Shown: in pieces, positions 1-64,000 of the stretch
Position numbering within the stretch: the stretch's first letter is position 1
How the letters are laid out: each line of letters opens with the position of its first letter
NCBI GenBank assembly: GCA_947494305.1
Contig: CANLUL010000001.1
Location: 930,001 to 994,000 of the forward strand
Direction of reading: 5' to 3'
Length of the DNA: 64,000 nt
From: an uncultured Sphingomonadaceae bacterium
GTDB lineage: Bacteria; Pseudomonadota; Alphaproteobacteria; Sphingomonadales; Sphingomonadaceae
The notes under the pieces: model-generated
Told to the model about the DNA's origin: nothing
Databases searched by the model: none
Seen by the model: only the letters and a program-made list of their open reading frames with translations
Made by a program: the position numbers and the translations under genes

Positions 1-619
1 CTGTTGTAAGCATTTCACGTTGGAGGTTTTCTGGCAATTGATCAAAATAACCCAGCTGCTGCTCGATTGTTTCCAAACCTGTAACGGGCTTTTTCATATC
101 TCTAAACTGTGCCGCTAGCTTCTTATCGACACCTTCTGCTGAGCTGAGTCCTAGATTCGTTGTTTGTGCCGATGCTAGAGACAGTGCCGCCGCCCAGGTT
201 TCCATTCGATTTAACGCAAATTCAGGAATTTTAGATTTGTCGATCATCACATCCAACTCGTCGCGCAGCGATGGCTTGATGCGCTGTTCTACCTCTGGTT
301 GCTTTGTAGAGACTGCCAATTTGGAGAAGATTTTGGCTGCGGCTTGAGTGTCTTCTAGACCCAATACTTCGATAATCAGATTGTCCGATTCGGCTATCGA
401 TTTCTCCAACAAAGGAGTCCGCCATTGCACGTTTTTGGGCAATAGATGAATGGTTCCGAACATATAGGCGGAACCCAATTGATCTGGCTTTGTGCCGGTC
501 ACTTTCCAGAGAGCTGGCTTGCCTTCTGTCACCGTGTTCAGTTGTGCAGGTTCAGATGTGCTGCATGCCACCAATACGACGGCAAACATGGCGGCAACGA
601 GTGTTCTCAAATATTCCAT
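1..619 (-). CDS. TraB/GumN family lipoprotein, C-terminal part outside window
   Basis: The minus-strand reading frame opens with ATG at 619 and runs off the left edge, so only about 206 N-terminal residues are visible. It begins with a hydrophobic segment ending in a lipobox (LVAC at about residues 16-19), so it should be an envelope lipoprotein. The motif MFGTIHLLPKNV near residue 53 is the GTxH signature of the TraB/GumN family, whose members are proposed metal-dependent hydrolases of mostly unknown substrate. A second family block, GLETIEQQLGYFD, lies near residue 180. The next gene upstream is a paralogue in the same orientation, 43 bases away, so the two look like a duplicated operon. 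No strong Shine-Dalgarno sequence precedes the ATG; translation may depend on the upstream gene. The family call is solid, the biochemical role is unknown. Confidence 0.85.
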   Translation of the reverse strand, partial: MEYLRTLVAAMFAVVLVACSTSEPAQLNTVTEGKPALWKVTGTKPDQLGSAYMFGTIHLLPKNVQWRTPLLEKSIAESDNLIIEVLGLEDTQAAAKIFSKLAVSTKQPEVEQRIKPSLRDELDVMIDKSKIPEFALNRMETWAAALSLASAQTTNLGLSSAEGVDKKLAAQFRDMKKPVTGLETIEQQLGYFDQLPENLQREMLTT

Positions 620-662
620 GGACTATATCTGGGTATTATTTATTGAAAAGTAAGATCGCAAA

Positions 663-1604
663 TCAATATTCGATCTGTTCGGCGTTCAGTCCTTTTTCAG
701 CAAGTAGCTCCTGTAAGCTGCTTTTGCCAGCGAGATGTCCTGCGCCAACCGCCATAAACACCGTGCCAGGTTCATCCAATCGATCCTCCACCCATTCGGC
801 CCAATTGGCGTTTCGATTTGCCAGTAATGTGTCATATAGAATTTTATCTTCCAACCCTGCATTCATCAACTCAGCGAGAGCATCCGTGTCTGCTAAAGCC
901 CAGCGCGCGACCATATTGTTCATGCCATCGACCATTTCATCAACAGTTTCGATTGTGAAATTGAGAAAGCGGATTTGCGCATCTTCGGGTAGGTTATCGA
1001 AAAATCCCAGTTGCTGACGGGGTGTTTCAAGTCCGACGATTTTCATTTTTCTGGATTTTGCGAGGGCGGTCAGGTCCTTCTCGACCCCACTAGCAGAATC
1101 ATATCCATTTGCCATCAACGGTACGAGAGAGATATTCACGCTGGCGAACCAAAGTTCCAGCGGATCAAAGGATGCCAACGGCAACCCCAGCTTGGTCAGT
1201 GCTGCCTCGTATTTTTCGCGATCTCCAGAGTTTAGCTTATCGCGAACGGATTTCCCTGTCTGATCTATCGCCAGTTCATTGACTATTTTGACCATTTCTG
1301 CGGGATCAGGATCGATCATCTCTACAACGAGCTCATCAGAAGCGTCAAAAGCATCTTTTACCGCCTCGTCAAACCAGCTGAGTCCCGGTTTCAATATGTG
1401 TACGGTTCCAAAAAGATAAATGGTTGTGTCTTCATCCTTGATAACCCAGATCGCTGGATCTGGGTCGTCTGGGATTTGTGCAATTTCTGTTGAGGCTGGC
1501 GCCGTATCGCCGGCGGACGCTATTTCCTCATTTACAGTGGAACAAGCAGATAGAGCCAAAAAAAGTGGAATAGTCACTAATCGCTTGAACCAATTTTTAC
1601 GCAT
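663..1604 (-). CDS. TraB/GumN family lipoprotein
   Basis: This 313-residue protein starts with a lipoprotein signal (LALSAC near residues 17-22) and carries the GTxH motif FGTVHILKPGLSW near residue 65. It shares the GLETPRQQLGFFD block with its downstream neighbour, and a late VFMAVGAGHLAGKSSL segment contains the conserved GAGH of the family. Length is typical for a single-domain GumN-like protein. The ATG at 1604 is preceded by AGGAG with good spacing. Family members are annotated as putative metalloprotease-like proteins; the actual substrate is not known. Two tandem copies suggest duplication followed by divergence, since identity appears concentrated in the motifs. Confidence 0.85.
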   Translation of the reverse strand: MRKNWFKRLVTIPLFLALSACSTVNEEIASAGDTAPASTEIAQIPDDPDPAIWVIKDEDTTIYLFGTVHILKPGLSWFDEAVKDAFDASDELVVEMIDPDPAEMVKIVNELAIDQTGKSVRDKLNSGDREKYEAALTKLGLPLASFDPLELWFASVNISLVPLMANGYDSASGVEKDLTALAKSRKMKIVGLETPRQQLGFFDNLPEDAQIRFLNFTIETVDEMVDGMNNMVARWALADTDALAELMNAGLEDKILYDTLLANRNANWAEWVEDRLDEPGTVFMAVGAGHLAGKSSLQELLAEKGLNAEQIEY

Positions 1605-1759
1605 TCGGTATTGCTCCTGTCATTCAATTTCTTCTTCCGCTGGTTGATCTAAGTCAGCAAAAGACATTAAATACCAGCACAATTTTTATAGTCGGTGAAT
1701 AGAGACTGGCTTCAATTCCGACATAATGTTAACTGTTCGGTTAAACTAGGAGAAAAATC

Positions 1760-3859
1760 ATGCCCACAGTCCACGCCCGTACATGCCATATTTGTGAAGC
1801 CAATTGCGGTGTGCTGATTGAGGTAGAAGGGCGCGAGATTCTCTCCATAAAGGGAAATCCAGATCATGTACTGAGCCGAGGCCATATTTGCCCGAAAGCG
1901 ACGGCGATCGCCGATTTGCAAGATGATCCGGACCGTTTGCATAAGCCAGTGAAAAAAGTGGATGGCAAGTGGCAGGAAATTGGCTGGGAACAGGCATTTG
2001 CTGAAATCGCTTCAAAATTGACCAATATCAAAGGGCAGGGCGGTAAACCTGCCATGTATCTCGGCAATCCGAGCGCGCATGATTATGGGATTACAACGCA
2101 AGTTGGCCAGCTGCGTCGGGCTATTGGTCTTAAAAACCTCTATTCAGCGTCAACGCTCGATCAAATTCCGCATCACGTGGTGCAATATCATATGTATGGT
2201 CATGTATCGCTTTGTCCGGTGCCCGACATTGATCGTTCGCAATATCTGGTGATTGTGGGCGGTAACCCTGCCGCTTCCAACGGAAGTATCTGGACAGTTC
2301 CCGACTTTAAGAAACGCGTGAAAGAAATGCAGGCGCGTGACGGAAAGTTGATGGTGATTGACCCCAGGCGGACCGAAACGGCAAAGCTGGCGGATGAGCA
2401 TCATTTTGTGAAGCCGGGTACGGATACAGCCTTGTTTATTGCAATTCTAAAAGCAGTGTTGGATCGCAAGCCTGATCTCAACGAACAACTGAATATGCTG
2501 GTCGACGATAGTTGGAGCAATGTTGCACCGGCGATTTCCGGGTTTGATATGGCCAGTCTTTCTGCACATTGCGGTGTTTCAGAGGATGTCATTGAAGACA
2601 TCGCTGCCAACCTGAGCGATAATAAACCGGGGGCCATTTATGGCCGGATGGGTGTTTCTGTCACTGAATTTGGTACGCTTAACCAATGGCTGATACAGGC
2701 GATAAATATCGCGTCTGGGAACCTTAATCGCGAGGGCGGAACACTGGTTCCAGAACCGGCGCTAGACACCATCAATATTGTCGGCCGCGGTTCAGTGGAG
2801 AAAATCGATACCGCGCGCGGAGAAATGCCCAATATCATGGGTGAATTGCCAACCATTACTTTTGCGGAAGAAATGCTGCGGGAGGATGATGAACGGATTC
2901 GCGCTCTATTTGTCATGACCGGTAACCCCGTTCTTTCCGCCCCTGATGGCGCGCGCATGGACCGGGCACTGGAAACACTCGATCTGATGGTGTCCTTTGA
3001 TATGTACGTGACCGCCACCAGCTGCCATGCGGATTACATATTACCGCCATGTGGACCGCTGGAAAAAGACCATTATCCTTTCTTTTTCGGGCCATTGGCT
3101 GTGCGCAATTATGCGAGCTACTCACCAGCGATTTTCGATATGCCAGAAGGTGAAAAGGCTGACTGGGAGATTATTGCGGAACTGGCTCGTGCGATTTTTG
3201 CAGCTTCAGGCCAAGATATCCCCAATATCCGGGAACCACGCGATGTGCTGGACAATATGTTGCAAAGTTCCCCGCGTGGCATGACATTGGCGGAAATTGA
3301 GGCCGAGCCAAATGGCGTCGATCTGGGACCGCTCATGCCGCATTTGGAAGATCGCTTGCTGACCGACGATAAGAAGATTCAGGCGGCGCATCCCGATTTC
3401 CTCGACGAGTTGAAGCGTTTCGCGGTTTCGCTCACCGAGCGGCAGCCTGATGCGCTTAGCCTGATCGGTCGTCGTCATGTCCGTCAGAATAATAGCTGGC
3501 TGGCCAATTCAAAACGCCTTCAAAAGGGGCCTAATCGCTGCACATTGATGATTAATCCATCAGATGCGGCTGAGCGCGGTCTGTCTGATGGCGATATGGC
3601 GACGGTCGAAAGCCGGGTGAACAGCGTCGATATTATCGTCGAAATTACCGATGACGTCATGGCGGGAGTAGTTTCAATGCCGCACGGATTCGGTCATCGG
3701 CGGGATGGCGTTGAACTATCTGTAGCCCGTGAAAATCCGAATGTTTCAATCAATGATCTGACTGATCCAGAGCTTTATGACCGATTGTCTGGAAACGCGG
3801 TTTTGAATGCGACGCCTGTGACTGTTGTGAAAGTGGAAGAACTGGTTGCGGCGGAATAG
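1760..3859 (+). CDS. molybdopterin-dependent oxidoreductase with N-terminal [4Fe-4S] domain
   Basis: This 699-residue protein belongs to the DMSO reductase/formate dehydrogenase superfamily (BisC-like). Cysteines C9, C12, C16 and C44 (CHICEANC ... HICPKA) form the N-terminal iron-sulphur motif. The middle part has the usual molybdopterin-binding blocks (IVGGNPAASNGS near 175 and VIDPRRTETAKLAD near 205), and the C-terminal molydopterin-dinucleotide-binding domain starts around residue 580. There is no twin-arginine leader, so it should act in the cytoplasm. The ATG at 1760 follows AGGAG at 1748-1752. It is monocistronic, with no adjacent electron-transfer subunits or cofactor genes, so substrate and partner cannot be inferred. 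The stretch before the start (1605-1759) holds no gene. Confidence 0.85.
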   Translation: MPTVHARTCHICEANCGVLIEVEGREILSIKGNPDHVLSRGHICPKATAIADLQDDPDRLHKPVKKVDGKWQEIGWEQAFAEIASKLTNIKGQGGKPAMYLGNPSAHDYGITTQVGQLRRAIGLKNLYSASTLDQIPHHVVQYHMYGHVSLCPVPDIDRSQYLVIVGGNPAASNGSIWTVPDFKKRVKEMQARDGKLMVIDPRRTETAKLADEHHFVKPGTDTALFIAILKAVLDRKPDLNEQLNMLVDDSWSNVAPAISGFDMASLSAHCGVSEDVIEDIAANLSDNKPGAIYGRMGVSVTEFGTLNQWLIQAINIASGNLNREGGTLVPEPALDTINIVGRGSVEKIDTARGEMPNIMGELPTITFAEEMLREDDERIRALFVMTGNPVLSAPDGARMDRALETLDLMVSFDMYVTATSCHADYILPPCGPLEKDHYPFFFGPLAVRNYASYSPAIFDMPEGEKADWEIIAELARAIFAASGQDIPNIREPRDVLDNMLQSSPRGMTLAEIEAEPNGVDLGPLMPHLEDRLLTDDKKIQAAHPDFLDELKRFAVSLTERQPDALSLIGRRHVRQNNSWLANSKRLQKGPNRCTLMINPSDAAERGLSDGDMATVESRVNSVDIIVEITDDVMAGVVSMPHGFGHRRDGVELSVARENPNVSINDLTDPELYDRLSGNAVLNATPVTVVKVEELVAAE

Positions 3860-3863
3860 GTCT

Positions 3864-3952
3864 CCGTCATTGCGAGCGAAGGGAAGCAATCCAGAGCGTT
3901 GTTAATAGTCGCTCTGGATTGCCGCGTCGCCTTCGGCTCCTCGCAATGACGG
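3864..3952. repeat. dispersed palindromic repeat (CGTCATTGCGAG type)
   Basis: Outer arms CCGTCATTGCGAG (from 3864) and CTCGCAATGACGG (to 3952) are exact reverse complements. A second pair of inner arms, CAATCCAGAGCG and CGCTCTGGATTG, is also perfectly complementary. The whole can fold into one long hairpin with an internal loop. Sequences of this type are widespread non-coding repeats in proteobacterial genomes. It lies between the oxidoreductase gene and glyQ, where it may also act as a transcription barrier. Confidence 0.85.
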
Positions 3953-4028
3953 ATTCCTCCCTTGACCCTCTGCCGCCCTTTCGCCAAAGCAGCCGTTATA
4001 TATTGCAGCCGCGAAGAAAGCCTTCATT

Positions 4029-4901
4029 TTGACCAATAAGAAGCCTCTCAGCTTCCAGCAGATTATCCTGAAACTCCATGAATATTGGGGCGAACGGGGC
4101 TGCTCCATCTTGCAGCCCTATGATCTGGAAATGGGGGCAGGGACGTTCCATCCCGCCACTACATTGCGCGCCCTTGGCCCTGATCCCTGGAATGCCGCCT
4201 TTGCGCAGCCTTGCCGTCGTCCAACCGATGGTCGATATGGTGAGAATCCGAACCGCCTGCAGCATTATTATCAATATCAGGTGGTGCTAAAACCTTCACC
4301 GCCGGATATTCAGCAGCTCTATCTCGATAGTTTGACTGCCATCGGCATTGATCCGATGCTCCACGACATTCGTTTTGTCGAGGATGACTGGGAAAGCCCA
4401 ACGCTCGGCGCCTGGGGTTTAGGCTGGGAAGTCTGGTGCGATGGCATGGAAGTCACGCAGTTTACCTATTTCCAACAAATGGGCGGCTTTGACTGCAAGC
4501 CTGTCGCGGGCGAGCTGACCTACGGTTTGGAACGCCTCGCTATGTATATTCAGGGTGTCGATAGCGTCTACGATCTCGATTATAACGGTAATGGAGTCAG
4601 TTACGGCGATATCTTCCTAGAGAATGAGAAGCAGATGTCGGAATGGAATTTCGAGGTTGCTGATACCTATACACTGTTTGAAGCCTTTAAAATGGCGACG
4701 AAAGAATGTGAGCAATGTCTGGAAAAAAAACTACCTCTTCCTGCCTATGAGCAGGCGATCAAGGCCAGTCATGTGTTTAACCTGTTGCAGGCGCGTGGCG
4801 TGATTTCCGTGCAGGAACGGGCCAGCTATATGGGGCAGGTGCGCGATCTCGCGAAAGGGTCCTGTGAGGCCTATATGGCGAAAAACGGGTGGACAGCATA
4901 A
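4029..4901 (+). CDS. glyQ: glycyl-tRNA synthetase alpha subunit
   Basis: This is the 290-residue catalytic alpha subunit of the bacterial alpha2beta2 glycyl-tRNA synthetase, which makes glycyl-AMP and charges tRNA-Gly in the cytoplasm. Highly conserved family blocks are visible throughout: [17 protein letters not shown] at the start, [19 protein letters not shown] near 38 and [13 protein letters not shown] near 150. Length matches the family. The start is TTG at 4029, directly before [11 protein letters not shown]; no better ATG precedes the conserved domain. It overlaps glyS at TAATG (4899-4903), giving translational coupling of the two subunits. Confidence 0.97.
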
Positions 4902-7135
4902 TGGCTGATTTCCTGCTCGAACTGCTCTCCGAAGAAATTCCCGCGCGAATGCAAGCGAAGGCGCGTGCTGATCTGGAGCGGCTGTTTGTGGCGCAGATGG
5001 ACGAAGCCGGCCTGAAAGCCTCCGGCATCACGGTTTATTCGACGCCAAGGCGGCTTGCGCTGATTGCGAAAGACCTGCCAGCTCAGACCGAAGCCGTCAG
5101 CGAAGAGTCCAAAGGACCGCCGGAAGCGGCTCCGGATCAGGCAGTGGACGGTTTCTGCCGCAAAAACGGTGTGACCCGCGATCAGCTGGAAGTGCGCGAT
5201 GTCAAAGGGCGTCCGACTTATTTTGCGGTGATCAACAAACCGGGTCAGGACACGAAAGAAGTTCTCGCAGCTGCCATTCCGGCGATGATCAAGGCTTTCC
5301 CATGGCCAAAATCGATGCGCTGGGGTGATCAGAGCCAAAGCACCGAGAGCTTGCGCTGGGTGCGGCCTTTGAGCGGAATTGTCGCGATATTGGGTGATGA
5401 TCTGGTTGCATGCGAAATTGACGGCGTGACGTCGGGTTGTGAGACGGTCGGACATAGATTTCACCATGACGGCATGATTACCATCGGCAATGCCGGTGAT
5501 TATGCTGAAAAGCTGCGCGCCTGCCATGTTCTGGTTGATCATGAAGAACGGCAGAATATCGTTCGCGATGGCGCAGCCAAGGCAGCATTGGATGCGGGTC
5601 TGGAGCTGGTTGCCGATGAAGGTCTAGTCATTGAAAATGCCGGTTTGACCGAATGGCCTGTGCCGTTGCTCGGCAGTTTTGATCCCGCGTTTCTGGATGT
5701 GCCCGAAGAGGTGATCCAGCTGACTGCGCGGGTGAATCAGAAATATTTTGTGGTGCATGACAAATCAGGCAATCTGGCGCCAAATTTCATCTGTACGGCA
5801 AATATCGATGCCTTCGATGGCGGTAAAGCCATTGTCGCAGGCAATGAGAAGGTCCTCACGGCGCGGCTTGCCGATGCGAAATTCTTCTGGGAACTTGACC
5901 AAAAGACGCCGCTGGAGGATCATGCGAAGAAATTGAGCAACATTGTGTTCCATGAAAAGCTGGGAACGGTTGCCGACAAGGTAGAGCGTGTGGCCAAGTT
6001 GGCCGAGTGGCTGGTTTCTTTAGAAGGGAATGGTTTTTACCAGTCCAGCCCCGGCGATACACTTCATGGTGAAGTGTCTGAGGCCGCACGTCTCTGCAAA
6101 GCCGATCTCGTCACCGAAATGGTGGGCGAGTTCCCCGATCTGCAAGGATTGATGGGCGGCTATTATGCAGAGAAACAAGGTAAGTCGCAGGCAGTCGCCA
6201 ACGCGATCCGTGATCACTATAAGCCGGTGGGGCAGGGCGATGAAGTTCCGACTGATCCGGTGACGGTGGCGGTGAGTTTGGCGGATAAGTTGGATACGAT
6301 TGCTGCATTTTTCTACGAAGATATGCCACCAACGGGATCAAAAGATCCTTTTGCGCTGAGGCGAGCAGCCCTTGGAGTGATTGCGCTAATTCAAGAATCA
6401 AACCTTCGACTGCCGCTAACACATGCTTTGACTTTGGCAATTGCTTACTTAGGACGAATTTTGGGTGCAGACGCAGCTCAAAAAGTAAACGAATATTTGA
6501 GTGCGATGGAAGCAATTGGACTTGATGTAAGCCAAGAGGATTTCGACAAAGCGAAAGAGGCTGCTCTTCGACCTTACATTTCAGACGAAGGAAAGGCTGA
6601 CCTTGTTCACAAAAGAATGCGACCGGCTGTTTCCGCAATTCTGGACTTCTTCGCCGACCGCCTAAAAGTCCAACAACGCGAAGCGGGCGTCCGTCACGAC
6701 CTGATCGACGCTGTGTTTTCGCTGGGCGGAGAAGATGATCTGGTCCGCCTGCTCGCCCGGGTGAAGGCTTTACAGGCATTTGTGGAGACTGGGGACGGAG
6801 AAAATCTGCTCGCCGGCTATAAGCGAGCTTCGAACATATTGAAGAAAGAGGGAAATGAAACCGGTGAGGTGACTTATGCTCCGGAACCCGCCGAAACCGC
6901 TCTTATCAACGCGCTGAACACCGCCGAACCCAAAGCCTCCGAAGCAATCGAAGCTGAGGATTTTGAAGGTGCCATGGCGGCATTGGCATTATTACGTGCA
7001 CCGATTGATGCCTTTTTCGATACTGTGACTGTCAATGATGATGATCCTGCCAAGCGGGCTGCAAGACTAGGGCTTCTTGCACGAATTCGCGATGCTATTC
7101 ACAAGGTTGCTGATTTCTCCAAAATAGAAGGTTGA
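4901..7135 (+). CDS. glyS: glycyl-tRNA synthetase beta subunit
   Basis: This is the tRNA-binding beta subunit that partners GlyQ. The ATG at 4901 overlaps the glyQ stop, giving 744 residues; a GTG twelve bases upstream is possible but less likely. The N-terminus ADFLLELLSEEIPARMQ and the PFPWPKSMRWG-like block (KAFPWPKSMRWG near 140) are diagnostic, as is the SKDPFALRRAALG block near 480. It is longer than the E. coli protein (about 690). The extra length sits after residue 490, where roughly bases 6340-6640 show lower GC and different codon choice (more GGA, CGA, GCA) than the flanks. The gene ends two bases before ppdK. Function is certain; the origin of the atypical segment is open. Confidence 0.96.
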   Translation: MADFLLELLSEEIPARMQAKARADLERLFVAQMDEAGLKASGITVYSTPRRLALIAKDLPAQTEAVSEESKGPPEAAPDQAVDGFCRKNGVTRDQLEVRDVKGRPTYFAVINKPGQDTKEVLAAAIPAMIKAFPWPKSMRWGDQSQSTESLRWVRPLSGIVAILGDDLVACEIDGVTSGCETVGHRFHHDGMITIGNAGDYAEKLRACHVLVDHEERQNIVRDGAAKAALDAGLELVADEGLVIENAGLTEWPVPLLGSFDPAFLDVPEEVIQLTARVNQKYFVVHDKSGNLAPNFICTANIDAFDGGKAIVAGNEKVLTARLADAKFFWELDQKTPLEDHAKKLSNIVFHEKLGTVADKVERVAKLAEWLVSLEGNGFYQSSPGDTLHGEVSEAARLCKADLVTEMVGEFPDLQGLMGGYYAEKQGKSQAVANAIRDHYKPVGQGDEVPTDPVTVAVSLADKLDTIAAFFYEDMPPTGSKDPFALRRAALGVIALIQESNLRLPLTHALTLAIAYLGRILGADAAQKVNEYLSAMEAIGLDVSQEDFDKAKEAALRPYISDEGKADLVHKRMRPAVSAILDFFADRLKVQQREAGVRHDLIDAVFSLGGEDDLVRLLARVKALQAFVETGDGENLLAGYKRASNILKKEGNETGEVTYAPEPAETALINALNTAEPKASEAIEAEDFEGAMAALALLRAPIDAFFDTVTVNDDDPAKRAARLGLLARIRDAIHKVADFSKIEG

Positions 7136-7137
7136 AT

Positions 7138-9822
7138 ATGACCCAATATGTATATCGGTTTGGTGGCGGAATGGACGCAGATGGTGCGCCTACGGCAAAA
7201 ACAGATGCGATTAACCTGTTGGGTGGAAAGGGCGCAAACCTGGCTGAAATGGCCAACATTGGCCTTCCTGTACCTCCTGGTTTCACCATTTCCACGGAAA
7301 TGTGCACCCAGTATATGAATAATGCCGGGCAATACCCAGATAGCCTGTCCGCAGAAGTGAAGCAGGGTGTGGCGCATATTGAGGCTGTGACCGGCAAGGT
7401 ATTTGGTGATGCCGCTGATCCCCTGCTGGTTTCCGTTCGTTCGGGTGCCCGGGCATCCATGCCGGGTATGATGGATACCGTGCTCAATCTCGGTTTGAAT
7501 GATGAAACCGTGGAAGGCCTGGCAAAAACCTCTGGTGACGAACGTTTCGCCTGGGACAGCTATCGCCGGTTCATCCAGATGTATAGCGATGTGGTGCTTC
7601 AGCTTGATCATGACGCTTTTGAGGAAGCTCTTGAAATAGCAAAAGAAGACAATGGATTCTTCACGGATACTGAGATGGAGTCTCAGCATTGGAAAGCGCT
7701 GGTTGCCGAATACAAGGGTCTTGTAGAAGAAGAATGGGGGAAACCCTTTCCGCAGGACGTCAATGATCAGCTTTGGGGCGCCGTCAGCGCCGTGTTTGGC
7801 AGCTGGCAGGCGGATCGCGCCAAAGTTTACCGCCGATTGAATGATATACCCTCCGAATGGGGCACAGCGGTCAATGTGCAGGCGATGGTATTTGGCAATA
7901 TGGGTGAAACCAGTGCAACTGGCGTGGCGTTTACGCGTAATCCTTCCACTGGTGATGCGGCCTATTACGGCGAATGGTTGATCAACGCGCAGGGAGAGGA
8001 TGTCGTTGCCGGCATCCGGACGCCTCAATATCTCTCCAAAGCTGCGCGGGAAGAAGCCAATGCCAAGCCACTTTCCATGGAAGAGGCGATGACCGAGACT
8101 TACGGAGAGTTGACAGATGTCTTTGACCTGCTGGAACGCCATTATCGTGACATGCAGGATATCGAATTTACAGTAGAACGCGGTAAATTATGGATGTTGC
8201 AGACCCGCTCCGGGAAGAGGACCGCCAAGGCTGCCCTGAAAATCGCGGTGGATATGGCGAATGATGGCTTGATTACGCAGGAAGAGGCCGTTGCGCGGGT
8301 TGATCCGATGGCACTTGATCAATTGCTCCACCCGACACTTGATCCTGAAGCACAAAGAGATGTTTTAACGACCGGATTGCCGGCGTCCCCAGGTGCGGCT
8401 TCCGGTGTAATTGCTTTTGATGCTGATACCGCCGAACGTCGTGCGGAACTGGGTGAGAATGTCATCCTTGTACGGATCGAGACATCGCCGGAAGATATTC
8501 ACGGAATGCATGCCGCAAAAGGCATATTGACGGCACGTGGCGGCATGACGTCACATGCCGCTGTTGTGGCCAGAGGTATGGGAAGACCATGCGTTTCCGG
8601 CGCAGGCAGCCTGTCCATCAACAATGAAACACGGTTGTTGAAAGTTGGTGATCGCGAATTTCACGAAGGCGATGTTTTGACGATCGATGGCAGCAATGGC
8701 CAGGTTATGGCCGGTGAAGTGGAAACAATTCAACCGGAACTGGTTGGCGATTTTGGCGTGTTGATGGAATGGGCAGATAAAGTCCGTCGGCTTCGCGTCC
8801 GGACCAACGCTGAAACACCCCAGGATTGCAGGGTAGCGAGAGAGTTTGGCGCTGAAGGTATCGGTCTTTGCCGGACCGAACATATGTTCTTTGAAGCCAG
8901 CCGGATAACCGCCGTGCGACAAATGATCCTGGCGCATGATGAAAAAGGGCGGCGAACCGCACTGGACAAACTTTTGCCCGAACAACGTGATGATTTTCGG
9001 CAGATATTCGAAGTAATGGTCGGCCTTCCGGTGACCATTCGGTTGCTCGACCCTCCGTTGCACGAATTTTTACCGCACCATGATAGTGAATTTGAAGACG
9101 TAGCAGCAGCGGCAGATGTTGGCATCGAAACCCTCAAGCAGCGCGCAAGTGAGTTACACGAATTCAATCCCATGCTGGGGCATCGTGGGTGCCGCCTTGG
9201 CGTGACTTATCCGGAAATCTACGAAATGCAGGCGCGGGCGATATTTGAGGCGGCTTGTGAAGTTGCAGAAGCCAGCGGTGAAGCGCCAATTCCGGAAGTG
9301 ATGATACCATTGGTAGTTACGGCGCGGGAACTGGAGTTGATGAAAGATGCTGTAGACCGGATGGCGAAAGAGGTGTTTGCCGAAAAAGGTCGTGAGATTG
9401 AATATCTGGTTGGCACCATGATCGAACTGCCGCGGGCAGCGCTTATGGCTGACAAGATCGCAGAACATGGCGAATTTTTCAGCTTTGGAACCAACGATTT
9501 GACGCAAACCACCTTGGGAGTATCCCGCGATGATGCGGGGCGTTTCCTTACCCAATATGTCGACAAAGGCATTTTTCCCCGCGATCCGTTTGTCAGCCTT
9601 GATATCGAAGGTGTGGGCCAGTTGATTGAACTGGCAGCCAAACGCGGCAAGAAAACACGATCCAATATTAAGCTGGGCATTTGTGGGGAGCATGGTGGTG
9701 ATCCGGCATCCATCTCGTTTTGTGAAGAAACTGGGCTCGATTATGTCAGCGCTTCACCTTATCGCGTGCCCATTGCACGATTGGCCGCCGCGCAGGCCGC
9801 GTTGGCGAAGCGTAAGGATTAA
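7138..9822 (+). CDS. ppdK: pyruvate, phosphate dikinase
   Basis: This enzyme of about 894 residues interconverts pyruvate, ATP and phosphate with PEP, AMP and pyrophosphate, in the cytoplasm. The N-terminal ATP-grasp domain begins with LLGGKGANLAEMANIGLPVP. The central swivelling domain has the phospho-histidine motif GGMTSHAAVVARGMGRPC near residue 460. The C-terminal PEP-utilising barrel has GTNDLTQTTLGVSRDD and GICGEHGGDPASI. ATG 7138 follows GAAGG with proper spacing; a TTG six bases earlier is also in frame. It sits directly behind glyQS, an arrangement also seen in other alphaproteobacteria. It may support gluconeogenic PEP formation. Confidence 0.96.
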   Translation: MTQYVYRFGGGMDADGAPTAKTDAINLLGGKGANLAEMANIGLPVPPGFTISTEMCTQYMNNAGQYPDSLSAEVKQGVAHIEAVTGKVFGDAADPLLVSVRSGARASMPGMMDTVLNLGLNDETVEGLAKTSGDERFAWDSYRRFIQMYSDVVLQLDHDAFEEALEIAKEDNGFFTDTEMESQHWKALVAEYKGLVEEEWGKPFPQDVNDQLWGAVSAVFGSWQADRAKVYRRLNDIPSEWGTAVNVQAMVFGNMGETSATGVAFTRNPSTGDAAYYGEWLINAQGEDVVAGIRTPQYLSKAAREEANAKPLSMEEAMTETYGELTDVFDLLERHYRDMQDIEFTVERGKLWMLQTRSGKRTAKAALKIAVDMANDGLITQEEAVARVDPMALDQLLHPTLDPEAQRDVLTTGLPASPGAASGVIAFDADTAERRAELGENVILVRIETSPEDIHGMHAAKGILTARGGMTSHAAVVARGMGRPCVSGAGSLSINNETRLLKVGDREFHEGDVLTIDGSNGQVMAGEVETIQPELVGDFGVLMEWADKVRRLRVRTNAETPQDCRVAREFGAEGIGLCRTEHMFFEASRITAVRQMILAHDEKGRRTALDKLLPEQRDDFRQIFEVMVGLPVTIRLLDPPLHEFLPHHDSEFEDVAAAADVGIETLKQRASELHEFNPMLGHRGCRLGVTYPEIYEMQARAIFEAACEVAEASGEAPIPEVMIPLVVTARELELMKDAVDRMAKEVFAEKGREIEYLVGTMIELPRAALMADKIAEHGEFFSFGTNDLTQTTLGVSRDDAGRFLTQYVDKGIFPRDPFVSLDIEGVGQLIELAAKRGKKTRSNIKLGICGEHGGDPASISFCEETGLDYVSASPYRVPIARLAAAQAALAKRKD

Positions 9823-9834
9823 ACCTACAGGAGT

Positions 9835-11211
9835 TTGGCGATCCGATATTGGTTGATAATTTGCGGGATTTTCTTTCTGGTCTCCCCGGGAGCCATAGAC
9901 GCCAAAAAAGTCGCGCTGATCATTGGCAACTCAAATTACGACCACACAACGACGCTGCCTAATCCAGTAAATGACGCCATGTTGATTGCCGCCTCCGCCG
10001 ATGAGGCCGGGTTTGATGACGTGACAATGGCGCTTGATCTGACGATGGGCGACTTTCAGAAAACGTTGCGTGAATTCCGTAAGAAGGCCGATGGCGCGGA
10101 TGTCGCGATGATTTACTATGCGGGCCATGGCATAGAAGGTCAGGGTAAAAACTGGCTAATTCCGGTCAATTCTGAGTTAAATGCAAGCCTGGACCTGCCC
10201 TATGAAGCCATGGAGCTTGATCGGGTCATGGAATCATTGTCCGGTGCACAAATCCGGATGGTAGTGCTGGATGCTTGTCGCAATAATCCTTTCGCTCGAT
10301 CCTGGAAATCCAGCACTCGTGCAGTTAGTCGCGGGTTGGCCGGTATAGAAGTAGATGATGTTTTGGTGATCTATGCTGCCGCTCCCGGTCAGACAGCAAT
10401 GGACGGTGGCGGGGTTCATTCTCCCTTTGCGGCATCTTTTGCCAATCGATTGCCCCAGGCTGGGCTTCCCATACAACTTCTCGGTGGCATGGTTCGCGAT
10501 GATGTATTGTCAGAAACTGGTGGATCACAACGTCCCTTTGTCAGCGCGAGTATTACCGGAACTCCAGTGTATCTGGTCGAAGGGGGAGACAGGCTTGCTG
10601 TCTCAAACGAAAACGAATTTCCCGAGACCGCTGCATTGAACGAGACTGATCTGGATGCACTTGCATGGCAAGGTGCTTTGGGGGCAAATTCCATGCGATC
10701 TTTCCGCTTATATTTGGATCAGTTTCCGGCAGGCCAATTTGCCGAATTGGCCAGTGACAATATTGCCAGTCTTGCCGGTACTAATAGCGATGGAAGTGTG
10801 GAAAAACCGATTGTTGGCCTGATCGAGGGGTTTTTGCCAATGAAAGCGAATATTGCAAAGTCCGAGCCCTTACCGATTGATGGTATTTGGAAGATATCAA
10901 CCATACAAAGACGAATAAAAATCGAAAAAGGCCGGGCCTATGCAATTGATGGCTGGACCCATGCTTTCATATTGAAAATACTCCCAGACATGGTGGTATT
11001 CAAAGATATTGAGCGAATTGGAAATGGCCAATATCAGGCCGATGACCTGCCATTACTGGCGAAGTCAGCGATGACATTGAGGCCTGATGGGAATATCTCG
11101 GTTCAAGTCAAAACCTCTCCTTTTCCAACATCCTATACCTTGATCCGCGAGACGCTTGACGATGCTGAAGCAATGGAAGTGGAACAGGAGTTGCTTGCAG
11201 CGGAAAAATGA
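9835..11211 (+). CDS. caspase-family (C14) exported protein
   Basis: This 458-residue protein has an N-terminal hydrophobic segment (about residues 5-22) that looks like a signal peptide, so the protease should be periplasmic or membrane-anchored. The caspase fold follows: VALIIGNSNYD near 27, the catalytic histidine H98 in YYAGHG and the catalytic cysteine C148 in VVLDACRNNPF. The C-terminal half after about residue 270 has no recognised domain. The start is uncertain. AGGAG at 9829-9833 is almost adjacent to the TTG at 9835, and the next in-frame TTG is at 9853. The gene is 12 bases behind ppdK in the same orientation and may be co-transcribed. Substrate unknown; a second caspase-like gene lies at 58064-59707. 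Confidence 0.85.
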   Translation: MAIRYWLIICGIFFLVSPGAIDAKKVALIIGNSNYDHTTTLPNPVNDAMLIAASADEAGFDDVTMALDLTMGDFQKTLREFRKKADGADVAMIYYAGHGIEGQGKNWLIPVNSELNASLDLPYEAMELDRVMESLSGAQIRMVVLDACRNNPFARSWKSSTRAVSRGLAGIEVDDVLVIYAAAPGQTAMDGGGVHSPFAASFANRLPQAGLPIQLLGGMVRDDVLSETGGSQRPFVSASITGTPVYLVEGGDRLAVSNENEFPETAALNETDLDALAWQGALGANSMRSFRLYLDQFPAGQFAELASDNIASLAGTNSDGSVEKPIVGLIEGFLPMKANIAKSEPLPIDGIWKISTIQRRIKIEKGRAYAIDGWTHAFILKILPDMVVFKDIERIGNGQYQADDLPLLAKSAMTLRPDGNISVQVKTSPFPTSYTLIRETLDDAEAMEVEQELLAAEK

Positions 11212-11262
11212 TAAAACGGGTTGCCAGAATGAGTATCTATCCCTATCTGCACGCACTGGTAA

Positions 11263-11339
11263 GCGCTCGTAGCTCAGCTGGATAGAGTACTTGACTACGA
11301 ATCAAGGGGTCGGGAGTTCGAATCTTCCCGAGCGCGCCA
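11263..11339 (+). tRNA. tRNA-Arg (ACG)
   Basis: A complete 77-nt cloverleaf ends in an encoded CCA. The acceptor stem is GCGCTCG/CGAGCGC. The anticodon stem CTTGA/TCAAG encloses loop CTACGAA with anticodon ACG at 11297-11299. The T arm contains GGGAGTTCGAATCTTCCC. It reads CGN arginine codons after A34 deamination. Confidence 0.97.
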
Positions 11340-11443
11340 TTATCTTAATATCATAGCTAAAATGCCCTTTGGTGCACTTGCACGCCTATTGCTGCTCGCT
11401 TAATATTCATGCATTGTGCTTTTGAAACGTAAGGAACCACCTG

Positions 11444-12064
11444 TTGGCCGATTATTCTAACTCTATTGCTGATGCGCTTGCTGAACGGGAAGCACAGAAA
11501 ATCTCGGTTCCTGATGAAGTGCAAGAAGCGGTTCGAACGCTTCTTCGGTGGGCTGGAGACGATCCTGAACGCGAGGGATTGGTGGATACGCCCAAACGAG
11601 TTGCTCGTGCATGGAAGGAGTATTGCGAAGGTTATGCTGAAAACCCGGCGATGCACCTGGCCCGTACCTTTGAAGAGGTTGGCGGTTATGATGAACTGGT
11701 ATTGTTAAAAGACATCCCATTTCATTCGCATTGCGAACATCATATGGCACCAATTATTGGCAAAGCCAGCATCGCCTATATGCCAACTGACAAGGTCGTT
11801 GGAATATCAAAATTGGCCCGGGTTCTGCACGGATTCGCGCGCCGTTTGCAAGTTCAAGAGCGCCTAACTGCAGAGGTGGCGCAATGCATATGGGACAATT
11901 TGAAGCCACACGGCGTGGCCGTGGTTATTGAAGCAAGCCATAGTTGTATGACAGCAAGAGGTGTGCGGACTCCAGGCGTTGGGATGACTACCAGCCGTTT
12001 ATTGGGGTGTTTCTTGGACGATCCCAAAAGCCGTAAGGAAGTTATGAGTTTGATGGGCTACTAA
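11444..12064 (+). CDS. folE: GTP cyclohydrolase I
   Basis: This 206-residue enzyme converts GTP to 7,8-dihydroneopterin triphosphate, the first step of folate (and pterin/queuosine precursor) synthesis. Zinc-site motifs are present: HSHCEHHMAP around residues 94-103 (C97 and H100 as likely ligands) and SHSCMTARGV near 166. The GISKLARVLHGFARRLQVQERL block is typical of FolE1. The start is TTG at 11444, with AAGGA at 11431-11435 eight bases upstream. It is free-standing, between tRNA-Arg and a convergent hydroxylase gene. Confidence 0.96.
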   Translation: MADYSNSIADALAEREAQKISVPDEVQEAVRTLLRWAGDDPEREGLVDTPKRVARAWKEYCEGYAENPAMHLARTFEEVGGYDELVLLKDIPFHSHCEHHMAPIIGKASIAYMPTDKVVGISKLARVLHGFARRLQVQERLTAEVAQCIWDNLKPHGVAVVIEASHSCMTARGVRTPGVGMTTSRLLGCFLDDPKSRKEVMSLMGY

Positions 12065-12074
12065 ACAATCAGTT

Positions 12075-12731
12075 TTATCTCATCCACTTTCGCATCAAAT
12101 TATATTGAACAGCTTGTAGCCGGGTATAATTTTCGTGCCTCATATTAAGACCTTCCAATGCAGCCACTTCGTTCAATTCATAAAGCAAGCTCCTATTTGT
12201 AACATCTGGTATCTTGCTCTGAATGAAGGTGATCGCCACCATTCGCTCGCCTTCGGTGATTTTCTCGACTTCATGCAATGTATGCGATGGGTAAACAATG
12301 GCGGTACCTGGCAATCCCTTGAAGCGCATACCAGCTTCACCGAATGTCACATTTAGCGCACCTCCTTTACAGTCGTTCACATCGCTAAGAAAAACGGTGC
12401 AACTTAGATCTGACCGCAATGGGGCGTCTGGCATAGGGATGATGGCGCTGTCTGCATGGAGGCCATAGTTCATACCCGGTTGATATCGGGTGATCAAAGG
12501 CGGCGCGATTCTTTCAGGGAAGGCAAAGTCGATAAATTCTGGGTTGTTCATCAAAGCATCGTGCAAAATTGTAGAGGATTTTTTGTAGGCCTCAACATCA
12601 TGCATCTGGAGGTTGTTTTTAATCTTTGAATGTGGGTTGCTTATCTTACCATCTACAAACTTCGCTGACGCTGCAATTCGTTTCAATTCAACCACCTGAT
12701 TATGGTTCAATAGACTAAGTTGTTTGAACAT
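12075..12731 (-). CDS. PKHD-type Fe(II)/2-oxoglutarate hydroxylase
   Basis: This 218-residue protein matches the PiuC/PKHD-type dioxygenase family. The iron ligands are H92 and D94 (NYGLHADSAI) and H153 (YPSHTLHEV). R163 (GERMVAITF) is the probable 2-oxoglutarate-binding residue. The double-stranded beta-helix core runs through LSCTVFLSDVNDCKGGALNV. Family members are cytoplasmic, often lie near TonB-dependent receptor genes and have mostly unknown substrates. Its ATG overlaps the stop of the upstream sulfotransferase-like gene (TAATG), so the two are translationally coupled and probably work together. Confidence 0.88.
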   Translation of the reverse strand: MFKQLSLLNHNQVVELKRIAASAKFVDGKISNPHSKIKNNLQMHDVEAYKKSSTILHDALMNNPEFIDFAFPERIAPPLITRYQPGMNYGLHADSAIIPMPDAPLRSDLSCTVFLSDVNDCKGGALNVTFGEAGMRFKGLPGTAIVYPSHTLHEVEKITEGERMVAITFIQSKIPDVTNRSLLYELNEVAALEGLNMRHENYTRLQAVQYNLMRKWMR

Positions 12732-13786
12732 TACGGCCTCGTTTCAGCTTGTTCCATTGCTCGTGCAATGGTTCGTTGGTGTATTGCCATTTTTTCCACC
12801 CACTGCATAGTATGGCGAATGGCTTCTGAGTGATTTTGTGCGGCCTCTTGCAATAATTCTTCTCGAAGAGATGGACTATAGTCGTACTCCGGTGCCTTGG
12901 AATACCGGTTCATAGTCGGACCTTGGATTAAATCATCAATCAATTGTGGTTGCATTTGCAGGTCAAAATGTTCCGCAGTGTTTTTGAGCTGTATGTTGGG
13001 GGCGGATAAAAATGTGTCAAAATCCATCCACTTGATTTTAGCAGCTTCGAAACCATCATAAGCTTTTGTCAAAGTGGCCATTTCACAAAGCCACCCCAGT
13101 GCAATCTTTTGGCAGAGTGATAATTGCGACTTTTCAATTGTTGGATCCTCCAACAACCGGTTTAGTCTCAATAGTCTCAAATCGACGAGAGCATTGGCTT
13201 CTTGGACAGATGCTTCTCCTGCCAATATGGTTTGTAAATATCGTTCAAGTGAGGTGTAAAGAAACAGTCCAGTACCTTTGTTTTGCAGTAAAGTTTCGGC
13301 TAATGGGCTTACAAAACTGCTCGCTTTGATTATCACATTTTGACTTTGGCGAAACGATCGAGAAAGCCAGCTTTGCACTTGACCCAAACGACGATCAAAA
13401 ACTTTTGCCGTCCATTGTGGGCCAGTGCCTTTCGCTGCTATCTGCATTTCTGAAAACTGCCTCAAGATTGCGGGTTCGCGCAGCGCCAAAACATCTGAAT
13501 GTTCTCCCAACAGTCTTGAAATTAGCGTCGAGCCAACATGTCCGATGTGGAAAATATAATGCGGTTGGGGCGATTTCTTGATAGGAATTTTGGATAGTTC
13601 ATTCCAATCCACCAACTGCCGGGGCAGTTGCGGCGTGACTATTCTTTGATCAAGGAAGCTTATGTTTCGATAGTCATCCTCAGACAGACGCACCAGCATC
13701 ACCTGATCCGCATTTACATCCATCAAAAATGGCAAAAGTGCCGCATCGACCGGAAATCTGTCTTGCCAAGGTGTGTTTGTATTCAA
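12731..13786 (-). CDS. sulfotransferase-like P-loop protein
   Basis: This 351-residue protein has a 5'-phosphosulfate-binding-like loop near residue 103 (HIGHVGSTLISRLLGEH), followed by LREPAILR. This is the pattern of bacterial sulfotransferase-family proteins that bind PAPS or a related nucleotide. No signal peptide or membrane helix is visible. The start is TTG at 13786 with GAGAGG just upstream; no in-frame ATG precedes the conserved part. It is the first gene of a two-gene unit with the PKHD hydroxylase, overlapping by one base. A modifying role on the same small molecule or peptide is plausible but not shown. Assignment to the sulfotransferase superfamily is moderately sure; the reaction is unknown. 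Confidence 0.6.
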   Translation of the reverse strand: MNTNTPWQDRFPVDAALLPFLMDVNADQVMLVRLSEDDYRNISFLDQRIVTPQLPRQLVDWNELSKIPIKKSPQPHYIFHIGHVGSTLISRLLGEHSDVLALREPAILRQFSEMQIAAKGTGPQWTAKVFDRRLGQVQSWLSRSFRQSQNVIIKASSFVSPLAETLLQNKGTGLFLYTSLERYLQTILAGEASVQEANALVDLRLLRLNRLLEDPTIEKSQLSLCQKIALGWLCEMATLTKAYDGFEAAKIKWMDFDTFLSAPNIQLKNTAEHFDLQMQPQLIDDLIQGPTMNRYSKAPEYDYSPSLREELLQEAAQNHSEAIRHTMQWVEKMAIHQRTIARAMEQAETRP

Positions 13787-13795
13787 GTGCGCCTC

Positions 13796-13850
13796 TCAAA
13801 AAGAAAAAGCCCGGGGATCGAAAGCTGGATTCAACTTCATCTCCCCGGGC
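13796..13850 (-). terminator. Rho-independent terminator of the rpsF-rpsR-rplI operon
   Basis: On the minus strand the arms GCCCGGGGA and TCCCCGGGC (13809-13817 and 13842-13850) form a perfect 9-bp GC-rich stem. A T-rich tract (CTTTTTCTTTTTG) follows at 13796-13808. It lies just past the rplI stop codon. Confidence 0.9.
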
Positions 13851-13875
13851 CTTATAAGCCATTTTCGTAAAACGA

Positions 13876-14541
13876 CTATTCCTTAGCGTCGTCGCCTTCT
13901 TCAACGGTTGTTTCAGCAGCTTCTTCAGACACTGCTTCCGTGTCAACGCCTTCATCGGATGAAGGCGCATTAGCGTCATCTTCCGAGCCATCGTCTTCGC
14001 TGTCCGGCGACAAGGCAGCTGCAGCCAGTTCAGCTTGCTCTTCTTCGAACATCTGGGCAATCACGTCGATGCCATCCTTCTGAAGATCGGCTTCGTCATC
14101 AGAACGCGCAACGTTGGCCTGAATGGTCGTGTTGACTTCAGGATGCAGGCGAACGCGAACATCAAAAACACCAAGAGTTTTGATTGGTTTTTCCAAAATC
14201 ACCATCGATTTTTCGACAACAGCGCCTTCAGCCGCCAATGCCTCAACAATGTCACGAACAGTTACAGAACCGTACAGCTGACCTGAAGCAGAAGATGCAC
14301 GGATCAGTACGATCTGTTTGCCATCAACATCCTTAGATGCGGTTTCAGCATCTTTGCGTTTTGATTCATTGTCAGCTTCAATCTGCTTGCGATTGGCTTC
14401 GAAAACCTTCTTGTTCGCCTCATTGGCGCGCAAAGCTTTCTTGTTAGGCAGCAAATAGTTACGCGCATAACCGTTTTTGACGGTTACGACATCGCCGATG
14501 CTTCCCAGCTTCTCGACTTTTTCGAGCAAAATAATATCCAT
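13876..14541 (-). CDS. rplI: 50S ribosomal protein L9 with acidic C-terminal tail
   Basis: L9 binds 23S rRNA domain V and helps keep the reading frame. The N-terminal domain starts MDIILLEKVEKLGSIGD and contains the VKNGYARNYLLPNKKA signature. At 221 residues it is much longer than the roughly 150 of E. coli L9. From about residue 178 onward it is a low-complexity tail of Asp, Glu, Ser and Ala (for example SEDDGSEDDANAPSSDE). The ATG at 14541 follows AGGAG. It is the third gene after rpsF and rpsR, and a terminator follows. The tail is probably disordered; its purpose is unknown. Confidence 0.96.
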   Translation of the reverse strand: MDIILLEKVEKLGSIGDVVTVKNGYARNYLLPNKKALRANEANKKVFEANRKQIEADNESKRKDAETASKDVDGKQIVLIRASSASGQLYGSVTVRDIVEALAAEGAVVEKSMVILEKPIKTLGVFDVRVRLHPEVNTTIQANVARSDDEADLQKDGIDVIAQMFEEEQAELAAAALSPDSEDDGSEDDANAPSSDEGVDTEAVSEEAAETTVEEGDDAKE

Positions 14542-14551
14542 CGTTTCGCTC

Positions 14552-14776
14552 CTATTTCACGAGGTAAGGCAGCAGGCCGAGATGACGCGCGCGTTTAATA
14601 GCTTTGGAGAGCTCGCGCTGTTTCTTGGCGGAAACTGCGGTGATACGACTAGGTACGATCTTGCCGCGCTCGGAAATATATCCTTGCAGCATTTTTACAT
14701 CTTTATAGTCGATGGGTTTGGCGTTTTTACCGGAAAAGGGGCAGCTTTTGCGGCGACGGAAAAATGGACGTCCCAT
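14552..14776 (-). CDS. rpsR: 30S ribosomal protein S18
   Basis: This 74-residue protein has the conserved S18 core ([19 protein letters not shown], then [20 protein letters not shown]). It binds S6 and the central domain of 16S rRNA. ATG 14776 follows GAAGGAG. It sits in the middle of the conserved rpsF-rpsR-rplI operon, 22 bases after rpsF and 10 before rplI. Confidence 0.97.
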
Positions 14777-14798
14777 GTTTTAACTCCTTCTTTTCGGT

Positions 14799-15164
14799 TT
14801 AATCGTGGTCGCGGCGCGGTTTGCGCTCGCGGCTATCACGGTCAGGTTTGCGCATCATTACGGACGGGCCTTCTTCATGCTCGTCAACGCGGATGGTTAG
14901 AAAACGCAGAACATCTTCGTTGATGCGGGTTTGGCGCTCCAGTTCGGCAATGACATTGCCTGGTGCATCAAGACGCAGCATTACGTAATGCGCTTTGCGG
15001 TTCTTTTGAATTTTGTAGGCGAGCGTGCGCAGGCCCCAGGTTTCAGTCAGAACGACCTTGCCTTCATTGTCTTCTACAATTTTGGTGGCTTCCTGCGCTA
15101 GTGTATCGACTTGAGACTGGCTCAAATCCTGACGCGCGAGGAAGACATGCTCATACATTGGCAT
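14799..15164 (-). CDS. rpsF: 30S ribosomal protein S6
   Basis: S6 forms a heterodimer with S18 on the 30S platform. The core [19 protein letters not shown], then [20 protein letters not shown], is typical. The ATG at 15164 (MPMYEHV) is chosen because AAGGA stands seven bases upstream of it. A longer version from 15179 would place that Shine-Dalgarno inside the coding sequence. The tail after residue 100 is rich in Arg/Asp. First gene of the operon. The upstream gap 15165-15337 contains a minus-strand TTGACA at 15258-15253 as a possible -35, but no clear -10. Confidence 0.96.
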
Positions 15165-15337
15165 GCAATATTCCTTCATTTACCACCGATCGCTGACGCC
15201 GCACCATGCAGACACGCCCCTCCGGCTTTCTCGTTTTCCATGCGATTCGTTATGTCAAATCACGCAGAAGCGCGGCCTATGACGAAGTTTCAGAAGAAAC
15301 GCAAGATATTGCTGCTAATAATTGGCGAAGGCAGATG

Positions 15338-15955
15338 TCAATCTGACGGCGACTGTTCGCTGCGGGTATTGAGCCATATTGCCACGGCTAAAAGGAGCGT
15401 TGCCAACGTCCCGCTCGCGCCTCCTGGAAGCACAAAAGCCAAGCCTTGCGGTAGGGCCGCGATATTGAGGACTATTGCCGCAAATCCAGCGATACCGGTT
15501 ACAATGCCTATTCCCTTGATCAGCGATGTTTGACCTCGAAAGAGCCGCAAACCAAAAGCCATTGCCGCAAAGCCGATAAATACTTTTGCCAGAAAGAAAA
15601 AAACAAAAGCGCCAGCAAGTACCGTATCCCATAAGGCGGCAAAATCTTCTCCAGCCTCAGTTGCGGGTAGAAACATGGATAGACCGATCCCGGCCTGAAC
15701 AATGTTAATTAATCCAAATATTGCGATTGCCGACCAAGCCAAGTGCAATTGGGATGTTCGTGCAAGAGAAGCAAAACCGGTTGCTGCAATAATTGAAAAC
15801 AGCAGCAGTTCAATTGTCCATATTGTGGATCGCAGTGGCCATCCTTCTACAATGCCGACATCAGATAATGCGGCCATATAGACGATTTGCGAGACAACGG
15901 TCAGCAAAAGGCTGGCAGCGACAATTTTTGATAAATTTTGTTGTGCTTGTTCCAC
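15338..15955 (-). CDS. integral membrane protein, unknown function
   Basis: This protein of about 205 residues is almost entirely hydrophobic, with about six predicted transmembrane segments (starting IVAASLLLTVVSQIVYMAAL, then IWTIELLLFSIIAATGFASL). It ends in a short charged tail. The overall layout resembles DUF4386-type membrane proteins, but the match is by eye only. GTG at 15955 is preferred because AGGGGG lies six to seven bases upstream; a GTG at 15988 would add eleven residues. It stands alone between rpsF and the acyl-CoA dehydrogenase gene. I do not recognise a specific function. Confidence 0.65.
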   Translation of the reverse strand: MEQAQQNLSKIVAASLLLTVVSQIVYMAALSDVGIVEGWPLRSTIWTIELLLFSIIAATGFASLARTSQLHLAWSAIAIFGLINIVQAGIGLSMFLPATEAGEDFAALWDTVLAGAFVFFFLAKVFIGFAAMAFGLRLFRGQTSLIKGIGIVTGIAGFAAIVLNIAALPQGLAFVLPGGASGTLATLLLAVAIWLNTRSEQSPSD

Positions 15956-16038
15956 GAGTGTCCCCCTTAGATATATAATACTCGCCACAGGTTCGCTGTG
16001 AACGCGGTTGTGGTTACAAACGCAGTGCCAGCTTGCGA

Positions 16039-17316
16039 TTATTTTTTACGGTTTAAGAACCCAAACATATCTCCGCCAATTTTGCGCATCTGGATTTCTT
16101 CTGCGCCTTCGGTAATCCGGTAGCGGCGGTGGTGGCGATAAATATGTTCAAACGGTTTGTGCCTGGAATAACCCATTCCCCCATGAACTTGCATAGCACG
16201 ATCAGCGGCATCGCAGCACAAACGGTTTGCGCGATAATTACACATGCTAACCTGTGCGGACAGATTTTTGGCAACGTCCGGTTTGGGCATCGTGTCCATC
16301 TTGGCCGCGGTCGCGTAGATGAGCTGCCGCAACATTGCGGCTTCCGTGTGCAACTCCACCAGTGGAAATTGAATGCCCTGATTAACCGAAAGCGGCTTTC
16401 CGAAAGGTTTGCGCTCTCCGGCATATTTGACCGACTCATCGATGCAATATTGTGCCGCACCGAGAGAAGACGCCGCTTGTCGGATCCGGTTCTCATGCAC
16501 AAAATGCTGTGCGCATGCGAGACCCATATCGAGATCACCCAATACCGCGTCTGCGGGAATCCAAACGTTTGTATATGAACACTTCGGATGATCGGTTGGC
16601 ATATTAAATGTCCACATATATTCGCCGATTTCAAAGCCTTCCGCATCCACCGGAACAATGAAGCAACCGATGCCGCGTGCATCGCCATCCTTGCCGCTAT
16701 GTCTAGCAAAGGTCATAACGTGAGATGCTTTATGCAGGCCTGTGGTCCACATTTTGTTGCCGTTGATCAGCCAGCCGTCGACGCCGTCACGTGTTTCGGC
16801 AACGGCGGTGGTGTCCATCCAGGTAGCGTCGGAACCATGGTCTTTTTCGGTTAAACCGAAACACCATCCCATGCGTCCCGCAAGCATCTTGGGAATATAG
16901 TCTTTCTTTTGCTGCTCCGTTCCAAAGTCACGTAGCATTAAAGGCTGCACCAAGTTTCCAACAATAGAATTTTCATTCTGAAGGTCATTGTGCAGGCCAA
17001 GTCCCTTGGCAGCGAGATGCTCTCTAATTCGCGCCATTCCCAGGTTCGTACCGTCTTGACCACCAAATTCCTTGGGTAAGGCATAGCGATAGTGTCCGGC
17101 GGTATCAGCTGTCTGGCGCATTTCGACGAGCAGTGATTCCCATTCCTCGGTTGGCAATCCCTGATCATCCCAATTGGTTCGCGAATCTTCACGGCGATGA
17201 TCAAAGAAGCGAATATTGTCATCGCGTTGTTCAATCGGCTTAATTTCATCCTCGATGAACTGGTCAAGCACTGCGAGATAGTCTTCAATGTCCTGCGGAA
17301 TTTCGAAATTGCTCAT
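16039..17316 (-). CDS. acyl-CoA dehydrogenase family protein (ACAD10/11-like)
   Basis: This flavoenzyme of about 425 residues should oxidise or process acyl-CoA thioesters in the cytoplasm. Family blocks are present: WCFGLTEKDHGSDATWMDTTA near 155 for the flavin/substrate site, RKPFGKPLSVNQGIQFPL near 310 and MQVHGGMGYSRHKPFEHIYR near the C-terminus. The ATG at 17316 overlaps the stop of the upstream phosphotransferase gene as ATGA, and GGAG stands seven bases upstream. The two cistrons have the same order as the fused domains of human ACAD10 and ACAD11, which handle 4-hydroxyacyl-CoAs through a phosphorylated intermediate. A similar job here is inferred from context. Confidence 0.9.
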   Translation of the reverse strand: MSNFEIPQDIEDYLAVLDQFIEDEIKPIEQRDDNIRFFDHRREDSRTNWDDQGLPTEEWESLLVEMRQTADTAGHYRYALPKEFGGQDGTNLGMARIREHLAAKGLGLHNDLQNENSIVGNLVQPLMLRDFGTEQQKKDYIPKMLAGRMGWCFGLTEKDHGSDATWMDTTAVAETRDGVDGWLINGNKMWTTGLHKASHVMTFARHSGKDGDARGIGCFIVPVDAEGFEIGEYMWTFNMPTDHPKCSYTNVWIPADAVLGDLDMGLACAQHFVHENRIRQAASSLGAAQYCIDESVKYAGERKPFGKPLSVNQGIQFPLVELHTEAAMLRQLIYATAAKMDTMPKPDVAKNLSAQVSMCNYRANRLCCDAADRAMQVHGGMGYSRHKPFEHIYRHHRRYRITEGAEEIQMRKIGGDMFGFLNRKK

Positions 17317-18722
17317 TTGGTGCTCCATGAATTGAGGGCGATGCGTAGCCCAGCATATTTGGGTTGATCGACGGACAGACGTTCTAGGGCTGTTAAGCGA
17401 AGGTGATCCCAGATTGCGGGATCATCAATATTTCTATCACCACTACGTAATGCCGCACATAGTTGCGAAGTTGAAACTCCAATATTTGCTAGCCTTTCTG
17501 TCGATCTCTCGAAATAGGTCAGGCCCCAAGCCGCATAACGTTGGGCAATACCTAGTGCATTGTTCGCAACTCGAGCTTCGAAAAGAGCGTGGCCATTTGT
17601 TTCTGGCATAACCTTTTCCTTGTTCCACTCGATCAACGCGTTCAGAATCTCAGCATATTCCACTTCACCATCATCAGGCAGAAGGGCAGGTTGTTTCCAG
17701 GACAATGTCGTGCTATCGTTTTTCCGGATATTTTCGAATTGGAGCAGCAAATCGATTTCAACCTCTGATGCTCGTCTGCCGATAATGGTTCTTTCCAATA
17801 CGTGAACCGATCCATCCCGGTAACTATGTCCCATCCGCAGGCAGGCAACGCCCCACCACAACGTATTATAGATTAGCCACCAGTTAAATCGCTCGCGATC
17901 TACCGTTGTTTCGCTAGTTTTCTCATATGCAGAAATCAAATTTTCCGCAGTATCGAAACCGCCAGCTTCCTTTTCATAATGCCCAAAGCGCCAGCTAGGT
18001 GTGCAAAGATAGGATAGATCCTCCATCGGATCACCGAGATGGGCAAGTTCCCAGTCCAGGACCGCCGAAATGCCATTTCTATCGATCATTAAATTACCCA
18101 TGCGGAAGTCTGCATGGAGCAATTTTGGATCTTCGAGCTGAGGAATATTTTGCTCAAGCCAGTGAAAGGCGTAATCATACGCAGGAATTTCAACTTTTAG
18201 GTCTCGGTAAGCTTGTTCTTGAAGGGCGAGCAGACCAGCGGCACTGACTAACTGAATTTCGTTGGGAAGCGTCGCAATGTCGATCGCATGAATTGCCGAA
18301 AGTTCTGCTGCACATTGTTCAGTCAATCGACTTACGGCTGTTTCAAATTCTGGATTGCCCAAAATCTTATGCGGCAAAGTTTCACCAACGGCGCGTGCCA
18401 TCAGGAAGCCTTGTCCGATTCCATCTTCGGGTTTTAATTTTGCCAATACTTCCGGCGCTGTAACATTGGCTTCTCGCGCCAATTCTATCAGATCTGCCTG
18501 CGCATCCAATGAAATGGCAGATACGGTGGCCGCATCGGCCTCACTATCAGCGATTCCATCCGGCAAGCGGCGAAGTACTATATCTATATCACCAAATGCA
18601 AAGGCCCAGCTTTCCATGCTTGCCCCGCCGGAGAGGCGCTGAAGGTTCGTGATTTTCGCATTGTTGCCAAATCGCTTTTTGCAAAACGAACTGAGCTTAT
18701 CTTTGAGGTCTTCATCTCCCAT
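17313..18722 (-). CDS. phosphotransferase (APH/kinase fold) with C-terminal DUF6285-like domain
   Basis: This 469-residue protein has an aminoglycoside-phosphotransferase-like kinase domain over residues 1-330. VLRRLPDG is in the nucleotide-binding lobe, LHADFRMGNLMID the catalytic loop (HxDxxxxN) and VLDWELAHLGDP the metal-binding segment. The last about 110 residues (EYAEILNALIEWNKEKVM, then ALFEARVANNALGIAQR) resemble the DUF6285 family, usually a separate small protein beside such kinases. It overlaps the acyl-CoA dehydrogenase gene by four bases. By analogy with ACAD10/11 the likely substrate is a hydroxyacyl-CoA, not an antibiotic. The fold is sure; the substrate is inference. Confidence 0.88.
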   Translation of the reverse strand: MGDEDLKDKLSSFCKKRFGNNAKITNLQRLSGGASMESWAFAFGDIDIVLRRLPDGIADSEADAATVSAISLDAQADLIELAREANVTAPEVLAKLKPEDGIGQGFLMARAVGETLPHKILGNPEFETAVSRLTEQCAAELSAIHAIDIATLPNEIQLVSAAGLLALQEQAYRDLKVEIPAYDYAFHWLEQNIPQLEDPKLLHADFRMGNLMIDRNGISAVLDWELAHLGDPMEDLSYLCTPSWRFGHYEKEAGGFDTAENLISAYEKTSETTVDRERFNWWLIYNTLWWGVACLRMGHSYRDGSVHVLERTIIGRRASEVEIDLLLQFENIRKNDSTTLSWKQPALLPDDGEVEYAEILNALIEWNKEKVMPETNGHALFEARVANNALGIAQRYAAWGLTYFERSTERLANIGVSTSQLCAALRSGDRNIDDPAIWDHLRLTALERLSVDQPKYAGLRIALNSWSTK

Positions 18723-18844
18723 GCATATTGTTTAATCGGGCGATTAATTTTTAGCAATGATTTTACAGTCTTAGATTGCCCCGCTTGCAAGCCCGTTCAA
18801 TCCATCTTACCTGACTTACAACAAATGAAATTACAGGGGCGAAC

Positions 18845-19780
18845 ATGAGAGCATTTATTTTTCCAGGGCAGGGCAGCCAGGCTGTTGGTATGGGCAAGGA
18901 ACTGGCAGAAGCGAGCAACACGGCACGTGAGGTTTTTGAAGAAGTTGACCATGCGCTGGAACAGAGTTTGTTCAAATTAATGTGCGAAGGTCCAGAAGAT
19001 GAGCTGACGCTTACGGAAAATGCACAGCCAGCGATTATGGCAAATGCCATTGCTACTCTGCGTGTGATGGAAAAAGAGGGCGGTAAGTCACTGCCTGATT
19101 TATGCGACTTTGTCGCTGGACATAGCCTCGGTGAATATACCGCTCTGTGCGCAGCTGGCGCGCTAAACCTTACGACCACGGCAGAATTGTTAAAACTCCG
19201 CGGCCAATCGATGCAAAAGGCTGTTCCGGTGGGTGAGGGCGGAATGGCGGCGTTGCTGGGGGCAGATATCAAAAAAGCTTCTGGTCTTGCTAAAGCTTCT
19301 GCGCAGGGTGAAGTGTGCACGGTGGCCAATGATAATGATCCTACACAAGTTGTTATTTCCGGCCATGTCGGAGCGATCGAGCGCGCGATAGCTGCCGTTA
19401 AAGATCATGGCATTAAGCGCGGTATTTCGCTTCCGGTTTCAGCACCTTTCCACTGTTCTCTAATGCAACCAGCGGCAGAAGCTATGGAGGCGGCATTGGC
19501 CGAAACCACTATAATGCCGCCCGTTGTACCGGTATTTGCCAATGTTACGGCCACCGCGGAAAATGATGTTGATCATATCCGTGAGCTATTGGTTGACCAG
19601 GTAACCGGAACAGTTCGCTGGCGCGAATCTGTTGGCAATATGTCAGAGGCCGGTGTTGAACAATTTGTCGAATTTGGCGGCAAGGTGCTTAGCGGCATGG
19701 TGAAACGTATAAACCGGGATGTGGAAACGGTCAGCCTAATATCGATGGATGATATTGAGAACTTCCTGAAAGACGCCTGA
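18845..19780 (+). CDS. fabD: malonyl-CoA:ACP transacylase
   Basis: This 311-residue enzyme loads malonyl groups onto acyl carrier protein for fatty-acid synthesis. The start FIFPGQGSQAVGMGKEL and the nucleophile elbow GHSLGEYTALCAAGAL, with catalytic S94, are diagnostic. The second catalytic residue is the His of SAPFHCSLM near 203. The ATG at 18845 follows AGGGG. First gene of the fab cluster, divergent from the phosphotransferase gene across a 122-base gap that should hold both promoters. Confidence 0.97.
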   Translation: MRAFIFPGQGSQAVGMGKELAEASNTAREVFEEVDHALEQSLFKLMCEGPEDELTLTENAQPAIMANAIATLRVMEKEGGKSLPDLCDFVAGHSLGEYTALCAAGALNLTTTAELLKLRGQSMQKAVPVGEGGMAALLGADIKKASGLAKASAQGEVCTVANDNDPTQVVISGHVGAIERAIAAVKDHGIKRGISLPVSAPFHCSLMQPAAEAMEAALAETTIMPPVVPVFANVTATAENDVDHIRELLVDQVTGTVRWRESVGNMSEAGVEQFVEFGGKVLSGMVKRINRDVETVSLISMDDIENFLKDA

Positions 19781-19781
19781 A

Positions 19782-20213
19782 TTGACGAACATTAGCAATA
19801 TTGAAATTATAGAGATTACGACTGAAAACCAGTCACTCATGAATGTTGTTGCTGATGATTTATTTGATGCACCAGTTCGGTCAAAGCTTCTACAATCTTA
19901 TTTGGCAGAAGAGACACATTGGCTTGTCGCAGCCCTGCTCGAAGGTGTGGTGATTGGCAAAACAACAGCTATGGTCCATCGCCGACCCGATAAGGAAGAT
20001 GAGCTTTATCTCGATGAGATTGATGTGATTCCGGAACTCCGCAGGAAGGGCATTGCTAAGATGATGCTCAGGAAAATCTTGGAAATGGCAGATGCCTGGG
20101 GCTGTGAAGAATGCTGGCTGGGAACAGAAAAAGACAATATACCAGCGAGGAAATTATACGAATCAAATGGTGCAAAACCGGAGGAATTCGTGCTCTACTA
20201 TCTTGAATATTGA
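19782..20213 (+). CDS. GNAT-family N-acetyltransferase
   Basis: This 143-residue protein has the GNAT fold. Acetyl-CoA-binding motif A is ELRRKGIAKMMLRKIL near residues 85-100, preceded by the DEIDVIPE strand and followed by LGTEKDNIPARKLYESNGA. The layout resembles small acetyltransferases of the AAC(3)-I-like type, though the substrate is unknown. The start is TTG at 19782, right behind the fabD stop with only one base between, so coupling to fabD translation is likely. A shorter form from an internal ATG near 19839 would lose the first strand. Its insertion between fabD and fabG is unusual. Confidence 0.8.
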   Translation: MTNISNIEIIEITTENQSLMNVVADDLFDAPVRSKLLQSYLAEETHWLVAALLEGVVIGKTTAMVHRRPDKEDELYLDEIDVIPELRRKGIAKMMLRKILEMADAWGCEECWLGTEKDNIPARKLYESNGAKPEEFVLYYLEY

Positions 20214-20223
20214 GGAAATCTGC

Positions 20224-20967
20224 ATGTTTGATTTAACAGGAATGACAGCGTTGGTTACGGGAGCATCGGGCGGCATAGGTTCTGCAATCGCGGGTGCTCT
20301 GGCGGAACGCGGCGCTAAACTTGCGATTTCCGGTACCCGAGAAAACGCTCTGGAAGCTACGCAATCTCAATTGGCTGGGGACGGTCATGTTTTGTTGCCT
20401 TGCAATTTGTCCGATTCAGAGGCGGTAGATGCACTGGTGCCTTCTGCGATTGAACAACTTGGTAAGCTGGATATACTGGTGAACAACGCTGGTATAACGC
20501 GAGATGGTTTGACCATGCGCATGTCAGATGATGACTGGTCAGATGTATTGAAGGTAAATCTGGAATCAGCGTTTCGTCTGGCTCGCTCTGCAGCACGTCC
20601 AATGATGAAAGCGCGCCACGGCAGAATTATCTCAATCACCTCTGTTGTCGGAGCAACCGGCAACCCGGGACAAGCCAATTATGTGGCGTCAAAGGCTGGT
20701 TTAGTGGGCATGTCAAAAGCACTGGCACAGGAACTGGCATCCCGCGGAATCACTGTAAACTGTGTTGCGCCAGGATTTATAGAATCACCGATGACCGATG
20801 CATTGAACGACGGGCAAAAAGAAGAGATCAATCGTAAAATCCCGGCAGGAAAAATGGGAACAGGTGGAGATATTGGTGCCGCCGTCGCTTATCTTGCAAG
20901 CAATGAGGCTTCCTATGTCACAGGGCAGACATTGCATGTAAACGGCGGGATGGCGATGATCAGCTAA
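20224..20967 (+). CDS. fabG: 3-oxoacyl-ACP reductase
   Basis: This 247-residue short-chain dehydrogenase reduces beta-ketoacyl-ACP with NADPH. The Rossmann glycine motif is TGASGGIGSAIAGAL. NNAG is followed by the catalytic Ser in ISITSVVGATGNPGQ and the YVASK Tyr/Lys pair. The ATG at 20224 has GAGGAAA at 20212-20217, overlapping the end of the GNAT gene. The in-frame extension upstream to 20092 lies inside the GNAT coding sequence and is rejected. Confidence 0.96.
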   Translation: MFDLTGMTALVTGASGGIGSAIAGALAERGAKLAISGTRENALEATQSQLAGDGHVLLPCNLSDSEAVDALVPSAIEQLGKLDILVNNAGITRDGLTMRMSDDDWSDVLKVNLESAFRLARSAARPMMKARHGRIISITSVVGATGNPGQANYVASKAGLVGMSKALAQELASRGITVNCVAPGFIESPMTDALNDGQKEEINRKIPAGKMGTGGDIGAAVAYLASNEASYVTGQTLHVNGGMAMIS

Positions 20968-21086
20968 TGAGTGACTTGAAAATCATCGACTTCGTTCCAA
21001 TTTGACCGCTACTGGCACTTGCAAGCCGAGCGCCATGCCACTAGGACAAAATTTGAATCATAATCCTAACTAAAAAAGGACATCTC

Positions 21087-21323
21087 ATGAGTGAGACCGC
21101 AGATCGCGTAAAAAAGATTGTTGTTGAGCATTTGGGCGTAGAAGCCGACAAAGTGACCGAAGTAGCGTCGTTCATTGATGATCTGGGCGCGGATAGCCTC
21201 GACATTGTTGAGCTGGTCATGGCTTTTGAAGAAGAATTCAGCGTAGAAATCCCTGATGATGCAGCCGAGAAAATCTCGACCGTTAAAGATGCGATCGAGT
21301 TTATCGACAATAACAAGGGATAA
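21087..21323 (+). CDS. acpP: acyl carrier protein
   Basis: This 78-residue acidic helical protein carries growing fatty acyl chains on a 4'-phosphopantetheine attached to S37 in [23 protein letters not shown] precedes the ATG. It lies between fabG and fabF, as in most bacteria, with a hairpin downstream at 21389-21433. Confidence 0.98.
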
Positions 21324-21388
21324 TTGTTGTTGAGGTGCGACCTGAGATATGGACGCGCCTTGGGGCCAATGATCGCTAATAGAATTGC

Positions 21389-21433
21389 AAGCGGCTCACC
21401 GGCCCGGGAAGTCCCGCAACCGGTGGCCGCTTT
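21389..21433 (+). terminator. hairpin terminator or attenuator between acpP and fabF
   Basis: The arms AAGCGGCTCACCGG and CCGGTGGCCGCTT pair with a single bulged T and are followed by TTTTG. The structure sits 65 bases after acpP and 40 before fabF. Partial termination here would leave acpP transcripts in excess over fabF, which suits the high demand for acyl carrier protein. The hairpin is clear; its efficiency is a guess. Confidence 0.75.
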
Positions 21434-21472
21434 TGAATGTTTACAAGCCTTAGCCCGATAAAGGAGCTTTAT

Positions 21473-22726
21473 ATGCGTCGTGTAGTTGTAACCGGAATGG
21501 GGCTGGTAACACCGTTGGGCGGAGATGTGGAAACTAGCTGGAAAAATATCTTGGCTTCGAAGTCAGGTGCTGGACAGATAACGCATTTCGACACTTCCGA
21601 TCAAAAGTGTACCATTGCATGCGAGGTTAAACCTTCTGATCATGAATTCGGCTTTGATCCAAATCTTAGGGTAGATCATAAGGTTCAACGGCAAGTTGAT
21701 CCATTCATTGTATATGGAATTGATGCTGCGGGTCAGGCATTCGAAGATGCTGGCCTTACCGACATGAGCGACGAAGATAAACTTCGTACAGGTTGCTCGA
21801 TAGGTTCAGGTATTGGCGGTTTGCCTGGTATTGAGAAAGAATCCTTAGTGCTGGCCAATCGTGGACCAGGCCGCGTGAGTCCACATTTTGTGCATGGGCG
21901 GCTTATCAATCTTATTTCCGGTCAGGTCTCTATTAAATATGGTCTGATGGGGCCAAATCACGCTGTTGTAACAGCCTGTTCGACTGGTGCGCATAGCATT
22001 GGCGATGCGGCACGTATGATTGCACTCGATGATGCAGATGTGATGTTGGCGGGTGGTGCAGAAGCAACAATCTGTCCGATCGGCATTGCCGGATTTGCGC
22101 AGGCAAAAGCGTTGTCGACGCGAAATGACGATCCACAGGCTGCTTCACGACCATATGACAAAGACCGGGACGGATTTGTCATGGGTGAAGGCGCCGGCGT
22201 TGTAGTATTGGAAGAATATGAGCGGGCAAAAGCGCGCGGAGCCAATATATACTGTGAAGTAGTTGGATATGGCCTTTCGGGGGATGCACATCATGTAACG
22301 GCTCCACATCCTGACGGTGTTGGCGCATATCGTTCCATGGAAATGGCTCTGAAACGCTCAGGCCTGACGACATCTGACATGGATTATGTGAATGCACATG
22401 GTACGTCTACAATGGCGGATACTCTGGAACTGGCAGCAGTTAAGCGCCTCTTTGGGGATGATATCGCGACGATGTCGATGAGCTCAACCAAATCCGCTAT
22501 TGGTCATTTGTTAGGTGGCGCGGGCGCCGTAGAGGCAATTTTTAGTATTTTGGCTCTTCGAGATCAGGTCGTTCCACCAACACTTAATCTCGATAATCCT
22601 GACGACGGCACAGAAGGCGTGGACCTAGTTCCTCACACTGCCAAAGACAGAAACGTGAAAGCCGTATTGAGTAACAGCTTTGGTTTCGGTGGCACGAATG
22701 CCAGCGTAATCATGAAAGCGGTCTAA
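21473..22726 (+). CDS. fabF: 3-oxoacyl-ACP synthase II
   Basis: This 417-residue condensing enzyme elongates acyl-ACP with malonyl-ACP. The catalytic triad is visible: C169 in VVTACSTGAHSIGDAARM, His in NAHGTSTMADTLE near 306, and His in SAIGHLLGGAGAVEAI near 343. The ATG at 21473 is chosen over the one at 21437 because AAAGGAG stands six bases upstream and the conserved start is RRVVVTGMGLVTPLG. It is followed after 6 bases by mltG. Confidence 0.97.
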   Translation: MRRVVVTGMGLVTPLGGDVETSWKNILASKSGAGQITHFDTSDQKCTIACEVKPSDHEFGFDPNLRVDHKVQRQVDPFIVYGIDAAGQAFEDAGLTDMSDEDKLRTGCSIGSGIGGLPGIEKESLVLANRGPGRVSPHFVHGRLINLISGQVSIKYGLMGPNHAVVTACSTGAHSIGDAARMIALDDADVMLAGGAEATICPIGIAGFAQAKALSTRNDDPQAASRPYDKDRDGFVMGEGAGVVVLEEYERAKARGANIYCEVVGYGLSGDAHHVTAPHPDGVGAYRSMEMALKRSGLTTSDMDYVNAHGTSTMADTLELAAVKRLFGDDIATMSMSSTKSAIGHLLGGAGAVEAIFSILALRDQVVPPTLNLDNPDDGTEGVDLVPHTAKDRNVKAVLSNSFGFGGTNASVIMKAV

Positions 22727-22732
22727 CATATC

Positions 22733-23704
22733 ATGCGCCGCTTAGGCTGTCTTGTCATTGCGATAGCCGGTTTAATCGTTGCAGGATTGGCAGTTAACTT
22801 TATCTGGGGTTGGAACGCAAGTGGACCTCTGGAAAATGATCGGAGTATCATCATTAAGCCGGGCTCCAGTCTGAGTATGGCGGCAAGGGCATTGGAACAG
22901 GGCGGCGTTATTAAATCGGCCGATACCTTCTTGACCCGTGCAAAGGTTCTGGGTGGGTCAGAACCGATAAAAGCAGGCGAATTCACAATTCCTGCAAAGG
23001 CTAGTAATTCTGACGTTCTAAGTATTTTGCAGGGCGGCAAATCAGTTCAACGGTTAGTGACTATTCCGGAAGGAATGCCGTCCATTCTTGTTTACGAAAG
23101 ACTTATGGCTGAGGAATTGCTGTCTGGTGAAATTTCGATACCAGCGGAAGGTTCGGTGCTTCCTGATAGTTATAGTTTCGAACGCGGCGAAAAGCGCGCT
23201 GCGGTTCTTTTGCGGATGCAAACAGCGATGAAAGAAACGATTGAAGAACTGTGGCCGAAGCGCTCGAAAAGCACTGTTGTTAAAACGCCAGAAGAAGCAG
23301 TAACTCTCGCTGCGATTGTCGAAAAAGAAACAGCATTGGCAAAAGAACGACGTAAGGTGGCAGGTGTTTACAGTAATCGTGTGCGCAAGAATATGATGCT
23401 GCAGGCAGATCCGACCATTATTTATCCAATCACCAAAGGTAAGCCTTTAGGGCGTCGGATTCGCCAATCGGAAATTGCTCAAGTAAATGATTACAATACC
23501 TATTCCATGGTTGGTTTACCCAAGGGGCCGATTGCCAATCCGGGTCGCGCATCGATTGAAGCGGTGTTAAATCCAGCTGACACCAGTGCGCTATATTTCG
23601 TAGCCGATGGTAAAGGTGGTCATGTTTTTGCGGATACATTGGAACAACATAATCGCAATGTTGAAAAGTGGTTCGCTATTCGCCGACAACGCGGTGAAAT
23701 GTAA
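22733..23704 (+). CDS. mltG: endolytic murein transglycosylase
   Basis: This 323-residue inner-membrane protein has a single N-terminal transmembrane segment (CLVIAIAGLIVAGLAVNFIWG). A LysM-like region comes next, then the YceG domain with the catalytic Glu in AAIVEKETALAKERR near 195 and YSNRVRKNMMLQADPTIIYP after it. It cuts nascent peptidoglycan strands and so limits glycan length. The position directly after fabF is common in alphaproteobacteria. Confidence 0.95.
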   Translation: MRRLGCLVIAIAGLIVAGLAVNFIWGWNASGPLENDRSIIIKPGSSLSMAARALEQGGVIKSADTFLTRAKVLGGSEPIKAGEFTIPAKASNSDVLSILQGGKSVQRLVTIPEGMPSILVYERLMAEELLSGEISIPAEGSVLPDSYSFERGEKRAAVLLRMQTAMKETIEELWPKRSKSTVVKTPEEAVTLAAIVEKETALAKERRKVAGVYSNRVRKNMMLQADPTIIYPITKGKPLGRRIRQSEIAQVNDYNTYSMVGLPKGPIANPGRASIEAVLNPADTSALYFVADGKGGHVFADTLEQHNRNVEKWFAIRRQRGEM

Positions 23705-23780
23705 CTTGAGATCAAATATTTTGCTCTTATCTCATGGCTGATAGTTCGCGCGAACGACACAAGGATATTGGGGAATTTCG

Positions 23781-24458
23781 GTGAACTTAGGGCATGAATA
23801 CTGGACAAGATATTCTCTCAGCGTTGTTCTTTTAGGGGTAATGTGCACACCCGTGTCCGCAGCAGCGCAGGCAGAATCTTCAGAGGCTCAAAGCGTCAAA
23901 AAGATTGCCAGCGTAACACCCGTAGAAAAGAATGTAACCGACGTGGAAACTGAATCGGGTCAAATAGAAAGTGCACCTGAACCAGAATCGGAAGCCTCGG
24001 AGGGTGCGAGTTCTTTTTCAAGTTTGTGCGGAAATGGGCAGGGCAAGCCTGGAGAAAATGACGTTCGAAAGAGGCGTAAAGGTATATTCGGATTGGCCGA
24101 TCGCGCGGCGGCGATGACCCGAAAAATCCCTTTGGTGGGCGATATGATGGTCGACACCGCCAATGGTTTATCACAGTCTTTGGCCTGTCGGCTTTACCCC
24201 GAGGAACAGAAACAGGCAGCTGAGGCAACCGAGCAAGTGACACGAAACGAAGAGATCGGAAAGACGGTTGAGTGGAAAAGCACTGTAAGAGAGAATGTCT
24301 TTGGCAGTTCTACAGTTTCGGCCAAAAACAAACTCGCTAATGGAACCCCTTGCTTGACAATTACCGATGTAGCCATAGTTGATGGCGACGAGATCAGGCT
24401 TTCGAAGAAAATGTGTAAACTTCCGGGTGCGCATCGATACACGATCGTAAACGCTTGA
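23781..24458 (+). CDS. exported protein of unknown function
   Basis: This 225-residue protein has a signal peptide (hydrophobic residues about 10-30, cleavage near SAAAQA). An acidic Ser/Glu-rich spacer follows, then a basic segment (RKRRKGIFGLADRAAAM). The C-terminal part holds two cysteines (CLTITDVAIVDGDEIRL, then KKMCKLPG) that could form a disulphide in a small beta-rich domain. The start is GTG at 23781 after GGGGAA. I do not recognise the family; it looks like a periplasmic or surface protein. It overlaps nothing and follows mltG in the same direction. Confidence 0.65.
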   Translation: MNLGHEYWTRYSLSVVLLGVMCTPVSAAAQAESSEAQSVKKIASVTPVEKNVTDVETESGQIESAPEPESEASEGASSFSSLCGNGQGKPGENDVRKRRKGIFGLADRAAAMTRKIPLVGDMMVDTANGLSQSLACRLYPEEQKQAAEATEQVTRNEEIGKTVEWKSTVRENVFGSSTVSAKNKLANGTPCLTITDVAIVDGDEIRLSKKMCKLPGAHRYTIVNA

Positions 24459-24493
24459 ATATGACCGTTAAGAGCGGTGAAGGAGATGATTCG

Positions 24494-24868
24494 ATGAGCA
24501 AACCAGCTCAAGTCGAAAAACTGTCAAAAGGTACGTTTATATTGGTCTGCCTAGACGGTGAGAATACTGAAGACATACGCCGCGACCATATGTTTGGTCA
24601 TCTGGATCATATTGAAAAATATAATGACTTGTATCGCGTGGCCGGCCCGTTGAAATCGGATGATGGCGATTTCTATGGCAGTTTCTTTATGGTTGTTGCG
24701 GATAGTGAAGAAGAGGCACGATCAATCATCAAAGGTGACCCCTATGTAACAAGCGGGTTGTTTAAAACAATCACCGCATATCCCTTTATTCCGGCCTGCG
24801 GCCAATGGATGGGTGGCGTGACTTGGGATCAAGATGTAGTGCGCGCCAATATGGAGCAATATTCCTAG
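24494..24868 (+). CDS. YciI-family protein
   Basis: This 124-residue protein matches the YCII fold: TFILVCLDG, then RRDHMFGHLDHIEKY with the conserved His-Asp region, VAGPLKSDDGDFYGSFFMVVAD and DPYVTSGLFKTITAYPF. YciI relatives are small dimeric cytoplasmic proteins of unclear enzymatic role. The ATG at 24494 has AAGGAG eight bases upstream; the in-frame start at 24455 would overlap the previous gene and lacks a ribosome site. Confidence 0.85.
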   Translation: MSKPAQVEKLSKGTFILVCLDGENTEDIRRDHMFGHLDHIEKYNDLYRVAGPLKSDDGDFYGSFFMVVADSEEEARSIIKGDPYVTSGLFKTITAYPFIPACGQWMGGVTWDQDVVRANMEQYS

Positions 24869-24881
24869 TCCACTTCCCTGT

Positions 24882-25061
24882 TTATGGAGCGGCGGGCCTC
24901 GGAACTCTTTTCCCTTTTGTACGACTAGTCAGATGGTATTTTCGACAGCGGTCGCAAAGATAATGTCTAAGCGGGATATCTGCTTTGACGGCGGCTTCAA
25001 CAGCCGCTTGCTCTGTTGTATAATGCTTCTTCTTGGAGCAGATACTCAACTTTGTGCGCAT
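24882..25061 (-). CDS. 59-residue zinc-ribbon-like small protein
   Basis: ATG at 25061 opens MRTKLSICSKKKHYTTEQAA and the frame ends at TAA 24882. Cysteines C8, C36 and C39 plus nearby histidines (HYLCDRCRKYHLTS) make a small zinc-ribbon pattern, and the protein is strongly basic. Similar small proteins with KKHYTTEQAA and LCxxCxxYHLTS elements occur in alphaproteobacteria without known function. Its start overlaps the end of the DUF1289-like reading frame by 16 bases, so the two mini-genes form a coupled pair behind the nitronate monooxygenase gene. The conserved motif and the overlap make a real gene likely. Confidence 0.75.
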   Translation of the reverse strand: MRTKLSICSKKKHYTTEQAAVEAAVKADIPLRHYLCDRCRKYHLTSRTKGKRVPRPAAP

Positions 25062-25243
25062 CTATCGGACAATTGATCTAGAATATCTTTTTTTCTGCTG
25101 TCGGAGGCCGAGGCCCATTCGCCGATCTCAGGCAAAGTTCGCCCACATCCGTCACACAAACCGGTTTGCGCGTTGATTTTACAAACCTGTATGCATGGAG
25201 ATTGAAGGTTGTCTGAGCCCGATTGTTTACGACCTTCAATAAT
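25046..25243 (-). CDS. DUF1289-like small Cys protein, no canonical start codon
   Basis: The frame reads SPCIQVCKINAQTGLCDGCG followed by RTLPEIGEWASASDSRKKDI and stops at 25046. The C-x3-C...C-x2-C pattern and the TGLCxGCxRTxxEIxxW block are the DUF1289 signature. No ATG, GTG or TTG lies in frame between the upstream stop and the conserved part. The best candidate start is ATT at 25243-25241, seven bases after AAAGAG and inside the last codons of the nitronate monooxygenase gene. Either it uses a rare start, or it lost its start codon and is a recent pseudogene. The end coordinate is sure, the start is not. Confidence 0.6.
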   Translation of the reverse strand: MIEGRKQSGSDNLQSPCIQVCKINAQTGLCDGCGRTLPEIGEWASASDSRKKDILDQLSDRCAQS

Positions 25244-26207
25244 TGAAACGCTCTTTTAGACTTTCACGGGCGGTAACATATTCGCTAGTAAACTGATCGA
25301 CCATTTCCTGTACGCTCATCACGTCTTCGATCAAACCAACGCCCTGACCGCAGCCCCAAATATCTTTCCAAGCCTTTTTGTCGGTATTTCCGCCCGATCC
25401 AAAGTTCATGGTGCTATAGTCACCTTGCGGAAGATTGTCAGGATCAAGGCCAGCATTTTCGATCGATTGACGCAGATAATTGCCTTTTACGCCGGTAAAC
25501 AGGTCCGAGTAGACAATGTCTGAGGCTTTACCCTCCACAATGCCATCTTTGTAGCCTTGGTCAGCGTTGGCTTCTTTTGTGGCGATAAATGCAGAGCCCG
25601 CGTAACCAAGATCTGCCCCCATAGCCTGTGCTGCTAAAATCGAAGCGCCACTTCCAATTGCACCAGACAAGGCGACTGGACCGTCAAACCAGGTGCGAAT
25701 TTCCTGCATCAATGCAAAGGGAGACAATGTGCCTGCATGACCGCCGGCGCCAGCGGCCACGGGAATCAGGCCATCTGCGCCTTTTTCGATGGCCTTACGG
25801 GCAAAGAAATCATTGATAATATCATGTAAGGATATGCCACCCCAACCATGTACAGCGTCATTTAGCTCTTTGCGCGCGCCCAATGATGTAATGGTGATTG
25901 GTACTTTCCATTTTTCGCAGGTTTGCAGATCCTGCTCCAATCGATCGTTCGATTTGTGGACAATCTGGTTCACAGCATAGGGAGCGGCAGGTTTGTCAGG
26001 GTTTTCCCGGTTCCACGTAGCCAATTCTTCCGTAATCTGATGCAACCATTCATCCAACATGCTCTGCGGACGCGCATTGAGGGCAGGGAAGCTTCCGACA
26101 ATTCCAGCCTTACACTGCGCAATCACGAGCTCAGGCCCAGACACAATAAAGAGTGGTGAGCCGATGAGCGGGAGGCGAAGATTGTCGAAAATAGCTGGTA
26201 AAGTCAT
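25236..26207 (-). CDS. nitronate monooxygenase (2-nitropropane dioxygenase family)
   Basis: This FMN-dependent enzyme of about 323 residues oxidises nitronates such as propionate 3-nitronate. The TIM barrel starts PAIFDNLRLPLIGSPLFIVS. LIPVAAGAGGHAGTLSPFAL near residue 150 holds the conserved His region. PVALSGAIGSGASILAAQAM and DLGYAGSAFIATKEA form the flavin phosphate site. ATG 26207 follows GGGGAT; a start at 26249 would add 14 residues with no ribosome site. The downstream mini-genes begin at its stop codon. Confidence 0.9.
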   Translation of the reverse strand: MTLPAIFDNLRLPLIGSPLFIVSGPELVIAQCKAGIVGSFPALNARPQSMLDEWLHQITEELATWNRENPDKPAAPYAVNQIVHKSNDRLEQDLQTCEKWKVPITITSLGARKELNDAVHGWGGISLHDIINDFFARKAIEKGADGLIPVAAGAGGHAGTLSPFALMQEIRTWFDGPVALSGAIGSGASILAAQAMGADLGYAGSAFIATKEANADQGYKDGIVEGKASDIVYSDLFTGVKGNYLRQSIENAGLDPDNLPQGDYSTMNFGSGGNTDKKAWKDIWGCGQGVGLIEDVMSVQEMVDQFTSEYVTARESLKERFNY

Positions 26208-26285
26208 GATATCCCCAAAAACAATTTGTGAACCGTCGCAATAGCGCATGTTCGCGACGATTCCACTGTTATTTTAACTGACTGC

Positions 26286-27944
26286 TTAAATTCTATTCAC
26301 TGCGCTGAGGAGAGCTTCGACAGAGGCGCGAGAAACGTCACTGTTAATGCCAACCCCATAGAATTCTCGACCATCACCAGATTTGCATTCGACATAGGCC
26401 GCTGCCGTAGCGTCTTTGCCCGAGCCCAATGCATGTTCAGAATAATCTTTAATCTCCAGAGTAATGTTTAACGCTGATGATACCGCGTCAACCACACTGG
26501 AAATTAGCCCGTTTCCGCGGCCACTGACTGAAAAATCCCCATCGGGACCAGAAATTTTTCCGACAAAGATACGGTCGTTGCCGGTTTTTTGTTCTTCATA
26601 GTCGATCAACGAATATTGCCCGCTTCCATCAAGATGATAGCGCTGTTGGAATGCGGCCCAAATATCTTCGGAAGACAGTTCACGGCTCGTTTCATCTGCC
26701 AATTCCTGAACAGTGCGACTGAAATTGGCTTGTAGACGTTTGGGGAGTTTTAATCCTTGATCCTGCTGTAATATCCAGGCGATCCCGCCTTTGCCTGACT
26801 GGCTGTTCACCCGAATGACCGCTTCATAGTCACGGCCTAAGTCTCGCGGATCAATTGGTAGATATGGTACGTTCCACAGTTCATCATTGCGTTGATCCTG
26901 CGCCGCAAAACCTTTCTTGATCGCATCTTGATGAGAGCCGGAAAAGGCCGTGAAAACGAGCTCCCCAGCATAGGGATGACGTTCTGGAACGGGCAACTGG
27001 TTACAATATTCCACAGTATTGACGATTTCATCCATGTTGGAGAAATCGAGTTCAGGATCAACGCCTTGCGTGTACATGTTTAAGCCAACTGTTATCAAAT
27101 CAACATTACCGGTGCGCTCACCATTGCCAAACAGACAACCTTCAACACGGTCAGCGCCCGCCATCATTCCCAGTTCGGTTGCGGCAACACCGGTACCTCG
27201 GTCATTATGGGTGTGGAGGCTAACAACGACATGCTCACGTTTGCTAATGTTTTTGCAGATCCATTCCACCTGATCAGCATATATATTGGGAGTAGCGGCC
27301 TCCACTGTTGCAGGCAGATTTAGGATCAGAGGTTTCTCAGCGGTTGGTTCGATAATTTCCATCACCGCTTCTACAACTTCCAAACTAAAATCAATTTCTG
27401 CTGTTGAGAAGGTTTCTGGTGAATATTCAAAATGCCAATCAGTATCAGGGTACTTTTCCGCTTGTTCGCGTAAAATGGTTGCACCTTCTTTGGCGATATC
27501 CTTCACGCCGTCCTTGCCAAGTTTAAAAACAACGTCTCGCCATGCGGGCGACACTGCATTGTAAAGATGGACAATGGCTCGCTTTGCTCCTTCTAGGCTT
27601 GCGAAGCTTGTTTCGATTAAATCACGGCGTGACTGGGTTAGCACTTGCACTATAACGTCATCCGGAATTTTATCCGACTTGACCAACCCGCTAATGAAAT
27701 CAAAGTCGGTCGCACCGGCAGATGGGAAGCCCACTTCAATTTCCTTGATTCCTATTTTTACTAACAGATCAAAGAACCGTTGTTTCTTTTCTCCATTCAT
27801 CGGATCAATGAGTGCTTGATTGCCATCCCTTAGGTCAGTGGAAAGCCATCGCGGTGCTTTATCAATGATTTTGGACGGCCACTGACGATCAGGAAGATCT
27901 ATTTGGCCAAAGGATCTATATTTTGATGAAGGGTTCTTGTGCAT
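26286..27944 (-). CDS. leuA: 2-isopropylmalate synthase
   Basis: This 552-residue enzyme condenses acetyl-CoA with 2-oxoisovalerate, the first committed step of leucine synthesis. The N-terminal HMGL-like barrel has WLSTDLRDGNQALIDPM, and HTHNDRGTGVAATELGMMAG contains the metal-binding HTH. The C-terminal LeuA dimer/regulatory domain (about 430-552) carries leucine feedback. Length and order fit the longer LeuA2 subgroup. Expression is probably controlled by the leader peptide and attenuator-like structures at 28021-28113. Confidence 0.95.
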   Translation of the reverse strand: MHKNPSSKYRSFGQIDLPDRQWPSKIIDKAPRWLSTDLRDGNQALIDPMNGEKKQRFFDLLVKIGIKEIEVGFPSAGATDFDFISGLVKSDKIPDDVIVQVLTQSRRDLIETSFASLEGAKRAIVHLYNAVSPAWRDVVFKLGKDGVKDIAKEGATILREQAEKYPDTDWHFEYSPETFSTAEIDFSLEVVEAVMEIIEPTAEKPLILNLPATVEAATPNIYADQVEWICKNISKREHVVVSLHTHNDRGTGVAATELGMMAGADRVEGCLFGNGERTGNVDLITVGLNMYTQGVDPELDFSNMDEIVNTVEYCNQLPVPERHPYAGELVFTAFSGSHQDAIKKGFAAQDQRNDELWNVPYLPIDPRDLGRDYEAVIRVNSQSGKGGIAWILQQDQGLKLPKRLQANFSRTVQELADETSRELSSEDIWAAFQQRYHLDGSGQYSLIDYEEQKTGNDRIFVGKISGPDGDFSVSGRGNGLISSVVDAVSSALNITLEIKDYSEHALGSGKDATAAAYVECKSGDGREFYGVGINSDVSRASVEALLSAVNRI

Positions 27945-28020
27945 ATCACTACTCTTATGCTGCTGACGAACGTGCGCAAGGGCATATTTCGTCGGTTTCT
28001 AACAATGTTTGGAAATTCAA

Positions 28021-28076
28021 CCCTTAGGCGGGGTGCTACCAGTCTAGGCAGCAGTTAGTGCACGCCTAAGGGCGTG
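28021..28076 (-). promoter_or_regulatory. alternative RNA structures of the leuA attenuator
   Basis: Two competing pairings exist in the minus-strand RNA. The local hairpin CACGCC-CTTA-GGCGTG (28061-28076) overlaps the last leader codons. The larger stem pairs CCCTTAGGCG (28063-28072) with CGCCTAAGGG (28021-28030) and encloses a third hairpin, TGCTGCC/GGTAGCA. They share bases and cannot form together, as expected for attenuation. The U-tract after the large stem is weak. Confidence 0.7.
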
Positions 28077-28113
28077 TAAGTCGTAGTAGCAAGAGAGCTG
28101 TTGGTCTCAACAT
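28066..28113 (-). CDS. leucine leader peptide of leuA (15 residues)
   Basis: ATG at 28113 starts the peptide MLRPTALLLLRLTRP and TAG ends it at 28066, about 120 bases before leuA. Six of fifteen residues are leucine, including four in a row, and the final codons lie inside the attenuator hairpin. Ribosome stalling at scarce Leu-tRNA would change which RNA structure forms and so permit leuA transcription. It is far too short to be found by length-based gene calling. The Leu run plus competing hairpins make the assignment strong, although no experiment is visible here. Confidence 0.82.
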   Translation of the reverse strand: MLRPTALLLLRLTRP

Positions 28114-28212
28114 AATCTCAGTTTTATAGGGCTGCGCACATAAATCAACCATCAACGGTGTATTTTTTTTGTCGAAGGTGAAACCTTTCTATCAATTGGA
28201 ACGAAACAGTCA

Positions 28213-28230
28213 TTGAGCAACACAGCTCAA
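28213..28230. promoter_or_regulatory. inverted repeat, candidate operator of the YHS operon
   Basis: TTGAGC-N6-GCTCAA is a perfect 6-bp inverted repeat, 57 bases before the first YHS gene. Its size and position fit a dimeric regulator site. No matching regulator is encoded nearby. Confidence 0.45.
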
Positions 28231-28286
28231 CACTAATTTCTAATCCCCCAATTTGAGTTGTTGAATTTTTACCAAAGGATAAAAAA

Positions 28287-28772
28287 ATGAAATCATTTGT
28301 GATACCATTTGCACTCGCACTGGCTGCAACGACCACTTCAATGGTAGTTGTATCAGGAGCGGCCATTGCTGGACCAACCTTTACTGGTGTTGAAGGCGCC
28401 AATGTTGCGGTTAGCGGATATGACGTTACATCGTATTTTTCCGGTAGCGGTGTGCCAGTCAAAGGAAGCAAGGCTCATCGGGTTAGCTACAAAGGCGCTG
28501 ACTACTATTTTGCCAATGCTTCAAATGCCGATAAGTTTAAATCTTCTCCCGCTCAATTTGCACCACAATATGGTGGTCATTGTGCATGGGCAATGTCACG
28601 CGGTTCCTTGGCACCAGGGGATCCATTGCTATCAAAAGTTGTCGATGGAAAACTGTATCTAAACTTCAATCGCAACGTTCAGAAAACCTGGTTGAGCGAC
28701 ATTCCTGGATTTATCAGCAAGGCGAATACCGAATGGCCTAAAATCCCTGATACCGCCAAATTTGGTGGATGA
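28287..28772 (+). CDS. secreted YHS-domain protein
   Basis: This 161-residue protein has a clear signal peptide (hydrophobic about 4-28, cleavage after AIAG) and then the YHS domain. GYDVTSYFSGSGVPVKG is followed by YYFANASNADKFKSSPAQFA, QYGGHCAWAMSRG and VVDGKLYLNFNRNVQKTWL. YHS domains are small metal-linked modules also found in copper transport proteins; the role of this periplasmic subgroup is not established. AAAGGA precedes the ATG. It is the first gene of a three-gene unit with a Cys-rich peptide and a paralogous YHS lipoprotein. Confidence 0.88.
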   Translation: MKSFVIPFALALAATTTSMVVVSGAAIAGPTFTGVEGANVAVSGYDVTSYFSGSGVPVKGSKAHRVSYKGADYYFANASNADKFKSSPAQFAPQYGGHCAWAMSRGSLAPGDPLLSKVVDGKLYLNFNRNVQKTWLSDIPGFISKANTEWPKIPDTAKFGG

Positions 28773-28845
28773 ATTAAAGTAATTCACTGTTCAAATTCGT
28801 CACGCATTTAGTTTCCAATACTTAATTTAGACAAAGGAAAATATT

Positions 28846-29121
28846 ATGAGTACCCAACGTAAAATTGGCGCAATGCTAGCTGTTGCTGGTGGACTAACCC
28901 TGGCAGCTGTTCCTGGTGCAGCGGTTGCGCGCTGTTATGCCGCTCCGACCAAAACCTACAAAGCCAAGAAGGCTAAGAAAGTTAAAGTGGAGAAAGCATC
29001 GGCCTGTGCAGCAGCTTGTGCAGCTAGCAGTTGTGCAGCCGCTTGCGGCGCATGTGCAGCTTCTTGCGGTGCGTGTGCAGCATCATGTGGTGCTTGCGCT
29101 GCTGGTTGTGCGCCCTCATAA
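28846..29121 (+). CDS. exported cysteine/alanine-repeat peptide
   Basis: This 91-residue protein begins with a signal peptide (about 28 residues, ending PGAAVA). A Lys-rich stretch comes next (KTYKAKKAKKVKVEK), then a C-terminal region almost entirely Cys, Ala, Gly and Ser with three CGACAAS-type heptads. The mature part has 11 cysteines, all spaced two to four residues apart, as expected for soft-metal binding. It recalls exported Cys-rich metal-binding peptides such as the HvfA/bufferin families, but no MNIO maturase gene lies in this window and the sequence motif differs. AAAGGA stands before the ATG. Its place between two YHS genes suggests a joint role in metal handling; that is inference. 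Confidence 0.78.
   Translation: MSTQRKIGAMLAVAGGLTLAAVPGAAVARCYAAPTKTYKAKKAKKVKVEKASACAAACAASSCAAACGACAASCGACAASCGACAAGCAPS
29044..29106 (+). repeat. three 21-bp coding repeats in the Cys-rich gene
   Basis: Units at 29044-29064, 29065-29085 and 29086-29106 encode Cys-Gly-Ala-Cys-Ala-Ala-Ser/Gly. They differ mainly at synonymous third positions (TGC/TGT, GGC/GGT, GCA/GCG/GCT), so the peptide repeat is kept while the DNA diverges. Confidence 0.85.
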
Positions 29122-29190
29122 CCTCAAGGGAAGTTGGCAACAGGCACTGTTGTTGATCTTCCCAGAATTTAAAAAAACAAGGATCGAATA

Positions 29191-29748
29191 ATGAATAAGA
29201 AATTTTTAGCAGCAATCGTAATGGCAACGTTGCCGATTGCTTGCACATCCCCCGCCTCAGAAAACACCGAAGCAACAGACGTAGTGGAAGTTACCGATGA
29301 AACTGTCGCAGATCTTGCCGAGGTTTCCGATGATATAAAAGTACCTGTATTCACAGGCCCAACTGGTTCGGAAGCCATTGGCATTAGCGGCTATGATGCC
29401 GTTAGTTACTTTGTGGGCGACGGAACTCCTGTGGAAGGCACAAACGACCATCGCGTGCGCTATAACGGCGTAGAGTATCGTTTCGCCAATGCAGAAAATG
29501 CCGCAACCTTCCAAGCGGAACCAGCCAAATATGCGCCGCAATATGGTGGCCACTGTGCATGGGCCGCTTCGAACGGCAAGTTGGCACCAGGAGATCCGAA
29601 ACTTGCTAAAGTTGTTGATGGAAAGCTCTATTTGAACTTCAACGAGACTGTTCAAGAAACCTGGAATAAAGATATTCCTGGATTCATCGAAAAAGCTGAC
29701 AAGGAGTTTCCAACGATTTCTCCAGATGCGCGTTTCGACGACGCTTAA
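29191..29748 (+). CDS. YHS-domain lipoprotein
   Basis: This 185-residue protein is a paralogue of the YHS protein two genes upstream. It has a lipobox (TLPIAC, Cys at about 18), then an acidic linker of Glu, Asp, Val and Thr. The YHS domain follows: ISGYDAVSYFVGDGTPVEG, YAPQYGGHCAWAASNGKLA and VVDGKLYLNFNETVQETW. So one YHS copy is soluble in the periplasm and the other membrane-anchored. A strong terminator follows directly. Confidence 0.88.
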   Translation: MNKKFLAAIVMATLPIACTSPASENTEATDVVEVTDETVADLAEVSDDIKVPVFTGPTGSEAIGISGYDAVSYFVGDGTPVEGTNDHRVRYNGVEYRFANAENAATFQAEPAKYAPQYGGHCAWAASNGKLAPGDPKLAKVVDGKLYLNFNETVQETWNKDIPGFIEKADKEFPTISPDARFDDA

Positions 29749-29770
29749 ATTCCCTAATCAGGGTATAGAA

Positions 29771-29807
29771 AAGGCGGTGGAGTACATACTCCACCGCCTT
29801 TTTTTGT
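29771..29807 (+). terminator. Rho-independent terminator of the YHS operon
   Basis: AAGGCGGTGGAGT and ACTCCACCGCCTT form a perfect 13-bp stem with a four-base loop, followed by a T run from 29799. On the other strand only four T follow, so it may also act weakly on ilvC transcripts. Confidence 0.93.
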
Positions 29808-29910
29808 TTTTCTATTCATTGTCATACTGAACTTGCAGCTGCATCTCGTGAGGACAGTGAAAACTACCTGAGATCTTGAAGCAAATTCAGAACAATGAAT
29901 TTTACAAATA

Positions 29911-30948
<1,038 letters not shown>

Positions 30949-30967
30949 TTAAAAATGGAAAAGCTGT

Positions 30968-31483
30968 TTATACGGCGTTTGGGCCGCGAGAAATGGCTAC
31001 GACACCGGTGCGACCGACTTCAACAAGGCCGACTTCGCGCATAAGCGCAACAAATGTTGCGATTTTTTCGGGTGAACCGGTGATTTCAAATATGAAACTC
31101 TCCGTCGATGCATCCACTACCCGTGCCCGATATACATCGGCAAGGCGCATAGCTTCTATGCGGTTTTCACCTTTGCCTGCGACTTTTACCAAGGCGAGTT
31201 CGCGCTGCACATGTGGTCCAGCTTCTGTGAGATCAACGACACCATGAACCGGAACCAACCGGTCCAGTTGTGCTTCAATTTGATCAATTACTCGCGGTGG
31301 TCCGTTCGTTACAATGGTGATCCGGCTAACCGCATGATCTTCACTGATATCCGCCACTGTGAGCGAATCAATATTGTAGCCTCGGGCGGTAAATAGGCCA
31401 GTGATTTTGGCCAGAATGCCAGCTTCATTGTCGACGGTAACTGCCAATACGTGGCGTTCGACTATTTCATCCTTGATCAGCAT
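30968..31483 (-). CDS. ilvN: acetolactate synthase small (regulatory) subunit
   Basis: This 171-residue subunit activates IlvB and confers valine feedback inhibition. The ACT domain lies at the N-terminus (RHVLAVTVDNEAGILAKITG, then LFTARGYNIDSLTV), and a C-terminal regulatory domain follows (ELALVKVAGKGENRIEAM). Its ATG overlaps the ilvB stop codon (TAATG), ensuring balanced synthesis. The symbol ilvH would be equally correct. Confidence 0.96.
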   Translation of the reverse strand: MLIKDEIVERHVLAVTVDNEAGILAKITGLFTARGYNIDSLTVADISEDHAVSRITIVTNGPPRVIDQIEAQLDRLVPVHGVVDLTEAGPHVQRELALVKVAGKGENRIEAMRLADVYRARVVDASTESFIFEITGSPEKIATFVALMREVGLVEVGRTGVVAISRGPNAV

Positions 31484-33228
31484 TATACCAACGCCTTTGC
31501 TTGATCATCCATTGTACCTTTTACATCCTCTGGCGATAGAAGCATTTCTGTGTGGGCTGCTCCTGATGGGATCATAGGGAAACAATTGGCCAGCTTGGCA
31601 ACTCGGCAATCAACAATAACTGGCCCATCGGTTTCAATCATTTTCTTGATACCGGCTTCCAGTTCACTTGGCTTTTCAATGCGGATACCCGTCCAGTCGT
31701 AGCTTTCTCCCAACTTAACAAAGTCTGGAAGACTTTCACTATAACTGCTTGAATAACGGCTTTCGTAAGTTAATTCCTGCCATTGGCGAACCATGCCCAT
31801 ATACTCGTTGTTCAGGATGAATATCTTTACCGGCAGACGATATTGTGTCGCAGTCCCGAGCTCTTGAATATTCATCTGAATTGAAGCTTCGCCAGCAATA
31901 TCAATTACAAGTGCATCCGGATTGCCTAGTTGCGCTCCAATGGCAGCGGGTAGACCGTAGCCCATTGTTCCCAAGCCGCCACTAGTCAGCCATTTATTGG
32001 GCTTATCAAAGTCAAAATGCTGAGCAGCCCACATCTGATGTTGACCAACTTCAGTCGTGATAATGGGATCTTGCTCATGGGTGGCTTCCCATAGCTTGCG
32101 AATAGCCTCCTGCGGCATTATTTCTTCTTCATTCTCCGGATATTCCAAGCATTTCGTGGCCTGCCAACCTTTGATACGTGCCCACCATTCATCATAGCCG
32201 GGTGCCGAAAAACGGCGGCCTTTTAGCACTGCAACCAATTGCTCCATAACACGGCCTACATCGCCGACAATCGGGCGGTCTACCCGAATAGTTTTGTTGA
32301 TCGAGCTACGATCAATATCAACATGAATTTTCTTGCTATCCGGCGAAAATGCGTCGATGCGACCTGTTATCCGGTCATCAAAACGTGCACCAAGACAAAC
32401 CACTAAGTCGGCCTTGTTCATAGCCATGTTGGCTTCAAAGGTACCATGCATGCCCAACATACCAAGCCATTGATTGGAGTTAGCTGGAAATGAACCTAGA
32501 CCCATGAGAGTAGAGGTAACCGGAGCACCAGTTAACTCTGCCAATTCACGCAAAATTTCACTGGCTTTGGGACCGCTGTTGATAATGCCGCCGCCGGTAT
32601 AGAGTATTGGTGCCTTTGCGGCCATGATCATCTCAGCAGCTTCGTTTATCGCTTTGAAATCCCCTTCAATCTGCGGTTGATAGCGATTGTTCGCTTTCGC
32701 CGCATGACGGTTAAACTCGGTAGCTGCGACTTGTACATTTTTAGGAATATCAATGACAACAGGCCCCGGACGGCCCTGAGTAGCGATGTGGAAGGCTTCA
32801 TTGACTATACCAGCCAGCTCAGACGGTTTTTTCACCAGATAGTTGTGTTTGGTACAATGCCGGGTAATACCAACGGTATCCGCTTCTTGGAAGGCATCTG
32901 TGCCAATTAAGTTGGTGGCAACCTGACCAGTAATAACAACCATCGGGATGCTATCCATCAATGCATCTGTGATACCGGTAACGGCATTGGTGGCGCCAGG
33001 ACCAGAGGTGACCAAAACAACTCCTGGTTTTCCTGTGGAGCGGGCATATCCTTCAGCAGCATGGGTTGCGGCCTGCTCGTGACGCACTAAAATATGATTG
33101 ACCTTAGGGTGTTCAAAAAGAGCGTCATAAATGGGCAATACAGCGCCGCCAGGATAACCAAATACGGTGTCCACGCCAAGATCGATCAATGATTCAACCA
33201 AAATATCTGCGCCACTTTTTTCGGACAC
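31483..33228 (-). CDS. ilvB: acetolactate synthase large (catalytic) subunit
   Basis: This 581-residue thiamine-diphosphate enzyme makes acetolactate or acetohydroxybutyrate. The N-terminal VFGYPGGAVLPIYDAL and the RHEQAATHAAEGYARSTGK block contain the catalytic Glu. Near the C-terminus, GEASIQMNIQELGTATQY with NNEYMGMVRQWQ is the ThDP site. The start is GTG at 33228 with TAGGAG eight bases upstream. The 131 bases upstream carry a TTGACA at 33353-33348 as a possible -35 element; no leader peptide rich in branched-chain residues is convincing there. Confidence 0.97.
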   Translation of the reverse strand: MSEKSGADILVESLIDLGVDTVFGYPGGAVLPIYDALFEHPKVNHILVRHEQAATHAAEGYARSTGKPGVVLVTSGPGATNAVTGITDALMDSIPMVVITGQVATNLIGTDAFQEADTVGITRHCTKHNYLVKKPSELAGIVNEAFHIATQGRPGPVVIDIPKNVQVAATEFNRHAAKANNRYQPQIEGDFKAINEAAEMIMAAKAPILYTGGGIINSGPKASEILRELAELTGAPVTSTLMGLGSFPANSNQWLGMLGMHGTFEANMAMNKADLVVCLGARFDDRITGRIDAFSPDSKKIHVDIDRSSINKTIRVDRPIVGDVGRVMEQLVAVLKGRRFSAPGYDEWWARIKGWQATKCLEYPENEEEIMPQEAIRKLWEATHEQDPIITTEVGQHQMWAAQHFDFDKPNKWLTSGGLGTMGYGLPAAIGAQLGNPDALVIDIAGEASIQMNIQELGTATQYRLPVKIFILNNEYMGMVRQWQELTYESRYSSSYSESLPDFVKLGESYDWTGIRIEKPSELEAGIKKMIETDGPVIVDCRVAKLANCFPMIPSGAAHTEMLLSPEDVKGTMDDQAKALV

Positions 33229-33359
33229 TTGATGCTCCTAATGCTAGCAATCCCTGACGGGAAGGCGGTTTGATAGGCTATGCTGCAGTGCAACGCAATG
33301 CGGAAATTGCCCATGTTCGGCGCGTCGCTACATAGTTGAATATATTATGTCAATGGTTA

Positions 33360-34286
33360 TTATTGAAATAAAGTTACAATATTATTGATGTTATCAACAT
33401 TTAATTCGTTCTCATATTGAAGCCATGATGACGGGCTCTGATTACGAAACCAAGTATATTGGCGTTTGGCATATCGCCGCGTTGCCATTTGCGCTTGGCC
33501 AATTGCTATTTTTTTGTCGATCCTTCCCAACAGTAAATCCCGGATCTCTGGGACCCCTATTGCACGCATTACTGGTCGATCATCTGGCAAATTGCGTTTC
33601 AATAGCGCTTTTACCTCTGCAGCGGCTCCCGCTTCTAACATCAAGGAAAACCGGCGGTCGCATCTCTCATAAAGCCATTCTCGCGGGGGAAGGAGAACCA
33701 TTGCTTTCAGATCGATCTGCTCCGCGATCCCTCCCACCTTATTCTCATGCCAGTGATCCATCGGTTTTCCCGTAGAACGCACCACCTCCAACGCCCGTTG
33801 AATTCGATTTCTGTCATTCTCATTCAACCTTTCAGCTGCTACTTTGTCTTCTAGAATCAAAGCCTGATAGGCTTCCATCGTCTCCAGTCGTCTGATTTCT
33901 GTTCTAATTTCTGGATCAATCTTTGGAATGGGTGAAATACCATCTAATAGAGTTTGGACGTAAAGCCCGGTCCCTCCGACCAATATTGGTAACCTGCCCA
34001 TTTGATGCGCTTCATCAATCGATGACTTACAGTCTTGAGCCCAACGCGCGGCGGAACAGGCTTCAGAGCCGTCAATATAGCCGTAGAGTTGATGTGGTAT
34101 GCCTTCCATTTCTTCATTTGATGGGCGAGCGCTCAGTATCTGAAGATCACGGTATACCTGAGCACTATCCGCATTGATAACAACCGAGTCTTGCTTTTTG
34201 GCCAGTTCCAGTGCCAATGCGGATTTTCCGCTGGCCGTTGGGCCAACAATCAGTGCGACATTTTTTTTATTTTTCGGAGACACCAT
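33360..34286 (-). CDS. miaA: tRNA dimethylallyltransferase
   Basis: This enzyme of about 308 residues adds a dimethylallyl group to A37 of tRNAs reading UNN codons. The P-loop GPTASGKSALALELAKK lies right at the start, NADSAQVYRDLQILSARPS follows, and VGGTGLYVQTLLDGI is near 110. The ATG at 34286 overlaps the divergent serB start codon by two bases, so each gene's control region must lie in the other. In-frame starts at 34292 (ATG) and 34349 (GTG) are possible; none has a strong ribosome site. Confidence 0.92.
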   Translation of the reverse strand: MVSPKNKKNVALIVGPTASGKSALALELAKKQDSVVINADSAQVYRDLQILSARPSNEEMEGIPHQLYGYIDGSEACSAARWAQDCKSSIDEAHQMGRLPILVGGTGLYVQTLLDGISPIPKIDPEIRTEIRRLETMEAYQALILEDKVAAERLNENDRNRIQRALEVVRSTGKPMDHWHENKVGGIAEQIDLKAMVLLPPREWLYERCDRRFSLMLEAGAAAEVKALLKRNLPDDRPVMRAIGVPEIRDLLLGRIDKKIAIGQAQMATRRYAKRQYTWFRNQSPSSWLQYENELNVDNINNIVTLFQ

Positions 34287-35166
34287 GTTCATTGCAACGA
34301 TCATAGCAGCAGAAAGGCTTGAAAAGGGAGAGCTAAGTTCCGCTGTCACTCTTCTAAGAGAGATTGGTTGTGAAATTCAGGATATTGGCCCTGTTCAGGA
34401 TAATAAAGCAGCTGATATTTGGTTCGATGGTGATCCTGAAATGGCCGACGGGGCCATGACGTCACTTCGCAAAACGTCTGATGTTGGCATTTTACCGGCA
34501 GAAAATCGGCGAAAAAAGCTCCTTATATCCGATATGGATAGTACAATGATCACAGTGGAATGTATTGACGAACTGGCCGATTATGCCGGCATCAAAGATA
34601 AAATTGCTGAAATTACCGAACGCGCAATGCAAGGCGAGTTAGATTTCGAGGAGGCTTTAAGAGGCCGTATAGCCTTGCTCAGAGGATTGGACGAAAGAGC
34701 AATTAATCAATGTTTGAACGAACGCGTTCAAATCATGCCGGGCGCGCAAATTCTGGTGAAAACAATGCGGACACTAGGCGCTGAAACTATTCTCGTTTCA
34801 GGTGGGTTTACAAGCTTTGCCGAACCAGTGGCCGAAAATATCGGCTTTGAACGGGCGGAGGCTAATATTTTGGGAATTGAGAACAATCAACTGACGGGTC
34901 AGCTTGATGGTCCAATTGTAGATTCAGCGCGAAAAGCAGAAATACTCAATCAATCTATAGAATGTTCGAAACTCAGCACAGCCGACTGTTTGGCAGTTGG
35001 AGATGGTGCAAATGATATCCCAATGATTGAACGTGCCGGCTTGGGCGTCGCTTATCATGCAAAACCCAAGGCAGCGAAGGCAGCGGATGTAGCGATCAAT
35101 CACAATGATCTGACGGCCCTGCTATATTTGCAGGGAATCTCATCCACCGAATGGTCGCCAGCCTAA
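34285..35166 (+). CDS. serB: phosphoserine phosphatase
   Basis: This 293-residue HAD-family enzyme performs the last step of serine synthesis. The nucleophile motif ISDMDSTMITVE has D83 and D85. Motif II is ILVSGGFTSFAEPVA, and VGDGANDIPMIERAG is the metal-binding motif. The N-terminal about 75 residues resemble the ACT-like part of longer SerB proteins. ATG 34285 follows GGAG; the longer open frame to 34174 lies inside miaA and is rejected. Confidence 0.95.
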   Translation: MFIATIIAAERLEKGELSSAVTLLREIGCEIQDIGPVQDNKAADIWFDGDPEMADGAMTSLRKTSDVGILPAENRRKKLLISDMDSTMITVECIDELADYAGIKDKIAEITERAMQGELDFEEALRGRIALLRGLDERAINQCLNERVQIMPGAQILVKTMRTLGAETILVSGGFTSFAEPVAENIGFERAEANILGIENNQLTGQLDGPIVDSARKAEILNQSIECSKLSTADCLAVGDGANDIPMIERAGLGVAYHAKPKAAKAADVAINHNDLTALLYLQGISSTEWSPA

Positions 35167-35170
35167 GGGT

Positions 35171-36208
35171 CTATTTCGCTTTCACTATACAGGCATTACC
35201 GGTTGCTTTGACGTTACTACACATGCTTTGTGCTTGTGATTTTGTAGCAAATGGCCCGGCCTGCAGTCTTGTGATGGTGCCGGCCTGAACCAGATATGGT
35301 TGCAATTGACTAAGTCCGGAAACTCGACCTTCCAGTGTACCCCAAAGCCGTTTGGCTTTGTTCACATCACCAAATGCACCGAGCTGAACCCGCCAGTTTC
35401 CTGAGTTTGATGCTCGAATGGGCGTAGGTGCAGCCGCAACGGGAGCTGGGGTAGACGATGGATTGGGCGCATAAGTAACACCTGGCCTGGTCGGCGCGGG
35501 AGAAGGAGTGGGCGCTGGAGGTTGATACGTCGCTCGAGGAGGCGTTGCTTGTGACGGCGGTAATTGTGCCGTCTGGATAGGCCCGGAAGGTTGTGGTGGT
35601 CGCAATCCGCCAACTTGAGCAGTTCGGACGCGTTTTTCATTCTGTTCCATTTGGCCTGCTAATTCAATTGCCCGTCGGCGATCATTTAGCGGGATGTATT
35701 TATCCATTTGGGCCAGATTGGAAGTGGCTTGCGGTAATCCTTGACCTGATGCCCTTGTCATTAGGGCATATGCCTTAATCCAGTCTTTCTCTACAAAATC
35801 ACCATTAAAATGACCGGTTCCCAGCACATATTGAGCTCTTGGCTCTCCCCGTGCTGCCGATTTCACCAAATAAGGCTGTGCTTCTGATCTTCGATTATTT
35901 TGAAAAAGAATAAGGCCATAATTGTCATTTGCCTGAAGATGTCCTTGATCTGCTGCTTTTTTATACCAGCTTTCTGCCTGGCTTAAATCCTGCTGCACAC
36001 CACGGCCGAGTTTATAGGCCTGCGCCAAGTTGAATTGCGCGTCTGCGTCACCCCTGGAAGCGGGACCTCGCCATTCTGAGATGGCGGTCTTATAGTCGCC
36101 ACGGCCCCATGCGTCGACGCCCGCTTTAACATCGGCAAAAGCCGGAACGCTCAGGATCAGCAGGCCTGACGCACAAAGCATCTTGATCGATTGTGATGAA
36201 ATACTCAT
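35171..36208 (-). CDS. Sel1-repeat and SPOR-domain envelope protein
   Basis: This 345-residue protein has a signal peptide (to about residue 26, ending PAFADV). Four or so Sel1-like repeats come next (for example AQFNLAQAYKLGRGVQQDLS), then a Pro/Ala/Thr-rich linker (200-265) and a C-terminal SPOR domain (NWRVQLGAFGDVNKAKRLW to the end). SPOR domains bind denuded peptidoglycan at the septum, so a role in division or cell-wall remodelling is likely. AAGGG precedes the ATG. It is divergent from the parA-type gene that starts 263 bases away, beyond a 13-bp tandem repeat; convergent with serB, 4 bases apart. Confidence 0.88.
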   Translation of the reverse strand: MSISSQSIKMLCASGLLILSVPAFADVKAGVDAWGRGDYKTAISEWRGPASRGDADAQFNLAQAYKLGRGVQQDLSQAESWYKKAADQGHLQANDNYGLILFQNNRRSEAQPYLVKSAARGEPRAQYVLGTGHFNGDFVEKDWIKAYALMTRASGQGLPQATSNLAQMDKYIPLNDRRRAIELAGQMEQNEKRVRTAQVGGLRPPQPSGPIQTAQLPPSQATPPRATYQPPAPTPSPAPTRPGVTYAPNPSSTPAPVAAAPTPIRASNSGNWRVQLGAFGDVNKAKRLWGTLEGRVSGLSQLQPYLVQAGTITRLQAGPFATKSQAQSMCSNVKATGNACIVKAK

Positions 36209-36239
36209 GCGAAATACCCTTGACCAAATGAAAACAAAT

Positions 36240-36264
36240 ATTTGAAATTAAGATTTGAAATTAA
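36240..36264. repeat. tandem 13-bp repeat upstream of the Sel1-SPOR gene
   Basis: ATTTGAAATTAA occurs twice (36240-36251 and 36253-36264) in direct orientation, 32 bases before the Sel1-SPOR start codon. The AT-rich spacing of 13 bases is not a helical turn. The rest of the 36209-36471 gap holds only an A/T-rich hairpin near 36349-36367 and no gene. Confidence 0.5.
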
Positions 36265-36471
36265 CCTTAGCTAATATGCATTATCTCTTTAAGTCTAGTA
36301 AATTCAGTATGAGCCAATGATGAATCTAGTTGTAACGCGGGGCAACATTTTTTTGTTAAGCAAAAAAAGTTAGAAGCGCCGTTAACCCTATTTTAGCCCT
36401 GTTCTGCCAAACCGATCCCTGAAATTCCAATTGGGTGACGAGTTTACCCGTGATTGAACAAGGGGAATAGC

Positions 36472-37194
36472 GTGCGTGTTCTAGCAATGGCATCGCAAAA
36501 AGGTGGATCCGGTAAGACGACTTTGTCGGGTCATCTGGCTGTCCAGGCTCAACTGGCAGGTGCCGGCCCAGTGGTATTGATCGATATTGATCCGCAGGGT
36601 TCTTTGGCCGATTGGTGGAATGAGCGTGAAGCTGAGCTTCCGGCATTTGCCCAGACAACTGTGTCTCGGCTTGCTGCAGATCTGGCCATATTGCGCCAAC
36701 AAGGTTTTAAACTAGCAGTTATTGATACGCCGCCAGCGATTACGATGGCAATCCAGAGCGTGATCTCGGTTGCGGAGTTAATTGTCATTCCAACGCGCCC
36801 CAGTCCACATGATTTGCGTGCTGTTGGCGCAACCGTTGATTTGTGTGATCGCGCAGGCAAACCGCTGTTATTTGTTGTTAATGGTGCGACACCAAAGGCT
36901 AAAATCACTTCTGAAGCAGCCGTTGCTCTGTCACAGCATGGTACCGTTGCTCCTGTAACCGTTCATCACCGCACTGATTTCGCTGGTTCTATGATTGACG
37001 GTCGTACCGTCATGGAAGTGGATCCAGAAGGCCGCTCTTCCAAAGAGGTTCAGCAACTTTGGGCCTATATATCTGATCGCCTCGAGAAAAACTTCCGTCG
37101 TACGGTATTTTCAGCTCCTACGACGGCACAACGTCCACAACAAAACTTTCAGCGATCGGCCAATGGGTTCGGTCGCCGCGTTATTGGGTCTTAA
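36472..37194 (+). CDS. ParA-family ATPase
   Basis: This 240-residue protein has the deviant Walker A motif ASQKGGSGKTTLSGHLAVQ at its start, the switch motif VLIDIDPQGSLADWW and IDTPPAITMAI near 85. It therefore belongs to the ParA/MinD ATPases that position cargo on nucleoid or membrane. The start is GTG at 36472 with AAGGGG upstream; a TTG at 36454 is possible. No ParB gene or parS site is nearby, and the next gene encodes a ribbon-helix-helix-like protein. This points to an orphan ParA for cell-envelope or protein-cluster placement, not chromosome segregation. Confidence 0.88.
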   Translation: MRVLAMASQKGGSGKTTLSGHLAVQAQLAGAGPVVLIDIDPQGSLADWWNEREAELPAFAQTTVSRLAADLAILRQQGFKLAVIDTPPAITMAIQSVISVAELIVIPTRPSPHDLRAVGATVDLCDRAGKPLLFVVNGATPKAKITSEAAVALSQHGTVAPVTVHHRTDFAGSMIDGRTVMEVDPEGRSSKEVQQLWAYISDRLEKNFRRTVFSAPTTAQRPQQNFQRSANGFGRRVIGS

Positions 37195-37211
37195 GAGGTG
37201 GGGCTGATAAC

Positions 37212-37868
37212 ATGAATGAACCTAAACCTCTTGCATCTCTATCTTCGAGTTTACTAGCGCGCAAAGGCAAAGCAAAGCCGGCCATGCGACGCCAGGGTAT
37301 CAGCTTTCCTGGCAACGCAGTTGAAGGCGACCAAAACCCGCATGAAGACCTCGGTTGGAACGATATGGGTTATGATACCAATCCAGATCATAATGGATTG
37401 AGCGCTGTCGAACAGATTCACCATAATCCTTTGGCTGGTGCCATTCCGGAAACAGTCCCTGCTGTTAAACAACAGCAGGAAGAAATCGCTGCTAAATTAG
37501 TACCCGAAAAGGAAGCTAAGCAGGTGGTAAAAGAAGAACGGACATCAGATCCAGTTCCACCGCCGCCACTGTCAATTTCGAAGGAAGTCAAACCACTTGA
37601 AGAGCATAGTGCAGTTGTTAAGGCAGCTCGAGAAATAAAGCGTCGACCTAAAAAGGCGCGACCCGCAACCAAGTCGCGGACGCGCAAAGCCAAGGCGGCC
37701 TTTACGCTACGATTGGATGCTGATCGGCACTTGAAACTGCGTTTGGCAACGGCCGTGAAGAACGTTTCGGCGCAACAATTGGTAACCAAAGCTGTCGACG
37801 AATATTTGAAGAATATACCTGAACTTGATGATCTGGCGCAGCGTGTTCCATCACGCGGAACCCAGTGA
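37212..37868 (+). CDS. protein with C-terminal ribbon-helix-helix-like domain
   Basis: This 218-residue protein has a disordered N-terminal two thirds, rich in Pro, Glu and Lys (PPPPLSISKEVKPLEEH). A basic hinge follows (KRRPKKARPATKSRTRKAK), then a 50-residue C-terminal domain. That domain reads AAFTLRLDADRHLKLRLATA then VKNVSAQQLVTKAVDEYL, like a ribbon-helix-helix dimerisation unit. It lies 17 bases behind the ParA gene and is probably its partner, taking the place of ParB. AGGTGGGG precedes the ATG. The family is not one I can name. Confidence 0.75.
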   Translation: MNEPKPLASLSSSLLARKGKAKPAMRRQGISFPGNAVEGDQNPHEDLGWNDMGYDTNPDHNGLSAVEQIHHNPLAGAIPETVPAVKQQQEEIAAKLVPEKEAKQVVKEERTSDPVPPPPLSISKEVKPLEEHSAVVKAAREIKRRPKKARPATKSRTRKAKAAFTLRLDADRHLKLRLATAVKNVSAQQLVTKAVDEYLKNIPELDDLAQRVPSRGTQ

Positions 37869-37931
37869 AGTCACGATTACGACTATGAATCTGAATAGAG
37901 ATACCGAATTTACAATTGTGAGGGCATTAAA

Positions 37932-39377
37932 ATGAAATGCGATATGATACTGAAACTAGCTGCTTCGACTATGGTCGTCAGTGTGACTTTGACCGGCTGC
38001 GGTCCGTTTGGCGGTGATTCAGTCGCGTCTTCATCCAGTAAGCCGATGGCGGCTAAGGATGGCGCCAAATTTGCCAAAAAGGCTAATAAAGCTCTTGCTA
38101 AGGGACAGACCGAAAAGGCTATTGCGTTCGCTGAACGCTCAGTTGCTGGTGTAGGTACTGATCCGGAAACGCGGGCATTGCTGGGACAAGCCTATTTATC
38201 CGCTGGCCGTTTTGCTTCTGCTGAACGCAGTTTCCTGGATGCAATGGAACTTGGAAGCAATGATGCCCGTACGATATTGAGCCTCGCTCTTGCGCAATTG
38301 GGGCAGGGTAAAGCAGACAAAGCAAAACGTCTTGTCCAGTCCAATCGTCAATTTATTCCGACCGCAGACTTTGGCCTCGCACTTGCACTTTCAGGCGATG
38401 CCAGTGGTGCGGTAGACGTTTTGGAGCAGGCCATTCGTCAAGCAAATGTGACCGGTCGCACGCGTCAGAATCTAGGCCTTGCATATGCGCTAGATGGGCG
38501 TTGGAAAGAAGCCAAACTGATGGCGATGCAAGATATGACGCCAGCAACCGTCGACTCACGGATTATGGAATGGGCGCAAATGGCCCGTCCTGGTGCATAT
38601 CAAACACGCGTTGCATCGGTTCTGAACGTTCGCCCCATTGCCAATGATCCGGGGCAACCGGTACGCTTGGCGTTAAACACAGCTCCAGCGGTTGCCGCAG
38701 TAGCAAGCGCTTCCCCTGCACAAGATTACAGTCGCGAAGTCGCCAGTTTTGATCGCAATTCTCCTCTTCCAGCTGTTGGCCCAGCGCCGCGTGTGGAAAA
38801 AGAAGCAAACTTCATGGCGAAAGAAAACAACGTCAAAGTTACCAAGGTATCATTGCCAGCAAGCAAAGCAGTTGCTGTAAAACCTGCGCCAGCCACCAAG
38901 GCGGTAAAGGTGAAACCTAGCTTGAAACCAAGCAACAAGTTTGTTGTGGAGAGCGAAAAACCGAAAACAAAAAAACCGGTTCAGCTTGCACAGGCAACAC
39001 CCGTTAAAACACCAGCGGTTCAATCTATCGCTGCGATAAAGCCGGTGCTTCAAAAAGTAGCTTTCACACCTAAGTCGCGTGCAAGTTCATCAGGCTCGCA
39101 TTTGGTCCAACTTGGTGCGTTTTCATCAGCAGAAGGTGCAAAGCGTGCGTGGAATATACTGTCTACTAAGAATAGTGATCTGGCGGCGTTTCAATATGCC
39201 AGCTCTAAGATCAACGTGAAAGGCAAAACGCTTTACCGTTTGGCAGCAATCGGTTTTGGTAACTCAGAAACCGCGAAAGCCATGTGTTCTGGTATCAAAG
39301 CCAAAGGCGGAAGCTGTATTGTTCGCAACGTAAAAGGCGTGAGCAAAGCGGCACCAGTTCGTATGGCTGCACGTTAA
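37932..39377 (+). CDS. TPR and SPOR-domain lipoprotein
   Basis: This 481-residue protein has a lipobox (VTLTGC, Cys at about 25), TPR repeats over residues 35-200 (for example ALLGQAYLSAGRFASAERSF), a long Ala/Lys/Pro/Val linker (250-390) and a C-terminal SPOR domain (GSHLVQLGAFSSAEGAKRAW). It should be membrane-anchored in the periplasm and bind septal peptidoglycan. It is the third gene of the ParA group; the divergent Sel1-SPOR gene shares the same domain logic, so all four may form one envelope system. A hairpin terminator follows. Confidence 0.88.
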   Translation: MKCDMILKLAASTMVVSVTLTGCGPFGGDSVASSSSKPMAAKDGAKFAKKANKALAKGQTEKAIAFAERSVAGVGTDPETRALLGQAYLSAGRFASAERSFLDAMELGSNDARTILSLALAQLGQGKADKAKRLVQSNRQFIPTADFGLALALSGDASGAVDVLEQAIRQANVTGRTRQNLGLAYALDGRWKEAKLMAMQDMTPATVDSRIMEWAQMARPGAYQTRVASVLNVRPIANDPGQPVRLALNTAPAVAAVASASPAQDYSREVASFDRNSPLPAVGPAPRVEKEANFMAKENNVKVTKVSLPASKAVAVKPAPATKAVKVKPSLKPSNKFVVESEKPKTKKPVQLAQATPVKTPAVQSIAAIKPVLQKVAFTPKSRASSSGSHLVQLGAFSSAEGAKRAWNILSTKNSDLAAFQYASSKINVKGKTLYRLAAIGFGNSETAKAMCSGIKAKGGSCIVRNVKGVSKAAPVRMAAR

Positions 39378-39396
39378 TAAAAATCATAATGTTTCT

Positions 39397-39430
39397 AAAG
39401 GCGGGAAGGCTACAGAGCTTTTCCGCCTTT
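39397..39430. terminator. bidirectional hairpin between TPR-SPOR and pyrX genes
   Basis: AAAGGCGG (39397-39404) and CCGCCTTT (39423-39430) form the core stem, extended by imperfect GAAG/CTTT pairing. The pyrX stop codon lies in the loop. T-rich flanks are modest on both sides. Confidence 0.65.
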
Positions 39431-40630
39431 ATATATTGCAGTAACGCGACCTTGTACGGGCAAGCTATCAAACGGTGTATTACCGGCAGAGGCAGCCATT
39501 TTTCGGGTATCAATCTGCCATGGAGTTTCCGGATCAATCAGGATCAGGTCAGCCTCATAGTCTTTGGCCAGCATGCCTGCCTGAACTCCCAATATCCTCG
39601 CTGGATTGGTTGATAGCAATTCGAACAGTCGGTTCATACTAATCAAGCCATCGCGGACCAAGTTCAGTGATAGTGCCAACAGGCTTTCTGCTCCCGCCAT
39701 GCCAACCTTTGCTTCGGCAAAAGGCAAGCGTTTATCCTCGGGTCCCCTTGGGTCATGCCCTGAAGAGATAACATCAAAAGTACCGTCTTTGATGGCTTCG
39801 AGGCAGGCCTCTCGATCCGCTTCAGATCGTAACGGAGGGGACAGCCGCGCAAATGTTCTAAAATCACTCACAGCGATGTCAGACAAGAATAAATGTGCGG
39901 GTGTGATCCCGCAAGTAACTGGCAGATCATCCGACTTTGCCTGTCGGATAAGGTCGAGGCCTTGTTTTGTCGTGACCTGTCGAAAATGCACTTTGGTGTT
40001 GGTTTCGCGAATCAAGGCAATGTCACGGATGATGGACAGTGCCTCCGCAGATGCCGGTGCGCTTGATAACCCTAGGCGTGTGGCGGTTTCTCCGGCAGTT
40101 GCAACAGCATTGCTGATCAAACCAGCATCCTCACTGTGAACAATCAACGGCAGATCCAGTGATTTGCAATATTGTAGCAATTTTAACATCATGCCGCTGT
40201 TCGCGATCCATTGCCTTCCCGTCGCAACGGCTTTTGAGCCGGCGCGTTGCATCAATCCGATTTCGGCGAGTTCATGCCCGGCGAGCTCTTTTGTCGCTGC
40301 GGCTATGGGATGAGACCACAAATCCGGCTTCCCTTCCGATGCCAAATGTTTGACCATGGCGGGCATATCCAGGATCGGATTTTGGTCCGGCATCAATGCG
40401 GCCCGCGTAATGCCGCCAAAGTGAAAAGCCGGTTTGTCGATGGCAAATACGCCGAGATCGACAATGCCAGGGGCCAAAACCTTGCCATTACAATCGATAT
40501 TTTGTGAGTCATTTGAATCTGTTACTTCGCCGACTTCAGAAATTCTGTCCCCGCTGGTCAAAACAGAGCCAAGTTGAGGATCATCCTGATTGGGCAGGAT
40601 TAGTTTAGCGTTTGAGAACAGTTCTTTCAT
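39410..40630 (-). CDS. pyrX: non-catalytic dihydroorotase homologue (PyrC'/PyrX)
   Basis: This 406-residue protein has the dihydroorotase fold but lacks key metal ligands. Where active enzymes have the VDLHVH motif it reads VDLGVF (G60, F62), and the late catalytic Asp region, normally TDHAPH, reads SGHDPR. Such inactive homologues are known in Pseudomonas as PyrC', needed to assemble active aspartate transcarbamoylase with PyrB. The gene overlaps the pyrB stop by four bases (ATGA), which fits that structural role. A true dihydroorotase must be encoded elsewhere. Confidence 0.88.
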
Positions 40631-41619
40631 GACCAGCCCTCCACACCGCGCGATTTTCTGGTCAGAATATCAAGGCAAGCCATGCGGACCGCCACTCCCA
40701 TTTCCACCTGTTCAGTAATGGCCGAACGTTCAAGATCGTCCGCAACCTCACTATCAATCTCAACACCGCGATTCATCGGTCCGGGATGCATGATCAATGC
40801 GTCAGGTTTGGCATTTTTCAGTCGCTCTTTGGTAAGGCCATAGAGATAATGATATTCGCGCGGGCTGGGAATGAAGTCACCGCTCATACGTTCGCTTTGC
40901 AAACGGAGCATCATGACAACATCCGATCCAGCTAGAGCGTCATCAAAATTCGTAAAAGACTCGACGTTCATCCGATCCAGAGCATCAGGTAATAGCGAAG
41001 GAGGTGCGCAGACGCGGACTTTTGCGCCCAAAGTGGTCAAGCAATAAATATTTGATCGTGCCACGCGGCTGTGCATCACATCACCGCATATAGTTATTGT
41101 CAAACCGCTAATATCGCCTTTGCGCCGTTGAATGGTCAGAGCATCCAACAGAGCCTGTGTAGGGTGCTCATGGCGCCCGTCTCCTGCATTGAGTACCGGA
41201 CAGTCCACTTTATCTGCAATAAGCTGTACAGCACCAGAACTGGCATGACGGATAACAATAGCGTCTGCTTTCATGGAATTCAGGGTCACTGCCGTATCAA
41301 TCAGTGTTTCTCCCTTTTTAACACTAGATTGTGCGGCGTGCATATTCACGACATCCGCGCCCATTCGTTTCCCGGCAATCTCAAATGAAAGAAGCGTTCG
41401 CGTGCTGTTTTCAAAAAAGGCGTTTATAACCGTCAGGCCATCCAAACGATCGGCATGTTTGCTCGATTTTTTGTTGAGATCAACCCATTGCTCGGCTTCC
41501 TTCAAGAGATACAATATCTCCCAGGGTTGCAGTCCGGCGATACCCAATAGATGGCGATGTGGAAAAGCATCAGATCCTTCCGGAAACTGATGAGGCGAAC
41601 TGGTTGATGTCGATGTCAT
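40627..41619 (-). CDS. pyrB: aspartate carbamoyltransferase catalytic chain
   Basis: This enzyme of about 330 residues joins carbamoyl phosphate and aspartate in pyrimidine synthesis. The carbamoyl-phosphate motif [20 protein letters not shown] is near 65. [19 protein letters not shown] is near 145, and [19 protein letters not shown] is the late loop. The ATG at 41619 (MTSTSTSS) is preferred over a TTG at 41658 that would overlap ruvX. It is coupled to pyrX by a four-base overlap, and no pyrI regulatory gene is present, as expected for the PyrX-dependent class. Confidence 0.95.
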
Positions 41620-41641
41620 TAAAGCGAGCCCTATAAAGTGC

Positions 41642-42160
41642 TCAATCCAATGCGGCAAGCCCGTCTATCGCCCCTTGCAAAATATAAGCTGCAGCCATTT
41701 GATCAATGACCTTCCCACGCTTCTTGCGGCTTACGTCTGAAGCTATGAGATCTCTCTCTACAGCCTGCGTACTCCAGCGTTCATCCCACAGCAAAATGGG
41801 TAACCCGAGCACACGCAAATTTTGGGCAAATGCCTTTGAAGCCTGTGTTTGCTTGCTTTGTGAACCGTCCAGATTGAGGGGCAGGCCGGCAACCAGTCCG
41901 ACGACATTTTGTTCCGACACGATTTTTTTGATCTGCTCCAGATCTTTTGAAAACTTTCGCCTGTTTACCGTTTCAGCCGCGGTTGCGATTGACCATCCGG
42001 CGTCGCAAAGTGCCAATCCTACGGTTTTGGTGCCGATATCAAGGCCGAGCAACCGCCCAAAATCTGGCAAAGCTGCATTAAACGCTACTCGGTCTTCGGT
42101 GATTAACGTGCCCGAAATGCTAACAACCTCCGCATTGCGTCGGCCCGGATATTCGCCCAA
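41642..42160 (-). CDS. ruvX: putative Holliday junction resolvase / pre-16S rRNA nuclease
   Basis: This YqgF-family RNase H-like protein has [17 protein letters not shown] with the catalytic Asp, [17 protein letters not shown] and the late acidic site [15 protein letters not shown]. The only upstream ATG (42160) overlaps the DUF3089 gene by 58 bases. A strong CGGAGG instead stands eight bases before an ATT codon near 42121, and conserved sequence starts there. The actual start may therefore be that ATT, giving about 159 residues. Pyrimidine genes follow after 22 bases. Confidence 0.9.
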
Positions 42161-43227
42161 AACAGGCTATAATCATAAACATGATAGTTGTTACCCGGCA
42201 GAGTATAAGGTCCAAGATCTGGTGGGTCTCCGATAAGTAAGAAACCGCGTTCGTCGCAGCTAGCCGGTACAGCGGCCTCAACCAACGTGGCATCGCTTAA
42301 ATCATCATTTGGAACCAAGGTTCCCAGATTCTGTTCAGCGGTGGTAGCAGTCTTGGTAGCGCCCGCAACGGGATTTGTGCAAAGCAATTGCGTGCCTGTT
42401 CGTGGTTTCCCAGTAAATCCTTCTGTTCTATCAAAAACTTCTAAAATATTATCGTATTCAGCCGGTTCTGCGAAACTCTCCCAACTCAGTAAACAGTTGC
42501 TTTGATCGGGTGTTTCGCAAGCGGGCAGTCCCAGTGCTGGAATATCCGCCTCAACGGACACAGGCCAGCCAACGACATAGACAGCAACAATCCTATTGGA
42601 GAGCGGTGTACCGGCGACTCGATCTTTCAGTAGGTTTGTCAGATGCAAACTGCCTTGACTATGCCCAGCTAATATTAGCGGCTGCTGAGCTGGAACCGAG
42701 GCCAGAAATTGATCAAAGGCGATCAACACATCTTGATACGCCGCATCAAGGGCCATCTGACCTTCTTGTTTGTCAGTTAAAAATGCACCGATTGCGGCCT
42801 GCCTGTACCGCGGTGCCCAAACATCTCCCACCGCGTTGAAAGCACTGGCCTGACCGCGCAGAAAGATTCGTGCACGGGCTTGCGATTCTTCATCATCCAA
42901 CGGCGCATTCCAATGATTTTTCTTCAAAAAGGACGTCGGATGAATGAAGAAGACCGCTGCTTTGCCTTCTGCGCCAAGGCTCGTTTCCGAATTCTCAAAT
43001 CCCGTTGGAAGCCAAAGTGCAGGGTTTTTCTTTGTCTTTTCGGGGTGAGCCATCCACATGCTCACGTCCGCATAAACATTATCTTCCAGCTGTATCTGCT
43101 CTTGAAACTCGACGTCTGGGACGAAAACCAATTCAGCTAAATCTTCTCCATAAGCGTTCAGCGCAAACGCCCCTACGAGAAAGAGAACGGTCATCGCCGC
43201 GACAAAATATAAAAACTTACGGGCCAA
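42103..43227 (-). CDS. DUF3089 alpha/beta-hydrolase-like protein
   Basis: This 374-residue protein has an N-terminal membrane anchor or signal (FLYFVAAMTVLFLVGAFALN). The DUF3089 block VFFIHPTSFLKKNHWNAPLD follows, and the nucleophile elbow ILAGHSQGSLHLTNLL has its Ser near residue 190. It should be an exported serine hydrolase; the substrate is unknown. The start is TTG at 43227 after GGAGTAATAA. Its 3' end overlaps the annotated ruvX start. Confidence 0.88.
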   Translation of the reverse strand: MARKFLYFVAAMTVLFLVGAFALNAYGEDLAELVFVPDVEFQEQIQLEDNVYADVSMWMAHPEKTKKNPALWLPTGFENSETSLGAEGKAAVFFIHPTSFLKKNHWNAPLDDEESQARARIFLRGQASAFNAVGDVWAPRYRQAAIGAFLTDKQEGQMALDAAYQDVLIAFDQFLASVPAQQPLILAGHSQGSLHLTNLLKDRVAGTPLSNRIVAVYVVGWPVSVEADIPALGLPACETPDQSNCLLSWESFAEPAEYDNILEVFDRTEGFTGKPRTGTQLLCTNPVAGATKTATTAEQNLGTLVPNDDLSDATLVEAAVPASCDERGFLLIGDPPDLGPYTLPGNNYHVYDYSLFWANIRADAMRRLLAFRAR

Positions 43228-43355
43228 TTATTACTCCAACGGGCTGAATTGCGACTCATTCGGCTTGATAGGACAAAGCGCCAATGCTAGCGGCGCTCGG
43301 TACACAACAATTTTCCCAATTACCCGAAAAAAGATGAACCGGAAAAGAATATATC

Positions 43356-43643
43356 ATGTCAGTCGATAAAGAAACGGTCCAGAAGATCGCCAACTTGTCG
43401 CGAATTGCCATTACCGATGAGGAATGTGAGCATTTCGTACCAGAGTTAAACCAGATTTTGGGGTGGGTTGAACAACTGAGTGAGGTGGATTGCTCCAATG
43501 TTGAACCGATGACCGCCGTTATCCCCAATAAACTGCGCCTGCGTGCCGATGAAGTCACCGATGGTGACAAGCGGGACAAGGTGCTCGCCAATGCGCCAGT
43601 TGCTGAACATGGCTTTTTCGCGGTACCAAAGGTGATTGAATAA
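43356..43643 (+). CDS. gatC: Asp/Glu-tRNA amidotransferase subunit C
   Basis: This 95-residue subunit stabilises GatA in the GatCAB complex, which amidates Glu-tRNA-Gln and/or Asp-tRNA-Asn. The pattern [20 protein letters not shown], then [20 protein letters not shown], is typical. It overlaps gatA by one base (TAATG). Confidence 0.95.
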
Positions 43644-45127
43644 TGGCGAACATTCAGGATTTGGGCATTGCCGGTATTCGCGGTGGAATTGATAGCGGTG
43701 CATTTACTGCCGTCGAAGTTGCGGAAACGTTTATCGATCGTGTCAGTGCGGCTAAACCGCTCAACGCTTTTTTGGTGGAAACACCCGATCATGCGCTAAC
43801 TGCTGCCAAAGCTGCTGATGAAGCAAAGGCCAAAGGCGAAACTCTGGGCAAGATGGCCGGTGTTCCTATCGGAATGAAGGATCTTTTCTGCACCGAAGGC
43901 GTCCCAACGACAGCGGCTAGTGGGATATTGGAAGGTTTCGTTCCGCAATATGAATCAACGGTTTCCGCCAATCTGTTTAAGAACGGCGCCGGGATGCTGG
44001 GTAAGCTGAACCTCGATCAGTTCGCCATGGGCTCGTCCAATGAGACAAGCGCTTTTGGCAATGTGATTTCGCCTTGGCGCCGCAACGATGGCGGCAACAC
44101 AGATATTACGCCAGGTGGCTCCTCGGGAGGCAGTGCTGCGGCAGTTGCTGGCAGAATTGCTCCGGCGGCAACTGGTACCGATACTGGTGGTTCGATACGT
44201 CAACCAGCAGCCTTCGCTGGAATTACCGGATTCAAACCGACATATGGGCGTTGTTCGCGCTGGGGCACAATTGCCTTTGCCAGTTCGCTTGATCAGGCAG
44301 GGTCCATGGCTCATGATACCCGGGATTGTGCGATCATGCTCGAAGCGATGGCCGGATTTGATGTGAAGGATTCGACTTCTCTTGATTTACCCGTTCCAGA
44401 TTGGGAAGCGGCGTTGAACAGTGATCTCAAAGGTAAACGCATTGGTATTCCTAAGGAATATCGGGTGGATAATATGCCGTCCGAGATTGATGCGCTTTGG
44501 CAACAGGGCATTGCATGGATGAAGGACGCCGGAGCGACGATTGTTGATGTCTCGCTCCCACACACAAAATATGCACTACCTGCTTACTATATTATCGCTC
44601 CAGCAGAGGCGTCATCCAACCTCGCGCGCTATGATGGCGTGCGATACGGTAAACGCGATCTGCCGGATGGGGCAGGGTTGCAGGATATGTATGCGGCGAC
44701 TCGTGAAGCTGGTTTTGGTGATGAAGTAAAGCGCCGGATCATGATCGGCACTTATGTGCTCTCTGCAGGCTATTATGACGCGTATTATACGCAGGCGCAA
44801 AAAGTGCGCACCTTGATTTCTCAGGATTTCGACAAAGCATGGGAGCAATGTGATCTGTTGCTGACCCCAACCGCGCCAAGTGCGGCCTTTGGTTTGGGCG
44901 AAAAAAGTGATGATCCGCTGGCAATGTATTTGAACGATGTGTTCACCGTTCCGAGTTCGCTTGCTGGATTGCCGGCGATGTCGGTTCCCGCGGGATTGGA
45001 CGGGCAGGGGCTTCCTCTGGGATTGCAGGTAATCGGTAAAGCTCTGGATGAGCAAAACGTATTTAACGCTGGCCTAGCATTGGAAGAACGGGCCGGATTT
45101 GTAGCGAAGCCGGAGCAGTGGTGGTGA
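43643..45127 (+). CDS. gatA: Asp/Glu-tRNA amidotransferase subunit A
   Basis: This 494-residue amidase releases ammonia from glutamine for the GatB active site. The Ser-cisSer-Lys triad is visible: Lys in [11 protein letters not shown] near 77, [15 protein letters not shown] near 153 and [14 protein letters not shown] near 176. It sits between gatC and gatB with one-base overlap and two-base gap, so the three subunits are made together. Presence of GatCAB implies that Gln and/or Asn tRNAs are charged indirectly in this organism. Confidence 0.97.
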
Positions 45128-45129
45128 GT

Positions 45130-46617
45130 ATGACTGAATCAACATATCGTATCCAGGGAGCGACTGGCGAATGGGAAGTCGTAATCGGCCTTGAAGTCCA
45201 TGCGCAAATTACATCCAACGCCAAACTATTCTCCGGCGCGGCGACTGATTTTGGCGCTGAGCCGAATACGCAGGTAAGCCTGGTGGACGCCGCCATGCCC
45301 GGCATGCTGCCAACGTTAAACGGCGAATGCGTTCGTCAGGCGGTGCGCACAGGTCTCGCGATCAATGCCAAGATCAACAAGTACTCGCGTTTTGATCGGA
45401 AGAATTATTTCTACGCGGATTTACCGCAAGGTTATCAGATTTCTCAGCTTTATCACCCGATTGTCGGTGAGGGCGTGATCCAGATTTCTCTGGATGATAA
45501 AGACCCTGATGCGCATGGCAAGGCGATCGGCGTTGAACGCATCCATATTGAGCAGGACGCCGGAAAATTGATGCATGATCAGCATCCGACCATGTCCTAT
45601 GTCGATCTTAATCGATGCGGTGTGGCGCTGATGGAGATTGTATCGATGCCAGACATGGCTTCTCCCAAGGAAGCAGCGGCCTATGTCCGCAAGTTAAGAT
45701 CAATCCTACGTTACGTTGGCAGCTGTGACGGCAATATGGAACAGGGATCCATGCGCGCCGATGTTAATGTAAGTGTCCGCAAGCCGGGTGACGAGTTGGG
45801 CATCCGAACCGAGACAAAGAACGTAAACTCGATGCGTTTCATTCAGCAAGTTATTGAATATGAGGCTCAGCGTCAGGTTGATGTGATTGAAGATGGTGGC
45901 ACGATAGTTCAAGAAACGCGCCTTTTTGATACGGAGAAAGGTGAAACCCGTTCAATGCGTTCCAAAGAAGACGCGCACGATTACCGCTATTTCCCTGACC
46001 CAGACTTACTGCCACTTGAACTGGAAGATGATTTTATCTTCGACTGCAAAGCCAGCCTACCCGAGCTTCCCGATGAGAAACGGGCGCGATATAAAACGGT
46101 GCTTGGCCTGAGCGCTTATAACGCGGCGGTTTTGACAGCGGAGCATGAAACCGCGATTTGGTTTGAAGAACTTTTGGATACCACCGACAAACCGGAAAAA
46201 ATAGCAAGTAGCGCAGCTAACTGGATGATGTCCGAATTGTTTGGCGCGCTTAACAATATGGGTAAGTCCATAGAAGAAAGCCCGGTATCTCCGGCTGAAG
46301 CGGCGGAACTACTCGGTCTGATTGCTGATGGTACTATTTCTGGCAAAATTGCCAAACAGGTCTTCGAAATCATGTTGGAAACTGGCGACGGTGCCGCAAA
46401 AATCGTCGAAGAGAAAGGTTTGAAGCAAGAATCTGACACTGGCGCGATTGAAAAAGTAATAGCTGAGGTAATCGCCGCCAATGAGGATAAGGTCGAGCAA
46501 TATCGCGGTGGTAAGGACAAGCTTTTTGGATTCTTTGTCGGTCAAACGATGAAGGCAATGCAAGGCAAAGCCAACCCACAAGTGGTAAATGAGCTGCTAA
46601 AGCAGAAATTGGGGTAA
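45130..46617 (+). CDS. gatB: Asp/Glu-tRNA amidotransferase subunit B
   Basis: This 495-residue subunit carries the kinase/amidotransferase site and the tRNA-binding tail. The start [20 protein letters not shown], the [15 protein letters not shown] block near 210 and the C-terminal YqeY-like tail ([16 protein letters not shown]) are diagnostic. ATG 45130 is preferred to the GTG at 45118, which lies in the end of gatA. tRNA-Leu follows downstream. Confidence 0.97.
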
Positions 46618-46706
46618 TTCTGTAACAAAGCCCACTTGCCCTTTGATTGGCTTTCCGCTAGGCGCGCGTGTCAATCGAACTTCGGTAGATTTTAAGGCGT
46701 TCTGAT

Positions 46707-46791
46707 GCGGGCGTGGCGGAATTGGTAGACGCGCTGGTTTTAGGTACCAGTATCTTCGGATGTGGGGGTTCAAGTCCCTTCGCCCGCACCA
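46707..46791 (+). tRNA. tRNA-Leu (UAG)
   Basis: A complete 85-nt class II tRNA with long variable arm and encoded CCA. The acceptor stem is GCGGGCG/CGCCCGC. The anticodon stem CTGGT/ACCAG encloses loop TTTAGGT with anticodon TAG, which reads CUA and other CUN leucine codons. The T arm is GGGGGTTCAAGTCCC. Confidence 0.97.
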
Positions 46792-46842
46792 TAACGCCTT
46801 AGAATTTAACCAAAATACATACATAAAGGCATAGCAAAGAAC

Positions 46843-48402
46843 ATGCAGATTGTTGAAACGCTGAACGAAGGGCTGAAACGCGCTTACGAAATCAAAATCA
46901 CCGCGAAGGACATCGAATCCCGTGTTGATGCTGAGGTTAAGAAAGTTGCGCCTCAGGTTAATATGCCCGGTTTTCGCAAGGGTAAGGTTCCAGCGAACCT
47001 CGTTCGCAAGATGCATGGGGAAGCTATTACGCAAGACGTTGTAAACACAACGATTCAGGAAAGCGTTCAAAAAACGATTGAAGACAATAAATTGCGTCCG
47101 GCGATGCAACCTTCCGTCGATTCAAAAGATGGCAGGGAAATCGATCCGAAAACTGGCAAAGATATTGAACTGGCCGTTACTTTGGAAGTACTTCCAGATG
47201 TTCCGACGCCGTCAATTGATGGCTTGAAGCTCGAACGCCTTCAAGTTGAAGCTGACGAAAAGACAGTTGATGAGCAGCTACAAAAGTTCGCTGAGAGTCA
47301 GAAACAGTTCGAAACGGCCGCAAAGAGCTACAAAGCAAAAATTGGCGATCAATGTCTTATTGATTTTGAAGGCAAAGTCGATGGCGTGCCATTTGAAGGC
47401 GGCAAAGGCGAAAGCATGGCGATTGAGCTTGGCTCAGGCCGCCTGATTCCTGGATTTGAAGATCAACTCGTTGGCAAAAAAGCCAATGATGAAGTGCTTG
47501 TTAAAGTGACTTTCCCGGATGATTACAATGTCGAAGATCTAAAGGGAAAAGACGCAACCTTTGATGTTGTGATTGGCGAAGTTCAGAAGCCGAAAGAAGC
47601 TAAGGCCGATGATGAAATGGCCAAGAGCATGGGGCTTGAAGGTCTCGATCAGCTGAAAGAACTGCTGAAAGGCCAAGTCGAACAAGAACTTAACGGTCTG
47701 ACTCGAACTCATATGAAGCGCAAGTTGCTCGATCAACTGGCCGATAGCCATGATTTTGAAGTTCCTCCCACGATGGTGGAAGCAGAGTTCAATCAGATCT
47801 GGCAACAGTTGGAACAAGAAGCGGCTCAGGAAGAAGATCCCGAAGCTGCAAAGAAAGAAATGGAAGACGAAAAAGACGAATATCGCGATATTGCGGTTCG
47901 TCGTGTTCGTCTTGGCTTGCTGCTCTCTGAAATTGGCCAAGCCAATGGCGTTGAGATCAATCAGCAGGAAATGTCTATGTTGATCCAGCAGGCGGCGCAG
48001 CAATATCGTGAAGAAGATCGTCAGCGTTTTGTTGAATATATTCAGCAGGACCAAATGGCAGCCGCACAGCTTCGAGCACCTATGTACGAAGATAAAGTGG
48101 TCGACTATTTGTTCGAGAACGCAGACATTACCGATAAGAAGGTAACGCGCGAAGAGTTGGAAGCTGCGATTGAGGCGGAAGACGAAGCGGAAGCTAAGCC
48201 TGCAGCTAACAAAAAAGCGCCAGCCAAAAAGAAAGCTGCTGCCAAAAAACCTGCAGCTAAGAAGGCTTCGGCCAAGAAAGCGCCCGCTGAAAAGGCACCT
48301 GCCAAAAAAGCTACGGCTAAGAAGCCAGCTGCTAAAAAGCCGGCAGCGAAGAAAGCTCCCGCAAAAAAACCGGCCGCCAAAAAGGCACCGGCTAAGAAAT
48401 AA
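46843..48402 (+). CDS. tig: trigger factor with Lys/Ala-rich C-terminal tail
   Basis: This 519-residue ribosome-bound chaperone and prolyl isomerase has the ribosome-binding signature [14 protein letters not shown] near 45. The FKBP domain spans about 160-245 ([20 protein letters not shown]), followed by the C-terminal chaperone domain. From about residue 452 it ends in 68 residues that are almost only Lys, Ala and Pro ([15 protein letters not shown]-type repeats), like eukaryotic H1 or bacterial AlgP tails. That tail could bind rRNA, DNA or anionic membrane. It is co-directional with clpP and clpX but separated by the opposing ClpP paralogue. Confidence 0.96.
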
Positions 48403-48410
48403 TCATTCTA

Positions 48411-48449
48411 CTATTGGCCGGAACAAAACAAACTGCTCCGGCCAAATAG
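48411..48449. terminator. bidirectional terminator between tig and the ClpP paralogue
   Basis: CTATTGGCCGGA and TCCGGCCAAATAG form a 12-bp stem with one bulged base. On the plus strand it is followed by ATTATATTTTTA. The convergent gene stops at 48451, so both transcripts may end here. Confidence 0.85.
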
Positions 48450-48450
48450 A

Positions 48451-49050
48451 TTATATTTTTACTTCACTCGCTGAATTGATGACGGTGCCAAGGATGCCAT
48501 ATTCTTTGGCTTCCTCCGTGCTCATCCAGTAATCGCGATCAATATCTTTGAGTACGCGATCGAGCTTTTGACCCGTTGCCTTTGCAATTTTCTCGGCAAT
48601 CCGGGTTCGCATTTTGACAATTTCCTCGGCCTGAATAGCGATATCGGACGCTTTACCGCCAGCACCGCCAGAAGGTTGGTGGATCAGGAAGCGCGTGTTG
48701 GGCATGCAAAAACGATGCTTCTTATCAACGCCCAAGAAAATATGTGTCGCTATACTGGCAACCCAACCGGTGCCTACGACTGCGACTGGTGATTCGATAT
48801 AATTGATCAGATCGTGAATCGTATCGCCCGATTCAACATGCCCGCCGGGAGAGTTGATCATCAACTTGATCGGATCGTGGCTAATCTGGTCTAGATAAAG
48901 CAATTGAATGGAAACACGCTCAGCCAGTTTTTGATCTACACCACCAAATATCATGACGGTGCGGGCTTCCATAAACTTGGTCAGCATTGCATTGGGAAGG
49001 CCGCTAGTCATTTCGTCATCGCCGTGATTGGTGATTATCTTGTCATTCAT
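48451..49050 (-). CDS. ClpP-like serine protease, divergent paralogue
   Basis: This 199-residue ClpP-fold protein keeps the catalytic residues: S99 in GWVASIATHIF, H124 in FLIHQPSGG and an Asp near 173 in DIDRDYWMSTEEAKEYG. It differs from standard ClpP around the nucleophile (VASIATHIFLG in place of [12 protein letters not shown]) and has a unique N-terminus, so it is a separate paralogue. ATG 49050 is chosen with GGAG 11 bases upstream; a GTG at 49062 overlaps that site. It is divergent from canonical clpP across 248 bases of gene-free DNA. It may form mixed or separate tetradecamers. Confidence 0.88.
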   Translation of the reverse strand: MNDKIITNHGDDEMTSGLPNAMLTKFMEARTVMIFGGVDQKLAERVSIQLLYLDQISHDPIKLMINSPGGHVESGDTIHDLINYIESPVAVVGTGWVASIATHIFLGVDKKHRFCMPNTRFLIHQPSGGAGGKASDIAIQAEEIVKMRTRIAEKIAKATGQKLDRVLKDIDRDYWMSTEEAKEYGILGTVINSASEVKI

Positions 49051-49298
49051 TGGTATTTCCACTCCGATAGATGGTTCTTGTTGGACCGCTGCCGATACGA
49101 ATTGGAAGCAGCTTTGGCATAGTATCTAGGGAGCGCATAACCTTGGTGCAATGGCCGTGTTCGGATCGCTGAGCCGGAAGTTACAAGATTGGAGGTTTTT
49201 CAGTTGAAATTGGTTCATTCAATATCGTTAAACCACTTGCACTATCCGGTGATAATACCGATGTAGTGCCGAAGCGAAAAACAGGATGATAAAAACTC

Positions 49299-49922
49299 AT
49301 GCATGATCCCATTACCGACGCGTTAATTCCTATGGTTGTTGAGCAATCCAACCGGGGTGAGCGTAGCTTTGATATTTTCTCACGTTTGTTGCGTGAACGA
49401 ATCGTATTCGTAACCGGGCCGGTTGAAGACGGCATGGCTTCGATCATCACGGCGCAGTTACTGTTTTTGGAATCAGAAAATCCGAAGAAAGATATCTATC
49501 TTTATATCAATTCGCCGGGAGGTGTTGTTACCGCGGGCATGGCGATCCATGATACGATGCAATATATACGTCCTCGAGTTGGGACGGTTTGCGTTGGGCA
49601 GGCGGCTTCTATGGGCAGTTTCCTTCTCGCTGCGGGCGAGCCTGGCATGCGGATGGCAACAGCCAACGCGCGGATCATGGTGCACCAACCTTCTGGCGGA
49701 GCACAGGGCATGGCGTCCGACATTGAAATTCAGGCGAAGGAAATTCTTCGGATTCGCAGTCGGATGAACGACCTTTATGTTAAATATACCGGCAAGAAAT
49801 TGAAGGAAATCGAAGAAGCCATGGACCGTGACACATTCCTGGAAGCCGACGAAGCCAAGGCTTTCGGATTGGTCGACGAAGTCTATGACAAACGCCCGGT
49901 TCCTACCGAAGATGATAAATAA
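49299..49922 (+). CDS. clpP: ATP-dependent Clp protease proteolytic subunit
   Basis: This 207-residue protease core has S104 in [17 protein letters not shown]129 in [18 protein letters not shown] and a conserved [19 protein letters not shown] with the acidic residue. It pairs with ClpX or ClpA to degrade tagged and misfolded proteins. The start fits [20 protein letters not shown], the usual alphaproteobacterial N-terminus. clpX follows after 137 bases. Confidence 0.97.
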
Positions 49923-50059
49923 GGCGTTAGCAGCACACTAAGCCAAATTTAAACCAGTTTTGGTACAGTTCTCGTTCAAGGCGCCGAGCGGATAAAAAAG
50001 CTGTGGCAATTTGTAATTTGCCGGTTAGATTGTTTCTGGCTGGTTTTTGAAGGATTATT

Positions 50060-51331
50060 ATGACGAAATTGACGGGATCTGATTCGAAGAGCACTTTATA
50101 TTGCTCGTTTTGCGGAAAATCCCAGCACGAAGTCCGGAAACTTATCGCCGGTCCTACCGTTTTTATCTGTGATGAATGCGTTGAACTTTGCAACGACATT
50201 ATTCGTGAAGAAACCAAGGGCGGTATCCCCGGCAAGAAGGATGGCGAAGTTCCTACACCGCAAGAAATCTGCGATGTGTTGAACGATTACGTGATTGGTC
50301 AGGATCGCGCAAAACGCGTTCTCTCGGTCGCTGTCCACAACCATTATAAACGTCTCAATCACGCTGCGAAATCCGGTGATATTGAACTGGCCAAATCAAA
50401 TATCTTGCTCGTTGGCCCGACCGGTTGCGGTAAGACGCTTCTGGCGCAAACCTTGGCAAAGACGTTTGATGTGCCGTTTACAATGGCCGATGCGACGACT
50501 CTCACAGAAGCCGGATATGTCGGTGAAGATGTCGAAAATATTATTCTGAAGTTGCTCCAGGCATCCGACTACAACGTCGAAAAGGCGCAACGCGGCATTG
50601 TTTATATCGATGAAATTGACAAAATCAGTCGCAAGGCAGAAAATCCATCGATCACCCGTGATGTGTCGGGTGAGGGTGTTCAACAGGCTTTACTGAAGCT
50701 GATGGAAGGCACAACTGCCAGTGTACCGCCACAAGGTGGCCGCAAGCATCCGCAACAGGAATTCCTGCAGGTGGATACGACCAATATCCTATTTATCTGT
50801 GGCGGTGCATTTGCCGGGTTGGAAAAGATCATTGGCGACCGTTTGGAAGGAAAATCCATCGGCTTCGGCGCGCATGTCGCGGCGCCAGAAGAAGCGAAGA
50901 TTGGCGAGTTACTGGCTCAAGGAGAGCCGGAAGACTTGTTGAAATTTGGCTTAATCCCAGAGTTCGTGGGCCGTTTACCGGTCATCGCTACCTTGGAAGA
51001 CCTGGATATCGACGCGTTGGTAACCATCCTTCAAGAACCTAAAAACGCGCTGGTGAAACAATATCGCAAGTTATTTGAGCTCGAAGATGTAGGGCTGACC
51101 TTTACCGATGATGCGCTTGTCGCGGTTGGCAAGAAGGCCATCGAACGCAAAACCGGTGCACGTGGCCTGCGGTCCATTGTCGAGAATATCCTGCTCGACA
51201 CAATGTTCGATTTGCCCGATTTCGAAGGCGTCGATGAGATTGTGATCGACAAGGATGTAGTAGCCGGCACGAAAGACCCGGTGAAGGTTATTGCGAAAAG
51301 CAGCAAGGCCAAAAAGGAAGACGCAGCTTAA
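50060..51331 (+). CDS. clpX: ATP-dependent Clp protease ATP-binding subunit ClpX
   Basis: This 423-residue AAA+ unfoldase begins with a zinc domain (C15, C18, C37, C40 in YCSFCGK and ICDECVELC). It has Walker [20 protein letters not shown] near 115, Walker [11 protein letters not shown], the [16 protein letters not shown] block and the GFGAHV pore region (IGFGAHVAA). It delivers substrates to ClpP. An ATG at 50060 follows GAAGG. It probably shares a transcript with clpP. Confidence 0.97.
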
Positions 51332-51394
51332 ATCGCAATACTGAGACCAAATTGTCGCAGCAATTTTAGATCAGCTATCTATGTTGGCATTTAT

Positions 51395-51955
51395 CTAACA
51401 AACTCTTGCTCGAAGTAGAGCGGTAGCATCATCGTAATATTTCGCATTCCGATGGGTTCGGGCCATGAGTTGCGCTCCATCTACCAGGGCAAGGCAAGCA
51501 TTTGCTTCTGCCACCGGATCGCCGATATCTGCAATTGTACTATCAAGCAGGCCTAGTTCGAATGTGGCGGCCAGCCATTCAATATTGGTGTGATGGAAAA
51601 GGTCCAACTTACTGATCAGGTGCGTATCTGAACTCTGTTGATCAATGTTGAGAGCGATTGATAAGCAAATAGAATCACCTTCATTTAGTAACTCTCTTGT
51701 TTCTGCAATATATGCCAATAATCGTCCGCTAGCTGTTTCTTCATTGGCAGTTGTTTGATCTAAAAAAGAAAAAATCTTTTTGGAGTAATTTTCAAATATC
51801 TCATTGACGAGCTCTGACTTGGAGGAGAAATGATAATATAGACTTGATTTTTTAATGCCTACACTACCAGCGATCTCATCGATGCTAAAGCCATTGCTCC
51901 CCTTCTTGCGGATGGCTTGTTCGGCGGCGTCCATTATCTTAAATTTGGTGTTCAT
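51395..51955 (-). CDS. TetR-family transcriptional regulator
   Basis: This 186-residue protein has an N-terminal helix-turn-helix (FSIDEIAGSVGIKKSSLYYH followed by FSSKSELV) and a helical ligand-binding C-terminal region. It is divergent from the winged-helix gene at 52092, and an imperfect palindrome (ACCG-N6-CGGT) lies in the gap, the typical autoregulated arrangement. The ligand is unknown. Confidence 0.87.
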   Translation of the reverse strand: MNTKFKIMDAAEQAIRKKGSNGFSIDEIAGSVGIKKSSLYYHFSSKSELVNEIFENYSKKIFSFLDQTTANEETASGRLLAYIAETRELLNEGDSICLSIALNIDQQSSDTHLISKLDLFHHTNIEWLAATFELGLLDSTIADIGDPVAEANACLALVDGAQLMARTHRNAKYYDDATALLRARVC

Positions 51956-52042
51956 TCCGACCGCATAGCATCATGGCCGAGCAAAGCAAAATGTCGCTTT
52001 TATACTATAATTATAATTGCAAATGTCGGATTTGTGTAGACG

Positions 52043-52056
52043 ACCGTCCGTTCGGT
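52043..52056. promoter_or_regulatory. candidate TetR operator
   Basis: ACCGTCCGTTCGGT pairs at its outer four bases and centre. It sits between the divergent TetR and winged-helix genes, 36 bases before the latter's start. Confidence 0.4.
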
Positions 52057-52091
52057 AGGTAGAATTGAACACAGTCGACGAAGGTTTTGAT

Positions 52092-52550
52092 ATGTCTGAA
52101 GTAAGAGATTTATTTTTTAGTGACAGTAGACAAAAAGGCCACCAAGCAAATGCCTTGAAAACTGCAGGTCCCGCTATTGAACAAGTTACGGTATCTGACA
52201 GAAACCCCACCAAAACAGCTTCGTTGTTGTTGGAAATCCGAGCCGACCGAGTTGATCTTTTCGGCGATGGTAAACACCAGATAGATGACATCTCTTTTCA
52301 TATCATGCTTGATTTGATGGTATCGGAGAGCAACAAAAGATCAATCAGCATGCAAGACCTGGCAAAGGCTCACAAAGTCGGATTGAGCACGATGCTTAGA
52401 TATGCGGATTACTTGGCCAGCATTGGAATGGTTGAAAAAGACAAGAATGTCGAAAACCTGGACCAATCCTTCTTGAAATTGACAAAGCGGGGGTTGAACC
52501 TTTGCAATACTGCCTTGATCAAGGTTGAACAGAGGCTTGCTAATTTTTGA
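52092..52550 (+). CDS. putative winged-helix (MarR-like) protein
   Basis: This 152-residue protein has a C-terminal helix-turn-helix-like region: RSISMQDLAKAHKVGLSTML, then RYADYLASIGMVEKDKNVEN (wing) and LTKRGLNLC. The N-terminal half is polar with no recognised domain. It looks like a DNA-binding protein with MarR-type topology, perhaps controlled by the divergent TetR protein. ATG 52092 has GAAGG eight bases upstream; a TTG at 52065 is less likely. Function unknown. Confidence 0.65.
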   Translation: MSEVRDLFFSDSRQKGHQANALKTAGPAIEQVTVSDRNPTKTASLLLEIRADRVDLFGDGKHQIDDISFHIMLDLMVSESNKRSISMQDLAKAHKVGLSTMLRYADYLASIGMVEKDKNVENLDQSFLKLTKRGLNLCNTALIKVEQRLANF

Positions 52551-52569
52551 ATCAGATACCGTGCAGAGT

Positions 52570-52743
52570 TTATTGTTCTTCTGTTGGGCTGCTCGATCTA
52601 TCTACATTTGATAGATTGCAAAGATCAACGATCGCATGATCAATGTGGATTGCAGCAAATTTTGCATCTAATTTATCTAGCTGAGATAAAGTCTGTTCAA
52701 GCTGATCTATAATGCATCGGATGGTATCAGTATCTTGTTTCAT
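52570..52743 (-). CDS. 57-residue small helical protein
   Basis: ATG at 52743 opens a frame of 57 residues ending at 52570. It has a heptad-like helix (IIDQLEQTLSQLDKLDAKFA) then AIHIDHAIVDLCNLSNV and a polar tail. The HIDxAI element recalls small proteins seen in sphingomonads, from memory only. There is no strong ribosome site. It converges with the winged-helix gene. The remaining gap 52744-52915 holds no further gene that I can see. Confidence 0.5.
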   Translation of the reverse strand: MKQDTDTIRCIIDQLEQTLSQLDKLDAKFAAIHIDHAIVDLCNLSNVDRSSSPTEEQ

Positions 52744-52915
52744 TGGACTTGAAAAATCCTCGCAACTCCGATGTGCTTCTCATTCCGAATAACGCTCAGT
52801 TGGGCTAACTGATGCGATATGTCAAATTATTGACTGGAATGGGATACCGTCAATGCATCTTGTTAGCCTCATAACCTTTACTGTTTCCATGGCATTCAAA
52901 GTCGGTTGAGAGGTT

Positions 52916-53581
52916 TCACTGATAAATACACCCATCTAACTTGTCCCGCTTGACCACATTGATCCGGGCGGCAATCGTATTGCCATAGCGCGCAGTAAAG
53001 CCGCTGGCGCCGTTTACAGCGCGCTTCTTTGGTAAGGGCAGGGCTGCAGCTATTCTGGCCGCTTCTATCCGAGTTAAATCCTTCGCATCCTTATTGAAAT
53101 AACGCTGCGCGCCGGCCTGTACACCATAGGTGCCGATGCCGGTCTCAGCAATATTGAGATAGACCTCCATGATCCGTTTCTTGCTCCAGATCGTCTCGAT
53201 CAGGAAGGTGAAATAGGCCTCTAGACTTTTGCGGAAATAGCCTCCGCCTTGCCATAGAAAGGCATTTTTGGCGACTTGCTGCGAAATAGTGGAGCCGCCT
53301 CTGATACGGCCACCCTGGGCATTGCGCTTAATTGCTTCCTGAATGGCCTCGGCATCAAAACCGTCATGGGTGCAAAACTTGCTATCCTCTGCCGCGATCA
53401 CCGCGCGGGCCATGTTGGGCGAGATATCGGAAAAACTTGTCCAGTCTTTGGTGATGCTGTTCTCATCCATCACCATTGTAGCGGTGATTGGTGGCGGCAT
53501 GATGGCGTATATCCCGACCCACGTGATGGTGATCAGCACGAAATAGAGAGCGAATTTGAAGAGGAACTTTATGAGCCGCAT
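52916..53581 (-). CDS. mtgA: monofunctional peptidoglycan glycosyltransferase
   Basis: This 221-residue inner-membrane enzyme polymerises lipid II into glycan strands. One transmembrane helix spans about residues 8-28. GT51 motifs follow: AEDSKFCTHDGFDAEAI with catalytic E65, GGSTISQQVAKNAFLW near 95 and KKRIMEVYLNIAETG with the second Glu near 140. Length matches the MtgA family. It may follow rpoH on the same strand but is separated from it by about 290 bases of palindromic repeats. Confidence 0.95.
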   Translation of the reverse strand: MRLIKFLFKFALYFVLITITWVGIYAIMPPPITATMVMDENSITKDWTSFSDISPNMARAVIAAEDSKFCTHDGFDAEAIQEAIKRNAQGGRIRGGSTISQQVAKNAFLWQGGGYFRKSLEAYFTFLIETIWSKKRIMEVYLNIAETGIGTYGVQAGAQRYFNKDAKDLTRIEAARIAAALPLPKKRAVNGASGFTARYGNTIAARINVVKRDKLDGCIYQ

Positions 53582-53615
53582 GGGGTAGGTCTAGTGGTGC
53601 GCACGCGCTTTGTCA

Positions 53616-53653
53616 TCCCCGCTAACCGAAGGCCACTGCAGGTAACGCGGGGA
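53616..53653. repeat. palindrome with CCCCGC arms
   Basis: TCCCCGC (53616-53622) and GCGGGGA (53647-53653) are reverse complements around a 24-base spacer. The left edge GTCATCCCCGC resembles the 53766-53788 element, so the two may be a degenerate repeat family. Confidence 0.6.
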
Positions 53654-53670
53654 CCTTGTTAAAAGGAAAC

Positions 53671-53736
53671 TCGCACGAAGACACAAAGCCACCAAGGATA
53701 AACGCAATTTCTTAGTGCCTTCGTATCTTTGTGCGA
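53671..53736. repeat. imperfect 18-bp inverted repeat (ACGAAG type)
   Basis: TCGCACGAAGACACAAAG (53671-53688) and CTTCGTATCTTTGTGCGA (53719-53736) match as inverted repeats at 15 of 18 positions around a 30-base loop. Repeats with CACGAAGNCAC elements are common in sphingomonad and other proteobacterial intergenic DNA. Confidence 0.75.
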
Positions 53737-53765
53737 ACATTGATTTTGCAGAAAGCAAAAACTGA

Positions 53766-53788
53766 GTCCCCGCTTTCGCGGGAATGAC
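53766..53788. repeat. REP-like element (CCCGC-tttc-GCGGG)
   Basis: GTCCCCGCTTTCGCGGGAAT is a tight hairpin with a TTTC loop, followed by GACG. It is a widely dispersed bacterial intergenic repeat of the CCCGCGAAAGCGGG class. Confidence 0.8.
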
Positions 53789-53814
53789 GACTAAAGAATT
53801 GCTGGAAACACAAA

Positions 53815-53850
53815 ATATCCTCTCCCCCCTTTGAATGGGGGAGAGGATAT
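53815..53850 (-). terminator. strong hairpin after rpoH, probable terminator
   Basis: ATATCCTCTCCCCC and GGGGGAGAGGATAT form a perfect 14-bp stem with an 8-base loop. On the minus strand it lies 24 bases after the rpoH stop and is followed by TTTTG. Confidence 0.8.
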
Positions 53851-53874
53851 ATATCCAATTTTTTAAGGTGTGAG

Positions 53875-54783
53875 TTAACCCGCAGCCAACAACTGCTTCT
53901 CGCCAGCAATTCTCAGCATCGCTTTTTGCAGTTTCTCAAACGCACGTACTTCAATTTGACGGATGCGTTCACGGCTGACTTCATAGACCTTGCTCAGGTC
54001 TTCCAAAGTCTTTGGATCTTCTGATAGGCGGCGTTCGCGCAAAATATGCTGTTCGCGGTCGTTGAGCGCATCCATTGCCTCGTTCAACATATTGTGCCGG
54101 ACATCCGCTTCCTGTGCTTCCGCAATTTGCTGATCGTGGAGCGGACCATCGTCTTCCAACGTATCCTGCCACTGCATGCTCTCACCGTCGTCGGAAAGCG
54201 AAACATTGAGTGACGCATCGCCGCCCATAGACATGCGGCGGTTCATATTGACCACTTCATGCTCAGCAACACCCAGATCGGTTGAAATCTTGTTCACGTC
54301 TTCGGGAGACAGGTCGCCGTCCTCAAACGCATCCAATTGGTTTTTCATACGACGCAGGTTGAAGAAAAGCTTCTTCTGTGCCGCCGTGGTGCCCATTTTC
54401 ACGAGGCTCCAGCTGCGCAATACATATTCCTGTATCGACGCGCGGATCCACCACATGGCATAGGTTGCCAGGCGGAATCCTCTATCGGGCTCAAATTTCT
54501 TCACGCCTTGCATCAAGCCAACATTGCCTTCGGAAATCAGGTCCGAAACGGGCAGGCCATAACCGCGGAAGCCCATGGCAATTTTTGCCACGAGTCGCAG
54601 ATGAGACGTTACTAGCTGTGCTGCTGCTTCCTGATCTTTATGCTCAGAATAAGCTTTCGCCAGCATATATTCTTTTTCGGGAGTTAGAATCGGAAATTTA
54701 CGTACTTCCGAGAGATATCGGTTCAGGCTCGCGTCCCCCCCTAAGGCAGGGATTTTTGCCGGAACATTGCTACCATTAGCCAT
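53875..54783 (-). CDS. rpoH: heat-shock sigma factor RpoH (sigma-32)
   Basis: This 302-residue sigma factor directs transcription of heat-shock genes. It has the region 2 core (NVGLMQGVKKFEPDRGFRLA, then YAMWWIRASIQEYVLRSWSL). The RpoH box QKKLFFNLRRMKNQLDAFE separates it from housekeeping sigma. Region 4 is RERRLSEDPKTLEDLSKVYE followed by VSRERIRQIEVRAFEKLQKA. ATG 54783 follows AAGGA; the longer frame to 54825 lacks a site. It could act on clpP/clpX and tig nearby, but heat-shock promoters were not convincingly seen. Confidence 0.96.
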   Translation of the reverse strand: MANGSNVPAKIPALGGDASLNRYLSEVRKFPILTPEKEYMLAKAYSEHKDQEAAAQLVTSHLRLVAKIAMGFRGYGLPVSDLISEGNVGLMQGVKKFEPDRGFRLATYAMWWIRASIQEYVLRSWSLVKMGTTAAQKKLFFNLRRMKNQLDAFEDGDLSPEDVNKISTDLGVAEHEVVNMNRRMSMGGDASLNVSLSDDGESMQWQDTLEDDGPLHDQQIAEAQEADVRHNMLNEAMDALNDREQHILRERRLSEDPKTLEDLSKVYEVSRERIRQIEVRAFEKLQKAMLRIAGEKQLLAAG

Positions 54784-54858
54784 TTTAGTTCCTTTTTCTG
54801 TTTGCCGCCGGGCCTCATCAAGCACCCTTTGGTCATTTACCTATATAAGGTGTGTTAC

Positions 54859-55812
54859 TTATATACGCAACTTCATGAATAGTTCCTGCATATCTTCCGG
54901 AAAACCAATAGAAAATATCAATTTTTCGTCCGTTATGGGATGAACAAATCCTAATGTAGCCGCATGCAGTGCCTGACGTCCAAATTGAATATCTTTTCGC
55001 CGGGAAAGCAAAGATTTTCTACGAACACCATAAAGCGGATCACCAATGAGGCTATACCCGATATGGGACATATGTACGCGCACCTGATGGGTGCGGCCCG
55101 TTTCCAATACGCATTCGACCAAAGCTGAGCCATCGAGCCATTCCTTAACCGTATAATGGGTCATGGCAGGCTTGCCTTTATCGTCCCCCACAACAGCCAT
55201 TTTCTTGCGGTTCACATTGCTGCGACCAATATTGCCTTCAACAGTGGCCGAAGGCGGATTAGGACGCCCGTTAACGATGGCGAGATAACGGCGCTCGATA
55301 TCATGTTTAGCAAATAGAGCGCTTAACCCCTGATGCGCTTCATCTGATTTAGCAGACACCATCAGTCCGGACGTATCTTTATCGATTCGGTGAACAATAC
55401 CGGGACGCATAACGCCGCCAATGCCGGATAATTGACCCTGACAATGATGGAGCAGGGCATTGACCAGCGTGCCATCAGAGTGGCCGGCAGCGGGATGAAC
55501 GACCAATCCGGGAGGTTTATTGACAATGATTAAATGCTCATCCTCAAATACGACATCCAGCGGAATATCCTGCGGTTGAGCGGGGCCTTCAATCGGGTTG
55601 GGGATAGACAGCTCAAAAAGTTTACCGGCATATTTCTTGGCCGATGGATCGGATATGGTTTGGCCGTCAATCGAAAGGTTTCCGCCTGCAATTAGCGATT
55701 TAATCCGCTCCCGGGATAGATCGTCCAACAACCCGGCCAGCGCGGCGTCCAGCCGCTGCTTTCCAGCCGCAATAGGAATTTTACCGGATTTTGTGGATTG
55801 CCCTGATGTCAT
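54859..55812 (-). CDS. rluD: 23S rRNA pseudouridine synthase (RluD family)
   Basis: This 317-residue enzyme converts uridines of 23S rRNA helix 69 to pseudouridine. It has an N-terminal S4-like domain (RLDAALAGLLDDLSRERIKS), then the catalytic VHRIDKDTSGLMVSAKSD with its Asp near 150 and GRTHQVRVHMSHIGYSLIGD near 250. The start at 55812 lies 16 bases from the divergent JAMM gene. RluD is the best assignment; RluA/RluC are less likely because of length and motif context. Confidence 0.92.
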   Translation of the reverse strand: MTSGQSTKSGKIPIAAGKQRLDAALAGLLDDLSRERIKSLIAGGNLSIDGQTISDPSAKKYAGKLFELSIPNPIEGPAQPQDIPLDVVFEDEHLIIVNKPPGLVVHPAAGHSDGTLVNALLHHCQGQLSGIGGVMRPGIVHRIDKDTSGLMVSAKSDEAHQGLSALFAKHDIERRYLAIVNGRPNPPSATVEGNIGRSNVNRKKMAVVGDDKGKPAMTHYTVKEWLDGSALVECVLETGRTHQVRVHMSHIGYSLIGDPLYGVRRKSLLSRRKDIQFGRQALHAATLGFVHPITDEKLIFSIGFPEDMQELFMKLRI

Positions 55813-55828
55813 GGCCTAGGTGTGGGCT

Positions 55829-56239
55829 ATGAAACTGAGCATATCAAGCGCGTTGTTAGGCCGATTGCAAACACAAGCACGGCATGGTGCTCCATTGGAA
55901 ATTTGCGGACTGCTATTTGGAGAAAATAACACGGTTACGGATTCTCAGCAGGCCCGCAATGTAGCACAAAAAGCGCATTGCCATTTTGAAATCGACCCCG
56001 CCATTTTGATTTCTGCAGAACGTTCTGCCCGCGATGGCGGTCACCCGATATTGGGATATTATCATTCCCACCCATCTGGGTCAGTTAGCCCATCGGAAAC
56101 AGATGCTGAAAAAGCGGCCGCTGATGATCGCATTTGGCTAATTTTGAACGGAAGCGAAGCAGGAGCATGGCGAGCAGCGAAAGATGGTGAAATTTTTGGA
56201 CGATTCGATCCAATATCGCTTGAATGCAACAATGCTTAG
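55829..56239 (+). CDS. JAMM/MPN (M67) metalloprotease
   Basis: This 136-residue single-domain protein has the complete JAMM zinc motif: E24 in LEICGLLFGE and HSHPSGSVSPSETD with H79, H81, S89 and D92. Free-standing bacterial JAMM proteins act on ubiquitin-like carriers, sulfur carriers or other isopeptides. No ThiS/MoaD-like gene is adjacent, so the substrate is unknown. ATG 55829 follows AGGTGTGG; a GTG at 55820 is possible. It is divergent from rluD and in the same direction as chpT. Confidence 0.88.
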   Translation: MKLSISSALLGRLQTQARHGAPLEICGLLFGENNTVTDSQQARNVAQKAHCHFEIDPAILISAERSARDGGHPILGYYHSHPSGSVSPSETDAEKAAADDRIWLILNGSEAGAWRAAKDGEIFGRFDPISLECNNA

Positions 56240-56285
56240 CGCCTAACAGCGCTTCAAACGCAAATTACGATTAAAGGTTCTTTTC

Positions 56286-56927
56286 ATGGCTCAATCTAAT
56301 CTCGATCTTGCTGCTTTGCTTTGCTCGAAACTTTGTCACGATCTTTTAAGTCCAGTTGGTGCCATCAATAATGGTCTGGAGTTGTTGGAAGATGAAACCG
56401 ATCCCGAAATGCGCGATCGGTGCCTTGATTTGCTGCATGATAGTGCACGAGTTTCTGCTGACAAACTGAAATATTTTCGATTGGCCTTCGGCGCAGCCGG
56501 GGGATTTGGGGAAGAAGTTGATCCGAACGAAGCCAAGCAGTTGATCCAGAGCCTGATTGGTGACGATGGCAAAATTACTTTGGGTTGGGCAGTACAATCA
56601 CCGACTCTTCCGAAAAAGGCGATTAAGATTCTTCTCAACCTGGCCCTGATTGCAAAAGAAGCACTGGTACGTGGTGGTCAATTGGACGTAGGCGCGGAGC
56701 AAGGTAGTACGGGAATTGAGGTTGTTATTCGTGCTGCTGGACAGAAAGTGGTATTGGACGACGGTATACGCTCCGCTTTAGAGGGTAACATTGCCGAAGA
56801 CGATTTAACGGCTCGGACAGCAGCCGCATGGATGTCCCGCGAATTATCCGTGCAAAATGGTGGCGATCTTAGAATATCTCCCGCCGCCGACGGTGAACTG
56901 CTATTAGGTGCAATCGTAAACGGATAG
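56286..56927 (+). CDS. chpT: histidine phosphotransferase ChpT
   Basis: This 213-residue protein looks like a histidine-kinase dimerisation domain with a degenerate ATPase part. H18 in LCSKLCHDLLSPVGAINNGL is the phospho-acceptor, and GLELLEDE follows. ChpT relays phosphate from CckA to CtrA and CpdR in the alphaproteobacterial cell-cycle circuit. Its presence is one of the best signs that this is an alphaproteobacterium. Length agrees with Caulobacter ChpT. ctrA and cckA are not in the window. Confidence 0.92.
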   Translation: MAQSNLDLAALLCSKLCHDLLSPVGAINNGLELLEDETDPEMRDRCLDLLHDSARVSADKLKYFRLAFGAAGGFGEEVDPNEAKQLIQSLIGDDGKITLGWAVQSPTLPKKAIKILLNLALIAKEALVRGGQLDVGAEQGSTGIEVVIRAAGQKVVLDDGIRSALEGNIAEDDLTARTAAAWMSRELSVQNGGDLRISPAADGELLLGAIVNG

Positions 56928-56950
56928 GCGCAAGTAAGGGAAGGCCAGCA

Positions 56951-57646
56951 ATGGACAACATGATCTGGACTCCGTCCCCTAATTTTGATGAACGTACTTT
57001 GCCGATTAGCATACTTGTGATGCACTATACCGGTATGAAAAGCGCGGATCTGGCAATTCGTCAGCTGGCCAATCCGGAAGCCAAAGTATCAGCCCATTAT
57101 GTCGTCTGTGAAGACGGTCAGGTCGTTCATATGGTCAAGGAAGAAGACCGTGCCTGGCATGCAGGCCGCGGTTATTGGCGCGATATTACCAACATGAATA
57201 GCGCCAGTATCGGAATTGAAATCGTCAATCCTGGCCATGAATGGGGCTATGTCCCATTTCCTGAAGAACAGATGGATAGTGTGACACGGTTAGCAGCAGA
57301 GATTGTGCAACGGCATAATATTCATCCAGCCAATGTGATCGGTCATAGTGACTTGGCACCCAGGCGGAAACAGGATCCCGGAGAGCTTTTTGATTGGGAA
57401 CGCTTGGCAAAGCATGGGATAGCTTTGGAGCGACCAAAGAAAAACCTAACTGACCCTCTGTGGACGGATGCCGGCTTCATGCTTGCTTTGGAACGGTTCG
57501 GCTATGGTATTGAAGACAAAAGGGATGCCGTGGTTGCTTTTCAGCGCCGTTTCCGTCCCGAGAATATTGACGGTGTTATCGATGGTGAGACCCGTGCAAT
57601 TTTGCTGTCATTATTGCTCGACAGGGAACGCGGAGACGCTAAATAG
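56951..57646 (+). CDS. N-acetylmuramoyl-L-alanine amidase (AmpD-like) with peptidoglycan-binding domain
   Basis: This 231-residue protein has an amidase_2 domain over residues 15-165. H25 in ILVMHYTGMKSADLAIRQL, VSAHYVVCEDGQVVHMVKEE, NSASIGIEIVNPGHEWGY and GHSDLAPRRKQDPGELFDWE together supply the zinc ligands. A C-terminal peptidoglycan-binding helical unit follows (AVVAFQRRFRPENIDGVID). No signal peptide is visible, so it may recycle anhydromuropeptides in the cytoplasm like AmpD. It lies 23 bases after chpT with GGAAGG before the ATG, and rnpB starts 6 bases after its stop. Confidence 0.9.
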   Translation: MDNMIWTPSPNFDERTLPISILVMHYTGMKSADLAIRQLANPEAKVSAHYVVCEDGQVVHMVKEEDRAWHAGRGYWRDITNMNSASIGIEIVNPGHEWGYVPFPEEQMDSVTRLAAEIVQRHNIHPANVIGHSDLAPRRKQDPGELFDWERLAKHGIALERPKKNLTDPLWTDAGFMLALERFGYGIEDKRDAVVAFQRRFRPENIDGVIDGETRAILLSLLLDRERGDAK

Positions 57647-57652
57647 GCATCA

Positions 57653-58013
57653 CCAGAGGGTCGGCCAGTCGCGGTATCATTTACGATACCGAGGAAAGTC
57701 CGGGCTCCACGATTTAAAGGTGCCAGCTAACTGCTGGCCAGGGTAACCTGAGGGACAGTGCAACAGAAAGTAGGTCGCGGCGACCTCGGTCACGCGATAT
57801 TGAAAGGGTGCGGTAAGAGCGCACCGCGGGTCTGGCGACAGATCTGGCACGGTAAACCCCACCTGGAGCAAAACCAAATAGGGGCGGCATGATGGAGAAA
57901 TCGATCCGCTGCCCGGGTTGGTTGCTAGAGCGGCGCAGCAATGCATCGCCCAGATGAATGACTGGCTATCCCATGCAAATGGGTGGACAGAACCCGGCTT
58001 ACAGACCCTCTGG
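57653..58013 (+). ncRNA. rnpB: RNase P RNA
   Basis: The catalytic RNA of RNase P, which trims tRNA 5' leaders. Conserved core blocks are present: GAGGAAAGTCCGGGCTCCA, AGGGACAGTGCAACAGAAAG, GGTAAACCCCACC, AGATGAATGACTG and ACAGAACCCGGCTTAC. The P1 helix pairs CCAGAGGGTC (57653-57662) with GACCCTCTGG (58004-58013). It is type A by layout. A T-rich stretch after P1 suggests that this helix also ends transcription. Confidence 0.96.
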
Positions 58014-58063
58014 TATTTTCTATTTCAACATTGATTAGGTCATTATCCGTGTTATCTCGTGAC

Positions 58064-59707
58064 ATGAAAAACATTATCTGTGGTTTCCTCTTTTTCGCGT
58101 GTCTCTTTGGTTTCAGTCATACTGCCGAAGCAAAATGTGCCTCAGTTAAAGGAGATCGAGGGGTCGCGCTGCTAATTGGCATCAGTGCCTATGATGACCT
58201 CAATTGGCCTGCTTTAGCCAATGCTGTGAATGACATTGATCATGTTTGTCAGGCGTTTGCCCAGGCTGGATTTGAAATACTCGATGTGCGTGATGCAAAT
58301 ATCGCTGAACTCAACAGCGCGATTGCTGCATTCTCAGCGAAAGCATCGGAGGCTGACAGTGCAGTTGTGTATTATGCTGGTCATGGTTTCGAATATAACG
58401 GAAGGAACTTCATGGTGCCGGTGGGCGCTCCGGTTTTCGCCACGAAAAGCGAGTTAGAAAGCGATTTTATTCCGTTGGAAAAGTTGCTCATGGCCGCATC
58501 GCAGGCGAAAAACTTCAATCTGTTCTTTATGGATGCATGCCGAACTCCTGACCCTGTCGTTCAGTTAAAAGATGTTCAATCTGATGATCCTGCAGGTGGC
58601 GTTTCACCCATGGGACTGTTGGAAATGACGCAGGGGGCGGTGTTCTACTCCACCGCAAAAGGCCGACCTGCGCTGGATGCTGCTCCAGTAGATTCGTTGA
58701 CCAGTCCATTTGCCAAGGCGATTGCAAGCAAACTTGCTATTCCGGGGCTTGAGCTATCCGACTATTTCAAGGTTGTGTCGCGGGAGGTGTATACCAATAC
58801 CCGGGAACTAGAATTGGGGCCGCAACAACCGTTTCATTATGGGAGCTGGTTTGAAGATATTTATCTGAACCCGCCTACGAATGACACGATCGCTGGTGCA
58901 TCAAATCAAACAGGCCAGCCAATTTCAACAATCGATATTCCCATGGACCGATTGGCAATTGAAGACGAAACTATATTGGTTGGAGAGGTCCTTAGCGATC
59001 TTAGCGTTGCCGAACTAACTTCACTTGCCAATAATGGTGATGCTCTGGCTCAATCATTTTTGGGATATATGTATCATCTTGGGGTTGGGGTTAAGCAGGA
59101 TATGGCGCTGGCACGTCAATGGTTAGAGAAATCAGCAGCGCAAAATCATCCCGCCGGGCAGACGGAACTAGCATGGTTTCTTCAAGAGAATGCGCCGGAC
59201 GAAGCAAGCCGCACGATAGAATTATACTTGCTGGCAGCCGCCCAAGGATATGCAAAAGCGCAGTCCCATCTTGGTTATGCTCTCTGGGAAGGGAAATTGG
59301 GCATCACCGATAGAAAGCGGTCAATTGAGTTATTCAACGCGGCATCTGAAGCAGGGCATCCCTATGCAACTTACGCACTGGGAATTTACGGAAAGCAGAT
59401 GAACAACTCTATGACGAGGTTACGGGTGTTGGCTGATGCCGGAAATGTTGAAGGAAACAACTGGATTTGCGAACTTCAATATCAAATGGGCAAAGCCGAC
59501 AAAGTGGCGAAGGATTGCTCACTTGCAGCGCGCGGTGGTTACGCCGGCGCACGGGCCATTTGGGCACAGCTTCATGATCGCGGCCAAGGCATTCCTAAAT
59601 CTCCCAGTGAGGCGCGATATTGGGCGAAGCTGGCGAGTAGCCAACCAGAGCTAAAATTGCGACCAGATTTAGAGCAGGGCGCAACAAACATATTATCTCG
59701 CAACTAG
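58064..59707 (+). CDS. caspase-like protein with C-terminal Sel1 repeats
   Basis: This 547-residue protein has a signal peptide (NIICGFLFFACLFGFSHTA) and then a C14 caspase fold: GVALLIGISAYDDLNWPAL, catalytic H107 in YYAGHGFEYNGRNF and C159 in FFMDACRTPDPV. From about 345 to 530 there are Sel1-type repeats (AQSFLGYMYHLGVGVKQDMA, AKAQSHLGYALWEGKLGITD). So it pairs a protease domain with a protein-interaction scaffold in the periplasm. The ATG at 58064 is taken as the start because the open frame continues upstream into rnpB; no strong ribosome site is seen. Substrate unknown. Confidence 0.85.
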   Translation: MKNIICGFLFFACLFGFSHTAEAKCASVKGDRGVALLIGISAYDDLNWPALANAVNDIDHVCQAFAQAGFEILDVRDANIAELNSAIAAFSAKASEADSAVVYYAGHGFEYNGRNFMVPVGAPVFATKSELESDFIPLEKLLMAASQAKNFNLFFMDACRTPDPVVQLKDVQSDDPAGGVSPMGLLEMTQGAVFYSTAKGRPALDAAPVDSLTSPFAKAIASKLAIPGLELSDYFKVVSREVYTNTRELELGPQQPFHYGSWFEDIYLNPPTNDTIAGASNQTGQPISTIDIPMDRLAIEDETILVGEVLSDLSVAELTSLANNGDALAQSFLGYMYHLGVGVKQDMALARQWLEKSAAQNHPAGQTELAWFLQENAPDEASRTIELYLLAAAQGYAKAQSHLGYALWEGKLGITDRKRSIELFNAASEAGHPYATYALGIYGKQMNNSMTRLRVLADAGNVEGNNWICELQYQMGKADKVAKDCSLAARGGYAGARAIWAQLHDRGQGIPKSPSEARYWAKLASSQPELKLRPDLEQGATNILSRN

Positions 59708-59756
59708 GATGTTGAAGAGACTGGTAGTTATTCCCAGTCTTTGTTAAAGCTAAGTT

Positions 59757-60293
59757 ATGCCAAAAGCCAAACGATCTGATAATTGGGGCTTCCCGCGTTG
59801 GGGAAGTTATGAAAGCTCTCGCGAGACTCAGCAGCTGAAAAAGTGCGACCGTCATGGTTGCGATAATGCTGGAACCTGTCCCGCTCCCAAATCACCGAAC
59901 AGCCCCGAACGGTGGCATTTCTGTGAAAAACATGCGGCGGAATATAATCGTGGTTGGGATTATTTCGAAGGCTTGGACAAAGAAGAGCGCAAGAAGCGTG
60001 AGCATGACGAGCAGCGTGATGCCAATGCCTATCAGGAAGCAAAACATTATAGCTGGATGGGGAGCGGCGATGGCAGCCGGTCACAGGATGAGATGTTGGC
60101 ATTAGAGGTGTTTGACCTTTCCTCCGATTGTGACTTTGATGAGGTTAAGAAGGCTTGGCGGACTATGGCCAAGGAATACCATCCAGATACCAATCCAGGA
60201 GACGAGGAAGCGGCCAAAAAATTTCAGGGTGCGCAAGCCGCCTATGATGTGCTCAAAATTGCGGAAGAACGTCGGGTTTGGAAACCGACCTAG
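59757..60293 (+). CDS. DnaJ-domain protein with N-terminal Cys/His cluster
   Basis: This 178-residue protein ends in a J domain: EVFDLSSDCDFDEVKKAWRT, then MAKEYHPDTNPGDEEAAKKF with the HPD tripeptide that stimulates Hsp70. The N-terminal part has a metal-binding-like cluster (KKCDRHGCDNAGTCPAP and WHFCEKHAAEYN). Proteins of this arrangement are common in alphaproteobacteria with no defined role. It lacks the G/F and zinc domains of true DnaJ and so is a specialised co-chaperone. Confidence 0.87.
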   Translation: MPKAKRSDNWGFPRWGSYESSRETQQLKKCDRHGCDNAGTCPAPKSPNSPERWHFCEKHAAEYNRGWDYFEGLDKEERKKREHDEQRDANAYQEAKHYSWMGSGDGSRSQDEMLALEVFDLSSDCDFDEVKKAWRTMAKEYHPDTNPGDEEAAKKFQGAQAAYDVLKIAEERRVWKPT

Positions 60294-60361
60294 TTTTGGT
60301 CACGCCGATTCAGGGAAACCGCTAAGGCCGTTGCTTCCTCAACCGTAAATCCACCACTAAT

Positions 60362-60673
60362 TTACACTTGGCCTCCCAATACAGGTTCTTGCAAAATTGG
60401 TTTGGTCAGCAGCTCCCCATTGAAGCAGAGTGCAATTGGTAATCCAATTCTGCCCTGTTGAACTTTCACAAAGCGCTTGTTTCCACTTTCGGTAAATTGG
60501 ATGTTGATAACCGGTTGCGCGGTTTGGTCATTGAACCCCATCTGTGCAGAATCAATATCCTCGGCTGTCAATCGCAGTTCGTTGTCTGGAACAAGTTCCG
60601 CCGAACAATCATGCCAGTCATCGGTATATATTGCAATCGGAGCAGCAACCAAGATAAACAGAGAAAGCATCAT
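60362..60673 (-). CDS. small protein resembling the SecD P1 head subdomain
   Basis: This 103-residue protein has a short signal-like N-terminus (LSLFILVAAPIAIY) and a domain reading PVINIQFTESGNKRFVKVQQ, then GLPIALCFNGELLTKPILQE with GGQV at the end. The pattern of a target-like beta strand, a residue run FxxxT/V and IALxxNGxxxxxPxI is that of the SecDF P1 head. It therefore looks like a free-standing periplasmic copy. It overlaps sufE by four bases and is the last gene of the minus-strand run. The role is unknown. Confidence 0.7.
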   Translation of the reverse strand: MMLSLFILVAAPIAIYTDDWHDCSAELVPDNELRLTAEDIDSAQMGFNDQTAQPVINIQFTESGNKRFVKVQQGRIGLPIALCFNGELLTKPILQEPVLGGQV

Positions 60674-61077
60674 TTATCAAACCGCTCTGCGGTCTGGCTA
60701 ATTAGAGAGATCATATTGGGAATGCCCTGTGTGCGGTTGGAGCTTAGCTGGTTTTTCAAGTCAAACGGTTGCAGCTTTTCCGCAATATCAGTTTTTAAAA
60801 TATCACCTGCGGTTTGATCTTGCACGGTCTCGAGCACTAACGCGATAATACCTTTCGTAATCGCAGCATTGCTGTCAGCCAGGAAATGCAATCGTCCGTC
60901 ATTCAATTGAGTGGGATAAACCCACACGGAAGCCGAACATCCGCGCACCAGCGTCGCATCTGTTTTCAATGCATCCGGCATATCGTCTAGGTTTTTACCG
61001 AGGTCGATCAGAAGCCGGTATCGGTCGTCGGCTTCCAAAAACTCATATTCTTCGATCAGATCATCTAACTTGCTCAT
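60670..61077 (-). CDS. sufE: SufE-family cysteine desulfurase activator
   Basis: This 135-residue protein matches SufE: C47 in LVRGCSASVWVYPTQ takes sulfur from SufS, and the DDLIEEYEFLEADDRYRLLI start is typical. It works in iron-sulphur cluster assembly in the cytoplasm. Its position downstream of the psp genes is not the usual suf operon place, so it may be read by its own promoter. The ATG at 61077 is 49 bases after the last PspB-like gene. Confidence 0.92.
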   Translation of the reverse strand: MSKLDDLIEEYEFLEADDRYRLLIDLGKNLDDMPDALKTDATLVRGCSASVWVYPTQLNDGRLHFLADSNAAITKGIIALVLETVQDQTAGDILKTDIAEKLQPFDLKNQLSSNRTQGIPNMISLISQTAERFDK

Positions 61078-61126
61078 GCGCGCCCGCTAGCAGGGCAGGG
61101 GATTCGCGTCATCCCTTTTTCAAAGT

Positions 61127-61360
61127 CTAGAGCTCAACACCCGCTGCTATAGCTTCTAGCTTACGAATACGCTCTTTCAGGTCAGCCACTTCAATGCGCG
61201 ACGTTGCGCTTGGTGGATTATCTTCACGTAGTTGTTCCAATTCGCGCGATTTTAGTGAAATCCAATCTCGCCAACCACGCAGTGCAATTAACGACACTAC
61301 CGTCAGTCCAATCAGCGTAAAACCTGCTGTAATCAAAAACAATGTTGGTTCTTGCATCAT
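61127..61360 (-). CDS. PspB-like small membrane protein, copy 6
   Basis: This 77-residue protein has one transmembrane helix (FLITAGFTLIGLTVVSLIAL) followed by a charged coiled-coil tail with RIEVADLKERIRKLEAIAAG. The LKERIRKLEAIA segment matches the PspB C-terminal helix, but this copy ends before the acidic tail seen in the others. It is the last of six related genes behind pspC. Inner-membrane location with cytoplasmic coil is likely; function unknown. Confidence 0.75.
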   Translation of the reverse strand: MMQEPTLFLITAGFTLIGLTVVSLIALRGWRDWISLKSRELEQLREDNPPSATSRIEVADLKERIRKLEAIAAGVEL

Positions 61361-61388
61361 ATCAAGTCCTTATTCTGGGGGCGACCGG

Positions 61389-61661
61389 CTAGCGGTCTCT
61401 CAACTTTTCAATTTCGCTTTCCAAATCGCGAGCGCTTCGGTCTTCGGTGGCTATTTTTTCCAATACCTGGACACGCTCTTTCAAATATTTGACTTCATCC
61501 CGAAGACCCTCGGAATCTGAAGTCTGAGGCGCTTTTGTAACTGCTACAGAGTTGCCTTTATGGTCTTCCAAAATGCCATTTTGTGCGCGATATTTAGAGC
61601 GCATGACACGTCCAATCGTCACGATTATTATGATAGCAACAACAGCCTCTGGCCAATCCAT
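61389..61661 (-). CDS. PspB-like small membrane protein, copy 5
   Basis: This 90-residue protein begins with a transmembrane helix (EAVVAIIIIVTIGRVMRSKY). It has the linker RAQNGILEDHKGN that recalls GYPxE in copies 1 and 2, then the coil VKYLKERVQVLEKIATEDRS and the tail LESEIEKLRDR. The LxERVxVLExIATD block is the PspB signature; the EIEKLR end is like that of PspC in this operon. It is 22 bases after copy 4. Confidence 0.78.
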   Translation of the reverse strand: MDWPEAVVAIIIIVTIGRVMRSKYRAQNGILEDHKGNSVAVTKAPQTSDSEGLRDEVKYLKERVQVLEKIATEDRSARDLESEIEKLRDR

Positions 61662-61683
61662 TTCTTCTAACCTTCCTTCGCGT

Positions 61684-61941
61684 TCAGATATCTTTTAACT
61701 GGTTTATTTCGTTTTCTAGTTGTTTGGTGCTGTGGCTATCGGTGGTGATTTGTTCCAATACAGCAACACGATCTTTCAGGTATTTCATCTCCTCGCGCAT
61801 CCTTTCTGAATCCGCATCGCTTGTTGCCGGCAATTGCCCACGCATTTCGATGAGTTTGCGTTGATGCCGTGTCCAGATTGCAAACCCAGCGACAGCAAAT
61901 GCTCCAAACGGGATTAGCAGCGCAATAATTCCTTCCATCAA
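61684..61941 (-). CDS. PspB-like small membrane protein, copy 4
   Basis: This 85-residue protein has an N-terminal membrane helix (IIALLIPFGAFAVAGFAIWT), a basic RHQRKLIEMRGQ stretch and the coil MKYLKDRVAVLEQITTDSHS, then LENEINQLKDI. Sequence is clearly related to copy 5. Its ATG overlaps the stop of copy 3 by four bases, showing that these are true translated genes of one operon. Confidence 0.78.
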   Translation of the reverse strand: MMEGIIALLIPFGAFAVAGFAIWTRHQRKLIEMRGQLPATSDADSERMREEMKYLKDRVAVLEQITTDSHSTKQLENEINQLKDI

Positions 61942-62222
61942 TTCAATTCCTTTGTTTTTGATTCCTCGCGCAGGTCTTCGATTTGCTGTGACACATCAAA
62001 ACCTTTGTCCGTGACGATGCGTTCTAGTACCCGAACTCGATGTTCCAAGCGTTCTGTATGAGCGGCATATTGAGCAGATTTTTCTGCAGTTTCCTGGCCG
62101 AATGCAGTCAATTGCTTTTCTTTGAATTCCAAATTCCGTTGATGGGTTTTCATAAAGATACTGCCAACGACGGGAATGCCCACCACAATCATGAAAAAAC
62201 CCAATATGAAAAAGCCGCTCAT
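61938..62222 (-). CDS. PspB-like small membrane protein, copy 3
   Basis: This 94-residue protein has a membrane helix (FFILGFFMIVVGIPVVGSIF). A basic-polar stretch KTHQRNLEFKEKQL parallels that of copy 4. The coil RLEHRVRVLERIVTDKGFDV is followed by IEDLREESKTKELN. The RVRVLERIVTD block aligns with the rest of the array. It is 15 bases after copy 2. Confidence 0.78.
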   Translation of the reverse strand: MSGFFILGFFMIVVGIPVVGSIFMKTHQRNLEFKEKQLTAFGQETAEKSAQYAAHTERLEHRVRVLERIVTDKGFDVSQQIEDLREESKTKELN

Positions 62223-62237
62223 TTTCTCAACTCTCTC

Positions 62238-62567
62238 TCAATTCGTCCGCTTGTCCTGAAGTGCTTCGATTTCTTGCGTGAGACGATGGCTATCGTCAGT
62301 TACAATCCGTTCCACGTTGGCCAAACGATCTTTCATAGATCCAATTTCAGCCCGTAGTTCTGCATTTTCCTGGGTCAGCAACTTCACGCGTTCTACTGCT
62401 TCCTGATCGGATTTAGGATAAACCGATTGCCCCCACATTCCCTCAAGAGGGTAGCCATTTTTAATCTTCAGCCGTGTTGTATAAATCCAGCCTCCGACGG
62501 CCAATACGCCCAATACAGCTACGAGGGGGAAAACTTCCGTTAGTATGAGTATTCTTTCCGGATCCAT
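62238..62567 (-). CDS. PspB-like small membrane protein, copy 2
   Basis: This 109-residue protein has a membrane helix (VFPLVAVLGVLAVGGWIY), then LKIKNGYPLEGMWGQ, a Glu-rich coil and MKDRLANVERIVTDDSHRLT with tail QEIEALQDKRTN. The NGYPxE element is shared with copy 1 (RHGYPIE). Its ATG overlaps the stop codon of copy 1 by one base (TGATG). Confidence 0.78.
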   Translation of the reverse strand: MDPERILILTEVFPLVAVLGVLAVGGWIYTTRLKIKNGYPLEGMWGQSVYPKSDQEAVERVKLLTQENAELRAEIGSMKDRLANVERIVTDDSHRLTQEIEALQDKRTN

Positions 62568-62866
62568 CAGCTTTTCTCTCTTAGAGCTTCAATTTCATCA
62601 GCCGTGCGTTTGGCGGGATCGGTCGCAATGCGTTCGAGGACTTGAAGGCGTTCTTGGAGGCGATCAATCTTGCCAACCAACTCTTCGTTTTCGCTAGAGA
62701 GCAATTCTATCTTGCGTTGCTCTGAAGGATCCGTTTTTGAAATGATTTTTCCGTTATCATCTTCAATTGGATAGCCATGTCTGGCGCGGATCCAGTTATT
62801 GACGATGCCACCAACAATACAAACTGCGATAATGGCGATAACTGATTCTGGGCTCCCCCAATTCAT
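62567..62866 (-). CDS. PspB-like small membrane protein, copy 1
   Basis: This 99-residue protein has a membrane helix (SVIAIIAVCIVGGIVNNWIR), then ARHGYPIEDDNGK, the coil IDRLQERLQVLERIATDPAK and the tail ADEIEALREKS. Proteins with the RARHGYP element are common single-copy genes in sphingomonads. This makes copy 1 the likely ancestor of the local family. It starts 25 bases after pspC. Confidence 0.8.
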   Translation of the reverse strand: MNWGSPESVIAIIAVCIVGGIVNNWIRARHGYPIEDDNGKIISKTDPSEQRKIELLSSENEELVGKIDRLQERLQVLERIATDPAKRTADEIEALREKS

Positions 62867-62891
62867 AATGTTTCTCCCTAAAAGCTATCTT

Positions 62892-63275
62892 CTACCGAAG
62901 TTTCTCAATTTCGTTCGACAGCGAAGTATTCTTGGTTGTGTAATATAATTCCATGTCGGCGAGCTTGCGATCAATCTCGCGAAAACGCGACTTGATGTCG
63001 CGGCTCGTCCGCTGTGGTGATTGCCGGACACCTTGCCAAAACTTCAACTCCTCTGGGTCTCGGCTATAAAGTTCGATTGGTTTAGGGTCGGCAACCTTTG
63101 CGGTGATCCAATAGGCCAGTAGCGTCCATGGAAAAGCGAATGTCACGGTTGCGACTATCGCTGCCAATCGGATCCACATAACGTTGATACCGGTGTAATC
63201 TGCTATACCTGCGCAAACTCCGCTCCATTTAGCGCGTTGTTTATCAAGATAAAATTTGGTGCGGCTCGTGGACAT
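62892..63275 (-). CDS. pspC: phage shock protein C (PspC domain)
   Basis: This 127-residue protein has the PspC domain at the N-terminus (FYLDKQRAKWSGVCAGIADY, then TGINVMWIRLAAIVATVTFA with the membrane helix). It continues into a cytoplasmic helical tail (RFREIDRKLADMELYYTTKN) that ends NEIEKLR. With PspB it senses inner-membrane stress and recruits PspA. It starts two bases after pspB. Confidence 0.92.
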   Translation of the reverse strand: MSTSRTKFYLDKQRAKWSGVCAGIADYTGINVMWIRLAAIVATVTFAFPWTLLAYWITAKVADPKPIELYSRDPEELKFWQGVRQSPQRTSRDIKSRFREIDRKLADMELYYTTKNTSLSNEIEKLR

Positions 63276-63277
63276 TT

Positions 63278-63577
63278 TCAGCGCCTTTCTTTCTGGAGTT
63301 CATCAAGCCGTTCCAAAGATGGAGACGGTATTTCGGAGCGGCTCGGCAATGCGGATTGCTTGTAATCAGGATTGTCCGCAGCCATGATACGTTCGATCGT
63401 ATCCATTCGGTCATCAAGACGGCGCGCCATGTGATGCAATTCTTCCAGTAGATTTTCGTCTTCATTGGTAATCGTTGCTGCGGTTTTCCACTTCGTAACA
63501 TAGTGGAATATCAACCAAGGCAGACCGATAAATATAGTTCCCATGACGATGGGAACGATGATCAGTTCTTCCTGCAT
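63278..63577 (-). CDS. pspB: phage shock protein B
   Basis: This 99-residue protein has a membrane helix (IIVPIVMGTIFIGLPWLIFH) and the PspB cytoplasmic helix MARRLDDRMDTIERIMAADN, with PDYK after it like the HPNWR end of E. coli PspB. It extends about 25 residues beyond the usual length. Its ATG overlaps the pspA stop (TAATG), so all three psp genes are coupled. Confidence 0.9.
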   Translation of the reverse strand: MQEELIIVPIVMGTIFIGLPWLIFHYVTKWKTAATITNEDENLLEELHHMARRLDDRMDTIERIMAADNPDYKQSALPSRSEIPSPSLERLDELQKERR

Positions 63578-64000
63578 TATTTGTCACCTTTCTTCATGGC
63601 TGCCTTCATGGCTTCTAATTCTTCATCCACCTGATCACTGGATTCCAGCGCAGCGATTTGATTTTCTAATGTCTGTGGTTGGCCTTCGCCCATTGTGAGC
63701 GCATCTGCGCGGCCTTCGGCAAAATCGACCTGACGTTCTAGATATTCAAATTTTGAGAAAGCATCATGTACCTTTTCACTATTGTACATCTCTCGAATTT
63801 TATATCGGTTCTCGGCACTTTCGAGACGGTTGACCAAGCTGCTTTGGCGAGACCGCGCTTCTTGCAGTTTCTTTTGCAGTTTGGCGATATCAGCCTCATT
63901 GGCATGAAGCGTATCTTCCAAAACTTTAACTTCGGATTTTAACTGGTCAGCCATATCGGATGCTTTGCGTTTTTCCAGCAATGCCGCTTTGGCCAAATCT
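63577..64000 (-). CDS. pspA: phage shock protein A, N-terminal part outside window
   Basis: The minus-strand frame enters from the right edge and shows about 140 C-terminal residues, beginning at DLAKAALLEKRKASDMADQL. It has the long coiled coil of PspA/IM30 (LQKKLQEARSRQSSLVNRLE) and the late segment FEYLERQVDFAEGRADALTM. PspA coats and stabilises stressed inner membrane. The promoter and any pspF lie beyond the window. Confidence 0.92.
   Translation of the reverse strand, partial: DLAKAALLEKRKASDMADQLKSEVKVLEDTLHANEADIAKLQKKLQEARSRQSSLVNRLESAENRYKIREMYNSEKVHDAFSKFEYLERQVDFAEGRADALTMGEGQPQTLENQIAALESSDQVDEELEAMKAAMKKGDK

Follow-up and report, generated by a model that had tools for sequence, protein, structure and literature searches.

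We found that the psp operon of an uncultured Sphingomonadaceae bacterium is followed by six small genes whose products, judged from profile comparisons, are homologous as a family to PspB and to the C-terminal tail of PspC. The genes lie in a window of 64,000 nucleotides, the whole stretch of DNA that we analyzed. We lean, with somewhat more belief than doubt, toward the view that they belong to a family of single-pass Psp adaptors of the inner membrane that has expanded across the lineage, would be controlled by PspF and sigma-54, and would carry docking helices like that of the PspC tail.

Six small genes follow pspA, pspB and pspC

The six genes span positions 61127-62866 on the minus strand, downstream of pspA-pspB-pspC, which are on the same strand. 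The window contains the 3' part of pspA (63577..64000; its start is outside the window; 43.9 bits to PF04012, PspA_IM30, on the in-window part), the true pspB (63278..63577; 90.9 bits to TIGR02976, cut-off 51.7, and 86.2 bits to PF06667), and pspC (62892..63275; 115.7 bits to TIGR02978, cut-off 104). In translation, the C-terminal tail of PspC contains RKLADMELYYTTKNTSLSNEIEKLR, the segment that the small proteins resemble.

All six genes are on the minus strand. Small gene 1 (62567..62866; 99 amino acids) belongs to paralogue group A1 and has the juxtamembrane sequence RARHGYPIEDDNG. Small gene 2 (62238..62567; 109 amino acids; group A2) has KIKNGYPLEGMWGQ in the juxtamembrane position, and small gene 3 (61938..62222; 94 amino acids; group B) has TAEKSAQYAAHTERLEHRVRVLERIVTD. 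These are followed by small gene 4 (61684..61938; 84 amino acids from its ATG; label H), small gene 5 (61389..61661; 90 amino acids; group E), and small gene 6 (61127..61360; 77 amino acids; group C), which has RIEVADLKERIRKLEAIAAGVEL at its C-terminus and lacks both T(D/E) and a C-terminal extension. After a gap of 49 bases comes sufE (60670..61077, minus strand; 117 bits to PF02657), a neighbor outside the family.

A preliminary description of this DNA had reported six consecutive small genes behind pspC, and the six minus-strand open reading frames from 62866 to 61127, after pspB and pspC, bear this out; its range, 61127-63577, covers the six genes but takes in pspB and pspC too. Small gene 1 begins 25 bases after pspC. 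Of the overlaps of one and four bases that had been described, the one-base overlaps occur in two pairs (small genes 1/2 and 3/4), both with ATG starts, but a four-base overlap requires a TTG start for small gene 4. The remaining gaps within the set are 15, 22 and 28 bases.

Each copy has one N-terminal membrane helix followed by a cytoplasmic helix with the core R-(V/L/I)-x2-(L/V)-E-x-I. The longer motif first proposed, L-x2-R-(V/L/I)-x-(V/K)-(L/V)-E-x-I, is found in five of the six; small gene 2 reads M-x2-R-L-A-N-V-E-R-I. T(D/E) follows the motif in five of the six copies, as had been stated. We looked at topology in 167 of 174 family rows, leaving out 7 rows of over 130 amino acids. The membrane stretch had a hydropathy above 1.6 in 158 of the 167 proteins, none had a second such stretch, and lysine and arginine were more common after the stretch than before it in 164, which by the positive-inside rule places the C-terminus inside. 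That is, on hydropathy and the positive-inside rule only, the copies are predicted to have the single N-terminal membrane helix and cytoplasmic C-terminus of PspB.

The small proteins resemble both PspB and the tail of PspC

A hidden Markov model (HMM) of the family detected residues 8-63 of Escherichia coli PspB (27.8 bits, E about 5e-7 to 5.8e-7 among 5000 sequences). The family profile also detects PspC tails in relatives. In profile-profile comparisons (hhalign), the family aligned with PspB at E 2.1e-6 over 66 columns, a result that holds for the family and not for each copy, and with the part of PspC that runs from the second membrane helix through the C-terminus (PspC 41-130) at E 4.7e-7 over 82 columns. 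A C-terminal EI..L(R) segment is common to the family and the PspC of these loci and is absent from PspB. The earlier label, which spoke of PspB-like membrane adaptors in an expanded family, is therefore right as far as sequence goes but incomplete, because PspC gives an alignment with the family no worse than PspB does and has the EI..L(R) end in common with it. Ancestry from PspB only is not favored, since the PspC match is as good and covers more columns.

The copies are like PspB in having one N-terminal membrane helix, a cytoplasmic helix of the form L-x2-R-(M/L)-x2-(I/V)-E-R-(I/L), and a gene that adjoins pspC. Unlike PspB of these loci, which continues with a sequence like AADNP(D/E)F, most copies end T(D/E)...EI..L(R); they also occur in one to eight copies per locus beside one true pspB, and score under the curated cut-offs. 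The likeness to the PspC tail (about 40-121 of TIGR02978) consists of a membrane helix with R-L-x2-(V/M)-E behind it and, for PspC of these loci, of (V/T)(S/T)...L..EI(E/D). Unlike PspC, the copies are stand-alone small proteins without the N-terminal PF04024 domain (no match up to E 1 in the six) and without the first PspC membrane segment. Their matches to TIGR02978 begin at position 39 or 64.

None of the six reached the curated cut-offs for PspB or PspC. Small gene 3 came closest for PspB (20.1 vs 25.6 bits for PF06667 and 19.9 vs 51.7 bits for TIGR02976), and its best curated matches were to TIGR02978 (PspC) positions 39-121 at 1e-6 and to TIGR02976 (PspB) at 7e-4. Taken by itself, small gene 6 matched neither the PspB nor the PspC HMM (0.5-1.5 bits), and it lacks the end part of the PspC-tail likeness. 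E. coli PspC, which ends FTLRSRFRQL and, unlike the family, lacks EI, gave 6.6 bits against the family HMM (E 1.9, not significant). The genome of the window has one true PspB, the sole PF06667 match at E 1e-3. For true PspB, this does not conflict with the earlier statement that psp operons mostly have only one; the PspB-like copies come in addition to it.

Searched against its own genome, the family profile (which contains the six) found the six and nothing else below E 0.3. For the six proteins and 18 relatives from outside the family, we found no dedicated model in Pfam or NCBIfam, so annotation of these genes is likely patchy. No solved structure was found by sequence below E 0.047 with the outside-relatives profile, or up to E 0.1 for PspB and PspC. 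We rejected a defense or phage origin: PADLOC matched none of the six proteins at E 0.01, and PHROGs gave two marginal matches, both to one protein.

The set is conserved in the Sphingomonadaceae

A survey of synteny had been proposed, and in it all 37 sampled loci of the same family carried such genes behind pspC, one to eight per locus (median 5); the 40 survey loci were hand-picked for genus spread among the better-scoring PspC rows listed. All 78 named loci that had pspC inside the piece carried three to eight copies (the 80 named loci were chosen through a match to small gene 2). NCBI lists the family of Parasphingorhabdus as Sphingorhabdaceae.

The paralogue groups recur across genera in the relatives, in similar order. 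Median dN/dS was 0.04-0.10 in groups A1, A2, B, E and C, indicating purifying selection in the relatives, and was 0.44 in the single pair for group D (19 chosen pairs, counted where 0.05 < dS < 1.5; window genome excluded). In the tree, groups A2 and C each form one side of a branch with 100/100 support; groups A1 and B do not form single branches. Five of the six copies cluster with relatives in other genera, and we therefore reject recent local tandem duplication for most copies. Small gene 4 is grouped with small gene 5 in the tree (84/61 support, long branch) and may be a younger duplicate of it.

The operon has a putative sigma-54 promoter

The sequence TGGCACGCCTCCTGCA, 380 bases upstream of pspA, matches the sigma-54 -24/-12 consensus at 11 of 12 bases, a score not reached once when the upstream stretch was shuffled 200 times (window genome). 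Sigma-54-like matches with two or fewer mismatches numbered 11 in the 18-kb stretch, vs 12.2 by chance. Among loci of the same family in which a pspA start was found, 32 of 36 have a sigma-54 sequence (at least 10/12) within 600 bases of pspA. A divergent pspF-like gene encoding Sigma54_activat and Fis HTH domains adjoins the operon. With this promoter sequence upstream and pspF beside it, the operon is a predicted member of a PspF/sigma-54 regulon.

We do not favor the idea that the six genes are transcribed apart from pspABC: matches resembling terminators were at shuffle level (6 vs 5.3), and none lies in the gap right after pspC. There could be internal promoters, because sigma-70-like matches were somewhat above shuffle level (10 vs 5.6, sd 2.5) and some minus-strand ones are within the set.

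Relatives occur outside the family and away from psp

Other families of the order, and other classes of the phylum (our guess is Gammaproteobacteria), have one or two relatives per genome, and these lie away from psp. It is possible, although we think it unlikely, that the copies are Psp-induced effectors with membrane targets of their own and little contact with PspA, PspB or PspC, first free-standing and later recruited, in a role like that of PspG or PspD. The latter are described as small products of the PspF regulon in E. coli (PMC3068692; PMC9239133), and E. coli PspD was not among the hits of the family HMM up to E 10 (5000 sequences). The distribution of the relatives speaks for such effectors. 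A strong match (E 1.2e-7 or better) was present in 23 of 34 genomes from other families of the order (hand-picked, with a copy from one of them included in the search profile). In 22 of the 23 a copy is away from psp, three of these having another beside pspC; in the remaining genome the only strong copy adjoins pspC. Eight more genomes, six from other classes and two from another family of the class, have copies with no psp gene detected nearby. However, the large expansion is seen only where the genes join pspC, and the dual resemblance to PspB and the PspC tail would demand an older shared ancestry.

Twenty-three outside relatives (two psp-located) scored best with group D/E in 16 cases, B in 6 and A1 in 1; that is, the group of small gene 5 (E), together with D, is the commonest best match. 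This too would fit recruitment of a free-standing gene, but the tree gives no clear direction for the transfer. None of 20 outside relatives (two of them psp-located) had a sigma-54 site (at least 10/12) upstream, which leaves sigma-54 control of these genes unsupported. Since the outside relatives are away from psp and without such a site, the family probably can, or once did, function without Psp. Weak matches in Alphaproteobacteria (4.9e-6 to 9.7e-4, in 6 of 114 genomes) were treated as unproven.

How the adaptors might act

If the six genes are Psp adaptors, as we favor, the run would form one transcript, produced together with PspA, PspB and PspC once PspF is released. The membrane helices would pair with each other and with PspB and PspC. 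The cytoplasmic helices would be extra, slightly varied copies of the docking helix of the PspC tail, and would tether PspA or other partners at the stressed membrane, the other partners perhaps being selected by the group-specific juxtamembrane motifs. In E. coli and Yersinia, the leucine zipper of PspC is reported to be required for interaction with PspA, and PspB and PspC to make contact via their membrane regions; in E. coli PspC the proposed zipper comprises residues 77-98, and its membrane side is disputed (PMC3068692).

The same contacts make a different role conceivable, if quite doubtful: the copies could be decoys or feedback regulators, detached mimics of PspB or of the PspC tail that might compete for PspA or PspB, might silence PspC or might bind PspA again, thereby tuning or ending the response instead of anchoring an effector. 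The copies resemble those parts of PspB and PspC that touch one another and PspA, contacts that reportedly set the on or off state, and a position behind pspABC fits a delayed feedback product. One feedback protein would be enough, however, and titration alone does not easily account for four to six paralogues that are both divergent and conserved; the group-specific juxtamembrane motifs also suggest different partners.

We compared the likeness with that of scrambled controls, using PspB and PspC HMMs that, as in the hhalign tests, came from the loci that also supplied the family. The PspC-tail HMM scored above 10 bits with 53 of 174 members, vs 0 of 870 heptad-preserving shuffles, 1 of 174 reversed and 1 of 174 tail-reversed sequences; for the PspB HMM the numbers were 75 of 174, vs 4 of 870, 4 of 174 and 3 of 174. 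One tail-reversed control scored 20.7 bits with the PspB HMM, above the best real row (19.4). Two of 18 outside relatives matched the unrelated NCBIfam model NF041354 (up to 3.8e-6) and did so more strongly than they matched any model for Psp. These last two results, with the shortness of the stretch and the weak scores of coiled coils with many Pfam models, would suit generic membrane-anchored coiled coils that are merely located in the operon and resemble PspB by leucine-zipper convergence, but this is very improbable: the signal is almost wholly lost in the heptad-preserving shuffles, E. coli PspB is found at about 5e-7, and the outside-relatives profile, run at E 1e-3 against three whole genomes of a single genus in another class, matched nothing but the pspB beside pspA and pspC.

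Relation to earlier work and implications

Ravi et al. 2024 (PMC11237479) made the same kind of observation in one clause, with AOL22920.1 as the example. They also reported a fusion of PspC with a divergent, C-terminal PspB, in line with the link between PspB and PspC that we see in the small family. In the part of that article drawn on here, we found nothing on mechanism, on how many copies occur and in which taxon, or on paralogue groups and outside relatives. In Zymomonas mobilis, genes named pspA, B, C and D are up-regulated in xylose (PMC8645129), and the part of that study cited here has no mention of small genes behind pspC. Nor did we find anything on binding, expression or phenotype of these genes in the portions of the literature that we cite.

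The Psp system, a textbook example of an envelope stress response, is modelled on a single PspB and a single PspC. In the present case, several additional, conserved proteins are kept throughout a bacterial family; they resemble detached parts of PspB and PspC, and the copied parts are those through which these two are thought to communicate with each other and with PspA. In a bolder reading, to which we give little weight, a free-standing relative of PspB and the PspC tail joined the psp operon and was multiplied to about five specialized docking helices, and mixed oligomers with PspB and PspC now form a combinatorial sensor array with multi-input control of one PspA pool. If so, different membrane lesions or partners would switch or localize that pool, and a two-protein sensor would have become a multi-input one. 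The copies are natural separated domains for asking how PspC passes its signal to PspA, and also whether sensing can be divided among paralogues. The sets of one to eight in the relatives suggest a stress response that uses a family of membrane adaptors, not one.

Six small genes behind pspC encode predicted single-helix membrane proteins

The genes pspA, pspB and pspC, six small genes and sufE lie on the minus strand across the right edge of the window, which is 930001-994000 of contig 1 in a genome of 3.35 Mb. A divergent gene lies upstream of pspA, outside the window; its product combines a sigma-54 activation domain with a Fis-type helix-turn-helix, and we read the gene as pspF. The six small genes (genes 1-6) occupy 61127-62866. 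A profile containing the six found no further copies in this genome (next match, E 0.39). Among the named relatives listed, which may omit the closest records, those nearest at small gene 2 were Sphingorhabdus sp. 109, with 76% identity, and Parasphingorhabdus marina (order Sphingomonadales), with 75%.

All six proteins have, from N- to C-terminus, one hydrophobic stretch, basic residues, and a helix-like stretch with the core R-(V/L/I)-x2-(L/V)-E-x-I. In five of the six, the core is followed by T(D/E) and then an L..EI..L-like segment. The motif in the preliminary description, L-x2-R-(V/L/I)-x-(V/K)-(L/V)-E-x-I, held as written in five of the translations and failed in one. Topology features, judged by hydropathy, were counted across the survey loci described below, in the 167 family members that remained once 7 of 174 rows exceeding 130 amino acids had been dropped. 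A membrane stretch was above threshold in 158 of 167 and a second stretch in none, and lysine and arginine were more numerous behind the membrane stretch than before it in 164. The motif that the family shares is short, and the fold is a prediction from sequence.

A 103-aa protein directly behind sufE (60362-60673, minus strand) had a single Pfam match at E 0.01, to the SecDF P1 head subdomain (47.8 bits). By eye, a 574-aa ORF (57983-59707, plus strand) begins like a caspase (VALLIGISAYDDLNWPAL, followed by AGHG and DACRT) and contains Sel1-like repeats.

The small-gene family resembles both PspB and the tail of PspC

None of the six proteins scored above a Pfam or NCBIfam cut-off. Below threshold, small gene 3 matched TIGR02978 (PspC, positions 39-121) with E 1e-6 and three PspB models with E values between 7e-4 and 5e-3; for small gene 2, the PspC model matched at 2e-4. 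Profile-profile comparison aligned the family with PspB (E 2.1e-6, 66 columns) and with PspC from its second membrane helix to its end (E 4.7e-7, 82 columns). PspB compared directly with the isolated PspC tail was insignificant (E 0.04). Escherichia coli PspB was significant with the family HMM, at 27.8 bits and an E value of 5e-7 (scaled to 5000 sequences); E. coli PspC, at 6.6 bits, was not. At E 1e-3, the family HMM detected PspB in 17 of the 41 survey loci and PspC in 29.

These similarities were largely lost in control sequences. With the PspC-tail HMM, 53 of 174 real rows scored above 10 bits. Among the controls, none of the 870 heptad-shuffled rows did so, and just one in each set of 174 reversed and 174 tail-reversed rows. 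With the PspB HMM the corresponding counts were 75 of 174, 4 of 870, 4 of 174 and 3 of 174, and one tail-reversed control scored 20.7 bits, higher than every real row. We also compared alignment columns (167 family rows, 41 PspB, 40 PspC). The pattern used for alignment dictates R at position 0 and E at +5 and does not include the EI(E/D) columns further along; those columns were common to the family and PspC and not to PspB. Isoleucine at +19 was present in 58% of the family and 90% of PspC. Position +9 was T in 78% of the family and 38% of PspC, and V in 62% of PspC. Based on the HMM, profile-profile, control and column comparisons, the small-gene family links PspB and the PspC tail at the level of sequence. 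This link agrees with a PspC fused to a "divergent C-terminal PspB", reported in excerpts of PMC11237479. Taken alone, the last gene of the set resembles PspB and PspC by just 0.5-1.5 bits; it is assigned to the family by its place, its R-E-I core and the family alignment, which contains it.

Small genes behind pspC recur in all sampled loci of the window's family

TIGR02978 had a match in 284 of 296 genomes of the order. From the matches listed we chose 40 loci and added that of the window. Within the window's own family, every one of the 37 loci had family genes behind pspC (1-8, median 5). Single loci of three other families had none, and a single locus of a fourth (f8) had one. Among 80 named loci, 78 had pspC in the piece, and these had 3-8 copies. 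The named loci are from Sphingorhabdus, Sphingobium, Erythrobacter, Sphingomonas, Novosphingobium and similar genera, and we therefore call the window's family Sphingomonadaceae in the wide sense.

The copies fall into paralogue groups, including A1, A2 and B-G. Two main gene orders recur, A1-A2-(B)-E-C and B-(A1)-A2-(F/G)-D-C. Group C, which includes small gene 6, was last in the set in 80 of 80 named loci and in every survey locus that has it except one (L064), where the start of C is unsure. A tree of 190 rows and 105 columns, in which the bootstrap had not settled, gave full support to A2 and C; D, E and F were each a single side of a branch, unlike A1 and B, for each of which two changes are needed. 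At least several of the duplications are therefore older than the split of the genera. Close relatives show constraint on these proteins: median dN/dS was 0.04-0.10 in groups A1 (13 pairs), A2 (14), B (5), E (19) and C (15). The value for group D, from one pair, was 0.44.

A sigma-54 sequence precedes the operon

A sigma-54 sequence, TGGCACGCCTCCTGCA, lies 380 bases before pspA, outside the window, and has 11 of 12 consensus bases. When the upstream stretch was shuffled 200 times, no shuffle matched as many. The whole 18-kb stretch had 11 matches with two or fewer mismatches, compared to 12.2 by chance, so the case for this sequence leans on its position and conservation. A sigma-54 sequence with at least 10 of 12 consensus bases was within 500 bases of pspA in 33 of 40 psp operons and within 600 bases in 36; within the window's family, 32 of 36 had one within 600 bases. 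The small genes would then be co-transcribed with pspA, pspB and pspC.

Between TGGCACGCCTCCTGCA and pspA is a 54-aa ORF with one hydrophobic segment (minus strand, about 9588-9427 of fetched locus L002, genome C1:985000-1003000, outside the window). It is unrelated to the small-gene family and had no Pfam match above cut-off. An ORF of at least 30 aa was in this gap in 29 of the 32 window-family loci with a sigma-54 sequence; many of these ORFs are close to 50 aa long and look similar by eye (MYNR.FF.S.LGQAA.ASI.AM...).

Relatives outside the family are mostly away from psp

We searched 34 hand-picked genomes from other families of the order. Matches at 1e-3 were found in 26, of which 23 were at 1.2e-7 or better. 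The other three were weak (5.9e-6 to 4.2e-4), and in two of these the match was the genome's own PspC match. In 22 of the 23 strongly matching genomes a copy was away from psp; that is, on another contig, far off, or in a fetched neighbourhood that lacked psp genes. Three of the 22, all f8, had an additional copy beside pspC, and one f8 genome had its sole strong copy there. The outside genes of the order are mostly 70-90 aa and, by eye, adjoin flagellin-like genes in several genomes. For 20 outside genes, of which two are psp-located, the 250 bases upstream contained no sigma-54 sequence of at least 10 of 12 bases. Among 18 outside relatives at E 0.01, 10 matched TIGR02978 and 7 matched TIGR02976, none better than 1.3e-4, and two matched the unrelated NF041354 (up to 3.8e-6).

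In f8, the psp operon has a second short PspC-matching gene and then one small-family copy (L165:1194-1448, L167:1225-1461, L168:1227-1454). The outside copy in four f8 loci (L194, L195, L196, L202) is, by eye, directly behind an rpoD-like gene, ~20-35 bases away.

A profile of the outside relatives matched 21 of 199 genomes of the phylum at 1e-3: nine belong to the window's family and two to a different family of its class, and ten are from other classes. Of these ten, three from one genus were matched by true pspB only, one (L223) had no family match in follow-up, and six had one or two family genes; around the best of these, psp genes were not detected out to about 1.5 kb. In each of the two from a different family of the class (L206, L207), a second and weaker member (E about 5e-6) follows the small gene at a distance of roughly 60 bases. 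Among 114 Alphaproteobacteria genomes, strong matches were found in two, both from the window's family and including the window genome; weak matches in six others are candidates only.

Possible roles of the small proteins

An observation of this kind is made in PMC11237479, in one clause with AOL22920.1 as the example. The excerpts of a large Psp survey (PMC9239133) contain no statement of such a PspB-like gene set. Among the matches listed, and in the parts of those sources available, we found nothing further on it in Psp literature on Sphingomonas, Erythrobacter, Sphingomonadales, Sphingomonadaceae or Zymomonas, or in that on PspB-like, paralogous, duplicate or tandem psp genes. It may have been noticed earlier, for example in supplements.

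In E. coli, according to excerpts of PMC3068692, PspB associates with itself and contacts PspC via membrane regions, contact with PspA requires the PspC leucine zipper, and the side of the membrane on which the zipper region lies was disputed. It is possible that the small proteins are decoy regulators, or that they are independent effectors. Since each has a PspB/PspC-like membrane helix and tail and is encoded behind the psp promoter, the simplest and most likely notion is that they are a set of adaptors that would join the PspB/PspC assembly, their tails perhaps serving as additional docking points for PspA or other partners.
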